NCBI GenBank assembly: GCA_022759035.1
Contig: JAEMQD010000096.1
Location: 1 to 50,622 of the forward strand
Direction: 5' to 3'
Length of the DNA: 50,622 nucleotides
Origin: Thiotrichales bacterium
Lineage (GTDB): Bacteria > Pseudomonadota > Gammaproteobacteria > Thiomicrospirales > Thiomicrospiraceae
Positions 1 to 50,622 of this stretch are shown piece after piece (the stretch's first letter is position 1; the number at the start of each line of letters is the position of its first letter). The translations under genes were made by a program, and so were the position numbers. The notes beneath the pieces were generated by a model. The model was not told the origin of the DNA. It did no database searches and was given only the letters and a program-made list of their open reading frames with translations.

Positions 1-13
1 AAATAATCTCAAC

Positions 14-199
14 CTAGTCTGGCAGCCCATCGATACGTGTTTGTAGCCAAATCGGTAAATATCGCCAAAAAACAATGCCAAACGCAACGAACCAAAGTGT
101 TGCGCTCACATAAATCGCTGAATTCCAATAGGGCACGACTAAGCGCACGACTCCCGCCAGAATCAACAAAAAAAGGGGGTAAAACCCAAACCAAACGGA
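14..199 (-). pseudogene. Probable C-terminal remnant of an NnrS-family membrane protein
   Basis: Reading the minus strand in the frame that ends at the TAG at 14-16 gives about 62 residues resembling the last membrane segments of NnrS, a haem- and copper-containing membrane protein linked to nitric oxide and nitrate metabolism. The translation contains LILAGVVRLVVP, a second hydrophobic stretch ATLWFVAFGIVFWRYLP, and ends RIDGLPD. The frame is closed upstream by TAA at 200-202 and has no start codon, and I see no NnrS-like sequence further upstream. It therefore looks like a broken gene end. A run of seven A after 5'-CAAC and before five G (plus strand, about 168-179) is a possible frameshift site. 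Identification is by eye from family resemblance only. Confidence 0.42.
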
Positions 200-288
200 T
201 TATATTTACCAAAATCACATGAAATAAAATCTTAACAATGATCACAACCTAATATCGCGTAGGTCGAATAACAAAGAGATTGGCCTAA

Positions 289-858
289 TCAGACCAATAG
301 TGTTAAAAACGCGCCCGCCGCTTCCCTTGGTGGCGCAGGAGGAAGTTGTGCTGGATAACCTAAATAGAGCATAGCAACAATGCGCATGCTTTGTGCATCT
401 AGTCCCAACAAATCTAAAACTCGTTCGTCACGAATTATCGGGTGTGTGCTCCACTGTGCCCCTAAACCCTTATCTGTCACAGCCAGTAAAAAATTTTGTA
501 CTGCACAACACGTCGCTGCAAAGTCTTCTTCGGCAATAACAGGGTCATCATTTACCCGACAGGCAACCATCAGTATCGCGGGGATTTTCATGAAGCGTTG
601 CTGCGCCCTTTGATAGTAATCAGCAAACGTAGGATGCGTGCGATCTACCTTTTTTAAGGCTTTTGCTTCAGCATAATAGGCCGATAATACTTGTTGTGTT
701 TGTGGTCCTACCCACAAAAATTGCCACGGCTGTGTTAGCCGATGGTTTGGTGCTAATACCGCTAACGATAATAAAGGCATAATATCGGCTAGGCCAACTG
801 GTTGATCCGTGAATTTAAAGACACTACGGCGTTGTTGAATTGCACTTACCAGTTCCAT
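289..858 (-). CDS. Nitroreductase family protein (YdjA/RutE-like)
   Basis: Predicted FMN-dependent NAD(P)H oxidoreductase of the nitroreductase superfamily, 189 residues, cytoplasmic. The start MELVSAIQQRRSV carries the conserved RRS near the N terminus that contacts FMN phosphate. APNHRLTQPWQFLWV follows and matches the family's P-W-(R/Q)F motif. The Cys-Cys-Ala-Val-Gln-Asn segment and the GLGAQWST motif sit where expected. A longer reading frame begins 33 bases upstream, but those residues do not belong to the family, so I start at the ATG ending at 858. The short length fits the YdjA branch. It lies downstream of the nitrate genes on the same strand, 71 bases after the ybiB-like gene, and may be the last gene of that operon. 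Its substrate cannot be deduced. Confidence 0.82.
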   Translation of the reverse strand: MELVSAIQQRRSVFKFTDQPVGLADIMPLLSLAVLAPNHRLTQPWQFLWVGPQTQQVLSAYYAEAKALKKVDRTHPTFADYYQRAQQRFMKIPAILMVACRVNDDPVIAEEDFAATCCAVQNFLLAVTDKGLGAQWSTHPIIRDERVLDLLGLDAQSMRIVAMLYLGYPAQLPPAPPREAAGAFLTLLV

Positions 859-929
859 CGGACATATCCTAATCGAAAAACAGAAATGCATTATAAAACA
901 GAATCGTTCGCATCTTTTACGCTAAATAA

Positions 930-1862
930 TCACATCTCTATTTCTGCCAAGGTTTTGCGGCATGTTGCCATGCCATAGGGTTCAGACAAATCAGAAGCAA
1001 CCGACAATCGCTGTGCAACGGATATGACAGATAAATCTTCAGCGATCGGACGATCAACGACTTCGGCGTTACTAATCGCATGCGCTATTTTCCCACCTAT
1101 AATCTTAACAATCGGAATGCGCTTATCCGCGCTCACTTCGGCTTCCCCGCCATCACCACGAATAATGATGACTTTTTCGGTTTGTTGTAACAGCGCCACT
1201 TGCGCGTGCAGTTCAACATATTCTTGATGAAACACGCCCCGTACACTCAGCGGTGCTTGAGCAGGATTAAGCAAGCGTGCCACCGTGTGCATAACAGAGC
1301 GCAATCCCAGCGTTTGCTTTAGATTTAGCCAGTCAACTAATTTAGGAAAAAACACTTCCATAGGAATATACACCCAATTGTGCTGATCAAGTGCAGCCTT
1401 AGCTTCTTGCCAGTTTTTTGCAATGGGTAAACCCATTGCACGAATAACTGGTTCAAGATATAAACGATCGGCATCACCACCGACTGCACCATGCATCAGC
1501 ACACGCTTTCCTTGTTTAGCAAGAGATAAGCTGACAAGCAAAAACCAAGGGAGTTGACGTCGTTTACCTGCATAAACAGGCCAGTCAATATCGACAGACA
1601 AATCATCAGGAACTCGCATACCCAGACGCAGCCCTTGCGCCAACCCTGCTGCCTCTTCTGGCGTTTCACCACGCAAACGTAGCATCATTAAAAATGCCCC
1701 TAACTGAACATCGTCTACTTGGTCAGATAACAACCATTGTGCCGCCTGCTCGGCCTCAGCTAGGGTTAAACTTCTTCCCAATGTTGCCCCTCGTCCAATA
1801 ACGCGAACCACGTCCTTAAAGCTGTCAATTTTATCAATTCGTTTGCTATGCATGGAAGACAT
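930..1862 (-). CDS. ybiB: TrpD2/YbiB family protein (glycosyltransferase family 3 fold)
   Basis: 310-residue homologue of YbiB/TrpD2, a relative of anthranilate phosphoribosyltransferase reported to bind nucleic acid rather than make tryptophan. The N-terminal helical domain is typical: RGATLGRSLTLAEAEQAA, then QLGAFLMMLRLRGETPEEAAG. The catalytic-domain part has VLMHGAVGG, replacing the TrpD glycine-rich GTGGD loop, which argues against classical TrpD activity. The GDGGEAEVS segment matches the family. The start at 1862 has an AAGGG ribosome site eight bases upstream. The first 17 bases overlap the end of cysG, implying translational coupling. Homologues often sit beside nitrate and nitrite assimilation genes, but their role there is not established. 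Confidence 0.8.
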   Translation of the reverse strand: MSSMHSKRIDKIDSFKDVVRVIGRGATLGRSLTLAEAEQAAQWLLSDQVDDVQLGAFLMMLRLRGETPEEAAGLAQGLRLGMRVPDDLSVDIDWPVYAGKRRQLPWFLLVSLSLAKQGKRVLMHGAVGGDADRLYLEPVIRAMGLPIAKNWQEAKAALDQHNWVYIPMEVFFPKLVDWLNLKQTLGLRSVMHTVARLLNPAQAPLSVRGVFHQEYVELHAQVALLQQTEKVIIIRGDGGEAEVSADKRIPIVKIIGGKIAHAISNAEVVDRPIAEDLSVISVAQRLSVASDLSEPYGMATCRKTLAEIEM

Positions 1863-3264
1863 GATTTAACCCTTTTGAGCAATGAGGCAATGCCGTTAGT
1901 TGTTCTTGTGCCAGCGTAGCAACACTGCCAACGATCAGTAAACTTGGCGATTGAAAAGCATGCTGCTCAACCTTGGCAACAACTTCACTTAATGTCGATT
2001 TGAGCACCCGTTGATCTGGATGTGAGCCTTTTTCAATTACGGCTATTGGATAATCAGCGGGCAATCCTGCTCGTTGTAATTTATCCGTTAACTCACCAAG
2101 GCTCGACAATCCCATGTAAAAGGCCAACGTCTGACGCGGCGCAACCAAAGACGCCCACGGCAAATCAAGTTGGCCATCTTTTAAGTGCGCAGTCACGAAA
2201 CTCAAGCTTTGCGAATGATCTCGGTGGGTTAATGGGATGCCTGCACTAGCGGCACAGCCTAGTGCAGCAGTAATACCAGGAATAATACTGACAGAAACAC
2301 CTGCCGACTGCATGGCTTGCATTTCTTCGCCGCCACGACCAAAAACAAAAGGATCGCCTGCTTTTAAGCGCACTACTTTTTGTCCAGATTTCGCTAGACG
2401 AACCATCATGACATTGATGTCTTCTTGCGGTACACAGTGATTTTTACGCTCTTTGCCGACATAAATGCGCTCAGCATCACGACGAACCAAGGCCATAATT
2501 TCTGGCGGAATAAGACGATCATAAAGCACCACATCCGCCGATTGCATGGTTTGCAGTGCGGCAATGGTTAACCAGTCTGCTTTACCAGAACCCACCCCAA
2601 CTAAATGCACCGAACCCTGTGTAAAGTCCATATTCGTTTGTTGCAATGCCGACTGCATAATTGCTTCTGCCTGTTGCTCTTGTCCTGAAAGAACGGCTTG
2701 CGACCATGACCCTGTAAGCATGTTCTCCCAAAAACGACGGCGCATCTCTGGTGCAAAGCGTACTTTAACTGCTTGCCGATAGTCTGCCGCTAGACTTGCT
2801 AAGCGCGTATAAGTTTGCGGTATTAAGGCTTCTAACTTCATTTTAAGTAGGCGTGTTAATACGGGAGATTGCCCCCCAGAAGATACCGCAATGGTAATCG
2901 GTCCTCGTTCGACAATTGCGGGCATAATAAAGCGGCATTTTCTCGGGGTGTCAACCACATTGACTAACAGATTACATTGCTCACAATCATCAGAAACCTG
3001 CGCATTTACCATCTCGTCATTGGTTGCAGCAATAACTAAACGCCAAGGATGCGCCAATACCGCCTTAGCATAATGTTGCACAATATGCGTAATCTGTCCT
3101 TGGCGATGTAATTTTGCTAAGTCCTCAGAAAGCACTGGACTAACCACCGTCACTTTGGCGCCAGCTTCTCTTAATAACGCTACCTTGCGTTGGCCGACGC
3201 TACCGCCACCGACGACTAAGCACGGCTGGTCGGTAAGTTTAATAAATACGGGTAAGTGTTCCAT
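1846..3264 (-). CDS. cysG: Siroheme synthase (uroporphyrinogen-III methyltransferase / precorrin-2 dehydrogenase / ferrochelatase)
   Basis: 472-residue trifunctional enzyme that converts uroporphyrinogen III to siroheme, the cofactor of the NirB nitrite reductase encoded nearby. Residues 1 to about 210 form the CysGB half: an NAD-binding glycine loop (VVGGGSVGQRK), AATND, NVVDTPRKCRF and AVSSGGQSPVL. Residues about 218-465 form the CysGA methyltransferase: VHLVGVGSGKADWLT, VLYDRLIPPEI, RLKAGDPFVFGRGGEE and PGITAALGCAASAGIPLTHRDHS. GVGSGKADWLT is a mild variant of the usual GxGxGDxxLLT. The length is that of fused CysG. It lies 53 bases downstream of nasA on the same strand and overlaps the ybiB-like gene, so it supplies cofactor within the nitrate operon. 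Confidence 0.95.
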   Translation of the reverse strand: MEHLPVFIKLTDQPCLVVGGGSVGQRKVALLREAGAKVTVVSPVLSEDLAKLHRQGQITHIVQHYAKAVLAHPWRLVIAATNDEMVNAQVSDDCEQCNLLVNVVDTPRKCRFIMPAIVERGPITIAVSSGGQSPVLTRLLKMKLEALIPQTYTRLASLAADYRQAVKVRFAPEMRRRFWENMLTGSWSQAVLSGQEQQAEAIMQSALQQTNMDFTQGSVHLVGVGSGKADWLTIAALQTMQSADVVLYDRLIPPEIMALVRRDAERIYVGKERKNHCVPQEDINVMMVRLAKSGQKVVRLKAGDPFVFGRGGEEMQAMQSAGVSVSIIPGITAALGCAASAGIPLTHRDHSQSLSFVTAHLKDGQLDLPWASLVAPRQTLAFYMGLSSLGELTDKLQRAGLPADYPIAVIEKGSHPDQRVLKSTLSEVVAKVEQHAFQSPSLLIVGSVATLAQEQLTALPHCSKGLNHVFHA

Positions 3265-3317
3265 CGTTAAGCTCCTTTTAATCCCAGACAGTAGGTGCCA
3301 TCATCAAAATGCCTTTG

Positions 3318-6300
3318 CTAATAAACATCTCTGACGTACCGCTTATCCTTGCTCATTTTTGCGACATAGGCATCAGCAGCTTCAACGCTCATCTCGCCAT
3401 ACTGACGAACCACTTCTTTTAACGCTGCATCAACATCTTTTGCCATGCGACTTGCATCACCACAAACATAAAAATAAGCGCCTTCAGATAGCCAACGCCA
3501 CAATATTTCGCCCTGTTCAAGCATGCGATGTTGCACATAAATTTTTTCATCTTGGTCGCGTGAGAAAGCGAGGTCTAAGCGCGTCAATAAGCCAGCATCC
3601 TGCATTGCAGCCAACTCATCACGATAGTAAAAATCTGTTTCCGCGCGCTGTTCACCAAAAAACAACCAGTTCTTACCTTTTGCACCTGTTGCCTGCCTTT
3701 CATGCAAAAAAGCTCTAAAAGGGGCAACGCCCGTACCAGGTCCGACCATAATCATGGCAGCATCTGGATTGGCAGGGACTTTGAAGTGTTGCGACGGCTG
3801 CACAAAAATAGAAACTCCTGTTTCTGCGGCACGATCAGCCAAAAAGGTGGAGCACAGGCCGCCTCTATCCATCCCATTATGCTGATAGCGAACCGTCGAA
3901 ACCGTTAACTGCACAACGTTAGGATCTGTTTTAGCGCTAGATGAAATAGAATAAAGACGCGGCTGCAAGCGTTTCAGAGTCGCCACGAAAGCTTCGGGCG
4001 AGGCGGCAAAGGGATGCTCGGTGACGAGATCAATCAACTGCTTTCCCCATAACCATTCCGTTAAAGTTGCCTTATTTTCTGGTTTTAATAAAGCAGCCAA
4101 AACATCGCTACCTGACTGATCACTTACCCAACGCAACAATTCCGGGGTGATTTTAGTAATATCAAAAACATGCGTTAGCGCATCAGCCAAAGTCATTTCG
4201 CCCTGATCTTTCAAAAAAACGCTCGTGTCAGCCGTCAGTTGAAGCTGCACTAACACCCCCTGAACTACCGAGGCGTCATTAACAGGCCAAACACCTAAAG
4301 CATCGCCCGCTTCATAGCTTAAGCCAGAACCAGACAAGTCAAAGGCGAATTGGCGTACTTCTTTTGCTGCACCTTGACCGCTCAATAACTTGTTCATTAA
4401 CAGTCTTGTTTTTAACGGATGTTGGCGATCATACTGGGATGCGGCACTTTCGCAGCTGGCGACTGTTATTCCAGATGCTTCATCAACAAAGCCGTCACCC
4501 ACAATTACCCGTCTCAGCGCTGACACTACGCCTGTTAGCCAAGCTTGCGCTGCCTCTTGATAATCTGGTTCGCAATCCACGCGATCATAAAAGCGCGTCC
4601 CGCCCAGTTCAGCTAAACGCGCATCTAAACGACGTCCAAAACCACAAAACTGATCATAATTGGAGTCACCCAATGCCAACACAGAAAATTGAACACCCGA
4701 CAAACAAGGGGCACTATCTGCCTGTAGGCTTGCCCAAAAAGCCACTGCATTATCTGGTGGATCACCATCACCAAAAGTGCTCGCTAACAACAAAACATGG
4801 CTCGCTTGAACCATGTCCTCGCTTTGCGCCGCATCCATACCAACGCACCTAACGCGGAATCCTGCTGCTTCGAGACGCTTCGCGCATAACTCAGCAAAGG
4901 ACTCGGCATTTCCTGTTTGCGATGCCCATAGGACTAACACATACATTGAGGACTCTATCGATGCACCAGACAACGAAAAAGCAGTTGCAGGCAGATTCTT
5001 TTCGCCGACACGAGAAAAGAATCCCGCCAGCAATCCATCAACCCAAAGTCTTTTTTCTGCAACGAACGGCGCACTTTCTGGCAGGACAGGTACGCCAACC
5101 AAAGGCAAGCCTGCGTTAGCACCAAGTGCAGCAACAAAACCTTGTAAATAATGTTTTTCAACAGGCAATAAATCAATCTTATAATTCGAGTCTAAAGACA
5201 ACAAATTGGCTAAGGAATCTATCGAAGACATAGCTGACTCCTGAGTTAAAAGCGTGGTTAGGCTATCCTCATTGACCACCTTAGTATCCCTAACATCGCT
5301 GTTATCTTTGCTCAAAGACACAGCACTAAACTTAAATTCTGGCTGAAAAGAAATCGGGTCAACCGCATCACTAGTTACTGCGTTAATACTCAGGTCTTTA
5401 CCAAACACATCATTCCAATGAAAAGGCACAAAACAGTTGCCAGCACGAACGCGCTCAGTAATCACGGCAGGCAACTTAGCAACACCGCGACGTGAGCGAA
5501 TAGCAACAAGATCTTTATCATTAATGCCAAGCTGCTGCGCATCTTCTGGATGAATCTCAACGAAAGGCGCGGGATTTAACTTATTAAGCGTCGCTACCTT
5601 TCCTGTTTTAGTCATCGTATGCCATTGATGCTGCAAGCGCCCCGTATTAAGCACAATCGGAAAATCAGCATCTGGCATTTCTGCTGGCGGTAACATCGGC
5701 CTAGCAAAAAAGACCGCCCTACCGCTTTGCGTAGCAAAAACAAGCTTAGGTATCGCACCCTGATCGGTTACTCTTAAATATTGACTAATGCCATCATTCA
5801 AATAACGAATAGGATGACGGTCTTGCTCATCAATAGGACAAGGCCATTGTAAAGATGTCTGACGCAAACGATCATAACTCGCACCACGCAAGTCATACCC
5901 AGTTTGCGGATTCCAACAAAGTTTAATTTCTTCAAATACTTGCTCAGCAGACTGATAAGAAAACGCATCGTCGTACCCCATTGCACAAGCAACCTGAGCG
6001 ATAATGAGCCAATCTGGCATAGCTTCACCAGGCGGATTAACTGCTTTCTGTGTTAGCGTTAGATTACGCTCAGAATTAATCATCACGCCATCGCCCTCAA
6101 CCCACAAGGCTCCAGGCAGCATCATATCCGCATAAGCATTTGTTTCTGTATCAAAAAAAGCATCTTGGGTGATAACAAACTCGGCAGCTCGTAAGCCATC
6201 AATAACTTTTTGCCGATTGGCAACTGAAGCAACTGGATTGGTGCAAATAATCCAACACGCTTTAATGCTACCTTGTTTCATCGACTCAAACAGCGATATG

Positions 6301-7448
6301 GTTCCTGTGCCAACATCGGTTTTCAATTTATCTGGCGGAATATTCCATAAGTCAGCGATAAATTCTCGGTCTTGCTCAACCAACACAGAGCGCTGCCCTG
6401 GCAGTCCTGGTCCCATATAACCCATTTCACGACCACCCATTGCGTTTGGCTGACCTGTCAACGAAAATGGACCTGCACCCAAACGGCAAATTGCGCCAGT
6501 CGCCAAATGTAAATTGCACAAAGCATTCGTATTCCACGTTCCATGTGTGCTTTGATTTAAGCCCATCGTCCAACAACTCATCCAATTAGCCGTTGCGCCA
6601 ATCCAATCTGCTGTCTGTTGAATGTCAGCAATAGCCAAACCCGTCATATCAGCAACACGCTCAAGCGTATAGTCCGCTAAAAAGGCAGGCATCGCCTCCC
6701 ATCCTTCGGTGTAATGCGCTATAAAGTCCTGATCTACTTTACCCTGGTGCCAAAGCCATGCCAACAACCCATTAAGCAACGCTAGGTCGGTACCGGGTTT
6801 AATTTGCAAAAACAAATCAGCCTTATCGGCAGTTGCATTTCGTCTTGGGTCAACCACCACAAGTTTGGCACCAGCCTTAACCCTATCCATCATCCGCAAA
6901 AACAAAATGGGATGACAATCCGCCATATTGGCACCGATCACAAAAAACAAATCGGCGTGATCAAAATCTTGGTAAGAACCTGGTGGCGCATCTGAACCAA
7001 GAGACAGCTTATAACCACTACCCGCGCTTGCCATACATAAACGTGAGTTAGACTCAATATTATTGGTACCAATAAATCCCTTAATTAGCTTATTCGCTAA
7101 ATATTGTGCCTCCAAAGACATTTGACCAGAAACATACATAGAGACAGCATCTGGGCCATGCGTATCAATCAACTGTCGCAGACGTCGCGCGGTTTCCTTA
7201 ATCGCCGACGACATAGATAATTTCACAGGTGCTTGATCTCTAGCTATTCTATGGTAGGCATAATCCAGTCTGCCAGAGTCGGTAACAGGCTGAATACAGG
7301 TATTGCCTTTCGTGCATAAACGACCAAAGTTAGTTGGGTGCGACTTATCTCCCATAACCTTAATCATTTTTTGATCTTGCACCTCAATCACGATGCCACA
7401 ACCAACACCACAATAAGGACAAACACTTTTTACTATTTCTGTACTCAA
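3318..7448 (-). CDS. nasA: Assimilatory nitrate reductase fused to a CysJ-type FMN/FAD NAD(P)H reductase
   Basis: 1376-residue fusion that should reduce nitrate to nitrite in the cytoplasm with electrons from NAD(P)H. The N-terminal [4Fe-4S] motif uses Cys10, 13, 17 and 45. Cys138 in SRLCMASA is the expected molybdenum ligand. Molybdopterin domains run to about residue 715, ending in the dinucleotide-binding segment around [17 protein letters not shown]. After a low-complexity linker, residues about 830-970 are a flavodoxin domain ([31 protein letters not shown]). Then come an FAD domain (RLYSISSS) and an NADP-binding domain ([22 protein letters not shown]), ending YVRDVY like CysJ. This replaces the separate reductase subunit and the C-terminal [2Fe-2S] domain of Klebsiella-type NasA. 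The start is TTG at 7448 behind AGGA. Such fusions are known in some proteobacteria. Confidence 0.93.
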
Positions 7449-7473
7449 TTTAGGTAAATCCTAAAAAATGACC

Positions 7474-7531
7474 AAAAAAAAGCGCTCAGCAACACCCTTC
7501 AACGAAGTAAAGAGAGTTGATGAACGCCTTT
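7474..7531 (-). terminator. Intrinsic terminator in the nasA leader (NasT-controlled attenuator)
   Basis: On the minus strand AAAGGCGTTCATCAAC pairs with GTTGCTGAGCGCTTTT as a 16-position stem with one mismatch and two G-U pairs, followed by eight T. It lies 26 bases before the TTG start of nasA, so without antitermination transcription should stop here. Its 5' arm is shared with the second ANTAR hairpin (7519-7539), making the two structures mutually exclusive. Confidence 0.82.
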
Positions 7532-7559
7532 GTTACATCATAAGCCGCCATTGACTTAT
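7519..7559 (-). promoter_or_regulatory. Two-hairpin ANTAR antitermination motif in the nasA leader RNA
   Basis: Hairpin P1 (7540-7559) has stem arms AUAAGUC and GGCUUAU with hexaloop AAUGGC. Hairpin P2 (7519-7539) has arms GAUG-U-AAC and GUUCAUC, with one bulged U, and hexaloop AAAGGC. Both loops have A at position 1 and G at position 4, the signature of RNA sites bound by ANTAR proteins such as NasR and NasT. P2 overlaps the terminator's 5' arm, so NasT binding would favour read-through into nasA-cysG. P1 begins two bases after the start site predicted from the sigma-54 element. Confidence 0.82.
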
Positions 7560-7572
7560 TAAAAAATAATAA

Positions 7573-7586
7573 GCAAATAAATGACC
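7573..7586 (-). promoter_or_regulatory. Sigma-54 promoter of the nasA operon
   Basis: The minus strand reads GGTCATTTATTTGC, the invariant GG-N10-GC of -24/-12 promoters with the usual T before the GC. The predicted start is near 7561, immediately before the first leader hairpin. An NtrC-like site is centred about 109 bp upstream. Confidence 0.7.
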
Positions 7587-7662
7587 ATAATAAACTATAT
7601 AAATAAATATCATTGTGTTATTACAATAATATATAATAAAAAAACAAACAAACAAAAATAAG

Positions 7663-7677
7663 GCACCAAAACAGTGC
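7663..7677. promoter_or_regulatory. NtrC binding site for the nasA operon
   Basis: The minus strand reads GCACTGTTTTGGTGC, matching the NtrC pattern GCAC(C/T)-N5-GGTGC without a mismatch. It is centred near 7670, about -109 from the predicted nasA start, the usual enhancer distance. It overlaps the GTG start codon of the divergent moeA gene, so bound NtrC could also affect moeA. Confidence 0.72.
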
Positions 7678-8858
7678 AAAAAGAAAGCATTTTATCCTTT
7701 GAAGCCGCTTTTTCTTCCTTGCTGAATGGCGTCAAAGTGACACAAAAATACGAACGCTGTTTCATTGAACAAGCACAAGGACGCGTATTAGCCGAAGACT
7801 TAATTAGCCCTATCGACTTCCCGCCCTACGATATCGCCTTAATGGATGGTTATGCTGTCGGTGATTTAAGTGGCAAATGGACACTAACTGATCTTGATGA
7901 AAACCAAACGCTTACACCGACCTCTGCCATGGTTGTATCCACAGGAAATCCCGTACCAAAGCAAGCCGTTTGTGTTGTACAAAACGAATTAATGACAAAA
8001 CAAAATACCGCGCTCTCTACGGAAAAACCACCAACTTTCGATCAAAATATACGACGAAAAGGTACCACAATCAGCCAATCAGAAATTGTTTTTCCTGCGG
8101 GAACCAAGATGACACCAGAACATCTTGCCGTTTGCGCTGCTTTAGGCATTCATCAATTTACTTGTTACCAACCGCTAACCATTGGGCTACTTACCACTGG
8201 TGATGAAATTTTGCCGTTACACGCCCGATTATCCCCAGGAAAACTCTTCAACAGTAATGCTGTGTTAATCACACAAAGCTTGCAACAACAAGGCTTTCAA
8301 ATAACGGAACATCAACACTTACCAGACAGCACTTCATTGCTTGTAGACTATTTAACCAAGCATGCCGCCGATTTTGATGTCATTATCACCATCGGCGGGA
8401 CATCGGTTAGCGAACAAGACATTATTAATAAAAGCCTAGCTTGGATGAGCGACACACCGATCGGCAAGGTCAACATGAAACCAGGAAAACCCTTTAAATA
8501 CAGCAAAATTAATAACACCGACATCATCTCTTTACCTGGCCCTCCCATTGCAGCATTCACAACACTTCATTTGTTTTTATTGCCTGCGCTGCAAAAAAAA
8601 CAGGGTAGCCTTACGCCACACTTATTGCAAAGAAGCCTAACACTTTCCGCTACCTTTACACATGAAAATGATCAACGCACCCAGTTTTTACGCGCGCAAT
8701 TATCTATAGATAACGCAGGAAAACAACAAATTAACCTACTTGCACATCGCGGATTTGATGATATTCTTTCTCTTATTAACACCACAGGATTTATTTACAT
8801 TAAACCGCATGAGCGCATATCCATAGGTACACCGATCACGTATTTACCCATTAGATAA
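7674..8858 (+). CDS. moeA: Molybdopterin molybdenumtransferase MoeA
   Basis: 394-residue enzyme inserting molybdate into adenylylated molybdopterin, the last common step before the cofactor is given to NasA. The motifs are in order: PPYDIALMDGYAV near residue 55 (family P-x-x-D-x-S-A-M-D-G-Y-A), VVSTGNPVP, IRRKGTTIS, TTGDEIL, LFNSNA, ITIGGTSVSEQD, MKPGKPF and SLPGPPIAAF. The C-terminal domain is recognisable but diverged. The start is GTG at 7674, with AAGG about ten bases upstream; the first in-frame ATG would remove the N-terminal domain. It is divergent from nasA and convergent with nirD, with a bidirectional terminator between. It is one of two plus-strand genes in the nitrate island. Confidence 0.92.
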   Translation: MQKESILSFEAAFSSLLNGVKVTQKYERCFIEQAQGRVLAEDLISPIDFPPYDIALMDGYAVGDLSGKWTLTDLDENQTLTPTSAMVVSTGNPVPKQAVCVVQNELMTKQNTALSTEKPPTFDQNIRRKGTTISQSEIVFPAGTKMTPEHLAVCAALGIHQFTCYQPLTIGLLTTGDEILPLHARLSPGKLFNSNAVLITQSLQQQGFQITEHQHLPDSTSLLVDYLTKHAADFDVIITIGGTSVSEQDIINKSLAWMSDTPIGKVNMKPGKPFKYSKINNTDIISLPGPPIAAFTTLHLFLLPALQKKQGSLTPHLLQRSLTLSATFTHENDQRTQFLRAQLSIDNAGKQQINLLAHRGFDDILSLINTTGFIYIKPHERISIGTPITYLPIR

Positions 8859-8859
8859 A

Positions 8860-8884
8860 AAAACTAGCCGTACAGGCTAGTTTT
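8860..8884. terminator. Bidirectional terminator between moeA and nirD
   Basis: Perfect inverted repeat AAAACTAGCC (8860-8869) and GGCTAGTTTT (8875-8884) around GTACA. A/T tracts on both sides let it end moeA rightward and the nrt-nir operon leftward. It begins one base after the moeA stop codon. Confidence 0.88.
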
Positions 8885-8912
8885 GTTTACACACACTAAC
8901 AAACTTGGTCGT

Positions 8913-9230
8913 TTAGCTGACCCAAACATCCCCACCTTCAACCTTCACCGAATACACAGTCAACGCAACTTCTGGCTTTTCCAAACACTTGCCCGTACTC
9001 AAGCTGTAATGTTCTTTGTACAAAGGCGATGCTACAACTAACTCCCCCTTAATCGAGCCGACAATGCCACGCGACATCACATTCGCTTGACCGATCGGAT
9101 CATAATTAGATAAGGCATAAACCTGATCATTCACATAAAACAAAGCAATCGCTTGATCCTTAAATAGCGCAGGCACGCCTGCATCGGCAATTAAATCCGA
9201 AACAGCGCATATTTTTACCCATTCAGACAT
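8913..9230 (-). CDS. nirD: Assimilatory nitrite reductase small subunit NirD
   Basis: 105-residue Rieske-fold small subunit that partners NirB in NAD(P)H-dependent reduction of nitrite to ammonium in the cytoplasm. The start MSEWVKICAVSDL is chosen at 9230 because GGAGGTG lies three bases upstream; a longer frame starting inside nirB has no support. The diagnostic segment NYDPIGQANVMSRGIVG is present, followed by SPLYKEHYSLSTGKCLE. As in enterobacterial NirD, the cysteine and histidine ligands of a true Rieske cluster are missing, so the subunit is structural. It starts ten bases after nirB ends and is the last gene of the nrt-nir operon. Confidence 0.93.
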   Translation of the reverse strand: MSEWVKICAVSDLIADAGVPALFKDQAIALFYVNDQVYALSNYDPIGQANVMSRGIVGSIKGELVVASPLYKEHYSLSTGKCLEKPEVALTVYSVKVEGGDVWVS

Positions 9231-9240
9231 TGACACCTCC

Positions 9241-11772
9241 TTACACCAACTCAACAGCGAGGCTTTCTAACTTTTCCTGCGCTGTTGCGGGGCGTAATTG
9301 TCCGCGCTCACGCACATAAAGTTGCTCTGGATCTTTCTCGTCAGCATTAACAAAATTGTAGAAAAGTTTCGCTTTCTCTGGATCATCGACCACCTGCTGC
9401 CAGTCACATTGATAACTATTCACCAAAGATTGCATTTGCATTTCTAAATGCATTCCAATCCCTAAACTATCTTCGATGACCACTTGACGCAAATAATCAA
9501 TACCGCCTTCTAAATTACCCAACCAAGTCGCTGTACGCTCTAAACGTCCAGCGGTTTGAATGTAAAACATGATAAAACGGTCGATGTATTTGAATAAGGT
9601 CGCTTCGTCTAAATCTACCGCAAACAAGTCAGCATGGCGCGGTTTCATGCCGCCATTACCGCAAACATACAAATTCCAACCATTTTCCGTTGCAATCACG
9701 CCAATGTCTTTCGCTTGTGCTTCAGCACATTCACGAGTACAACCAGAAACGCCCATTTTCATTTTGTGCGGAGAGCGTACGCCTTTATAACGATTTTCTA
9801 AATCAATCGCCATTTTGACTGAATCCAACATACCATAACGACACCAAGTTGAGCCAACACAGGACTTCACGGTGCGCAAGGCTTTAGCATAAGCTTGACC
9901 AGATTCAAACCCTGCATCAATCAAGCGTTTCCAAATGGCAGGCATGTCTGGTAGCTTCGCACCAAACAAAACAATACGCTGACCACCATTAATTTTTGTG
10001 TACAGTTGATAATCCTTAGCGACCTGCCCCAACACAATAAGTTTATCGGGTGTAATCTCGCCACCAGGGACACGAGGAATAATCGAATAACTACCATCTT
10101 TTTGCATATTGCCCAGGTAGCGATCATTCGTATCCTGTAATGGAATATTTTTCTTATCGAAAGCGTAAGCATTCCACACCGAGCCTAAAATCGAAGCAAC
10201 GGCAGGTTTACAAATATCACAACCATGCCCTTCGCCGTGCGCGTGTAATAACGAGGCAAAGTCTTTATGCCCTTCCACTTTCACCAAATGGTATAACTCT
10301 TGGCGAGAATAGGGAAAATGTTCACAAATCGCTTTGCTGACTTCTACACCACGCTTGGCTAATTCGGCATTCACGACTGAAGTAACTAACTGGGTACAAC
10401 CACCACAGCCCGTACAGGCTTTAGTCGCATTTTTGACATCTGCCAAACAGGTTGCACCCTCATCAATCGCCTGAATAATTCTGCCTTTGCTGACATCGTA
10501 GCAAGAACACAATTGCGCGCTATCTGGCAAGGAATCTGGGCCAAAACTTGGTTTAGTGCCAGCTCGTGCTGGTAAAATCAAATCATCTGGATGTTCTGGC
10601 AAATCCATATCGTTGAGTTTTAATTGCAGCAAATTGCCGTAATCATCGACATCGCCAACCAACACTGCACCTAATAACTTTTTACCATCTGCGGAAACCA
10701 CCAGTTTTTTGTACACTTCTTGCGGGCCGTTTTCGTAGATGTACGACTTAGCTGCTTCGTCTGTTCCGTGCGGATCACCAATGGATGCGACATCGACCCC
10801 CATCAGCTTCAACTTAGTAGACATATCCGCACCAGTAAAAGCTGCTGGTTTATGATTGAGGTGATCGACTACCACCTGCGCCATCGCATAACCTGGTGCA
10901 ACCAAGCCATAAATCATACCGCCATGTAGCGCACACTCACCGATGGCATACACATGCGCTGCGCTGGTCTGACACTGATCGTTAATAACAATCCCCCCAC
11001 GCGCACCCATCGCCAACCCAGCCTGTTTCGCTAGCTCATCGCGCGGGCGAATCCCTGCCGAAAAGAGAATAACATCCGTTTCTAGGCTTTCACCATCGGC
11101 AAACACCATTTTATGACGCGCTGTTTCGCCATCTTCAATGATTTTTGTGCTCTTGCTGGTATGAATTTTTACACCCAACTTCTCGATTTTGCGACGCAAC
11201 ATGCTCGCACCACCATTATCGAGCTGAACAGGCATCAGTCGTGGCGCGAACTCGACCACATGCGTTTGCAAACCCAAATCGACCAATGCCTTAGCAGCTT
11301 CTAAACCGAGCAATCCACCGCCAACCACCACACCAATTTTGCTGCGCGTTGCAGCTTCTTTCATCGCTTCTAAATCTTCGATGGTGCGATAGACCAAACA
11401 GGCATCACGATTATTACCCTCGATCGGCGGCACAAAAGGATAAGAACCTGTTGCCAACACCAACTTATCGTAAGTCATGCTGATGCCAGAAGCCGTAGTG
11501 ATGCTTTGTGCTGCGCTATCAATCGCCACCACTTTTTCGTTTAAGCGAATGTCGATACCATTAGCTTCATAAAAACCAGTTGGCACTAACGACAAATCTT
11601 CTGCCGTTTTACCACTAAAATAAGACGATAAATAGACCCGATCATAAGCCACTCGAGGCTCTTCACCAAACACCGTCACCGTATAATCAGAAAAAGCAGA
11701 TGAATTAACCAGCTTATCCAAAAAGGCATGACCAACCATGCCATTACCCACCACCACTAACTTCTTTTTCAT
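9241..11772 (-). CDS. nirB: Assimilatory nitrite reductase large subunit NirB
   Basis: 843-residue siroheme enzyme reducing nitrite to ammonium with NAD(P)H. The N-terminal pyridine nucleotide-disulfide oxidoreductase domain has VVVGNGMVGHAFL for FAD and GVVGGGLLGLEAA for NAD(P)H. BFD-like [2Fe-2S] segments follow (LCSCYDVSKG...ACTGCGGC, then GHGCDICKP). The C-terminal sulfite/nitrite reductase domains bind [4Fe-4S]-siroheme through CVGSTWC and SGCTRECAEA, the expected C-x5-C and C-x3-C pairs, both visible. The length equals typical NirB. It follows the transporter ATPase by 33 bases. Siroheme comes from cysG in the neighbouring operon. All cofactor ligands look intact. Confidence 0.97.
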   Translation of the reverse strand: MKKKLVVVGNGMVGHAFLDKLVNSSAFSDYTVTVFGEEPRVAYDRVYLSSYFSGKTAEDLSLVPTGFYEANGIDIRLNEKVVAIDSAAQSITTASGISMTYDKLVLATGSYPFVPPIEGNNRDACLVYRTIEDLEAMKEAATRSKIGVVVGGGLLGLEAAKALVDLGLQTHVVEFAPRLMPVQLDNGGASMLRRKIEKLGVKIHTSKSTKIIEDGETARHKMVFADGESLETDVILFSAGIRPRDELAKQAGLAMGARGGIVINDQCQTSAAHVYAIGECALHGGMIYGLVAPGYAMAQVVVDHLNHKPAAFTGADMSTKLKLMGVDVASIGDPHGTDEAAKSYIYENGPQEVYKKLVVSADGKKLLGAVLVGDVDDYGNLLQLKLNDMDLPEHPDDLILPARAGTKPSFGPDSLPDSAQLCSCYDVSKGRIIQAIDEGATCLADVKNATKACTGCGGCTQLVTSVVNAELAKRGVEVSKAICEHFPYSRQELYHLVKVEGHKDFASLLHAHGEGHGCDICKPAVASILGSVWNAYAFDKKNIPLQDTNDRYLGNMQKDGSYSIIPRVPGGEITPDKLIVLGQVAKDYQLYTKINGGQRIVLFGAKLPDMPAIWKRLIDAGFESGQAYAKALRTVKSCVGSTWCRYGMLDSVKMAIDLENRYKGVRSPHKMKMGVSGCTRECAEAQAKDIGVIATENGWNLYVCGNGGMKPRHADLFAVDLDEATLFKYIDRFIMFYIQTAGRLERTATWLGNLEGGIDYLRQVVIEDSLGIGMHLEMQMQSLVNSYQCDWQQVVDDPEKAKLFYNFVNADEKDPEQLYVRERGQLRPATAQEKLESLAVELV

Positions 11773-11805
11773 AATTAATACTCCAACTCAGCCGTAGCAA
11801 ACCAA

Positions 11806-12603
11806 TTAATGATCATCTTTACGATGCTTATCGTATAAAAAGGTCAACACAGCCTGACGACAACGTAAATACTCTGGATCATTTGCCAATGCCAAACGAC
11901 TGCGTGGACGCTCTAAACGAACAGGCAAAATCTCACCGACCGTCGCCGCAGGTCCATTTGTCATCATCACAATCTTGTCCGACAGCAATACCGCTTCATC
12001 GACATCATGCGTCACCATGACCACTGTGGTGTTAATTTCGGCACAGATCTTCATCAACTCATCTTGTAGATGGGCGCGGGTTAAGGCATCTAACGCACCG
12101 AATGGCTCATCCATCAGCAACACTTTTGGCTGCATGGCAAGCGCACGCGCAATCCCCACCCGTTGCTTCATACCACCAGAAATTTCATTCGGACGTTTAT
12201 GCGCCGCATGATCCATATGCACTAGCTTGAGATTGTAATTGACCCAATCATCTTTCTCGGCTTTGGTTTTTGTTTTGGCAAAAACCGAATCCACCGCCAA
12301 CATCACGTTTTCATATACCGTCAACCAAGGTAATAACGAATGGTTCTGAAAGACCACTGCCCGCTCAGGACCAGGACCTGAAATTTCACGATCTGCGCAA
12401 AGAGCAACCCCTTCAGAGGCAGGATACAAGCCAGCAATAATGTTCAGCACCGTTGACTTACCGCAACCTGAGTGTCCAATAATCGACACAAACTCGCCTT
12501 GCTTAATGTTAATGTTTACATCTTTGAGCGCTGTAAACGCCCCAGACTTAGTGTGAAACGTCATCTCGATGTTTTCTAACGAAACAAATTTATCAAGATT
12601 CAT
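11806..12603 (-). CDS. nrtC: Nitrate ABC transporter ATP-binding protein
   Basis: 265-residue ATPase driving nitrate/nitrite import. Walker A is GHSGCGKST near residue 43, the Q-loop region is VVFQNHSLLPWL, the signature is ISGGMKQRVGIARAL, Walker B is VLLMDEPFGALD, and the switch histidine is in VTHDVDEAVLLSD. It lacks the C-terminal NrtA-like domain of cyanobacterial NrtC, so it matches the single-domain ATPase (NrtD/NasD) of proteobacterial systems; the symbol is therefore approximate. Four bases separate it from the permease gene. With one ATPase gene, the transporter presumably uses a homodimer of this protein. Confidence 0.9.
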   Translation of the reverse strand: MNLDKFVSLENIEMTFHTKSGAFTALKDVNINIKQGEFVSIIGHSGCGKSTVLNIIAGLYPASEGVALCADREISGPGPERAVVFQNHSLLPWLTVYENVMLAVDSVFAKTKTKAEKDDWVNYNLKLVHMDHAAHKRPNEISGGMKQRVGIARALAMQPKVLLMDEPFGALDALTRAHLQDELMKICAEINTTVVMVTHDVDEAVLLSDKIVMMTNGPAATVGEILPVRLERPRSRLALANDPEYLRCRQAVLTFLYDKHRKDDH

Positions 12604-12607
12604 CGCC

Positions 12608-13393
12608 CTACTCTCCGTAACTAAAACGTTGCGCCAACCAGACCAAAGCAGCTTCCAACATTAACCCAATAAGACCAATGACAATAATGGCAACCAAAAT
12701 GTGCGCGACATTTAAGTTATTCCACTCATCCCACACCCAAAACCCGATACCAATACCACCCGTCAGCATTTCGGCAGCCACAATCACTAGCCACGCCACA
12801 CCAATCGCCAATCGAACCCCTGTGAGCAAGTATGGCAATACAGCAGGAATCATAATTTTGGTCATAATTTGCCATTCGCTTAGGCGCAACACTTTGGCAA
12901 CATTCATATAATCTGATGGCACACGCGACACGCCGACTGCGGTATTAATAATCATGGGCCAGATACTGGAGATAAAAATCACCCAAATCGCCGCCCAATG
13001 CGTCGAATTAAAAATCAACAACCCCAATGGCAACCAAGCTAATGGCGACACAGGGCGCAACAAACTAATAATCGGATTAAACGCACGAGAGGCAAACAAT
13101 GAGCGACCAATCCAAAAGCCTAAGGGAATACCGATCAATGCTGCCAGCCCAAACCCTAGCCCAACACGACCCAATGAATACATAATGTTCCAACCGATTC
13201 CCATATCATTCGGACCGTTGTTATAAAAAGGATCAGAAAACAACTCCACACCTGCCGTCCAAGTCACAGCTGGTGTAGGGATTTTGCCATCGGTTGCCGT
13301 CGACACACCCGACCACAACAAGATAAAAAACAGGATGCCTAATAGTGTTGGCGCTAACCACATTAAAAAAGACTTCAATTGCATTTGCGACAT
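12608..13393 (-). CDS. nrtB: Nitrate ABC transporter permease
   Basis: 261-residue inner-membrane permease of the NitT/TauT family. Several hydrophobic segments are visible, beginning MWLAPTLLGILFFILLW, with more around residues 75-95, 135-150 and 230-250. The cytoplasmic ATPase-contact loop contains EWQIMTKIMIPAVLPYLLTGVRLAIGVAW, close to the EAA-x3-G motif region of the family. The length is typical. It lies between the binding-protein gene and the ATPase gene. An 83-base gap to nrtA contains a strong stem-loop. Confidence 0.92.
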   Translation of the reverse strand: MSQMQLKSFLMWLAPTLLGILFFILLWSGVSTATDGKIPTPAVTWTAGVELFSDPFYNNGPNDMGIGWNIMYSLGRVGLGFGLAALIGIPLGFWIGRSLFASRAFNPIISLLRPVSPLAWLPLGLLIFNSTHWAAIWVIFISSIWPMIINTAVGVSRVPSDYMNVAKVLRLSEWQIMTKIMIPAVLPYLLTGVRLAIGVAWLVIVAAEMLTGGIGIGFWVWDEWNNLNVAHILVAIIVIGLIGLMLEAALVWLAQRFSYGE

Positions 13394-13428
13394 AGCAAAC
13401 TCCTAAATACAAGGCATAGGCTGCTCAA

Positions 13429-13449
13429 CCCATGCATAACATGCATGGG
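13429..13449 (-). promoter_or_regulatory. Intercistronic stem-loop between nrtA and nrtB
   Basis: CCCATGCAT and ATGCATGGG form a perfect nine-pair stem with a three-base loop. No T-run follows on the transcribed strand, so it is not a normal terminator. Its position after a binding-protein gene fits an mRNA-stabilising or processing element giving more binding protein than permease, as described for other ABC operons. That role is an inference. Confidence 0.55.
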
Positions 13450-13476
13450 GCAGGCATGCTCAAAACGAACTAAAAA

Positions 13477-14763
13477 TTAAGCTTTAACTGCGAAAGAAGC
13501 GGCATAAGCTGCTGGATTAGAACCATCCCACACTTTGCCATCCATTAACTTAGAAGTACGCATGGTTTCTGTAGGTGTAGCAACTTTAGCCATTGCCGCA
13601 GCATCTTTATAAACGTCGATACGATTAACCGATTTTGCAATCGACAAATAATCTGGGTCATCCTTTACCAAACCCCAACGCTTGTGTTGAGTCATAAACC
13701 ACATACCATCGGACAAATAAGGGTAATTTACTTTACCCTCATCAAAAAACTTCATTGCATGGGGATCATCCCAAGTTTTTCCCGCACCGTTATCGTATTT
13801 TCCTGCCATGCGGCCATCAATAACATCAACAGGACAATTAATATAAGCTTTTGAAGCAACGGTTTCGGCTACCTCTCGACGATTTACAGAAGCATCAATA
13901 AATTTAGAAGCATCTAAAATAGCAGCCACCATCGCACGCGCCGTATTTGGATACTGTTCAACAAAGGCTTTTGTTGTACCCAATACTTTTTCTGGATGTT
14001 CCTGCCAAATATCTTGTGTCGTAGTAACCGTAAACCCAATTTTGTCCATAATAGCGCGAGCATTCCACGGCTCACCAACACAAAAACCATCCATATTACC
14101 AACACGCATGTTAGCAACCATTTGTGGCGGCGGAACAACAATATTTTTGACATCGCTAAATGGATTAATATCATGTGCTGCTAACCAATAATATAACCAC
14201 ATCGCATGTGTTCCTGTTGGGAAAGTTTGCGCAAAGGTATATTCACGCTTATCACTAGAAATTAACTTTCGTAAAGACGTCCCATCCATTACACCTTTAT
14301 CTTTGAGCGCATTAGAGAGGGTAATTGCCTGGCCATTGTGGTTAAGATTCATCAAAACGGCCATATCTTTTTGCGGACCGCCTATCCCCATTTGCAAACC
14401 GTAAATTAATCCATAAAGCACATGCGAAGCATCCAATTCGCCATTCGTTAACTTATCTCGCACACCCGCCCAAGAAGCTTCTTTTGACGGAATAATATTA
14501 ATGCCATATTTTTTATCAAAGCCCTTAACCGAAGCCATGACCACGCTAGCGCAATCGGTTAACGGAATAAAACCAATTTTTACGTCTGTTTTTTCTGGCG
14601 CATCAGAACCCGCAGCCCATGCTGCATTTCGGATGCTTGGTGCTACTAATCCCATTAATGCTGCTCCTGTTAACAGCGCTCCGCCCTTAATAAAACTGCG
14701 ACGAGACATTTCTGTTGCCGCATCTTGAACTGAGATCGTTTTTTTGGTTAAGTTATCACTCAT
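13477..14763 (-). CDS. nrtA: Nitrate ABC transporter substrate-binding protein, Tat-exported
   Basis: 428-residue periplasmic nitrate-binding protein. The N terminus has a twin-arginine signal, SRRSFIKGGALLTGAALMG, ending near NAAWA, so it is predicted to be exported folded. The mature part starts VKIGFIPLTDCASVVMA and contains NMDGFCVGEPWNARA, typical of the NrtA/NasS/CmpA family. I start at the ATG at 14763, with AAGGAG upstream; a longer frame to 14868 would run back through the leader attenuator. It is the first gene of nrtABC-nirBD. NasS, the cytoplasmic nitrate sensor paralogue, is similar, but the Tat signal and operon position favour transport. Confidence 0.93.
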   Translation of the reverse strand: MSDNLTKKTISVQDAATEMSRRSFIKGGALLTGAALMGLVAPSIRNAAWAAGSDAPEKTDVKIGFIPLTDCASVVMASVKGFDKKYGINIIPSKEASWAGVRDKLTNGELDASHVLYGLIYGLQMGIGGPQKDMAVLMNLNHNGQAITLSNALKDKGVMDGTSLRKLISSDKREYTFAQTFPTGTHAMWLYYWLAAHDINPFSDVKNIVVPPPQMVANMRVGNMDGFCVGEPWNARAIMDKIGFTVTTTQDIWQEHPEKVLGTTKAFVEQYPNTARAMVAAILDASKFIDASVNRREVAETVASKAYINCPVDVIDGRMAGKYDNGAGKTWDDPHAMKFFDEGKVNYPYLSDGMWFMTQHKRWGLVKDDPDYLSIAKSVNRIDVYKDAAAMAKVATPTETMRTSKLMDGKVWDGSNPAAYAASFAVKA

Positions 14764-14789
14764 ATTGAACCGCTCCTTGAAATAAAAAC

Positions 14790-14846
14790 AAAAAAGGCGC
14801 TCGATTGTTCTACCTTCATTGCTGAAAGGAACAACCGAACGCCTTT
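14790..14846 (-). terminator. Intrinsic terminator in the nrtA leader (NasT-controlled attenuator)
   Basis: On the minus strand AAAGGCGTTCGGTTGTTC pairs with GAACAATCGAGCGCCTTT over 18 positions, including two G-U wobbles, followed by a T-run. It lies 27 bases before the nrtA ATG. Its 5' arm is shared with hairpin P2 of the ANTAR motif. An inner hairpin with loop AGCAAU also forms, but it lacks G at position 4. Confidence 0.86.
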
Positions 14847-14878
14847 GTTCAGTGCAACAAATCATCATTGACTCGTTG
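14835..14878 (-). promoter_or_regulatory. Two-hairpin ANTAR antitermination motif in the nrtA leader RNA
   Basis: P1 (14855-14878) has arms CAACGAGUC and GAUUUGUUG around hexaloop AAUGAU. P2 (14835-14852) has arms CUGAAC and GUUCGG around hexaloop AAAGGC. Both loops have A1 and G4, and the stems differ from those of the nasA leader while the loops and architecture are kept. That covariation supports a real RNA element. P2 and the terminator cannot form together, so NasT binding should allow transcription of nrtABC-nirBD. Confidence 0.85.
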
Positions 14879-14892
14879 TTTTACTTTATAAA

Positions 14893-14906
14893 GCTTTAAT
14901 TATGCC
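14893..14906 (-). promoter_or_regulatory. Sigma-54 promoter of nrtABC-nirBD
   Basis: The minus strand reads GGCATAATTAAAGC, preceded by T, so TGGCAT-N8-GC fits the -24/-12 consensus well. The predicted start near 14881 is three bases before ANTAR hairpin P1, the same geometry as at nasA. Confidence 0.74.
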
Positions 14907-14981
14907 AAATAATAATATATAATTAAATTCAATATGTTATAAATATTTTACAGCATAACTTATTCATAAATGGTTTTTATT

Positions 14982-15017
14982 GCACCAAATAAGTTAAATT
15001 TAGCACCAAAGGTGAAC
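14982..15017. promoter_or_regulatory. Two NtrC-like sites upstream of nrtA
   Basis: Plus-strand half-sites GCACC occur at 14982-14986 and 15003-15007, 21 bp apart (about two helical turns). The first, GCACCAAATAAGTTA, is centred near -108 from the predicted nrtA start and matches GCACC-N5-(A/G)GTGC in eight of ten fixed positions. The second is weaker on its far side and overlaps the AAAGGTGA ribosome site of the amidotransferase gene, so it may be partly coincidental. Confidence 0.55.
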
Positions 15018-15020
15018 AAA

Positions 15021-15734
15021 ATGAATACTGTCGTCATTTTTCAATTCTACCCTAGTGAAGATGCGGGTTACTTAGCACATTTTTTAACCGAAAAAAATAT
15101 TCCTTGGCACTATATACGTGTTGATCAAGGACAACCTATCCCGACCTCTCTTAATAATATTAGTGCAATGATTATGATGGGTGGTCCAATGAGTGTTAAC
15201 GACAAATTACCTTGGATACCACCACTACTTAACTTAATTTGCCAAGCGCAAAATGAAAATATTCCCATGGTCGGTCACTGTCTTGGTGGTCAGCTTATTG
15301 CTAAAGCATTAGGCGCACAAGTTAAAACGAACTCGGTACGAGAAATAGGCTGGGGAAAAGTAACACCAGCCAACAATGATGACGCAAAAGCTTATTTTGG
15401 AGAAAAAGCATTTCAGGCATTTCATTGGCACGGAGAAACTTTTGAATTACCAAAAGAATCAATACCGTTACTCAGTAGTCCTTATTGCCAAAACCAAGCT
15501 TTTTCCTTAGGTAATACGCTCGCAATGCAATGTCATATAGAAATGACCAAAGAAATGATTACAGAATGGTGTATTAGTGATGCTAACTACCATGCCCAAG
15601 GATTAGCAACCTCCCCTGCTGTACAAACATTAACACAAATGGAAACAGATACAGTTTGTTATTTACCTTTATTACAGCAACAAGCAAAGCGCTGTTATGA
15701 ACATTGGTTAACAAAAATAAACGTAAAGTTTTAG
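15021..15734 (+). CDS. Class I glutamine amidotransferase-like protein
   Basis: 237-residue stand-alone amidotransferase domain like the GuaA N-terminal half. The nucleophile elbow is VGHCLGGQLIAKALG (Cys near residue 91), with HWHGETFELP and CHIEMTKEM supplying the His-Glu pair. The start is the ATG at 15021, preceded by AAAGGTGA; a longer frame has no ribosome site. No synthetase domain or partner gene is next to it, so the acceptor is unknown. It diverges from nrtA across the NtrC-site region, and its stop codon overlaps that of convergent nasT by four bases. The context suggests a link to nitrogen metabolism, but this is inferred. Confidence 0.83.
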   Translation: MNTVVIFQFYPSEDAGYLAHFLTEKNIPWHYIRVDQGQPIPTSLNNISAMIMMGGPMSVNDKLPWIPPLLNLICQAQNENIPMVGHCLGGQLIAKALGAQVKTNSVREIGWGKVTPANNDDAKAYFGEKAFQAFHWHGETFELPKESIPLLSSPYCQNQAFSLGNTLAMQCHIEMTKEMITEWCISDANYHAQGLATSPAVQTLTQMETDTVCYLPLLQQQAKRCYEHWLTKINVKF

Positions 15735-16309
15735 CTTAACAATTCTGCTACTGAAACCACATTAGCGGCAATTTCTGCTAGTGGTTTTCCTTTATCCATT
15801 GCCAACTTACGTAACTGTTTAAAAGCAGTATCTTCATCAATACCAGCTTGCTTCATTAAAAATCCTTTAGCTTTTTCAATCAATTTACGATCAGCAAGTT
15901 GATGTTTTGTTTGTGCCAATTCATCTTTTAATGCTTGGTACTCCCTAAATCTCGCAATAGCAACTTCCAAAATACTTTTAATCCTATTTTGCGCTACGCC
16001 ATCAACGACATAAGCACTAACACCACTTTGAATTGCTTTACGAATCAAATTACTATCATCGTTTTCAGCAAACATAACTACCGGTTTTGGATTAAGCTCA
16101 TTAATAATTGCTAAATGTTCTAACGTATCTCGACTAGGTGCATCTACTTCTATAATAATGACGTCTGGATGATAAGATTCAACCGTTTTAATCAAGTTTG
16201 CTTCTAAATCAGGACGAAAAATATCACATCCCATATCAGAATCCAGTAATGCTTGTGCAATAACAGCCCCACGACCACGGTCACTGTCTACCAACAACAC
16301 CTTAATCAC
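15731..16309 (-). CDS. nasT: NasT, ANTAR-domain antiterminator of nitrate assimilation
   Basis: 192-residue response-regulator-like RNA-binding protein. Residues 1-120 form a receiver-like domain (IKVLLVDSDRGRGAVIAQAL). At the usual phospho-aspartate position the sequence reads PDVIIIEVDAP, so Glu replaces Asp. A short coiled coil leads to a C-terminal ANTAR domain (LIEKAKGFLMKQAGIDEDTAFKQLRKLAM), which binds paired hexaloop hairpins. Two such targets occur in this window. I choose GTG at 16309 because AAAGGTGG lies about seven bases upstream; an ATG at 16345 would lie upstream of the predicted transcript start. No nasS, the usual nitrate-sensing inhibitor, is adjacent or in the window. Confidence 0.9.
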   Translation of the reverse strand: MIKVLLVDSDRGRGAVIAQALLDSDMGCDIFRPDLEANLIKTVESYHPDVIIIEVDAPSRDTLEHLAIINELNPKPVVMFAENDDSNLIRKAIQSGVSAYVVDGVAQNRIKSILEVAIARFREYQALKDELAQTKHQLADRKLIEKAKGFLMKQAGIDEDTAFKQLRKLAMDKGKPLAEIAANVVSVAELLS

Positions 16310-16341
16310 ATGCTTACCACCTTTGTTTTTAAAACTAAAAA

Positions 16342-16355
16342 GCAATAAATAGTCC
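16342..16355 (-). promoter_or_regulatory. Sigma-54 promoter of nasT
   Basis: The minus strand reads GGACTATTTATTGC, a GG-N10-GC element with TTGC at -12. The predicted start near 16330 is 21 bases before the GTG start. The -24 half is weaker than at nrtA. An NtrC-like site is centred about 110 bp upstream. Confidence 0.58.
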
Positions 16356-16432
16356 TACGTTTTTTATATTGTTATTTTTCATTAAGATAAAAATAAATAA
16401 AAAATTAGTTAAAAAGTATTACTTGTTTTTTT

Positions 16433-16447
16433 GTTCCAATTTGGTGC
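16433..16447. promoter_or_regulatory. NtrC-like site upstream of nasT
   Basis: The minus strand reads GCACCAAATTGGAAC, matching GCACC-N5-GGTGC in eight of ten fixed bases. It is centred near 16440, about -110 from the predicted nasT start, the same distance as the sites at nasA and nrtA. It lies between the mobA stop and nasT. Confidence 0.58.
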
Positions 16448-16463
16448 TAAATAATCTGGTTTA

Positions 16464-17045
16464 CTAAGGACAAGAAATATTTTCTGGACAATTCATATTA
16501 CGCAATACTTCATCATTACCTTGCCAACATATATAATCCGCATCTAATCGCTCATAAGCTTCGCTTAAACGATAGTTTCCTTCATCTAATAAGTCAGCTA
16601 ATACAGATAAACTATCTCGATGAAAAAAAGCAACAGCCGTATGTTTTCCTTGCTTATCCGATAACACAACTGCATGTTTTTTAGTAGTTAATACATTTTC
16701 ATACATTAAATTAACCACTTCAATTGATAAATAAGGCATATCACAAGGCAATACCAACAACCAATTGACTGCATCAGGTAATACCAGTAATAATTCATGA
16801 ATACCTTTTAATGGCCCAGAACCAACAAGTTGCCGCTCAACAACTAATTTAATGCCTAGTTTGCCAGCCCAAGATAATTGATCGTCACGAACACATAATC
16901 CAAGAAAAGGATAGTCACTTAAACGATCAATAACATGACATGCCATTGGTTTTCCAGATAAAAGGTAAGTCGCCTTTGGAAAACCCCGCCATCGACGAGA
17001 ATCACCACCAGCCAACATACCAAAATAGAAAAAATAATCTGTCAT
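16464..17045 (-). CDS. mobA: Molybdenum cofactor guanylyltransferase MobA
   Basis: 193-residue enzyme that attaches GMP to molybdopterin to make the MGD form used by NasA. The N-terminal nucleotide-binding loop is GMLAGGDSRRWRGFPKATYLLSGKPM, a variant of LAGGxSxRMGxDK in which tryptophan and proline replace the usual Met and Asp. VLPCDMPYLS supplies the metal-binding aspartate, and NMNCPEN matches the family's C-terminal NxNTPED region. The length is normal. It lies upstream of nasT on the same strand, with the nasT promoter between. Beyond its start lies the AT-rich DnaA-box region. Confidence 0.87.
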   Translation of the reverse strand: MTDYFFYFGMLAGGDSRRWRGFPKATYLLSGKPMACHVIDRLSDYPFLGLCVRDDQLSWAGKLGIKLVVERQLVGSGPLKGIHELLLVLPDAVNWLLVLPCDMPYLSIEVVNLMYENVLTTKKHAVVLSDKQGKHTAVAFFHRDSLSVLADLLDEGNYRLSEAYERLDADYICWQGNDEVLRNMNCPENISCP

Positions 17046-17338
17046 AATTTACTAACTAATTGATTAAATTTAAAAAAATAATAAAAATAAAGATAAAAAC
17101 TAATCGTATAAGTTGTGGATAATATGGGTATAACTCATTAAACAAAGCAAAAAAACTAACTTATCCACATTTATGCACACAAAAATCAACACAAATATAC
17201 CGTAATTACTATCCATAATTAACAAGCTAACACTATAATATTAATAATAAAAATAAAGTTAACCACATACCCACAAGCATAATAAGCATAACAATAAAGA
17301 AATAAGAATATATATATAATTTATAAGCAGTACAAAAC
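17046..17338. other. AT-rich intergenic region with DnaA boxes; candidate replication origin
   Basis: A 293-base gap between divergent genes. Perfect DnaA boxes are TGTGGATAA (17114-17122), TTATCCACA (17161-17169) and TTATGCACA (17171-17179), the last two one base apart in the same direction. TTAACCACA (17259-17267) has one mismatch. The rest is nearly all A/T, suitable for unwinding, and no GATC was seen. G/C skew on the plus strand is negative to the left, in moeA as well as in minus-strand genes, and positive well to the right, with the change near 18-19 kb. No dnaA, dnaN or mnmG is in the window. It could instead be a DnaA-regulated promoter or titration site. Confidence 0.5.
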
Positions 17339-18262
17339 ATGACTACCATTTTAATCGAATGCTTTATCTTTATCGGCCTTGGCTACCTACTAAAGAAAAC
17401 AACCCCTTTAGGTTTCGATTCAGAGACAACGCGTAAAGGCATTATTTCGCTTATTTACATTCTATTGCTACCCGCATTGGTTGTTAAATCACTTTGGCTA
17501 TCACCACCAGAACTCATTCAATGGCAAATCAGTGCAACTGTCCTCATCACTGTACTTTTAAGTGCTAGCTTAGTTTGGCTTATCTATCGTAACGTTAACA
17601 TTAGTAGTGCAACATTAGGATCCATTATTCTTGCAGGCAGTTTAACTAACGCAACCTATCAAGGTTTACCTATTTTACATAACCAACTTGGGGCATTAGG
17701 TACTGCTATTACAATTCAATACGATTTTTTTGCTCAAACCCCTTTGTTGCTTACACTAGGCATACTATTAGCAAAACACTTTAGTAATGCTAACAATGCA
17801 CATACGGCAGAACATTGGTTAACAACCCTTATCAAAGTGCCAGCATTATGGGCAGCACTAATAGGATTAATCATTAACCAAACACACATTGTCCCAATAG
17901 AACCACTTATTACCTGGTTAACACATTTAAGTGATCCAGTAATTCCGCTTATGTTAATTACGATAGGATTAGGCCTAAAACCAGAAAGTATTCATATAAA
18001 AGACCTACCAATACTCGCTCCTGTTGTTATCTTTAAGCTTCTAATTGCACCACTTATTATTATTGGCATCGCTAACCTATTTAAGTTAGATGCCAATGTC
18101 ATTATGGGATTAGCATTAGAAGCTGGTATGTCTAGCATACTCATTGCTATTGTTATCGTTGAACGCTATCATTTGGATGCTAACAAGTTCATAGAAATTG
18201 TAACGATAACACTATTACTTAGTTTAGGAACTTTACCGCTGTGGCAATGGCTTCTCGCTTAA
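17339..18262 (+). CDS. AEC family transporter (auxin efflux carrier fold)
   Basis: 307-residue integral membrane protein of the AEC family, which exports small organic anions or similar compounds. About ten hydrophobic segments occur in two halves. It opens MTTILIECFIFIGLGYLLKK and has GSLTNATYQGLPILHNQLG, the conserved Asn-(x)n-Gly-Pro-like crossover of the first half. The second half includes LSDPVIPLMLITIGLGL and EAGMSSILIAIVI. The substrate cannot be told. Plus-strand composition here is still C-rich (for example, 17461-17520 has 8 G and 17 C), like the DNA to its left. Its end overlaps the lipoprotein gene by 22 bases. Confidence 0.88.
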   Translation: MTTILIECFIFIGLGYLLKKTTPLGFDSETTRKGIISLIYILLLPALVVKSLWLSPPELIQWQISATVLITVLLSASLVWLIYRNVNISSATLGSIILAGSLTNATYQGLPILHNQLGALGTAITIQYDFFAQTPLLLTLGILLAKHFSNANNAHTAEHWLTTLIKVPALWAALIGLIINQTHIVPIEPLITWLTHLSDPVIPLMLITIGLGLKPESIHIKDLPILAPVVIFKLLIAPLIIIGIANLFKLDANVIMGLALEAGMSSILIAIVIVERYHLDANKFIEIVTITLLLSLGTLPLWQWLLA

Positions 18263-18747
18263 TTCTACTCGCCGTAATGTTAACTGCAATGCAGTTAACA
18301 GGGTGTAGTAATACCCCTAAAAACACAACGAGTGAGGCCTATCAATTACCAGAAGCCATGCCAGCAGAACAGGCTAGGAAAAAAGTAGTTGAAAATGCAA
18401 TTACACAGCTTGGCAAACCTTATAAATTAAGTGGTAACTCACCTATTGAAGGATTTGATTGTTCTGGATTAGTTTTTTATACGCACTTACATGTTGGTAA
18501 ATTGGTTCCTAGAAGAGCAGAAGATCAATATTTAAGCGCAGTTAAAATTAAAAAAGTACAACCAGGAGATTTGGTTTTTTTTACGACTGATTCACATGGA
18601 AAGCATATTGATCATGTTGGTATTTATATCGGCCACAATAAATTTATTCATGCACCAGGAAAAGGCAAAGTCGTTACTACATCAAGTTTAGACGAAGATT
18701 ATTGGAAAAAACATTTTATTGGTGCCGGAAATTATTGGAATTATTAA
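18241..18747 (+). CDS. NlpC/P60 family lipoprotein (peptidoglycan endopeptidase)
   Basis: 168-residue predicted outer-membrane lipoprotein cutting peptidoglycan peptide cross-links. The signal peptide ends in lipobox LTGC, with Cys22 the lipidated residue. The NlpC/P60 domain has catalytic Cys74 in GFDCSGLVFY, His125 in DHVGIYIG, and a third polar residue at His137 in FIHAPG. RRAEDQY and VQPGDLVFF match MepS/Spr-type enzymes. The start is GTG at 18241 (AGGA eleven bases upstream) or ATG at 18247; both leave the signal peptide intact. It overlaps the transporter gene and touches the MlaA-like gene (TAATG), suggesting co-transcription. Confidence 0.9.
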   Translation: MAMASRLILLAVMLTAMQLTGCSNTPKNTTSEAYQLPEAMPAEQARKKVVENAITQLGKPYKLSGNSPIEGFDCSGLVFYTHLHVGKLVPRRAEDQYLSAVKIKKVQPGDLVFFTTDSHGKHIDHVGIYIGHNKFIHAPGKGKVVTTSSLDEDYWKKHFIGAGNYWNY

Positions 18748-19418
18748 TGTTTAATTTATTGTTTTTATTTGTATTGTTTTTTACAACAACCTATGTTTAT
18801 GCTAATGACCCGCACGAAGCTTACAATCGTGACGTTGAAAATTTTAATAAATCTGTAGATGACACATTTTTAAAACCAACTGCACAAACTTATGTTGACA
18901 TTACCCCTAGTCCAGCAAGGAGTGCTGTGAGTAACTTTGTGAATAACCTAATAGAACCTGTAACAATCGTAAATGATTTATTACAAGCAAAGGGAACACA
19001 AGGTATTGAAGATACAGCACGTTTTATTTTTAACTCTACTTTTGGTTTACTGGGGTTAATTGATATCGCAACACCCATGGGATTACCTAAGCATAATGAG
19101 GATTTTGGACAAACTTTTGCTGTATGGGGATGGCGAGATAGTGATTACCTTAATTTACCTTTATTAGGTCCTTCAACAACACGAGATGCTGTTGGTACAC
19201 CAATTGGCCTTGTCATGACTAATTTTGGTATTCCATTTACTATTATGCGGTTACTGTCTGTAAGAGAAAGCTTACTAGCAGTAGATCCTATGATTGAAAA
19301 TGCTTCGGATCGCTATTTGTTTGTTCGTGATGCTTATCTACAAAAACGCGAATATGATATTAATGACGGTGTTGTTAATAACAAAAGTAAGTTTAATCAG
19401 TTTGATTTTTCTGAATAA
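18747..19418 (+). CDS. mlaA: MlaA-family outer-membrane lipid asymmetry protein, without lipobox
   Basis: 223-residue homologue of MlaA/VacJ, which removes misplaced phospholipids from the outer leaflet and passes them to the MlaC shuttle. The mature part has the family segments DPHEAYNRDVENFN, RFIFNSTFGLLGLIDIA, EDFGQTFAVWGW and YLNLPLLGPSTTRDA. The start ATG overlaps the NlpC stop as TAATG; a longer in-frame start would lie inside that gene. Unlike E. coli MlaA, there is no Cys after the signal peptide, which appears to end YVYA before NDP, so lipidation is not predicted. No other mla gene is nearby. Confidence 0.87.
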   Translation: MFNLLFLFVLFFTTTYVYANDPHEAYNRDVENFNKSVDDTFLKPTAQTYVDITPSPARSAVSNFVNNLIEPVTIVNDLLQAKGTQGIEDTARFIFNSTFGLLGLIDIATPMGLPKHNEDFGQTFAVWGWRDSDYLNLPLLGPSTTRDAVGTPIGLVMTNFGIPFTIMRLLSVRESLLAVDPMIENASDRYLFVRDAYLQKREYDINDGVVNNKSKFNQFDFSE

Positions 19419-19442
19419 AAATGCGTAGCAGCAGATTAATTT

Positions 19443-19471
19443 TTGACTTTTATAGTAATGCTGGTTAGTCT
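19443..19471 (+). promoter_or_regulatory. Possible sigma-70 promoter of xthA
   Basis: TTGACT at 19443-19448 is a good -35 element. Seventeen bases later TAGTCT is a poor -10. It lies 34 bases before the xthA start in an otherwise featureless 86-base gap. Confidence 0.3.
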
Positions 19472-19504
19472 TAACACCCTATAACGATTCTTAGGGAACT
19501 GGGC

Positions 19505-20350
19505 GTGTCTTTAACCATTATTTCTTTTAACATTAATAGCCTTCGTGCACGCATGCACCAACTAGAAGCTGTCATAGCGCAACATCAACCAGCGCTTATT
19601 TTATTACAAGAAACGAAAGTACAGGATAGTGATTTTCCGTTAGCTGCTATTCAAGCATTGGGATATCAAGTCGAGTACTATGGTCAAAAGACACACTATG
19701 GTGTCGCTACCTTGTCTAAATTACCGTTAGTCCATGTTCAAAAAGGCTATCCTTGGGATGAACCAACAGCACAACGCCGTTTTATTCATACGCGTTATCA
19801 ATTAGAAGATGGGGCACTACTCGATGTTATGAATGGTTATTTTCCTCAGGGAGAAGAACGTAATCATCCAGTAAAATTTCCTTACAAAGAACGTTTTTAC
19901 CAAGAATTAATTCGTTATTGTGAAACAATCAATCCGAATCAACTTGTCGTTATGGGCGGCGATTTTAATATTTCCCATACCGATTTAGATATTGGTATTG
20001 GTGAAAATAATGCTAAACGTTGGCTAAAAATGGGTAAATGTTCTTTCTTACCAGAGGAACGTGCTTGGTTTAATCAATTAATGGCCTGGGGATGGACGGA
20101 TACCTACCGCCAGCAACATTTAACACCAAACGAAGAAGAAAGATGTTATTCATGGTTTGATTATCGTTCAAGAGGCTTTGAAGACGAACCCAAACGTGGT
20201 CTGCGCATCGATTTATTGCTTGCTTCAGCGCCCTTACAACAAAGATTATTAACAACTGGTATCGACTATACGATCCGAGCCATGGAAAAACCTTCAGACC
20301 ATGCGCCAGTATGGGCTAAATTTAGTGTTACAACAGAGAAGGCTTCATGA
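19505..20350 (+). CDS. xthA: Exodeoxyribonuclease III
   Basis: 281-residue AP endonuclease and 3'-5' exonuclease of base-excision repair. Motifs are in order: [25 protein letters not shown] (metal-binding Glu), [45 protein letters not shown] (Asp and Asn of the active site), RIDLLLAS and the closing SDHAPVWA (catalytic Asp-His). All catalytic residues are present and the length is standard. The start is GTG at 19505 with AGGGA upstream. It overlaps the next gene by ATGA, pointing to a small operon xthA-flavin reductase-ccoS. Confidence 0.95.
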
Positions 20351-21021
20351 CAAATTCATTGCCTCATTACATTACAAAACTGCAACAAACCCATTTCTTG
20401 GCAGAAGGTATTATTGAAGTTAAGTTAGATTGCCCACCAAATTTTTCTTGGCAAGCAGGTGATTATTTGTGGTTGGGTGAAGATGCGACACATCTGAAAC
20501 CCTTTTCAATTGCTAATATTCCTAACAAGGAAATAATTTGTTTACAAATTGCATTAACAGAAGCAATGCTACCTTGGTGGGAAGCAATAAAAACAAAACA
20601 ACAATTGATTATTCAAGGTCCAGTTAAACAATATCATTGGCCAGAAACAAATATGCCGATTGTAATGGCAGCAGGGGGAACAGGAATTACCCCGTTGTTA
20701 TCTTTATTACAAGCAAATGAAAGTCGATTAGCAACACAAGCGGTAACCTTATATTGGGGCGTTAGAAAAAGTGATTTATTGTTTGCAGCGGACGAATTGA
20801 ATAGATTAATGGTGCGTTATCCATTGTTTCAGTGGTATCCTGTTATCTCAGAAAATGAAACAGCATGGACAGGGTTAACTGGCACAATTCCAGAATGTGT
20901 TATGCAGCAAGTTAATACTGTTGCACAATATTATTGGCTTATTTGTGGTCCTTGGCCTATGGTTCAGTTACTTAAAGAAGCACTAATAACAAAGCAGGTC
21001 GATCCTGCAACAATTCAATAA
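20347..21021 (+). CDS. FAD-binding NAD(P)H oxidoreductase (flavin/ferredoxin reductase family)
   Basis: 224-residue soluble reductase of the ferredoxin-NADP reductase superfamily. The FAD motif is KPFSIAN (family R-x-Y-S). The NAD(P) domain has [26 protein letters not shown] and a terminal [15 protein letters not shown]. The length and lack of an iron-sulfur domain resemble Fre/LuxG-like flavin reductases or the reductase part of multicomponent oxygenases. The partner is unknown. It overlaps xthA by four bases and is followed nine bases later by ccoS. Confidence 0.78.
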
Positions 21022-21030
21022 GGTATTGTA

Positions 21031-21234
21031 ATGGAAGTTATTTATGGTTTAATTCCGAGTGTTATTTTTGTTGGTGCATTGGTTGTTATTGCCATTATTT
21101 GGGCTGCAAAAAAAGGGCAATTTGATGATTTAGATGGTGCAGGTAGCCGCATTTTAATGGATGATGACGAACAACCATTTGCTGTACCAAAAGACAAATA
21201 TGCGCGAACAGAAGACGAATCTCCTAAAGCCTAA
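21031..21234 (+). CDS. ccoS: Cytochrome cbb3 oxidase maturation protein CcoS
   Basis: 67-residue single-span membrane protein needed for cofactor loading of cbb3-type cytochrome oxidase. An N-terminal membrane segment, IYGLIPSVIFVGALVVIAII, is followed by WAAKKGQFDDLDGAGSRIL, the diagnostic FDDL motif, and DDDEQPF. The normal partners ccoI, ccoG and ccoNOQP are not in the window. Its presence implies the organism has a high-affinity terminal oxidase. Confidence 0.93.
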   Translation: MEVIYGLIPSVIFVGALVVIAIIWAAKKGQFDDLDGAGSRILMDDDEQPFAVPKDKYARTEDESPKA

Positions 21235-21246
21235 ATAGGCTTTAGG
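21223..21246. terminator. Terminator between ccoS and the convergent lipoprotein gene
   Basis: Perfect ten-base inverted repeat CCTAAAGCCT / AGGCTTTAGG with loop AAAT. It overlaps the ccoS stop codon and lies between convergent genes, so it can serve both. T-runs are weak. Confidence 0.6.
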
Positions 21247-21262
21247 AAACCGTTATAGATAA

Positions 21263-21709
21263 CTAGCGGTCGTTAAATACCTTAGTATCCATTTTAAGTC
21301 CTTTTGCGCCAGACTCATCACCCCAAATAGAAATACTAACACTTGCCACATTTCCTTGTGCTAAATAGCGATCAATTAAGTCACGCGAGCGGGGTGGCGA
21401 ATTTTTGGTAACGTACTGATTCAAATTTTTCAAAATACAAGGGTTATCAGGGTCAGAAACGGCCGCCTGTATTTTTCCTGATCCCTCTAAAACAAAGCCG
21501 TCTTTGCTCTCAAAACGTACCTCATGATGATAAACACCTGATAATGGTTTATCAAAACAGATTTTTACCATCCGCCTAAAATCAGGTGAACCTGTTTCAG
21601 TGCTCACCATATCTATCGAAACAACATGCACTTTCGGTTGTTCGCCACAAGCGCTTAGTAATAAACTACTGGCAACAATTACCAAGCCTAACAAGGGATG
21701 ACGCATCAT
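21263..21709 (-). CDS. Predicted lipoprotein of unknown function
   Basis: 148-residue protein with a clear lipoprotein signal: hydrophobic core LLGLVIVASSLLL, then lipobox LSAC with Cys21 as the lipidation site. The mature part is mostly beta-prone and soluble, beginning GEQPKVHVVSIDMVS. Two further cysteines, in MVKICFDK and NPCILKN, might form a disulfide. I do not recognise a family. It lies between ccoS and the Tim44-like gene, transcribed leftward. There is no acidic residue right after the Cys, so outer-membrane sorting is expected. Confidence 0.75.
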   Translation of the reverse strand: MMRHPLLGLVIVASSLLLSACGEQPKVHVVSIDMVSTETGSPDFRRMVKICFDKPLSGVYHHEVRFESKDGFVLEGSGKIQAAVSDPDNPCILKNLNQYVTKNSPPRSRDLIDRYLAQGNVASVSISIWGDESGAKGLKMDTKVFNDR

Positions 21710-21776
21710 GTTCTCTCTTAAATTAACCTTAGAAAAATAAGCAATATTAGTACCAATTAATTGATATATTAAAGAC

Positions 21777-22673
21777 TTATACTTGCTGAATACCTGCTAA
21801 TTTCCATTCGCCTTCTGCATCACCAATGCGTACTAAATGCCAAAACTCATTAAACGCGTGTGAAAAAGCGCCCTGTTCTTCGCGAATATATCCCTTAAAT
21901 TCAACAGTTAACACCCATCCAGTTGCTTCTTTATGCATTTCACGTACTAAGGCTGTAACCTCTTCTACCTCGGTAACATTGTTATCTGGTTCGCTTGATC
22001 TAAGCGCTTTCAGCTCATCAAATAAGCTTGTTGTTGTCAGCGCCGATAGTGTCTGCCAATCCTTTTTATCCCACGCAGACTGTAAGGTAATATACCAATG
22101 TTTTGCTTGTTCGCTAAAAGTTGTTGCATTAAACCATTCAGGGGTAATAACAGATTGTTCCGTTGTTGCGGTCTCGATGCTAGCCACTTGGCTACCAATC
22201 GTAACATTACCAATGCTGCTTGGTTGTTGAATATTTTCGGTTTGACGATAATAAGGTGCTTCATTAGCAGTTGCGGTTGTTGGTATTTGCGTTGTTGTCG
22301 TCCGACGGCGTAAAAAATACATAACCCCGCCAACAAGAAGCAACAACAGGATAATATCCATAGCGCTAATCCCTTCAAATGCTCCTCCCATAAAGGCGGC
22401 AGCCAGCAATCCGCCCGCGGCTAATCCCATAAGTGGCCCCATCCAAGAAGATTTTGTTGCTGCACCAGCTGCACCTGTTGTGGCACCAGCCGCCGTTGAA
22501 GTGGGGCTAGGTGTCTTATTAATAGTTGGATTATTTGCTGGCATACTTGGTGAAACATTACGCTGCATACCCGCATTGCTAGCGCTACCCATACGTTTAG
22601 CAAAAGCATCTGTACTCACCATACTAACGCTAACTAATAATGCCATAGCAATTGAAAATAATTTTGTTTTCAT
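21777..22673 (-). CDS. Tim44-like domain membrane protein
   Basis: 298-residue protein. It has an N-terminal signal peptide (ends STDAFAK), then a low-complexity Pro/Ser/Thr/Ala region to about residue 75. Next come glycine-rich hydrophobic segments with the glycine-zipper-like GPLMGLAAGGLLAAAF, and a second membrane span, MDIILLLLLVGGVMYFL, before RRR. The C-terminal 120 residues (EWFNATTFSEQAKHWYITLQ...) are the Tim44-like fold of the NTF2 superfamily, found in many beta- and gammaproteobacteria. The function is not known. It starts five bases after the methyltransferase gene, suggesting co-transcription. Confidence 0.83.
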   Translation of the reverse strand: MKTKLFSIAMALLVSVSMVSTDAFAKRMGSASNAGMQRNVSPSMPANNPTINKTPSPTSTAAGATTGAAGAATKSSWMGPLMGLAAGGLLAAAFMGGAFEGISAMDIILLLLLVGGVMYFLRRRTTTTQIPTTATANEAPYYRQTENIQQPSSIGNVTIGSQVASIETATTEQSVITPEWFNATTFSEQAKHWYITLQSAWDKKDWQTLSALTTTSLFDELKALRSSEPDNNVTEVEEVTALVREMHKEATGWVLTVEFKGYIREEQGAFSHAFNEFWHLVRIGDAEGEWKLAGIQQV

Positions 22674-22678
22674 GCGTG

Positions 22679-23260
22679 TTAACCTTCTTTTACGGCACGT
22701 GAAATCGTGTAATCACGGCCTTGTTTTACTTTTTCATAGTTACCAAATTGCTCGTTGAAGGTGCGTTTCATATAGTCACGCAAGCCATTAATCGTAACAA
22801 CAACAAGTTGACCACCTGGTAATAAGTGTTGATCAATATCATACATGAAAATAGACATTAACTCTTTACCTACTTTAGCAGGAATATTAGAAACAACAGT
22901 TGTAAAACGTTTGTCTTTAGGAAGTTGTGCTAATCCGTTAGATAATAGTACCGTACCATTTTTTATTTTGTTAGCTATTAGGTTGGTTCGCGCATAATCG
23001 ACGGCCACAAAATCTTTATCAAGCATAGTAACACTACCTTCTGGTGCATCTTTCCCTAAGGCGATGCCCAATGGTCCATAACCACAGCCAAGATCTAAAA
23101 TATGATCATCTTGGCGAATAGCACAATATTTCAGCAATAACTCTGTTCCAGAATCAATTTCTCGAGGCGAAAATAATCCCCACGTTGTTGTAAATTTGAG
23201 CGCATGACCGCGCAATTGGGTATTAAAATGTAAATCTTGTTTTAATGCATCAATGTTCAT
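22679..23260 (-). CDS. Class I SAM-dependent methyltransferase (RsmC-like, MTS domain)
   Basis: 193-residue methyltransferase resembling the C-terminal catalytic half of RsmC. An opening with WGLFSPREIDSGTELLLKY is followed by motif I, ILDLGCGYGPLGIALG, then motif II, VTMLDKD. Motif IV, usually N-P-P-(F/Y), reads SNIPAKVGKE, so the second proline is kept but the first is Ile and the aromatic residue is Ala. This suggests a substrate other than the 16S guanine of RsmC. It diverges from rep across a 64-base gap. Confidence 0.8.
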   Translation of the reverse strand: MNIDALKQDLHFNTQLRGHALKFTTTWGLFSPREIDSGTELLLKYCAIRQDDHILDLGCGYGPLGIALGKDAPEGSVTMLDKDFVAVDYARTNLIANKIKNGTVLLSNGLAQLPKDKRFTTVVSNIPAKVGKELMSIFMYDIDQHLLPGGQLVVVTINGLRDYMKRTFNEQFGNYEKVKQGRDYTISRAVKEG

Positions 23261-23324
23261 GGTTGCCTATTCGCGTAAATTTTCATAACATGATGCCCCT
23301 TTCTCTTCATTTGGTCAAATATCC

Positions 23325-25322
23325 GTGCAACTTAATCCAGCGCAACAACAAGCTGTTCATTTAACCCAAGGCCAGGTTTTGGTGCTGGCTGGTGCTGGTT
23401 CAGGTAAAACGCGCGTTATTACCGAAAAAATCGCCCATTTAGTTGAACGAGAAGGTCATCATCCTAAGGGAATTTATGCGGTTACTTTCACAAATAAAGC
23501 AGCTAAGGAAATGCAAAGCCGTTTAACACAGCGGCTTGGTGATGCAGGAAGAGGTGTTCAGGTTTCTACCTTTCATACTTTGGGATTAGAAATTTGTCGG
23601 CGTGAATATAAAGCTTTGGGTATTCGTCATAGTTTTTCGTTATTTGATGATGCTGATACGATGCAGTTACTGCGAGAATTATCTCGTGAAAGTGATGTTG
23701 ATGGCGAAAAACTTAAGGTAGCGCGCCATGCTATTTCTATGGCCAAAAATCGATTGCAATCACCAGAGTGGTTGTTATCAGCAGCAACGAATGACGATGA
23801 AGCCTTTGTTGCACGTTTATATGCTGCTTATCAGCAAAGTCTACAGGCTTATTCTGCGCTAGATTTTGATGATTTAATTGCGCGTGTTGTTTGGTTATTT
23901 CAACAAGATGCCGATATTCAACAAAAATGGCGCCAGAAGGTGCGTTATTTATTGGTAGACGAGTATCAAGATACCAATCCAGTTCAGTATGAATTGATGA
24001 AGCGTTTAGCTGGTGCACAAGGTCATTTTACCTGTGTGGGTGATGATGATCAGTCTATTTATGCATGGCGAGGCGCAGCACCAGAAATTCTTAGCCAATT
24101 GCAACAAGACTATCCAGCATTAACCTTGGTTAAGCTAGAACAAAATTATCGCTCTAGTGCTCGTATTTTGCAGGCAGCGAATCAACTTATTACCCATAAC
24201 CCGCACTTATTTGAAAAAAAGCTTTGGTGTGATCGCGGTCATGGCGACAAAATACGCATTCTTGCTTGTGCTGATGAAACGATGGAAGCAGAGCGCGTTG
24301 TGAGTGAGATTTTAGTTCACAAAATTAAAAACCAAGGGCAATGGCATAATTATGCGGTGCTTTACCGTAGCAATCACCAAGCACGTCTTGTTGAAAGGGC
24401 TTTGCGAGAACAAGAAATTCCTTATCGTATTTCGGGTGGACAATCATTTTTTGATCGTGTAGAAATTAAAGACTTACTTGCTTATTTACGTTTGCTCGAT
24501 AATCCAGATGATGATGCCGCTTTTTTGCGCATTGCTAACACCCCTAAACGTGACATTGGTCCTCAAACGCTCGCAAAATTGTCCGACTATGCTAAAGGAA
24601 GAGGCGTGAGTCTTTGTACTGCTTGTGGTGAGTTTGGTTTGTCTCAATTGTTGCCAGAACGTGCAGTAGTTCAACTCCAGCGTTTTGCTGAGTTTTTAGA
24701 CCGATGGCGGCCCGAATTGGGTGGGATGGCGTTGCCAAACCAATTAATGCAGTTCTTAACAGACTTGCAATATGAGGTTTGGCTAATGGAGAACGGCGAT
24801 AATCCTAAAAAGGCAGCGCGTCAGTGGCAAGCAGTGCTCGATTTATTACAATGGATTGGGCGTTTGGTTGAAAAGCACGATGGTGCGTGGGGATTGTCCG
24901 AGTTAGTACGCCATTTAACGCTCATGAACACCCTAGAAAGGCAAAACGAAGAACAAGAACAGGATCAAGTGTCTTTAATGACATTGCATGCTGCTAAGGG
25001 GCTAGAATTTGGTCATGTGTTTTTAATTGGTATGGAAGAGGGTATTTTACCGCACCAAAATAGTATTGATGCAGATAGTGTTGAAGAAGAGCGGCGCTTG
25101 GCTTATGTGGGCGTTACCCGAGCGCAACGTTCGCTAACGATCAGCTATGCGCGTTCACGCAAACGTTATGGCGAGCAGCAGAGCACAACACCCAGTCGCT
25201 TCCTAGATGAACTGCCTTTAGATGATATTTACTGGGAAGGTAAAGACGAACAAGCCGATACAGAAGCACAAGCGCGCGTTGCAGCAGACCATTTAGCTGC
25301 AATGAGAGCAATGTTGGATTAA
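23325..25322 (+). CDS. rep: ATP-dependent DNA helicase Rep
   Basis: 665-residue superfamily 1A 3'-5' helicase that helps replication forks pass roadblocks. Walker A is AGAGSGKTRVITEK, followed by motif Ia TFTNKAAKEM, Walker B LLVDEYQDTN, motif III GDDDQSIYAWRGA, motif IV EQNYRS, motif V MTLHAAKGLEF and motif VI AYVGVTRAQ. It begins directly with LNPAQQQAV, and its length and short C terminus match Rep more than UvrD, which is also present in this window at 45164. The start is GTG at 23325. It is convergent with the DUF475 gene, 14 bases away. Confidence 0.93.
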   Translation: MQLNPAQQQAVHLTQGQVLVLAGAGSGKTRVITEKIAHLVEREGHHPKGIYAVTFTNKAAKEMQSRLTQRLGDAGRGVQVSTFHTLGLEICRREYKALGIRHSFSLFDDADTMQLLRELSRESDVDGEKLKVARHAISMAKNRLQSPEWLLSAATNDDEAFVARLYAAYQQSLQAYSALDFDDLIARVVWLFQQDADIQQKWRQKVRYLLVDEYQDTNPVQYELMKRLAGAQGHFTCVGDDDQSIYAWRGAAPEILSQLQQDYPALTLVKLEQNYRSSARILQAANQLITHNPHLFEKKLWCDRGHGDKIRILACADETMEAERVVSEILVHKIKNQGQWHNYAVLYRSNHQARLVERALREQEIPYRISGGQSFFDRVEIKDLLAYLRLLDNPDDDAAFLRIANTPKRDIGPQTLAKLSDYAKGRGVSLCTACGEFGLSQLLPERAVVQLQRFAEFLDRWRPELGGMALPNQLMQFLTDLQYEVWLMENGDNPKKAARQWQAVLDLLQWIGRLVEKHDGAWGLSELVRHLTLMNTLERQNEEQEQDQVSLMTLHAAKGLEFGHVFLIGMEEGILPHQNSIDADSVEEERRLAYVGVTRAQRSLTISYARSRKRYGEQQSTTPSRFLDELPLDDIYWEGKDEQADTEAQARVAADHLAAMRAMLD

Positions 25323-25336
25323 TTAACACACTTTAT

Positions 25337-26377
25337 TTATGGTGTTGGATGATTATGGGTATGTGTAATTAATGCGTCGCGTTTGTTGTGACGAATAGAT
25401 GACCACATGCCCGCAGAAATAAAGATAATACCAATTAAACCAGTTAATACTTCAGGCACTTCCATGTGCATACTCAGTATCATAATGGTCGCGAGTGCGC
25501 CAATTGCATAATGTGCGCCATGACTAAGATAGCGATAATCAGCCAATACACCATTATCGACTAATGCAATGGTAATGCTACGAACAAATAAAGCACCAAC
25601 CCCTAAGCCAAGCATAATAATAACAACGTCTTTTGTAATGGCAAAAGCACCAATAACACCATCGAAGCTGAAAGAAGCATCTAACACTTCTAAATAAAGA
25701 AAAGAGGCTAGCCCAGTGCGTGCTGCAGTACCTGCAACGTCAATGCTTACTTCCATTAATTTGTTAATTGAACCCAACAAGACAAAAACAATAACCCCAG
25801 CGATACCAGCAATTAGTGTACTTGCTTGATTTGCATCAGGTAAATAACTGACGCTAATCAGTAATAGCAATAATGCAAAAATAATCTCGAGCGATTCTAA
25901 TTTCCCCATACGAGACAGCCATGCCTCAGCACGCCCTAACCAATGAATATCTTTATCTTTATCAAAAATAAAGCCAAAAAACACCATCAGCAAAAACATG
26001 CCACCAAATGCAGCAACTTGTAAATGAGAGGATTCTAAATGGTGTGCATAAGTTTGTGGATCGTTGATTGCCATCGTTGCCACGTCCCACATATTCATTT
26101 TAGCAATTAAGGCAACAACCATCAGCGGGAACAGCATACGCATACCAAAGACAGCAATCAGCATGCCCCAAGTTAGGAAACGCTTTTGCCATACGCTTTC
26201 CATTTTCTGTAAAATGCTGGCATTAACGACGGCGTTGTCGAAAGATAAACTAATTTCAAGCACAATCAAGATTGCTGCCGCAGCCAAACCGTCTAGTCCT
26301 GCCCAATGCCAAGAAAGGAAAAGCGCGACGACTAAAAACATAAGTGACCAACGAAAGTTGCGGAGCAGTGCAAGCAT
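25337..26377 (-). CDS. DUF475 integral membrane protein (TerC-like)
   Basis: 346-residue polytopic membrane protein with about nine hydrophobic segments. ILIVLEISLSFDNAVVNA near residue 38 and YLEVLDASFSFDGVIGAFAIT near residue 228 are two copies of the acidic S-F-D motif within membrane helices, as in TerC-type proteins proposed to handle metal ions. The C-terminal tail ends in a His-rich stretch, HTHNHPTP. The role is uncharacterised; metal homeostasis is a guess from the family. Confidence 0.85.
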   Translation of the reverse strand: MLALLRNFRWSLMFLVVALFLSWHWAGLDGLAAAAILIVLEISLSFDNAVVNASILQKMESVWQKRFLTWGMLIAVFGMRMLFPLMVVALIAKMNMWDVATMAINDPQTYAHHLESSHLQVAAFGGMFLLMVFFGFIFDKDKDIHWLGRAEAWLSRMGKLESLEIIFALLLLLISVSYLPDANQASTLIAGIAGVIVFVLLGSINKLMEVSIDVAGTAARTGLASFLYLEVLDASFSFDGVIGAFAITKDVVIIMLGLGVGALFVRSITIALVDNGVLADYRYLSHGAHYAIGALATIMILSMHMEVPEVLTGLIGIIFISAGMWSSIRHNKRDALITHTHNHPTP

Positions 26378-26425
26378 AAAAAAACCTTAGGCATTAATTT
26401 TATTTATTATCGCACAGATAATTTT

Positions 26426-29137
26426 TTATACAAGCCACGCTTCGGGTTTATGAATACCGTAGCCTTGCGCGAAATCAACGCCGATAGTGCGCAGTTCATT
26501 AATAATTTCTTTATTTTCAACATATTCTGCAATCGTTTTTACATTAAATACGTGAGACAATTGGTGAATGTTAAGCACAATAGCGCGATTAATTTTATCT
26601 TCGTGCATATTTTGTACAAAGGCACCATCAATTTTTAAATAATCAATTGGCATATGGCGTAGATAGGTAAATGACGATAAACCACTACCAAAATCGTCAA
26701 GCGCAAGTGAAGCACCCATCGATTTAATTAAATGCATACATTGTAATGCTTGCGTTAAGTTGCTCATGACAGCTGTTTCGGTAATTTCAAAGCAAATAAA
26801 AGGCATTAAGGTCTTTCTTGGTGATAGTTCAGTCTGAATAAACTGCAAAAACTTTTCATTGGCGAGCGATTGCCCAGAAATATTAATGCTGTAAATCGTT
26901 GTATCACCCGCAGACATTTGATGAATTTTTTCTATATTGATTAACGCCGTTTTAATGACCCATTGATCCAACGTTTCCATAATGCCATAGCGTTCTGCCG
27001 CAGGAATAAACTGAGAAGGCAACAACAAACTGCCTTGTTCGTCATACATACGCACTAAAATTTCTGCATGTCTCACCCCATGATTAAGCGGCAGCATGCG
27101 TTGAATAAAGAGTTTTAGCCGATTTTCTTCGATTGCCCTAGGAATACGCTCAACCCACGACAATTCTTCATGCCGTTGACTAATTTCGGAATTGTCAGCA
27201 CTTGCGTATTCAACACGATTTCGACCTTTTTCTTTAGCTAAGTAGCAAGCGGTATCGGCCGCAATTAAGCATTGCTCAACAGATAGTTTTTGTAAATCGA
27301 TGGCCACTAGACCAATACTCACCCCTACTTGGAAACGCTTGCCTTGCCAAATAAATACAAAGTGGCGAATATCATTGATTAACTGTTGGCAAAATTTAGT
27401 GGCTTCTTCAATGTTAATGTTAAATAGAATGAGCCCAAACTCATCCCCGCCCAATCGGCCTAGAACAGCATTTCCTGGTAAGTTAAGCATAAAAACATTA
27501 CCAGTAAGCTGTTTTAGTAGCTGATCGCCAGCCAGATGACCAGCAGTATCATTTACGACCTTAAACTGGTCTAAATCAAGATAACAGAAAGCATGTTGCT
27601 GTTTGGTTTTATGGGCAGATAAAATGGCATTTTTGAGCTGATGTTCAAACTCATAGCGATTATACAATCCAGTAAGATGGTCATACTTCGCCATCTTCTC
27701 AATTTGTAGCCGCATTTCTTCCAAGTGGGTGACATCCTCCAGCACAATTGTGGCACCCTGAATGTGACCAACTTCATTGTGTAGTGGCGATACGGTCATA
27801 TCCAGTAAAATCGTATCGTTGAATTGGTTAATCATTTTGATGTTATGCAACTGTGCGCTGTTGTTGTTATAAATGGCTTCATTTAGCGCAGACATGACTT
27901 TTTCTACTTCGGAGATTAATGACTCTGGAAAAAGCGCCATAAACAATTTAGGTGGATCTTGAGCATCAATAGAGAACAACTCCGCTGCCTTAGGATTGAG
28001 ATATTGAATATTACCTGCATTGTCAGTGGTAATAACGCCTTCCCCGAGTGAGTTGAGCGTTCTTTTTGCTTGATTACGCTCTGACTCTAAGGTTTTTTGT
28101 GCTTGCTCTCTTGCTTGTTGCTGAGACAGCCCTTGTTTAACTAAGATAAAAATAAGCCAAATCCAACCCAACCCGACTAGTAATACTAATAATGCGGGCA
28201 CTAATGAAAGTTGTGTAAGAGATGGTACAACCGTTAAGGTTAAATTAAGTGGCTTATCTGCGATTGATAACTCTTGCGAAAATTGAAGTTTAGGCAACCA
28301 AGGCGTATCTAATTTTTCTGCTAGTTGCGTTAGCTCTGTTGTGCGGCTTTCTTTTGGGTTGCGCATGGTTTTTATTTGTACGCGATAAGCGATATCGGCA
28401 GGCAATAACTCATTAATAATTTTTTTAACTAAGCGTTCTAAAAAAATCTCGCTACTAATTATCAGTTGCACATGTTGCATGCGCTCTTTTTCGGGAATTA
28501 AATCGATGTAGTTTGTGTCGTAAATAGGCGAGAAAATAGCGGTACCATGATGGTTATCGCTCGAAGTATGTGACCAAGCAGCACTGGTGGTATTTTTTTC
28601 TACTGCCGTGTTAATTGCATCATAAAAATTTAGGTAGCTATAAACGTCTCGGCCTAAATTTTTCAGATTTTCTACGCGATTATTTTGTATGTCGCTGACA
28701 GGAAAGTAGATGATATCGCCATTTTGTTGATAGTTATCTGAGCTGCCAAATACGTGAAAGTTAAGATAGCCCTCCTCTTGTTTTTTCTTCTCAAAAGCGT
28801 CCAACCTATCATCAGTAACTTTGGGTAAAGCAAAAAAAGCAATGTCATCTCTGTTTTTGCTAATGGCATTAATGTATAAGCTTAAATTGCTATTAATGTG
28901 GTCTTCTAACGAGCTTAACGTTAGGGTATTGGCAGCAACACCAACATGAAGTGAAATAAGTGTAGAAATTTCACTTTGTGTTTTTTCTACGATGCTAACA
29001 AAATAATTATTACTGGTTTTTTTGAAGTGCTCTTGAGCCAACCAAGAAGCAGTCCATAAGGTAGCGATGAAAATAATCGTGCTTACAGCAAGATATTTTA
29101 ACCAAGGAAAGTGCATTTTGTTAAATGGCATTTTCAT
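26426..29137 (-). CDS. Membrane PAS-GGDEF-EAL c-di-GMP regulator with periplasmic sensor domain
   Basis: 903 residues. A membrane span near 13-33, then a periplasmic domain to about residue 307, a second span (VPALLVLLVGLGWIWLIFIL), a PAS domain from about 355, a GGDEF domain from about 480 and an EAL domain from about 665. The cyclase motif RLGGDEFGLIL is canonical. In the phosphodiesterase the signature reads AEILVRM (Ile for Ala of EAL), while the other ligands look intact: NISGQSL, FEITETA, DDFGSG, LKIDGAFV and AEYVEN. Both activities are therefore possible. Its start overlaps the stop of the binding-protein gene by ATGA, so the pair probably senses a periplasmic ligand together. Confidence 0.9.
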   Translation of the reverse strand: MKMPFNKMHFPWLKYLAVSTIIFIATLWTASWLAQEHFKKTSNNYFVSIVEKTQSEISTLISLHVGVAANTLTLSSLEDHINSNLSLYINAISKNRDDIAFFALPKVTDDRLDAFEKKKQEEGYLNFHVFGSSDNYQQNGDIIYFPVSDIQNNRVENLKNLGRDVYSYLNFYDAINTAVEKNTTSAAWSHTSSDNHHGTAIFSPIYDTNYIDLIPEKERMQHVQLIISSEIFLERLVKKIINELLPADIAYRVQIKTMRNPKESRTTELTQLAEKLDTPWLPKLQFSQELSIADKPLNLTLTVVPSLTQLSLVPALLVLLVGLGWIWLIFILVKQGLSQQQAREQAQKTLESERNQAKRTLNSLGEGVITTDNAGNIQYLNPKAAELFSIDAQDPPKLFMALFPESLISEVEKVMSALNEAIYNNNSAQLHNIKMINQFNDTILLDMTVSPLHNEVGHIQGATIVLEDVTHLEEMRLQIEKMAKYDHLTGLYNRYEFEHQLKNAILSAHKTKQQHAFCYLDLDQFKVVNDTAGHLAGDQLLKQLTGNVFMLNLPGNAVLGRLGGDEFGLILFNINIEEATKFCQQLINDIRHFVFIWQGKRFQVGVSIGLVAIDLQKLSVEQCLIAADTACYLAKEKGRNRVEYASADNSEISQRHEELSWVERIPRAIEENRLKLFIQRMLPLNHGVRHAEILVRMYDEQGSLLLPSQFIPAAERYGIMETLDQWVIKTALINIEKIHQMSAGDTTIYSINISGQSLANEKFLQFIQTELSPRKTLMPFICFEITETAVMSNLTQALQCMHLIKSMGASLALDDFGSGLSSFTYLRHMPIDYLKIDGAFVQNMHEDKINRAIVLNIHQLSHVFNVKTIAEYVENKEIINELRTIGVDFAQGYGIHKPEAWLV

Positions 29138-30102
29138 GGTGCTATCTCTTGTTTTGGCATGTATTTGAGTGCATGTCTTTGTATTGTTGAAGGCAATTTA
29201 AAAGGCGTTAAGTTAAGTAGCGATTCATTGTAGTAAGGAATAAATTGGTGATTGGGAATAATGGGAATTTGCCAAGGTTGGTCACCATTTAAAATTGCTT
29301 TTGTTAATAACGCTGCCCAATGACCAAACTCTTCAGGCGATTTTGATAAGCTAAACATGACATATGGGTTCATAAAGCCCAGACTAGCAAAAGTAAAGCG
29401 ATGATTATGTGTTTTTAACCAGCTTATTGCTTCCGCTTCATTCCAATTTTTAATGGCTTGGTTTGTGCCTAAGTAGATTGCATCAGCGCTCTGCGCGTTA
29501 ATGACGGCCTTTTTCCAATCTTCAAAATTATTGACAAAGTAAGCGGTCAAGCCAACGCCATTACGATTACATATTTTTTTAATTTCTTCAGCATCTTTTT
29601 GTTCTAAAGCCCCGCTCCCAGTTACGATTGCAATTTGCTGCAAAGCTCTGGTGGCATGTTGAACGACAGATAAAACATCTTCTACTGGCCACATTTCGGT
29701 CATCCCCGTAGCATTATCCATTGGGTAGCCGTAAGGTTTTGGATCCCAGTTAATACCAACATAAACGACAGGAATGCGACCATTTTTTAGAAAAGGGCTA
29801 ACAACATAATGACTGGCGGCATCATCGGCAGCAATGACAATATCGGGTTGTTGTAATGCAATGAGGTTGGCAATTTCAACGCCTTTATTTTTAAGCTTTT
29901 CTACCGAATCGTTCTTTGCGTTGAGGTAATGATAAGTTGTCCGACAAACGTCCTGCGCGTCACGGGCAAACTGAGCTTGAATGCGATCGCTCCATTCGTA
30001 ACCTTCATGATACGAGTTGATATAAAAACAACTTGCAGCACAAGCATCATGCGCGCTTATAATCAATAAACTCAGTAGTGGTAGAACAAACTGAATACGC
30101 AT
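29134..30102 (-). CDS. Periplasmic substrate-binding-like protein paired with the GGDEF-EAL sensor
   Basis: 322-residue secreted protein with signal peptide MRIQFVLPLLSLLIISAHDACA. The mature part resembles TrpX-type ABC binding proteins: CFYINSYHEGYEWSDRIQ, PDIVIAADDAASHYVV, GRIPVVYVGINWDP, IAIVTGSGALEQKDAEEI and DAIYLGTN. No permease or ATPase gene is next to it. Instead its stop overlaps the start of a membrane c-di-GMP enzyme, suggesting it presents a ligand to that sensor rather than to a transporter. Three cysteines early in the mature chain and at 53 may form a disulfide. The ligand is unknown. Confidence 0.8.
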   Translation of the reverse strand: MRIQFVLPLLSLLIISAHDACAASCFYINSYHEGYEWSDRIQAQFARDAQDVCRTTYHYLNAKNDSVEKLKNKGVEIANLIALQQPDIVIAADDAASHYVVSPFLKNGRIPVVYVGINWDPKPYGYPMDNATGMTEMWPVEDVLSVVQHATRALQQIAIVTGSGALEQKDAEEIKKICNRNGVGLTAYFVNNFEDWKKAVINAQSADAIYLGTNQAIKNWNEAEAISWLKTHNHRFTFASLGFMNPYVMFSLSKSPEEFGHWAALLTKAILNGDQPWQIPIIPNHQFIPYYNESLLNLTPFKLPSTIQRHALKYMPKQEIAP

Positions 30103-30105
30103 AAG

Positions 30106-31209
30106 TTAAGAGTAGTCCAATTGGTGACGGTGTTTATGTTCATAAACATCAAAAATAGTAATCGCCATGGCAGCTAACATTGGCCCAAATAGCAGCCCCA
30201 TAATACCAAAATGCAATAACCCTGCAAAGGTAGACAACAAAGTTAACCATGTATGATCTAATGCATTATTACCCGCGTCATGTGGTTGATGCAGACTTGC
30301 CAGTCGTTGAATAACGATGGGGCGTAAAATGTTATCAATGCCAATACCAATTATAAGACTGCTATAAATAGCGATGATTAGTGCTGTTACTGGTTCATTT
30401 AGGGTTAAAAAGTAAATAGCTACTGGCCCCCAAATTAAGAACCCGCCGACAATGGGTACAAATGAAGCTACGGCATAAGCCAGTCCTAAAAATAACCAGG
30501 GCATGTTCAAAATAAACATCATGAACGCAAATGTCATACCTTGCAATAAAGCAACTCCTAATACACTCAATGTTAGTACAGTTGATAAACTCGTAAAACG
30601 ACGTAAGATAAAGTGATCTAAATGATTGGTGAGCGGTGAAAGGTTAACGATGCGGGTAATAAAGCCTTTGCCATCGCGATAAAAGAAAAACAAGCTAAAG
30701 AGCGCAATCGCCATAAAGCCGATAAAGCCAGTCAAACCGCTAAATAGGTTACTTGCAATCCAAAGGCTTGCTTGTTTTATTTTCTCAGCCAGTGCGGGGA
30801 GTTGCTCATGTAAGTTGATTTGGATATTTTCTTGGATAGTCTGTGATAGCGGTAAACTGCCGATAACACGTTGTTCTAACATAGCAAGCGAGTCTGGTGA
30901 TTGTTGCGCTAACCAGTTTTGTATGTGCGTGATCAGCTCTGCCCCCATTCTTCCGCTTTCTGCTAGTAAATAACTAATTGGTAAAATAACCAGTAGAAAT
31001 ATTGCTGTGGTCATTATAAAAGCAGCGGTTGTAACCGATAGCTTAAACTGCTGTTGTAGTCGTGTATATAAACTATAGCTACTTGTTGCGAGTAGAAGTG
31101 CAAACAATAATGCCGGAATGAATTGACCAAACAGCCAAACAAGTGCGAAAAGTGCAGCGACCAGTAATGCCAATAAGAAGGGCTCTTCGTAGGGATGCTG
31201 TTGCTGCAT
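30106..31209 (-). CDS. AI-2E family transporter (YdiK/PerM-like permease)
   Basis: 367-residue polytopic membrane protein of the AI-2E/PerM family. Hydrophobic segments cluster at residues 10-50, 58-82, about 155-178 and 210-330. The central soluble part is helical, with LPISYLLAESGRMGAELI, as in YdiK. The family signature region FVPIVGGFLIWGPVAIYFL and GIDNILRPIVIQRLA in the C-terminal half are present. Members differ in substrate; autoinducer-2 export is shown for few. It lies three bases upstream of the binding-protein gene on the same strand, so it may be co-transcribed with it. Confidence 0.85.
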   Translation of the reverse strand: MQQQHPYEEPFLLALLVAALFALVWLFGQFIPALLFALLLATSSYSLYTRLQQQFKLSVTTAAFIMTTAIFLLVILPISYLLAESGRMGAELITHIQNWLAQQSPDSLAMLEQRVIGSLPLSQTIQENIQINLHEQLPALAEKIKQASLWIASNLFSGLTGFIGFMAIALFSLFFFYRDGKGFITRIVNLSPLTNHLDHFILRRFTSLSTVLTLSVLGVALLQGMTFAFMMFILNMPWLFLGLAYAVASFVPIVGGFLIWGPVAIYFLTLNEPVTALIIAIYSSLIIGIGIDNILRPIVIQRLASLHQPHDAGNNALDHTWLTLLSTFAGLLHFGIMGLLFGPMLAAMAITIFDVYEHKHRHQLDYS

Positions 31210-31249
31210 AGTAGTGCTGTTCTCGTTATTATAAATAAAAAATTTTAAT

Positions 31250-32512
31250 TCAATCGGTTATGAGTGTTTCGCCACGCATTAAATCATCTAGGGTTTCGCG
31301 AGCACGAACACAATAATGCTTGTCCGCGCCATCCACCATGATCTCTGCCGCTCTTGGCCGAGTGTTATAGTTGGAACTCATTACAAAACCATAGGCACCA
31401 GCAGATAGAATCGCTAAATAATCACCTGGTTGCGCAGCGAGGTTGCGTGTTTTTCCTAAAAAGTCACCTGTTTCGCAAACGGGTCCTACGACATCGACGT
31501 TGTTGGTTTTTGCTTCTGGTATTTGGGTGACCTCAACAATGTCTTGCCATGCATCATATAGTGCTGGACGAATCAAATCGTTCATTGCTGCATCAACAAT
31601 CATAAATTGTTTATCTTGGTTATTTTTTAAGTATTCAACTTTAGTCACTAAAATACCATTGTTACCAATAATGCTCCGACCAGGCTCAATTAATATTTCT
31701 ATTTCTGGCTGATTAATTGCAGCGCAAAGCGCCTTTACATAGGCTTCGGGTGTTGGCGCGTTGTCTTGTGGTTGATAGTCGATGCCAAGCCCGCCGCCCA
31801 TATCAATATGGTGTAGGCCGATACCTTCGTTGGTTAATTTTGCTTGGAAATCGATGACGCGCTTTGCTGCTTCTTCTAGTGGAGCCAAGCTTAATAATTG
31901 CGAGCCAATATGACAGTCGATACCATGCACGACAAGGTGCTCAGAAGCAAAAGCATAACGGTAGAGTGGTAATGCTTGTTCGAATGAAACACCAAACTTG
32001 TTTTCTTTAAGTCCCGTCGAAATATAAGCGTGTGTTTTAGGATCAACATCGGGGTTAACACGAATAGAAATTGCGGCTGGGGTAGCTAATTCTTGTGCGA
32101 TTGCTTCTAGTCGGTAAAGCTCTGCTTCAGATTCGATGTTAAAACATTTAATGCCCATGTGTAAGGCAAAGCGCATTTCGCTTTCTGTTTTGCCAACACC
32201 AGAAAAGACGACTTTGCCTGGATCGCCGCCCGCACGAAGTACGCGTGCTAATTCGCCACCAGAAACAATGTCAAAGCCCGCGCCCAGTTTTGCTAAAGTT
32301 TGTAATACAGCTAGGTTGCTATTTGTTTTGACAGCGTAGCAAACTAAGTGTGGTTGACTGCCGAATGCTTGATCGAAAGCCTGCCATCTTTGCATTATTC
32401 CCTGTCTGCTGTAAATGTAGCAGGGCGTGCCATAAGTGTCAGCTAAGGTTTTTACAGATTGCCCATCGATGGTAAGTGTATTATTGTTTCGGCTAATCGG
32501 CGTGTTATTCAT
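31250..32512 (-). CDS. lysA: Diaminopimelate decarboxylase
   Basis: 420-residue PLP enzyme making L-lysine from meso-diaminopimelate. The PLP lysine is in CYAVKTNSNLAVL. HIGSQLLSL, DMGGGLGIDY and LIEPGRSIIGN bind the phosphate, CETGDFLG gives the active-site Cys of the partner subunit, and AGAYGFVMSSNYNTRPRAAE closes the site. The length is normal. It is directly downstream of lptM, an arrangement conserved in many gammaproteobacteria, with 20 bases between. Confidence 0.96.
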   Translation of the reverse strand: MNNTPISRNNNTLTIDGQSVKTLADTYGTPCYIYSRQGIMQRWQAFDQAFGSQPHLVCYAVKTNSNLAVLQTLAKLGAGFDIVSGGELARVLRAGGDPGKVVFSGVGKTESEMRFALHMGIKCFNIESEAELYRLEAIAQELATPAAISIRVNPDVDPKTHAYISTGLKENKFGVSFEQALPLYRYAFASEHLVVHGIDCHIGSQLLSLAPLEEAAKRVIDFQAKLTNEGIGLHHIDMGGGLGIDYQPQDNAPTPEAYVKALCAAINQPEIEILIEPGRSIIGNNGILVTKVEYLKNNQDKQFMIVDAAMNDLIRPALYDAWQDIVEVTQIPEAKTNNVDVVGPVCETGDFLGKTRNLAAQPGDYLAILSAGAYGFVMSSNYNTRPRAAEIMVDGADKHYCVRARETLDDLMRGETLITD

Positions 32513-32532
32513 AAAATGATCTACTACCCTTG

Positions 32533-32661
32533 TTACTTGTTTTGTGCTGGTTGAATCTGTTCGGAGTCAGTTTTTGTTTCTGGTGGAGGTAGCAAATTTC
32601 CTTTTTTACCGCAGGCGCTAAGTAACATTGTCATACCAATAAAAAAAACTAAAAGTTTCAC
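32533..32661 (-). CDS. lptM: Small lipoprotein LptM (YifL-like)
   Basis: 42-residue lipoprotein. Translation from GTG at 32661 gives a short signal, MKLLVFFIGMTMLLS, lipobox LSAC with Cys17, then GKKGNLLPPPET, the hallmark of LptM, which helps the LptDE lipopolysaccharide translocon oxidise and assemble correctly. The tail is hydrophilic. It sits immediately upstream of lysA in the usual gammaproteobacterial order. The start lacks a strong ribosome site, and in-frame ATGs at residues 10 and 12 would destroy the signal, so GTG is preferred. Confidence 0.88.
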   Translation of the reverse strand: MKLLVFFIGMTMLLSACGKKGNLLPPPETKTDSEQIQPAQNK

Positions 32662-32808
32662 GATTAAACCCGACTTTAAATGGATTGTCTTATTTTACCC
32701 GAGTTTATTGTTTTTGTTCTCTTCTTTGGCATTGGATTTGCTAAAATTATCGCTAGTGGCCTACATTATTTTGGCTGCGCCATTTTGTTTATTAAATGTT
32801 GGTTTGTA

Positions 32809-33342
32809 ATGAAAGACATTCAATTTGTGCAACAAGCGTACGAGCAATTTTTAGCGAGCTTCAACAGCTTGATCTTGGGAAGTTGTTCTGCGCTGGGCGA
32901 AGCTGAGGCAAGCTATGCGCCCTTTATTCGTCATCGTGGTGCGTTTTACATTTATGTTAGTGAATTGGCTTCGCATACCAATAATCTCTTATCTACGGGC
33001 AAGGCTTCCGTATTGTTTATTGAGCCCGAAGAATCGGCGCAATCGATCTTTGCAAGAAAGCGCGTTAGTTTTCAAGTTCACGCCCGCGAAGTTCCACGTG
33101 AAACGTCTGAGTGGTTGCAAGTTATGTCTCTGTTCACCGATAAGTTTGGCAGTATGGCCAACTTAATTGCTTCGCTTGCCGACTTTCATTTGATTGCTTT
33201 GTCCCCTGTTTCTGGTCGATTTGTTAGTGGCTTTGCTAGCGCTTACACGTTAAGTGGTGAGATGATGCAAATTGTTGATCGCTTGGTTGAGCCAAAAAGC
33301 ATTCAAAAAGACGACAAAGCAGGAGCAAGCCGCGATGCGTAA
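32809..33342 (+). CDS. HugZ-type pyridoxamine 5'-phosphate oxidase-like protein (possible haem utilisation)
   Basis: 177-residue split-barrel protein related to HugZ and other flavin/haem-binding PNPOx-like proteins. It begins IQFVQQAYEQFLASFNSLILGSCSALGEAEASYAPF, followed by SELASHTNNLLSTGKASVLFIEPE and ARKRVSFQV, all typical of the HugZ N-terminal barrel. FGSMANLIASLADFHLIALSPVSGRFVSGFASAYTL completes the domain. I start at ATG 32809; an earlier ATG at 32680 adds 43 hydrophobic residues not seen in the family. A parS-like sequence lies in the middle of the gene. It overlaps the PilZ gene by eight bases. Confidence 0.8.
   Translation: MKDIQFVQQAYEQFLASFNSLILGSCSALGEAEASYAPFIRHRGAFYIYVSELASHTNNLLSTGKASVLFIEPEESAQSIFARKRVSFQVHAREVPRETSEWLQVMSLFTDKFGSMANLIASLADFHLIALSPVSGRFVSGFASAYTLSGEMMQIVDRLVEPKSIQKDDKAGASRDA
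33090..33105. other. parS-like site within the hugZ-like gene
   Basis: AGTTCCACGTGAAACG contains the 14-base core GTTCCACGTGAAAC of the bacterial parS consensus TGTTNCACGTGAAACA, missing only the outermost base on each side. It is 2.1 kb from a perfect parS site in cysM. ParB binding cannot be shown from sequence alone. Confidence 0.68.
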
Positions 33343-34255
33343 TGTAAGGCGTCATTTTAGGTTAGATGTTGTTGTTCCTGCTGTCATTAAGTTGGCTGAT
33401 AAAGATCATGTCGTGCGCCTTGTGTTGCCGGAGTTGTCTGGTGGTGTTTGGGAAAGAAACGAAGTTGCCGCTGACCGTGCTCAAGTTCACTTGAATCATT
33501 TGTTGCTGGAAGAGAATGAAGCGGCCGGTAAGGTGACTGTTGATTTGTTTGCGCGCATTCAGTTGTTGGCAGAAAGTATTTTGTGTTTGGTGCAAGGCTA
33601 TAATTTGCGGGATAAGATACCTAACTATAAAACCCGTCGTCATACTGTGGCGCTTGTTACCTACCTAAAGACGGGCAGTGTCACGGTAGATATGTTGCGT
33701 GCGCTAAACGATAAGATAGAGTTTTATTTCTCTGTTGTTGAGATGGCATCAGAAAAAAAATACGATGCTTTTTTAGAAGCAACGAAATCAGCAACTTTTG
33801 CATTTGATGCTTATCTTTCCGGCTTGGAGGCTAAATCTTCGGGAAGTTTGCTGGCGCAATGTGTGTTGGCTTTGCATCATAAGTTGGCTCGTCATATTGT
33901 GTTTGTTGATAAGTTTCGTCAAGAGGCAATTTATTTAGTAGATAAAACAGCTTGGCCATTAAGAAAACTTAATTTGAGCGCTGGTGGTGTGGGTTTTTTG
34001 AGTCAAGATCCCTACCCTAAGTTTGCGCGATTAAGCATCGATTTTAGGTTGGGTAGCGGTAGTTACGAGAAAACGTTTAACATGACAGGCAACATTGTTA
34101 GTAGTCGCGCTTTGTCTGATAACGAGCATTATATTGCGGTAGAGTTTACCAATGCCACCGAGGCGATTCAGCAGCAAATCATTATGTATTTGCAGAACGA
34201 AGAATTAAATCAGGTGATTGCTATGCTTAAGTTGAAGCAGGCGTCCCAAGAATAG
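33335..34255 (+). CDS. PilZ-domain protein (probable c-di-GMP effector)
   Basis: 306-residue soluble protein. The start at ATG 33335 has AGGAG nine bases upstream and overlaps the end of the hugZ-like gene; a longer frame runs inside that gene. The N terminus MRNVRRHFRLDVVVP resembles the PilZ R-x3-R c-di-GMP motif. The C-terminal part (from about residue 200) has LRKLNLSAGGVGFLS, the (D/N)-x-S-x2-G motif, and ends with HYIAVEFTNATEAIQQQI. The middle is helical and unfamiliar. The split between the two motifs suggests either a tandem PilZ arrangement or a degenerate N-terminal copy. The target is unknown. Confidence 0.72.
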   Translation: MRNVRRHFRLDVVVPAVIKLADKDHVVRLVLPELSGGVWERNEVAADRAQVHLNHLLLEENEAAGKVTVDLFARIQLLAESILCLVQGYNLRDKIPNYKTRRHTVALVTYLKTGSVTVDMLRALNDKIEFYFSVVEMASEKKYDAFLEATKSATFAFDAYLSGLEAKSSGSLLAQCVLALHHKLARHIVFVDKFRQEAIYLVDKTAWPLRKLNLSAGGVGFLSQDPYPKFARLSIDFRLGSGSYEKTFNMTGNIVSSRALSDNEHYIAVEFTNATEAIQQQIIMYLQNEELNQVIAMLKLKQASQE

Positions 34256-34292
34256 TTCTGGGTGGTAAATCAATAACGATGGAGGCATTATT

Positions 34293-34700
34293 GTGCTTGT
34301 TCATGATTATGAAGATCAATTAATTCGTCAATTGCCGCCCAATGCACAGCGTGTGGCCGAGCTGCTATTGTCTCGACTATCATTGTCTGAACTGTTAACG
34401 ATGCGTGACAACGGTGATGTTGATGTGTTTTTATTGAATCAGCACAATGTTAGTCAAGCGCTATGGCCAGATATTTTGCGTGCAATTATTCTGGCGCGCA
34501 TAACCTACTTTAATCCTTCTCCCTTATTGAATCAAGAAAAGATATTGTTGCTGGTTAAGTTAGCTGTTGAAACGGCGGGGTTTTCTTTGTCTACGCCCTT
34601 GCCACAAATTGTTGCTGAAGTTAAAGAGGACTACCCCAGGCTAACTACGTGGTTGGTGCAGATGGCTCAGTTGCTTAGTAAGCTGAAGTCTGCACCATAG
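34293..34700 (+). CDS. Hypothetical helical protein downstream of the PilZ gene
   Basis: 135-residue predicted cytoplasmic, mostly helical protein. I do not recognise a family. Leucine is very abundant, with runs such as AELLLSRLSLSELL and EKILLLVKLAVE. The start is GTG at 34293 with an ideal GGAGG seven bases upstream. It follows the PilZ gene by 37 bases in the same direction and ends four bases before the convergent cysM stop, so it is likely part of the hugZ-PilZ transcript. Confidence 0.65.
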   Translation: MLVHDYEDQLIRQLPPNAQRVAELLLSRLSLSELLTMRDNGDVDVFLLNQHNVSQALWPDILRAIILARITYFNPSPLLNQEKILLLVKLAVETAGFSLSTPLPQIVAEVKEDYPRLTTWLVQMAQLLSKLKSAP

Positions 34701-34704
34701 CCTT

Positions 34705-35604
34705 TTATTGGTTATACAGGCCGCTAGATAAATAGCGGTCTCCTCTATCGCATATAATGACAACAATGGTTGCATTGTTGACTTCTTTTGCAAGTTTTAA
34801 GGCTGCTGCCATTGCACCGCCAGAAGAAACACCAGCAAAGATGCCTTCTTTTTTGGCGAGTTGTCGCATGGTTTCTTCTGCGCTTCCTTGATCAATATCA
34901 ATTATACGGTCTATGTTTTCGGGGCGGAAAATTTTTGGTAAGTAAGCGCTTGGCCAGCGACGGATTCCAGGAATTTGTGCGCCTTCACAGGGCTGAACGC
35001 CAACAATTTGAATGTCTGGGTTTTGTTCTTTCAAGAATAAGCTGGTGCCCATAATGGTTCCAGTTGTACCCATAGCACTAACAAAATGGGTAACTTGTCC
35101 AGCGGTCTGGCGCCAGATTTCTGGTCCTGTACTTTCGTAGTGTGCCATAGGGTTGTCTGGGTTAGAAAATTGGTCTAACAGATAGCCCTTACCTTGAGTG
35201 GACAAACTTGTTGCTAAGTCTCTAGCACCTTCCATGCCTGTTTCACGTGAAACAAGAATAAGCTCTGCACCGTAGGCTAGCATGGCGTCTTTTCTTTCCT
35301 GCGTCATGTTGTCTGGCATAATGAGTTTGATGCGATAGTTGCGCATGGCGGCGACCATGGCTAGCGCGATGCCAGTATTGCCGCTTGTTGCTTCAATTAA
35401 GGTGTCGCCTGGTTTTATTTTGCCACGCTTTTCTGCTTGTAAGATCATGTTTAGAGCAGGCCTATCTTTTACTGAACCTGCTGGATTGTTGCCTTCTAGC
35501 TTTGCCAGGATACGATTGCCGTTGCTATCGCACGTTAGGCGTTGCAGCTTGATGAGGGGCGTATTGCCAATGCAACTACTTAGTGTTGGAAGTTCGTTAT
35601 TCAT
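34705..35604 (-). CDS. cysM: Cysteine synthase B
   Basis: 299-residue PLP enzyme making cysteine from O-acetylserine and sulfide or thiosulfate. NNPAGSVKDRPALNMI carries the PLP lysine and is closer to CysM than to CysK. TSGNTGIALA binds the substrate carboxylate, FVSAMGTTGTIMGTS the phosphate, and AGVSSGGAMAA completes the site. The length fits CysM. A perfect 16-base parS sequence is embedded in the gene at 35239-35254. Its start is 21 bases after the stop of trmB on the same strand. Confidence 0.95.
   Translation of the reverse strand: MNNELPTLSSCIGNTPLIKLQRLTCDSNGNRILAKLEGNNPAGSVKDRPALNMILQAEKRGKIKPGDTLIEATSGNTGIALAMVAAMRNYRIKLIMPDNMTQERKDAMLAYGAELILVSRETGMEGARDLATSLSTQGKGYLLDQFSNPDNPMAHYESTGPEIWRQTAGQVTHFVSAMGTTGTIMGTSLFLKEQNPDIQIVGVQPCEGAQIPGIRRWPSAYLPKIFRPENIDRIIDIDQGSAEETMRQLAKKEGIFAGVSSGGAMAAALKLAKEVNNATIVVIICDRGDRYLSSGLYNQ
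35239..35254. other. Perfect parS site within cysM
   Basis: TGTTTCACGTGAAACA is a perfect 16-base palindrome identical to the consensus ParB-binding site used in chromosome segregation by most bacteria. parS sites usually cluster close to the replication origin. No parAB genes are in the window. Confidence 0.85.
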
Positions 35605-35625
35605 TGTTTTTCCTAGACAGTCTTT

Positions 35626-36345
35626 TTAACGGAGCGAATAAATAATATCCCACACGCCGTGTCCTAATCGTTGGCCTCGGCGCTCAAACTTTGTTTCTGG
35701 GCGGTAGCTTGGCTTGTCTGAAAAAGGCGGGTGCGTTGCCATGTTTTGATAAAGTGCGTGTGCTGAGAGTACCTCAATCATCCATTGTGCATAAGGCTCC
35801 CAGTCGGTTGCGGCATGAAATATCCCGTTTTGTACCAAACGCGTTGCAAGCAAATCCATGAAAGCAGCTTGAACAATACGTCGTTTGTGATGGCGTGATT
35901 TGTGCCAGGGATCAGGGAAAAAAAGTAATACCCGTGCTAGACTTTTTTCGGCGATCATGTGTTTTAGTACTTCTACGGCATCATGGCTCATGACGCGAAT
36001 ATTGGTGAGTTGCTTTTCTTTTACCGCATTGAGCAGACTCCCTACGCCAGGTCTATGTACTTCGATGCCAATAAAATTTATTTCGGGCATTTGTTCTGCC
36101 ATGGTTGCTAAGCTATGTCCCATGCCAAAACCGATTTCTAGCCATACTGGATTGGTGTTTCCAAAAAGCGCTGTAAAATTTAGTTGTTGATTGGCGTCAT
36201 AGTCGATACCATAACGAGGTAGTAATTCGTTTAGCGCGCGCTCTTGTGCTGGTGTTGTTCGTCCTTCGCGACGTACGAAACTTTTAATTTCTCGACGATG
36301 TGTGGCTGTTTGTGCTTCGTCTTTTGGAGGTGTGTTCGTTGTCAT
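35626..36345 (-). CDS. trmB: tRNA (guanine-N7-)-methyltransferase
   Basis: 239-residue SAM enzyme making m7G46 in tRNA. The SAM-binding motif is LEIGFGMGHSLATMAEQMP, followed by GIEVHRPGVGSLL, the catalytic FFPDPWHKSRHHKRRIVQ, FHAATDWEPYAQWM and a terminal TKFERRGQRLGHGVWDI. All are canonical for TrmB. It is divergent from mutY, as in enteric bacteria, and here the two 5' ends overlap by a few bases. Confidence 0.96.
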   Translation of the reverse strand: MTTNTPPKDEAQTATHRREIKSFVRREGRTTPAQERALNELLPRYGIDYDANQQLNFTALFGNTNPVWLEIGFGMGHSLATMAEQMPEINFIGIEVHRPGVGSLLNAVKEKQLTNIRVMSHDAVEVLKHMIAEKSLARVLLFFPDPWHKSRHHKRRIVQAAFMDLLATRLVQNGIFHAATDWEPYAQWMIEVLSAHALYQNMATHPPFSDKPSYRPETKFERRGQRLGHGVWDIIYSLR

Positions 36346-37376
36346 TGGTTTCCTTTAGCGAGCGCCTGCTGGCTTGGTTTGATATTTACGGTCGCCATGA
36401 CTTGCCTTGGCAGCACCCGAATACACCGTACCGTGTTTGGGTATCGGAGGTGATGCTACAGCAAACGCAAGTCGCGACAGCTATTCCGTATTTTGAACGC
36501 TTTATGCGTGTCTTTCCATCTGTTTCGGCTTTAGCTGCTGCATCGGTCGATGCTGTTTTGGCACAGTGGAGCGGATTGGGTTATTATGCCAGAGGACGCA
36601 ATTTGCATAAAGCTGCGCAGATCATTATGCGAGATCACGCTGGTGAGTTACCGCGAACAGCAGCGCAATTAGTGGCGTTGCCTGGGATTGGTCTATCGAC
36701 AGCTAATGCAATTTTATCGCTTTCTTTTCAACAGCCTACGGCCATATGCGATGGCAATGTACGTCGCGTATTGGCAAGGTGGTCAGCTTTGCCGCTCGTG
36801 GTAGAAAGTAAGCAGGCCGAACAACAGTTGTGGCAATTAGCGCAGACGTTGCAAAGTCAAACGCGGCCACGAGATTACACGCAGGCAATTATGGACTTGG
36901 GTGCGACATTGTGCACCAGAAGCAACCCTGACTGTACACAATGCCCCGTCGCTCGTGATTGTGGTGCATTGGCGAGTGGCGAGGCGGTAACCTCCTGGCC
37001 TAAAAGGCTTCCTAAAAAAACACGACCAACTAAAACGGCTACTTTGTGGTTAGTTTTTAATAAAGCAGGTGCGCTTTGGTTGGCTGAGCCGACTTCATCT
37101 ACTGGTATTTGGGGTGGGCTGCATCAATTGCCGCAATCATTGCCAGAAACATTGTTAGGGCAAGATAATTACACCTTATCACCAATAAAACACGTCTTTA
37201 CCCATATCACTTTGGTTGTCACAGCTAAGGTTGTTTTGCTGTCAGATGATCGGCATTTTCATTTATTCACCAATGGCTTATGGTATAATCCTAAGGATAA
37301 AACAAGGCTAATTGCAATGCCTGCAATTGTCGATAAATTATTAGCCCATTGGTTACAGCAAGGAAGGTCATCATGA
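36339..37376 (+). CDS. mutY: A/G-specific adenine DNA glycosylase
   Basis: 345-residue enzyme removing adenine mispaired with 8-oxoguanine. SEVMLQQTQVATA holds the catalytic Glu, LPGIGLSTANAILSLSF is the helix-hairpin-helix, and CDGNVRRVLARW holds the catalytic Asp. The [4Fe-4S] ligands are C-x6-C-x2-C-x5-C in CTRSNPDCTQCPVARDC. A C-terminal Nudix-like domain (ALWLAEPTSSTGIWGGLHQLP) recognises 8-oxoG. I place the start at TTG 36339, eight bases after GGAGG; an open GTG at 36300 lacks a ribosome site. The stop overlaps the yggX start (ATGA). Confidence 0.93.
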   Translation: MSLVSFSERLLAWFDIYGRHDLPWQHPNTPYRVWVSEVMLQQTQVATAIPYFERFMRVFPSVSALAAASVDAVLAQWSGLGYYARGRNLHKAAQIIMRDHAGELPRTAAQLVALPGIGLSTANAILSLSFQQPTAICDGNVRRVLARWSALPLVVESKQAEQQLWQLAQTLQSQTRPRDYTQAIMDLGATLCTRSNPDCTQCPVARDCGALASGEAVTSWPKRLPKKTRPTKTATLWLVFNKAGALWLAEPTSSTGIWGGLHQLPQSLPETLLGQDNYTLSPIKHVFTHITLVVTAKVVLLSDDRHFHLFTNGLWYNPKDKTRLIAMPAIVDKLLAHWLQQGRSS

Positions 37377-37642
37377 GTCGTCAAGTTTACTGTGTACGTT
37401 TAAAAAAAGAAGCGGAAGGGTTAGCTTTTCAGCCTTATCCTGGCGAGCTGGGTGTGCGTATTATGAATGAAATTTCGGCCGAAGCATGGAAGCAATGGTT
37501 AGCACAGCAGACGATTTTGATTAATGAGTATCGGTTGTCATCGATGGATCCTAAGGCAAAGCTTTTCTTAAGAGAACAAATGGAAGAGTTTTTGTTTGGT
37601 GATGCTAATGTTGCGATGCCAGATGCTTACAAGCCAACTTAA
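37373..37642 (+). CDS. yggX: Fe(2+)-trafficking / oxidative damage protection protein YggX
   Basis: 89-residue cytoplasmic protein protecting iron-sulfur enzymes from oxidative damage. MSRQVYCVRLKKEAEGL includes the conserved Cys7, followed by PYPGELGVRIMNEISAEAWKQWL and QTILINEYRLS, all strongly YggX-like. The start ATG at 37373 overlaps the mutY stop and has GGAAGG upstream; a frame starting at 37349 lies in mutY. The mutY-yggX pairing is conserved in gammaproteobacteria and fits, since MutY carries a [4Fe-4S] cluster. Confidence 0.95.
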   Translation: MSRQVYCVRLKKEAEGLAFQPYPGELGVRIMNEISAEAWKQWLAQQTILINEYRLSSMDPKAKLFLREQMEEFLFGDANVAMPDAYKPT

Positions 37643-37659
37643 CAACAATTGAGAGCCTT

Positions 37660-38889
37660 ATGTCGAACAGCCAAAAACTATTAGATGTATTTGTCGGACG
37701 TCAGCCAATCTTTAATCGTGATTTAACGATTTATGCTTATGAGTTGTTGTTTCGCGGCAATGACAAGTCGAATCAAGCAATTGTATTAGGTGGCGATTCT
37801 GCTACCGCTCAGGTGGTGTTGAATGCATTTATGGAAATTGGGTTGACCAATTTGGTCGGCGAACATAAGGCGTTTCTTAATTTCACGGAAGGCTTTCTGT
37901 TAAGAGAAAATATTTCATTATTACCAAGAAATCAATTGGTTATTGAGGTTTTGGAAACAGTTCAGCCTACGCCTGCGGTTGTTAGTGCCGTTAAATATTT
38001 GCGTGAACAAGGCTATTTAATTGCCTTAGACGATTTTTTTTATACCGATGAGTATAAACCGTTAATTGCTTTAGCAGATATCATTAAAATCGATATTTTG
38101 CAGGTAGGTGCGCAGAATTTAGCGCAGCATATTCGTGCTATCCAAGCAACAAATGCGAGTGTTAGGTTGCTGGCAGAGAAAGTTGAAACAAGAGAACAAT
38201 TTGAGTATTGCAAAAACTTGGGAATGGATTTTTTTCAGGGCTATTTTTTCGCTAAACCACAAATTGTTAAAGGACAACGTTTGCCGGCGAATAAGGTCGC
38301 TATTTTGAATTTGTTGGCTAGCGTATATGACGAAAATATCGACATGGGTATTCTGGCCAATATTGTTGGCCAAGATGTTGGTTTGTCGCATAAGTTGTTG
38401 AGTTTTGCTAGAAGTTATCCTGGTAATGAGCATATTCAAATTAACTCCATTAAAGATGCCGTGCTGCGCTTTGGCCTGCAAAAACTGCAGGGCTGGGTAA
38501 GTGTACTGGTGCTTTCAGGCACAGATGATAAGCCACATGAATTATTTAACACTGCTTTATTGCGTGCGCGTTTTATGGAAATGCTTGCCGAAAAAACGCG
38601 TGTTGGTATGCGAGATAGTTTCTTTATGGTGGGTTTGTTTTCTTGCCTTGATGCGTTGATGGATGCGTCAATGGCAGATGCCTTGCAGAGTATGCCGTTA
38701 TCTGCAGAAGCAAAATCTGCATTGACAGACAAGGCAGGGGTCATGGGACAAGCCTTAGCTTGTGTCTTGGCTATTGAGTGTGGCGATGTGGGCCATATTG
38801 CATTTTTGGATCTTAATGCAGGCGAGATATCCTCTTTGTATATGCAAGCGATGACTTGGGCGACTGCAACCAGCGCGAATATGCATTGA
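37660..38889 (+). CDS. EAL-HDOD signalling protein (degenerate EAL, YuxH-like)
   Basis: 409-residue cytoplasmic protein of the EAL-HDOD type. The N-terminal half is EAL-like but its signature is AYELLFRG in place of E-A-L-x-R. DDFFYTD is kept where an intact enzyme has DDFG-x-G, and FFQGYFFAKPQ closes the domain, so phosphodiesterase activity is unlikely. From about residue 200 an HDOD domain (LLASVYDENIDMGILANIVGQDVGLSHKLL) runs to the end. Such proteins usually act by binding. It starts 17 bases after yggX. Confidence 0.88.
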   Translation: MSNSQKLLDVFVGRQPIFNRDLTIYAYELLFRGNDKSNQAIVLGGDSATAQVVLNAFMEIGLTNLVGEHKAFLNFTEGFLLRENISLLPRNQLVIEVLETVQPTPAVVSAVKYLREQGYLIALDDFFYTDEYKPLIALADIIKIDILQVGAQNLAQHIRAIQATNASVRLLAEKVETREQFEYCKNLGMDFFQGYFFAKPQIVKGQRLPANKVAILNLLASVYDENIDMGILANIVGQDVGLSHKLLSFARSYPGNEHIQINSIKDAVLRFGLQKLQGWVSVLVLSGTDDKPHELFNTALLRARFMEMLAEKTRVGMRDSFFMVGLFSCLDALMDASMADALQSMPLSAEAKSALTDKAGVMGQALACVLAIECGDVGHIAFLDLNAGEISSLYMQAMTWATATSANMH

Positions 38890-38954
38890 TTCGGAGTCGT
38901 GCTTGTGGAGAAATCGGCTTATGACATAGATGTTGTGGCTAGTTTTTTTCTTAT

Positions 38955-38998
38955 AACTATATATAGTTGTTGCAAAATCAGCGCGTTATCGGTAAAAT
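38955..38998 (+). promoter_or_regulatory. rpmE2 promoter with an upstream palindrome
   Basis: TTGCAA (38970-38975) and TAAAAT (38993-38998) are 17 bases apart, a good sigma-70 promoter; the start would be near 39005. Abutting the -35 element is the perfect palindrome AACTATATATAGTT (38955-38968). Zinc-free L31 genes are often repressed by Zur, but this sequence is not a clear Zur box. Confidence 0.55.
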
Positions 38999-39035
38999 AC
39001 GCGTTTATTTCAGACACCAAAAACAGGAATTTGCC

Positions 39036-39275
39036 ATGAAAGAAGGCATTCACCCAACATACAATCCAGTTGTGTTTCAAGACATTACTACTGGTGATAT
39101 GTTTATTACTCGTTCGACAATGAATACGAAGCAAACAATCGACCTAGATGGCAAAACATACGGTTTGGTTCGTTTAGAGGTTTCTAGTTCATCTCATCCT
39201 TTCTATACTGGCCAACAGACATTGGTCGATACAGAGGGTCGTATCGAGAAATTCCGCAACCGCTACAAGCGTTAA
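39036..39275 (+). CDS. rpmE2: 50S ribosomal protein L31 type B (zinc-independent)
   Basis: 79-residue ribosomal protein. [28 protein letters not shown] and [22 protein letters not shown] are typical of type B L31. The CxxC zinc ligands of type A are absent, so this form needs no zinc. I start at ATG 39036; a longer frame to 38967 would include the promoter. In other bacteria type B replaces type A in zinc shortage. Whether a type A gene exists elsewhere cannot be seen. Confidence 0.95.
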
Positions 39276-39289
39276 GTGTGGGGCCCTGC

Positions 39290-40174
39290 GTGAGCGCACG
39301 GGATCAGCTAAAAAGCCTAGCATTTGTTGCTGGGCTTTTTGCATTTGGGCAAGCGCAAGCAACACCGATGCAGCTTGCGCCAGCTGCAGCTGTGCCAACG
39401 GATGATTGTGCACCGAAACAAATCGATCAGCAGGCTAAAGTGAGTATTGTTTATGATGGCAGTACTTTTTTAATTGATAATAGCTATACTCGATTAACGG
39501 GTGTCCATGTTCCTGCGGCATCTAAGCAATTAGAGCCACCAGAACCGCTGGGTAAAGCGGTTGCGCAAGCCGTTGGTGAGTTAATTAAGCGTAGTCATGG
39601 AATTGTGGGTATTGAGTACGATCAGCTTAAAAGTGATAAGGGCACCGTATTCACCCATTTGTTTTTAGCTGACGGACGAAATTTAGCTAAAGTTTTGTTA
39701 GAGAATGGCTTTGCGCTAGTTGATACACGATTACCTAATACTGCACATGCTCAGTGCTATCGAGATGCGGAGTCTCGTGCTCGCGCACAGAAAAAAGGTT
39801 TGTGGCAGTACGAAGATAAGGGTGTGCCTGTAATTGAGGCTAAGCAGTTAACGGGTGACCGCGCGGGCTTCCAAATTGTGCGCGGCAGAATTGTGCGTGC
39901 GGAGCAGGGTGAGCAGTATTTTATTTTAAATATGGATACTGTTGGTTTTCGCATTAGTAAAGAAGCAATGAAATTATTTAATGAAAAAGACTTGTTTGCC
40001 CTGAAAGGTAAGGTTGTAGAAATACGTGACAACTTAACTTACAAAGCGCTTGTGGGCGATAGCCAAGGTACGATGTTTGGTATGTTAGATCATCCAGGTC
40101 AGATCGATTTGTTAGCAGATAAGTTTTATGCAGAGCAAGTAAAAAAGTCCGCACAATTAAGCGCTAAGAAATAA
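39290..40174 (+). CDS. Exported staphylococcal nuclease-like domain protein
   Basis: About 294 residues, with a signal peptide MSARDQLKSLAFVAGLFAFGQAQA. The SNase-like OB fold follows: VSIVYDGSTFLI (nuclease VxDGDT region), RLTGVHVPA (family RLxGIDAPE), GKAVAQAVGELI, DGRNLAKVLLENGFALV and RDAESRARAQKKGLWQ. The catalytic Arg-Asp-Glu set seems partly lost (Gly-Ser and His-Val replace acidic residues), so nuclease activity is doubtful. A second beta-rich domain ends the protein. The start is GTG at 39290, with GGGG upstream; GTG at 39278 is an alternative. It follows rpmE2 closely. Confidence 0.75.
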   Translation: MSARDQLKSLAFVAGLFAFGQAQATPMQLAPAAAVPTDDCAPKQIDQQAKVSIVYDGSTFLIDNSYTRLTGVHVPAASKQLEPPEPLGKAVAQAVGELIKRSHGIVGIEYDQLKSDKGTVFTHLFLADGRNLAKVLLENGFALVDTRLPNTAHAQCYRDAESRARAQKKGLWQYEDKGVPVIEAKQLTGDRAGFQIVRGRIVRAEQGEQYFILNMDTVGFRISKEAMKLFNEKDLFALKGKVVEIRDNLTYKALVGDSQGTMFGMLDHPGQIDLLADKFYAEQVKKSAQLSAKK

Positions 40175-40216
40175 TGTGGCGCTTTTCAATTAGTTTTACG
40201 ATAGGGATGAAAATAG

Positions 40217-41290
40217 ATGACTGTGGAATTAAAAAATGATCGCTTTTTACGTGCGTTATTGCGCCAACCTGTAGATACAACACCCGTATGGATGATGCGA
40301 CAGGCTGGACGATATTTACCAGAATATCGTGCAACACGTGCTAAAGCGGGTAGTTTTATGCAGTTGTGTACTAATCCAGAGTTGGCTTGTGAAGTAACCA
40401 TTCAACCGTTAGATCGTTATGATTTAGATGCCGCGATTTTGTTTTCGGATATCCTAACGATTCCTGATGCTATGGGCTTAGGGTTGAGTTTCGCACAGGG
40501 TGAAGGACCGCAATTTGCGCGTCCAATTACTTGTAAAGCCGACGTTGATAAAATTGGTGTACCTGATCCAGAAGGCGAATTGAAATATGTAATGGATGCG
40601 GTACGTACGATTCGTCGAGAGCTAGCTGGACGCGTTCCGTTAATTGGCTTTTCTGGCTCTCCATGGACGTTAGCAACTTATATGGTCGAGGGAGGGAGTA
40701 GCAAAACCTTCTCAAAAATTAAAGCGATGATGTATAACGAACCCGCTGTTTTGCATGCGTTATTGGATAAATTAGCGCAGTCTGTTACCAGTTATCTTAA
40801 CGCGCAAATTGCAGCAGGTGCACAAGCGGTACAAATTTTTGATACTTGGGGTGGCGCGCTATCAACGCCAGCGTTTAACGAGTTCTCGCTACGCTACATG
40901 CAACAAATTGTTGCTGGGTTAACAAAGCAGGCAGAGGGTCGCCAAGTGCCTGTTATTTTGTTTACCAAGGGTGGTGCGCAGTGGATCGAAGCGATTGCGG
41001 CTTGTGGCGTAGACTGTGTTGGTTTGGACTGGACTGTTGAGCTTGGGGATATTCGCACGCGCTTGGGTGACAAGGTCGCTTTACAGGGTAATATGGATCC
41101 TGGCGTGCTTTATGCCAAGCCAGAAATTATTGATGGCGAAGTGGCACGTATTTTGGCTAGTTTTGGTCAGCATACAACAACCTCTGGTCATGTGTTTAAT
41201 TTAGGTCATGGCATTCATCCAGAAATTAATCCTGAACATGTAAAAGCTTATGTCGATGCTGTTCATAAGCATGGTAAGCAATATCATTAA
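40217..41290 (+). CDS. hemE: Uroporphyrinogen decarboxylase
   Basis: 357-residue enzyme converting uroporphyrinogen III to coproporphyrinogen III in haem synthesis. [16 protein letters not shown] is the active-site signature, with the conserved Arg pair. [15 protein letters not shown] holds the catalytic Asp, [17 protein letters not shown] is the second signature, and [14 protein letters not shown] gives the C-terminal His. All are canonical. It competes with CysG for uroporphyrinogen III. The start ATG at 40217 follows AGGGA. Confidence 0.97.
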
Positions 41291-41329
41291 GCTTGATGCT
41301 TTGCTAGCAATGGTTGTGAGTGTCGTAAT

Positions 41330-42025
41330 ATGACGTTATTGCAAGCCTTACAAAGCCAAGGTGTTGGCAGTCGTAAGCAATGCTTGGCGTTAATTGAGCG
41401 CGGTCACGCACTTGTAGATGGCGTGCCTTGCTTGCTACCAAAGCAGCAGGTTGTGCCCGAGCAAGTTTGTTTTTATTTCGATGATGAATTTTGTATTTGG
41501 CAAGATCGTATTGTCATTATGATGCACAAGCCTTTAGGCTATGAGTGCTCTGCCAAGCCTCAGTACCACCCGAGTGTATTGGATTTGTTGCCAAGCATTT
41601 ATCGGGCGCGAGGCGTGCAACCCGTTGGGCGTTTAGATGTTGATACCAGTGGTTTGCTGCTTTTGACGGATGATGGGCAACTTATCCATCAATTAACGCA
41701 CCCTAAGCGCCATGTGCCAAAAACCTATCGTGTCACAACAGTCGATCCTTTGGATGAGACGCAAATAAAAGCGCTCTGGCAAGAGATCGCACTTAATGAC
41801 GAGCCTAAACCCGTTAAAGCCATTTCTGTGCAACAGGAGAACGATTATGAGCTGCTACTGGTGATTGATGAAGGGCGATATCATCAAGTGCGGCGTATGT
41901 TGGCTGCTGTTGGTAATCGGGTAGATAAGTTGGTTCGCGTGCAGATGGGTGCCCTACGATTGCCAGATGATTTACCAGCAGGGCAATGGCGCGCGGTAGA
42001 AGCATGCGCTATTTTTGCTATATGA
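41330..42025 (+). CDS. RsuA-family rRNA pseudouridine synthase
   Basis: 231-residue pseudouridine synthase. A degenerate N-terminal S4 domain (LLQALQSQGVGSRKQCLALIERGHALVDG) is followed by IVIMMHKPLGYECS and VQPVGRLDVDTSGLLLLTDDGQL, with the catalytic Asp in GRLDxDTSG. HPKRHVPKTYRV and GRYHQVRRMLAAVGNRV are the other family motifs. The length and KPLGYECS favour RsuA, which modifies 16S rRNA U516, over RluB/E/F. It starts 39 bases after hemE on the same strand. Confidence 0.9.
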   Translation: MTLLQALQSQGVGSRKQCLALIERGHALVDGVPCLLPKQQVVPEQVCFYFDDEFCIWQDRIVIMMHKPLGYECSAKPQYHPSVLDLLPSIYRARGVQPVGRLDVDTSGLLLLTDDGQLIHQLTHPKRHVPKTYRVTTVDPLDETQIKALWQEIALNDEPKPVKAISVQQENDYELLLVIDEGRYHQVRRMLAAVGNRVDKLVRVQMGALRLPDDLPAGQWRAVEACAIFAI

Positions 42026-42069
42026 CCAATGGTAAGGTTTATTTGTTTTTGTTACTAGGCTACCAGTCC

Positions 42070-43350
42070 TCACTCTACGCGGTTGCGGCCATTGCGTTTG
42101 GCTAAATAAAGTCGTGCATCGGCTTCGCCAATATAATGATTCACAACCTCTTTGGTTACAAAAGAGAGGTTGCTTGGTTCAATGCTGGTAACACCGATAC
42201 TAACAGAATAATGAATGAGTTGCCCTTCTTTAGTGACAACGGTTTCTTTACTGACTTCATTACATAGCTTTTGGGCGATATTGTGCGCTTCTTCGGCTTT
42301 GGTTGAAGGGACAAGGACTAAAAACTCTTCTCCACCAAAGCGGAAAATGAAGTCAGACTTGCGTAATACGGTTTTGAGTACCGTTGCAAAGTGCTGAATC
42401 ACTTGGTCGCCTGCCAGGTGACCAAAAGTATCATTGATTTCTTTGAAGTTATCTAGGTCGATCATAAGTAGCGCACAGTTGCTTTCTGTGGCTTTAGCAA
42501 TCTCAATTTGGGTGCTGATAATCTTGTCGAGCAAATGACGCGTTAACAGGCCTGTTAGCGGGTCTTTATGGTACTCTGTGATCATCATCATATCATTCAG
42601 GATGGCAATTTCGGTGCCGACCTCAAGCGAGATATAGTCCAAACGACTCATGAGATAAATGAGGTGTTTGCTGTTGAGTGGTTTCGCTTGAAATAAGATA
42701 AGAATATCTCGCCCTAGCTTGTGCAGCTTGATATGCAGTCGTTCGACTTCTTTGAAATGACTGGTCGAACTGAGTGTTGATACGGCTTTACCATGTAGCC
42801 ATTGACCAAAAGAACAGCGCAAGTGATCGAACTCTAACCCTTCTGCTACTTCATTGCCTTGTAGGATATCAATTAAGCGAATCATCCATTGCAAATGGTT
42901 TTGATAGTACACCATCAAGTTTTTTTCGCTTAGGTTTGCTAAGTGAGTGAGTCGTAAATGATTTCTGACAGCAAGTTGGCGTAGATAGTTATGCAAATAA
43001 GCAAGACTAATTTGCTGTTCGATACGCTCAAAAAACTTATGTAACGCGAGCATATCATCACAGGCTTGTTGGTAAACCAACTGGCCCAGCAAGGTGCGAC
43101 CCAAGGTCATCAGATCGGTATAGATTAAGGTATAGGGGATTTCGTTTGTTATGCAAGCATGAACAAACAAAGCAATTTGCTCGTCTTCATTGTCAGCGGT
43201 AAGCTGACTGAAGAGTTGCAGTAAGTGTGTGCTTCTAAGGGGTTGTCGCTGTAAATGATCCTGCGTGCTCTGGCTTGCGTTCTCAAGCGCAGGGTAACTA
43301 TCGGCCAATATGGATTCGATTAAAGGTAAATAGCGTTGCCAGTCGATCAT
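42070..43350 (-). CDS. Diguanylate cyclase with CZB-type zinc-binding domain
   Basis: 426-residue soluble cyclase. Residues 1 to about 140 are helical and unassigned. A CZB domain follows with ligands His152, Cys179, His206 and His210. The Cys-to-His and His-to-His spacings (27 and 4) equal those of E. coli DgcZ, where zinc inhibits the enzyme. The GGDEF domain from about 262 has GGEEF at 339-343, and an I-site RKSD (330-333) five residues before it for product inhibition. It ends RLYLAKRNGRNRVE. It should make c-di-GMP under zinc control. It is convergent with the pseudouridine synthase gene and downstream of rho. Confidence 0.9.
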   Translation of the reverse strand: MIDWQRYLPLIESILADSYPALENASQSTQDHLQRQPLRSTHLLQLFSQLTADNEDEQIALFVHACITNEIPYTLIYTDLMTLGRTLLGQLVYQQACDDMLALHKFFERIEQQISLAYLHNYLRQLAVRNHLRLTHLANLSEKNLMVYYQNHLQWMIRLIDILQGNEVAEGLEFDHLRCSFGQWLHGKAVSTLSSTSHFKEVERLHIKLHKLGRDILILFQAKPLNSKHLIYLMSRLDYISLEVGTEIAILNDMMMITEYHKDPLTGLLTRHLLDKIISTQIEIAKATESNCALLMIDLDNFKEINDTFGHLAGDQVIQHFATVLKTVLRKSDFIFRFGGEEFLVLVPSTKAEEAHNIAQKLCNEVSKETVVTKEGQLIHYSVSIGVTSIEPSNLSFVTKEVVNHYIGEADARLYLAKRNGRNRVE

Positions 43351-43381
43351 GTTACAGCCTTACTTCCCTAGTAGATGCTTT

Positions 43382-44638
43382 TTAACCGCGTTTCATTGCA
43401 GCGAAGAATGCTTCATTCGTTTTACTCGCTTTGAGGCGATCGTTTAGGAATTCAATTGCTTCTGCCTCGCCCATATTACTTAAGAATTTGCGGACAATCC
43501 ACAGCATGTTCAGCTCATCGGCTTTTGTCAGCAGTTCTTCACGACGTGTGCCAGAGCGCTTAATGTTAATAGCAGGGAAAATACGACGCTCAGCAATATG
43601 GCGATCTAGATGAATTTCCATGTTACCAGTGCCTTTGAACTCTTCATAAATGACGTCATCCATTTTAGAGCCAGTTTCAACGAGTGCAGTTGCCAGAATT
43701 GTTAAAGAGCCACCCTCTTCGATATTACGTGCGGCGCCAAAGAAACGTTTCGGGCGATGTAAGGCATTGGCATCAACCCCCCCTGTTAGGATTTTGCCAG
43801 AAGATGGTGCAACGGTGTTATAAGCACGAGCTAGGCGCGTAATAGAGTCGAGCAGAATGATGACATCGCGTTTATGTTCTACTAAGCGCTTCGCTTTCTC
43901 AATGACCATTTCGGCTACTTGTACGTGGCGGTTGGCTGGTTCATCGAAAGTAGAGGCAATGACTTCCCCTTTTACGGTGCGCTGCATTTCTGTTACTTCT
44001 TCTGGGCGCTCATCAATCAATAACACAATTAGGTAAGCGTCGGGATGGTTAACCGCAATGGAGTGGGCGATGTTTTGCAACATCATTGTTTTACCTGCTT
44101 TTGGCGGTGCAACAATTAGGCCACGCTGACCCTTACCAAAAGGCGCCACCAAATCAATAACGCGTGCGGTAATGTCTTCTGTCGAACCGTTACCAATTTC
44201 CATGCGTAACCGTTTGGTAGCGTGAAGTGGTGTTAGGTTTTCAAATAAAATTTTGTGTTGTGCCACTTCTGGTGGTTCAAAGTTGATGCTGTCGACTTTG
44301 AGTAGGGCAAAATAGCGTTCGCCATCTTTAGGGGTGCGGATACGACCAGAAACGGTATCGCCTTGACGTAGACCAAAACGGCGTATTTGGCTAGGTGACA
44401 CATAGAGGTCGTCTGGGCCTGAGAGGTAAGTACCTTCCTCTGTGCGCAAAAAGCCGAAGCCATCAGGTAGAATTTCGAGGACGCCCGAACCAGAGATATC
44501 TTCCCCTTTTTTGGCGTGATCTTTAAGCAAAGCAAAGATAATGTCTTGTTTTCGTGCGCGGGTGAGTTCTAATCCAAGGCTATTAGCAAGTTCTTGTAAT
44601 TCAGAAATATGACGTTTTTTGAGTTCGTTGAGATTCAT
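43382..44638 (-). CDS. rho: Transcription termination factor Rho
   Basis: 418-residue hexameric RNA helicase. The N-terminal domain begins [24 protein letters not shown]. The RNA-binding cold-shock-like domain has [14 protein letters not shown] and [19 protein letters not shown]. Walker A is [15 protein letters not shown], Walker [17 protein letters not shown], the Q loop [13 protein letters not shown], and the R loop region ends VRKFLSNM. All are near identical to E. coli Rho, with its usual length. It lies downstream of trxA, as in enteric bacteria, with a terminator between. Confidence 0.98.
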
Positions 44639-44673
44639 GCGGCTACTTTATTGTGTCAGGAGGAGTAAGAGAG

Positions 44674-44699
44674 AAAAGGGGTACCAGAAAAGCACCCCT
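44674..44699 (-). terminator. Intrinsic terminator of trxA, upstream of rho
   Basis: On the minus strand GGGGT and ACCCC form a stem with an interior of about eleven bases, followed by TTTT. It lies in the 70-base gap between trxA and rho, so rho probably also has its own promoter or depends on read-through. Confidence 0.6.
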
Positions 44700-44708
44700 C
44701 AGAATGCA

Positions 44709-45038
44709 TTAAGCAAGGTTACTGTTTAAAAAATCGACCAATTGTGATTTTGACAAGGCACCAACACGTGTTGCGGCTACTTGGCCATTTTTAAGCAACA
44801 TGAGCGTAGGAATGCCACGCACACCAAATTTTGGTGGTTGTGCTGGATTTTCATCAATATTCAATTTGGCAACAATCACTTTACCAGTGTATTCTTGTGC
44901 AACTTCATCTAGGATAGGGGCAATCATTTTGCAAGGCCCACACCAAGGTGCCCAAAAGTCGAGCAGCACAGGCAAGCTGGCATTGATAATTTCTTGCTCG
45001 AAAGTGGCATCAGATGTGTGCAGAACTAAATCACTCAT
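44709..45038 (-). CDS. trxA: Thioredoxin
   Basis: 109-residue thioredoxin. The redox motif is WAPWCGPCK, and [23 protein letters not shown] and the cis-proline [12 protein letters not shown] are all standard. It is reduced by thioredoxin reductase and donates electrons to many enzymes. The length equals E. coli TrxA. It is divergent from uvrD, sharing a 125-base region with two inverted repeats, and upstream of rho. Confidence 0.97.
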
Positions 45039-45082
45039 GGGGTTCTCCCGTTGGGATTGTTAAGAAAAATTTGGGTATGTTT

Positions 45083-45120
45083 CTTGTTAGAACAAGACAA
45101 TTTGCATTCTGTACGGAATG
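45083..45120. promoter_or_regulatory. Two inverted repeats between trxA and uvrD
   Basis: CTTGTT-AG-AACAAG (45083-45096) is a perfect palindrome. CATTC-TGTACG-GAATG (45105-45120) is a second inverted repeat eight bases later. Either could be an operator for the divergent genes. Neither matches the LexA box CTGT-N8-ACAG, which controls uvrD in E. coli. Confidence 0.35.
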
Positions 45121-45163
45121 AAACAAAAATATGTAGGCCATTTTTACAGGGTTTTAAATAAAA

Positions 45164-47356
45164 ATGCAAGAGAAAAATAGCAATGTGTGGCAAGAAGGGT
45201 TGAATGAGGCGCAATTGGCGGCTGTTAGTTCGCGTTTGCCTTATGCGCTGGTACTAGCTGGTGCTGGAAGTGGCAAAACACGGGTGTTGATTGCGCGGCT
45301 GTTGTATTTGTTGAGCGAGCGCGGCTATGGTCCAGCGCAGGTGTTGGCTTTGACCTTTACCAACAAAGCGGCGGGAGAGATGCGTAGTCGATTGGCTGCG
45401 GCATTTCCATGGGCAAATCATGTGTGGATGGGCACCTTTCATGGTATTGCGCACCGACTATTGCGCTTGCATGCGAAAGAGGCAAATTTGCCTGCGAGTT
45501 TTACGGTGATTGATAGTGAAGATCAGCAGCGTTTATGTAAGCGCATTTTGCGTGAACGAGAAATTGATGAAAAAGTGTTATCCAGTAAAACACTGGCTTA
45601 TTTAATTAGCAAAGAAAAAGATGCTGGTCGTCGGGCAATTGACGTTGCTACAACTTATGGTGATTTACCTTGGGTGTCGCTGTATGAAGCCTACGAGCAA
45701 CAATGCCAAGCCTCTGCCTTGGTCGATTTTGGTGAGTTGCTATTACGTAGCTACGAATTGCTATTAAAACACCCTGCCTTGCTTGCGCATTATCAGGGAC
45801 GCTTTCGTGAAATCTTGGTGGATGAGTTTCAAGATACCAATCGCTTGCAGTATCAATGGCTAAAACTATTGGCTGGTGAAGGCTGTGGGCTGTTTGTGGT
45901 CGGCGATGATGATCAGTCTATTTATGGCTGGCGCGGTGCGGAAGTGGCCAATATTCGTGACTTTACGGAGACCATGTTGCCATGTGAGGTTGTGCGGTTA
46001 GAACAAAATTATCGCTCTACCCAGGCAATTTTATCGGCTGCGAATGCTGTTATTGCCAATAATACTGGGCGAATGGGTAAGGCGTTATGGTCTGCTCAAG
46101 GAATGGGGGATCAAGTTGGACACTATGCCGCAATTAATGAGTTTGATGAAGCACGTTACTTAGCTCAGGAAATTCGACGTTGGCAGCAAGCTGGGGGCGC
46201 TTTATCGGCGGTGGCGGTGCTGTATCGCTCTAACCACCAGTCGCGCGTATTGGAGCAGGTTTTTTTAAGGGAGGGTATCCCTTATAAGGTCACGGGCGGT
46301 ATGCGTTTCTTTGAACGCGCAGAGGTTAAAGATGCTTTGGCTTATACGCGGTTACTTCTCAATCCTCAAGATGACGCTGCTTTTGCGCGTGTGATCAATA
46401 CCCCCACACGCGGAATAGGCGAAAAATCGCTGCAAAAAATTCAAATGGTTGCGCAGCAGCAAGGATTAGGGTTATTAGATGCTTTGCGGGTGATGGTACG
46501 CCAAGGCGGGTTATCGGGAAAAGCCTTACAAGGCGGGCAAAGCTTTGTTGTTTTGTTTGATCAATGGCAGTTGTTACGAGCAGGTGCGATAGCGTCACTG
46601 ATGACGCGGATTATTCAGGATTCTGGCTTGTGGGATTTTTATGGACAGGACGGATTGACTGGTGAAGGTCGGCAAGAAAACCTAACTGAGTTAATTAATG
46701 CTGCTGCCCAATATGCGGTTGATGACGATGTGGTGGAAGATTTTGCGATCACTGATCCTTTATTACTATTTTTAGCGCAAACAGCCTTAGACGCTGGCGA
46801 ACGCAACGAGGCTAAGCAAGATCAAGTTCAGTTAATGACCATTCATGCGGCAAAAGGCTTAGAGTTTGACTGGGTAGCGGTGACAGGGTTAGAAGAGGGG
46901 ATTTTCCCTTTATCGCGTGCATTAGAGGATGAGGCAGGGTTGAGTGAAGAGCGGCGTTTAATGTATGTGGCGATGACACGTGCCAAAGAAAAACTGCTGT
47001 TAACAAGTTGTTCTATGCGTCGTTTTCATGGTGCTGAAAGCTTAATGCAGGTTTCGCGTTTTGTGCAGGAAATACCCAAAGAATTGCTTCAGTCTGTTGG
47101 CGGCTATCAGTCGACTGGTTATACCAATGTACGACAGAGTAGGGATTCGCACGATCTTGCCGAGCCGGCAATGCCAGCGACAAGTGACGTGCCTTTTCCC
47201 AAGGGGAGTAAAGTGGTGCATCAGCGTTTTGGCGAGGGGTTGGTGATTGCTGTCGATGGATTGGGCGAAGATGGTCGGGTGCAGGTTCGCTTTTGTGACG
47301 CAACGCGATGGTTATTATTAAGCGTCGCTAAGTTAGAAAAATGGGAAAGTGACTAA
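45164..47356 (+). CDS. uvrD: DNA helicase II UvrD
   Basis: 730-residue superfamily 1A 3'-5' helicase for nucleotide-excision and mismatch repair. The motifs are AGAGSGKTRVLIARL, TFTNKAAGEM, ILVDEFQDTN, GDDDQSIYGWRGA, EQNYRSTQ, MTIHAAKGLEFDWV and MYVAMTRAKE. The C-terminal tail ends in a Tudor-like domain (GSKVVHQRFGEGLVIAV...VRFCDATRWLLL), which separates it from the Rep homologue in this window. The start ATG lacks a strong ribosome site nearby. It is divergent from trxA. Confidence 0.95.
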   Translation: MQEKNSNVWQEGLNEAQLAAVSSRLPYALVLAGAGSGKTRVLIARLLYLLSERGYGPAQVLALTFTNKAAGEMRSRLAAAFPWANHVWMGTFHGIAHRLLRLHAKEANLPASFTVIDSEDQQRLCKRILREREIDEKVLSSKTLAYLISKEKDAGRRAIDVATTYGDLPWVSLYEAYEQQCQASALVDFGELLLRSYELLLKHPALLAHYQGRFREILVDEFQDTNRLQYQWLKLLAGEGCGLFVVGDDDQSIYGWRGAEVANIRDFTETMLPCEVVRLEQNYRSTQAILSAANAVIANNTGRMGKALWSAQGMGDQVGHYAAINEFDEARYLAQEIRRWQQAGGALSAVAVLYRSNHQSRVLEQVFLREGIPYKVTGGMRFFERAEVKDALAYTRLLLNPQDDAAFARVINTPTRGIGEKSLQKIQMVAQQQGLGLLDALRVMVRQGGLSGKALQGGQSFVVLFDQWQLLRAGAIASLMTRIIQDSGLWDFYGQDGLTGEGRQENLTELINAAAQYAVDDDVVEDFAITDPLLLFLAQTALDAGERNEAKQDQVQLMTIHAAKGLEFDWVAVTGLEEGIFPLSRALEDEAGLSEERRLMYVAMTRAKEKLLLTSCSMRRFHGAESLMQVSRFVQEIPKELLQSVGGYQSTGYTNVRQSRDSHDLAEPAMPATSDVPFPKGSKVVHQRFGEGLVIAVDGLGEDGRVQVRFCDATRWLLLSVAKLEKWESD

Positions 47357-47435
47357 AGCCGTGTTAGTATTGTGGACATAGATAGAAAAGTGGTCGCTCT
47401 GGATGCGATGTCCTTACTATAAATGGGGGTTATGA

Positions 47436-50231
47436 ATGCGTTTTTATCATCGTTTAACTTTTCGGTTATCGCTGTTGGTTGCCTTGTTAACCTTGGGGGT
47501 TACTTTGGTGATTAGTCAGCTTGTCAGTCGCTTGGTTTACGATCAAAACGTAAACGATCAGTTGGCGTTGTTAACCCTTTCTGCACAAACCATGATGTCA
47601 CGTCTCGAGCAGGACATGAGCACCCGTGGTAACGAAATTGCTTTTTTATCACAGCATCCGATGTTGCAGGATCCCCATGTAACGCAAGAGGAAAAGCAAC
47701 GTATTTTAGATAGCATTCGTAAGTCTTACCCTTATTATGCTTGGCTTGGCATTGCCGATGCGCAAGGCAATATTGTGGTTGGTAGCGACGGTATGTTGGT
47801 TGGCAAACAAGTGGCACAACGCGACTGGTTTGTTGAAGGTGCGAAAGGGTTGCACTTTGGTGATGCGCATGATGCGTTTTTATTGGGAAAAATGTTACCC
47901 CAACCTAAATTAGATGATTTGCCATTACGCTTGGTGGATGTTTCTGCGCCCATGTTTGACGAACAAGGTCAGTTGAGTGGCGTAATTTGTGGGCATTTGA
48001 ATTTAGATTGGGCATTTGAGGCGCGTCAGCGCATTCTAGATCGGTTTGAAAATCAGCATATCGACCTGTTAGTGCTGAATCGGGAAGATAAAGTACTGAT
48101 GGGAACGGCCAGTTTGCCATCATTGAGCATGGACTTACACGATTTGACCGTTGTTAACCAAGCAAAAAAAGATAAATTAGCCGCGCGTATTGTTAATTGG
48201 CCCGATGGTCAGGCCTATGTTACCGCTGCTGTCACCGAGTCTGGGTTTGAACAATACCCTGGTATGGGCTGGATGGTGATTGCAAGAAAGTCAGTGGAAA
48301 GTGCCTTTGTTGCGGCCGAGCGCTTACAACTGATGATCATTGGCTTGATTGGTTTCGCGGGATTGATTGTTACGTTATTTGTGAATCGATTACTGACTCG
48401 GCAACTGCGCGCCTTGACGCAGTTAAGTGCCGCGGCAGAGGCCTTAGTTGCGGGCGATTTAACCGTGCGCTTGCCCCATGTTAAAGGAAAAAATGAACTT
48501 GCTTTGCTAACCAATAGTTTGGCAAATTTATTGACGCGGCTACAGCGCAATAATCAAGAATCACGTTTAGCAAGTCGGGTGTTTGAAGACCTTGGTCGCG
48601 GTATTATGATTACCGATGCTAACAATATTATTGTGAAGGTGAATGCAGCTTTTTGCCAGATCACTGGCTATCGTAATAGCGATGTGATTGGCAAAAATCC
48701 CAACTTACTGTCGTCGGGTCGGCACGACAAAGCCTTTTATCGCGCTATGTGGCAAACATTGAATGAAACAGGGACTTGGCAGGGCGAGGTGTGGAATCGT
48801 AATGCCGCTGGTCATGTGTATCCTGAATGGCTGACCATTTATGTATTGCGCGATACGAATGGGCAGGTGAGCCATTATGTTGGCATTTTTGAAGATATTT
48901 CCGAGAAAAAACAGATTGAAGATAAGCTGCTACAGTTAGCGCATTGTGATCAACTGACCAATTTGCCAAACCGTTACTATATGCATGAGCAAGCAGAAAA
49001 AATGCTGGCGCATTGCCAAGAACAGCATGAGTGTTTTGCATTGTTGTTTATCGATTTAGATAATTTTAAACATGTTAATGATCACTTAGGGCATTCTGTG
49101 GGTGATCAGGTATTGCAGGAAACTGCCATGCGTTTTCGACACGAGTTGCCAGAGCATGCACTGCTAGCACGCTGGGGCGGTGATGAGTTTGTGATATTGA
49201 TTACGGATGCTGATAGTGGCGCTTTATCGGCTTTAGCGCATCGTTTAATGGATAGTTTGCAGCGACCCTTTTATATTGGTAGTGAGCAGCATTATTTAGG
49301 TGCCAGTGTAGGTATTGCTTTGTATCCGCAAGATGGTCATACGGTTGATCAGCTATTGCGTTGTGCGGATACGGCGATGTATCAAGCGAAAGCCTTGGGT
49401 TCAAATACTTTCCGCTTTTATGAGCATCGCATGCACACCCGTATTGCACGTTATACACAGGTAGATAATGGATTACGTCGCGCCCTTGCCTTAGGCGGAG
49501 GCGGATTGTATATGGCGTATCAGCCACAGTTTTCTGCCGATGGTAGCGTTATTATGAGTTTAGAGGCGTTAGTGCGCTGGCAAGATGCTGAATTGGGCAT
49601 CGTGCGACCAGATGAGTTTGTGCCTATTGCCGAAGAAACGGGTCAAATTGTGCCTTTAGGTTATTGGATTATTGAGGCAGTCCTTAATGATTACCGGCAA
49701 TTAGTGACGCAGGGTTGTCGTATCGTACCTATTGCGATTAATTGTTCTGCCTATCAATTGGGCGAACCAGACTTCGCCGAACGATTGCACCAATTGGTTG
49801 TGCAACATAATGTTCCTGTGCAACATATTGTTTTGGAAGTAACCGAATCGGCCATTATGCGTGATGAGACAGTCGCTTTGTCAACTTTGGCAACGCTGCG
49901 TCAATATGGTTACTACTTGGCTTTGGATGATTTTGGCACGGGTTACTCAAGCCTAAGTTATATTCATAAAATCAGACCCAATGAAATTAAAGTTGATCAG
50001 CATTTTATTGCCGATATGCTGACTAATCCAGATAGCCTGAATATTGTTCAATTCACTTATCGGTTGGCTGAAAGTTTGCAGATTGACTTGGTTGCAGAAG
50101 GCGTAGAAACGCTCGAACAGCTAGCAGCCATCCAAGCGATTGGTGCTTTCAAAATTCAAGGCTATTTGTTAGCTAAGCCAATGACTTTGGCTGCATTGCT
50201 GCCTTTGTTGGGCTGTGCTGAAATAGGGTAA
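47436..50231 (+). CDS. Cache-HAMP-PAS-GGDEF-EAL membrane c-di-GMP sensor
   Basis: 931 residues. A first membrane span near 8-30, then a periplasmic Cache-type domain (AFLSQHPMLQDP, YYAWLGIADAQGNIVVGSDG, DWFVEGAKGLHFGDA). A second span follows (LMIIGLIGFAGLIVTLFV), then HAMP to about 366, PAS from about 375 (GRGIMITDANNIIVKVNAAFCQITG), a GGDEF domain with RWGGDEFVIL, and an EAL domain with LEALVRW. Further EAL residues are INCSAYQL, EVTESAI, DDFGTGYSS, KVDQHFI and AEGVETLEQ. Both catalytic sites look intact, so it may act as cyclase or phosphodiesterase. The start ATG at 47436 follows GGGGG. The ychJ-like gene is five bases downstream. Confidence 0.92.
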   Translation: MRFYHRLTFRLSLLVALLTLGVTLVISQLVSRLVYDQNVNDQLALLTLSAQTMMSRLEQDMSTRGNEIAFLSQHPMLQDPHVTQEEKQRILDSIRKSYPYYAWLGIADAQGNIVVGSDGMLVGKQVAQRDWFVEGAKGLHFGDAHDAFLLGKMLPQPKLDDLPLRLVDVSAPMFDEQGQLSGVICGHLNLDWAFEARQRILDRFENQHIDLLVLNREDKVLMGTASLPSLSMDLHDLTVVNQAKKDKLAARIVNWPDGQAYVTAAVTESGFEQYPGMGWMVIARKSVESAFVAAERLQLMIIGLIGFAGLIVTLFVNRLLTRQLRALTQLSAAAEALVAGDLTVRLPHVKGKNELALLTNSLANLLTRLQRNNQESRLASRVFEDLGRGIMITDANNIIVKVNAAFCQITGYRNSDVIGKNPNLLSSGRHDKAFYRAMWQTLNETGTWQGEVWNRNAAGHVYPEWLTIYVLRDTNGQVSHYVGIFEDISEKKQIEDKLLQLAHCDQLTNLPNRYYMHEQAEKMLAHCQEQHECFALLFIDLDNFKHVNDHLGHSVGDQVLQETAMRFRHELPEHALLARWGGDEFVILITDADSGALSALAHRLMDSLQRPFYIGSEQHYLGASVGIALYPQDGHTVDQLLRCADTAMYQAKALGSNTFRFYEHRMHTRIARYTQVDNGLRRALALGGGGLYMAYQPQFSADGSVIMSLEALVRWQDAELGIVRPDEFVPIAEETGQIVPLGYWIIEAVLNDYRQLVTQGCRIVPIAINCSAYQLGEPDFAERLHQLVVQHNVPVQHIVLEVTESAIMRDETVALSTLATLRQYGYYLALDDFGTGYSSLSYIHKIRPNEIKVDQHFIADMLTNPDSLNIVQFTYRLAESLQIDLVAEGVETLEQLAAIQAIGAFKIQGYLLAKPMTLAALLPLLGCAEIG

Positions 50232-50236
50232 ACGTG

Positions 50237-50622
50237 ATGTCGTTGTGTTTTTGTGGATCGGGCATAGCGTGGAAAACCTGTTGTCAGCCTTATCTTATTC
50301 AAGGTAAATCGGCGTTAACCGCTGAGTTGCTGATGCGTTCGCGCTATAGTGCTTATGTACGCCGAGACGCTGCCTACTTGTATAAAACATGGGCAACTTC
50401 GACGCGCCCTAGTAAGGCAAGTTTAATGCAGCTAGCGCCTACGCACTGGACGGGGTTAACCATTGTGCGCACCGAGGCTGGTGGCGCGGAAGATAGCCAG
50501 GGCGTTGTTGAGTTTATTGCACATTGGCAAGATAACGAAGGCATTGCGCAGCAGTTGCACGAAGTGAGTCAGTTTGTCCGCGAGAAAGGGCGATGGGTTT
50601 ATTTGACGGGTAGTTATCATTA
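50237..50622 (+). CDS. ychJ: YchJ-family SEC-C motif protein (cut by window edge)
   Basis: 128 codons before the window ends; the last two bases, TA, are probably two thirds of the stop codon, so the gene is nearly complete. The start MSLCFCGSGIAWKTCCQPYL is the SEC-C zinc-binding motif, with cysteines 4, 6, 15 and 16. ALTAELLMRSRYSAYVRRDAAYLYKTW and GVVEFIAHWQ are typical of the YchJ/UPF0225 family, an NTF2-like fold of unknown function. It follows the c-di-GMP sensor gene by five bases. A GTG at 50234 is an alternative start. Confidence 0.85.
   Translation, partial: MSLCFCGSGIAWKTCCQPYLIQGKSALTAELLMRSRYSAYVRRDAAYLYKTWATSTRPSKASLMQLAPTHWTGLTIVRTEAGGAEDSQGVVEFIAHWQDNEGIAQQLHEVSQFVREKGRWVYLTGSYH

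Follow-up and report, generated by a model that had tools for sequence, protein, structure and literature searches.

The nrtABC-nirBD and nasA loci

The window considered here is the whole stretch of 50,622 nt that was analysed, contig JAEMQD010000096.1 of the Thiotrichales bacterium assembly GCA_022759035.1. On its minus strand, nrtA (13477..14763) encodes a nitrate-binding protein with a Tat signal (Pfam PF13379 and PF10518), related to the solved NrtA 2G29, and is the first gene of a putatively regulated operon that comprises the genes for the NrtB permease (12608..13393; NCBIfam TIGR01183), the NrtC ATPase (11806..12603), the large subunit of nitrite reductase, NirB, recognized by family match (9241..11772), and a NirD-like small subunit (8913..9254), a short ORF that overlaps nirB at the end of that gene and is assigned from the ORF and its position only. 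The length of NrtC (265 aa) rules out an NrtA-like regulatory domain of the kind found on cyanobacterial NrtC. The second putatively regulated operon, also on the minus strand, begins with the nitrate reductase gene nasA (3318..7448), followed by cysG. NasA itself is a molybdopterin reductase fused to flavodoxin and FAD/NAD-binding domains.

The next gene upstream of the nrtA leader on the minus strand, ending about 0.85-1 kb away from it, is nasT (15731..16306). Its product combines a receiver-like domain, with a Glu at the phospho-acceptor position, and an ANTAR domain (match, 9e-21), and has Rv1626, EutV and NasR as its nearest solved relatives by sequence; no second ANTAR protein was found in the genome. 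A class-I glutamine amidotransferase-like gene (14970-15734) is convergent with nasT and lies near it in the sister species too (L165). A MobA-like gene (16464-17045) adjoins nasT, and in the sister species a MobA-like ORF comes after nasT, an arrangement that fits molybdenum cofactor supply for NasA.

Architecture of the two leaders

The nrtA leader (14878-14790, minus strand) precedes nrtABC-nirBD and, as read directly in the sequence, consists of a hairpin P1, a 4-nt linker (CACU), a second hairpin P2 and an intrinsic terminator. P1 (14855..14878; CAACGAGUC[AAUGAU]GAUUUGUUG from 14878 to 14855) has 9 bp and a hexaloop, AAUGAU, with A1 and G4; it is identified from the sequence, the predicted fold, a covariance-model match and covariation in relatives. 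P2 (14837..14850; GAAC[AAAGGC]GUUC), identified from the sequence and the covariance-model match (33.5 bits), has 4 bp and again A1 and G4 in the loop. The terminator (14790..14846), found in folds and in a rule-based scan, has a 5' arm that starts within the P2 loop, excludes P2, and is closed by a U-run near 14790. The predicted folding energy of the whole leader is −45.4 kcal/mol versus a mean of −22 kcal/mol for shuffled sequences (z = −6.9), none of 200 shuffles being as good.

The nasA leader has the same parts, namely P1 (7540..7559, minus strand; AUAAGUC[AAUGGC]GGCUUAU, 7 bp; from sequence, fold, covariance model and scan), P2 (7523..7534, minus strand; AAC[AAAGGC]GUU, 3 bp; from sequence, covariance model and scan) and a terminator (7474..7531, minus strand; from sequence, fold and scan) that overlaps P2. 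A previous sequence-only reading had described the nrtA leader as two hairpins plus a terminator as in nasA, with the P2 loop AAAGGC identical in the two leaders and P1 loops both starting with AAUG, and direct inspection of both sequences agrees with this description. The compensatory differences that it saw between the two copies are weaker than stated. Of the seven P1 pairs shared by the nrtA and nasA leaders, one shows a change of both partners (from C-G to U-A) and three show wobble changes, so that the two window copies alone give thin evidence for covariation; the strong signal comes from the relatives described below.

The rule-based scan searched both window strands for two A1/G4 hexaloop hairpins with the right spacing and a terminator overlapping P2. 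It returned the nrtA and nasA leaders only, with no match in 20 dinucleotide shuffles. The window leaders display structural features of ANTAR targets: both hairpins have 3 bp or more and a hexaloop with A1 and G4, and P2 is overlapped, according to the folds and the scan, by an intrinsic terminator. In a search of the leader with the Rfam 15 covariance models nothing relevant matched up to E = 5; Rfam may contain no ANTAR family, and this result is not counter-evidence to the ANTAR assignment.

Conservation and covariation in relatives

NrtA is approximately 70% identical to betaproteobacterial NrtA, and the P2 core ACAANGGYGU is present within 450 bases upstream in 58 of 80 relatives, some of the loci being too short to judge. 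The relatives used for P2 were picked with a pattern that contains both inner P2 pairs, so that the P2 pairing counts hold partly by construction. For P1, selecting sequences for pairing had to be avoided, and the set (27 relatives and the two window leaders, 29 in all) was therefore chosen by loop sequence only. In these 29 leaders pairing is found in 92.0% of cells versus 63.5% in shuffled controls, the covariation score is 0.871 versus 0.286, and two-sided changes occur in eight of the nine pairs; the signal disappears on sliding the partner. A1 and G4 are kept in both hexaloops across the nrtA leaders of distant relatives. Absence of the pairing or of the A1/G4 positions from related genomes had been named in advance as the outcome that would speak against the two-hairpin design; the homologous nrtA leaders keep both, with extensive covariation.

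Two covariance models were built, R1, which contained window sequences, and R2, made of betaproteobacterial nrtA leaders only. In the window R2 scores 33.5 bits for the nrtA leader and 27.8 bits for the nasA leader (next-best match, 7.6 bits), with whole-genome E-values of 4.4e-5 and 1.0e-3, respectively, under a rough calibration. Because its training sequences were partly picked for having two hairpins, R2 gauges likeness to the two-hairpin design and not the design itself. Matches of less than about 25 bits in family relatives were set aside, as betaproteobacterial leaders are what the model is tuned to and chance dominates the list, and an opposite-strand match in the sister-species operon (L163:7140-7177, 21 bits) was judged to be due to chance.

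R2 also detects a leader of the same design (L162:2828-2917; 30.2 bits) directly before a second cysG on contig C139 of the same assembly; the protein encoded by this cysG shares 76% identity with the window CysG. Next to the C139 leader is a 737-aa ORF (L162:484-2697). Since the contig is only 3.5 kb long and the contamination of the assembly is estimated at 3.2%, the C139 leader would be either a third NasT target or foreign sequence. The proposal of a NasT regulon of two operons gains support as far as the nrtA and nasA leaders are concerned, and its count may be too low unless C139 is a contaminant. In the sister species (G001) a leader precedes nasA, with a P1 that differs from that of the window nasA leader by a two-sided change; its nrtA leader lies beyond the end of the contig.

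Promoter-like sites and possible nitrogen control

With GG-N10-GC in a TGGCAC-TTGC context (12 positions) as the criterion, candidate sigma-54-like promoters were located on the minus strand 29 nt upstream of P1 of nrtA (TGGCATAATTAAAGCT, 14892..14907) and 28 nt upstream of P1 of nasA (TGGTCATTTATTTGCT, 7572..7587). Both agree with the consensus at 8 of 12 positions, which taken alone is at chance level, and the C139 and sister-species sites at 10 of 12. All four leaders of the genus (nrtA, nasA, C139 and sister nasA) have a GG-N10-GC site 28-30 nt ahead of P1, and from this spacing the transcript would begin a few bases before P1. Among the betaproteobacterial leaders, 54 of 58 carry a site scoring at least 9/12 (control: mononucleotide shuffle). 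A sigma-54-like promoter, weak by score alone, is a candidate supported by position and comparison. Farther upstream by approximately 75 nt, NtrC-like sites are no more than suggestive: the one at nrtA (TGCACCAAATAAGTTAA, 14981..14997, two mismatches; some 74 nt before the sigma-54-like site) is weak, with 22 such matches in the window, and the one at nasA is a dyad with one mismatch (GGCACCAAAACAGTGCA, 7662..7678; 75 nt upstream). RpoN and NtrC are both encoded in the genome. By taking into account the sigma-54-like sites of the genus leaders and of the 54 betaproteobacterial ones, the arrangement suggests that nitrogen limitation and nitrate jointly gate the operon.

Folding and proposed switch

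The hairpin and terminator design, the scan, the covariance-model matches and the P1 covariation lead us to regard the nrtA leader, with a probability of roughly 0.9, as a standard ANTAR/NasT antitermination leader and a further example of a known nitrate switch. Both hairpins, the overlap of P2 and terminator, the covariation and the presence of just one NasT-like protein can be read from the sequence and form the basis of this assignment. The calculated energy of the nrtA leader is −44.8 kcal/mol in the terminator state versus −27.2 kcal/mol with P2 forced, and the cost of forcing P2 is 17.6 kcal/mol in nrtA, 13.7 kcal/mol in nasA, 5.7 kcal/mol in C139 and 13.4 kcal/mol in the sister nasA leader. 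As the P2 state costs approximately 6-18 kcal/mol in all four, termination would be the default state. In a transcript ending just past P2, both hairpins are predicted to fold in the nrtA, C139 and sister leaders, and P1 only in that of nasA. The fold also indicates that an A1-U6 pair could turn the P1 loop AAUGAU into a tetraloop in the free RNA, which is impossible for loops like AAUGGC.

In the ANTAR model a protein sitting on both loops holds P2 and prevents formation of the terminator (PMC3369931, PMC8934654). For the nrtA leader we infer NasT binding, antitermination, nitrate as the signal and an input from sigma-54 and NtrC. RNA polymerase, probably in its sigma-54 form, would initiate just ahead of P1. 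When active NasT is absent, the nascent RNA would make the long terminator, with the P2 loop and 3' arm absorbed into its 5' arm, and transcription would end before nrtA. In the presence of nitrate, NasT would bind P1 and P2 together by way of their A1/G4 hexaloops, keep P2 closed and block the terminator, so that nrtABC-nirBD would be transcribed. NasT would also control nasA-cysG and perhaps the second cysG.

NasT and the missing NasS

In known systems NasT is held by NasS, a signal-less NrtA homologue (PMC3795266). NasS was not found in the window genome, a draft that is 99.5% complete and, as drafts can, may miss genes, where the single PF13379 protein is the Tat-signal NrtA; nor was it found in the sister species, which has one PF13379 protein. 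When a NasS query was run against 22 related betaproteobacterial genomes and the sister species, NrtA was the sole full-length match in each, with a second, weaker homologue of 461-493 aa in seven of them. A signal-less NasS adjoins NasT in several family relatives. In several family relatives, too, there is a tandem pair of ANTAR genes, one from each of two distant clades (L012, L013, L018, L020 and L023).

Where the flank is long enough to judge, most betaproteobacterial relatives have nasT immediately upstream of the nrtA leader; in L066, one of the 22 genomes, no nasT was detected next to nrtA. A conserved sensor gene was sought upstream of nasT in betaproteobacteria and, as judged from ORF starts, none was seen; nrtA was the sole neighbour that nasT was seen to keep there. 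The position aligned with the receiver Asp of EutV and Rv1626, at the end of beta 3, is a Glu in NasT of both the window and the sister species, and D, E, A, Q or G in betaproteobacterial NasT. With the acceptor thus replaced here and not conserved there, phosphorylation is unlikely to take the place of NasS. In a NasT tree with long branches the betaproteobacterial proteins fall on one side of a branch and the window NasT is nearer to those of its family; transfer of the whole module from betaproteobacteria, despite the NrtA identity, is not supported by this tree. In an ntrC mutant of Acidovorax citrulli a gene labelled 'nasS' is down and nasT is up (PMC10052978). No paper on a NasS-less NasT was found in the open-access literature that was searched, which is limited evidence of novelty.

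Alternative readings

The NasT model has weak points, namely the possible closure of the nrtA P1 loop to a tetraloop, a nasA P2 of 3 bp that is not predicted in the short transcript, sigma-54 scores of 8/12 in the window and the failure to find NasS. The greatest stability in the folds belongs to the strong terminator, as would also be expected if the hairpins were an ordinary intrinsic terminator and its surroundings, for example where an upstream transcript ends, and no regulator were involved. This explanation is close to negligible, because P1 covaries independently of the terminator, A1 and G4 of both hexaloops are kept across distant relatives, the terminator sits in the sense orientation between the promoter-like site and nrtA, and nasT, the next gene upstream on that strand, ends about 0.85 kb away. 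We also find it very unlikely that the two-hairpin element is real and read by an RNA-binding protein other than the neighbouring NasT. With NasS missing NasT might indeed be inert, and its binding to the leader is a prediction; however, it is the only ANTAR protein found, its ANTAR match is strong, and most of the betaproteobacterial relatives checked have nasT next to nrtA.

Within the NasT model, two further proposals address the missing partner, both of which we hold to be rather improbable. According to one, NrtA would take over the role of NasS: having folded in the cytoplasm ahead of its export, it would keep hold of NasT there until nitrate is bound. The two proteins, NasS and NrtA, are homologous, and NrtA has a clear Tat signal; it is the sole PF13379 protein found in the genome and the sole full-length NasS-like match in 23 genomes of this type, and its gene is the only conserved nasT neighbour seen in betaproteobacteria. 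On these grounds Tat-exported NrtA is the only conserved candidate, as yet unproven, for signalling to NasT. However, the adjacency is otherwise explained by nrtA being itself a target, and the exported NrtA may be the only stable pool. The broader form, that this genus and many betaproteobacteria use NasT without NasS, with NrtA doubling as a nitrate sensor that holds NasT before Tat export, is a speculative extension that we deem slightly more doubtful still; if true, the transporter would report on its own supply and substrate. According to the other proposal, NasT works without any protein sensor, the leader being constitutively open once NasT is made and control being left to NtrC and sigma-54. 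The failure to find NasS in the window genome, the sister species and the 22 betaproteobacterial genomes, the Glu at the phospho-acceptor position, and the sigma-54-like promoters together with NtrC and RpoN in the genome are in line with it, but a strongly conserved attenuator would then be of little use unless the level of NasT or another ligand sets it.

Comparison with known systems

The standard ANTAR/NasT reading would add to the known NasT leaders those of nrtABC-nirBD operons in a little-known, Thiotrichales-like lineage and in dozens of betaproteobacteria. None of the checked genomes of this type yielded the textbook partner NasS, so that what tells NasT of nitrate becomes a testable question.

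A close structural parallel is with EutV of Enterococcus faecalis (Ramesh et al. 2012, PMC3369931), the targets of which also have two A1/G4 hexaloop hairpins with P2 overlapping an intrinsic terminator. EutV differs in being activated by phosphorylation, whereas the window NasT has a Glu at the acceptor Asp position. The eut linkers are 5-12 nt long and a 3-nt test linker failed (PMC3369931), to be compared with the 4 nt of the window nrtA leader if P1 is taken as 9 bp and P2 as 4 bp. In the Klebsiella NasR-nasF leader, hexaloop hairpins likewise precede the terminator of a nitrate operon (PMC3369931) and NtrC contributes to expression (PMC5424462), an input only inferred in the window; in contrast to NasR, which senses nitrate with its own NIT domain, the window NasT is devoid of such a domain.

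Several NasT leaders per genome are also known in Bradyrhizobium diazoefficiens, where, unlike in the window, NasS is present and the targets include nosR and nirA, on the leaders of which NasT acts (PMC6759348). NasS-NasT control of nirBD in Pseudomonas aeruginosa (Romeo et al. 2012, as cited in PMC6759348) likewise involves a NasT-like protein and the leader of an assimilation operon. The NasS-NasT system of Paracoccus denitrificans (PMC3795266, PMC5424462) shares with the window a NasT-like protein and leaders of nitrate/nitrite assimilation operons; there, NasT binds nasA RNA (PMC3795266), and mutants of the nasA leader provide a precedent (PMC5424462). The window differs from such NasS-NasT systems in that NasS was not found and in that nrtABC would be a target with a leader of its own.
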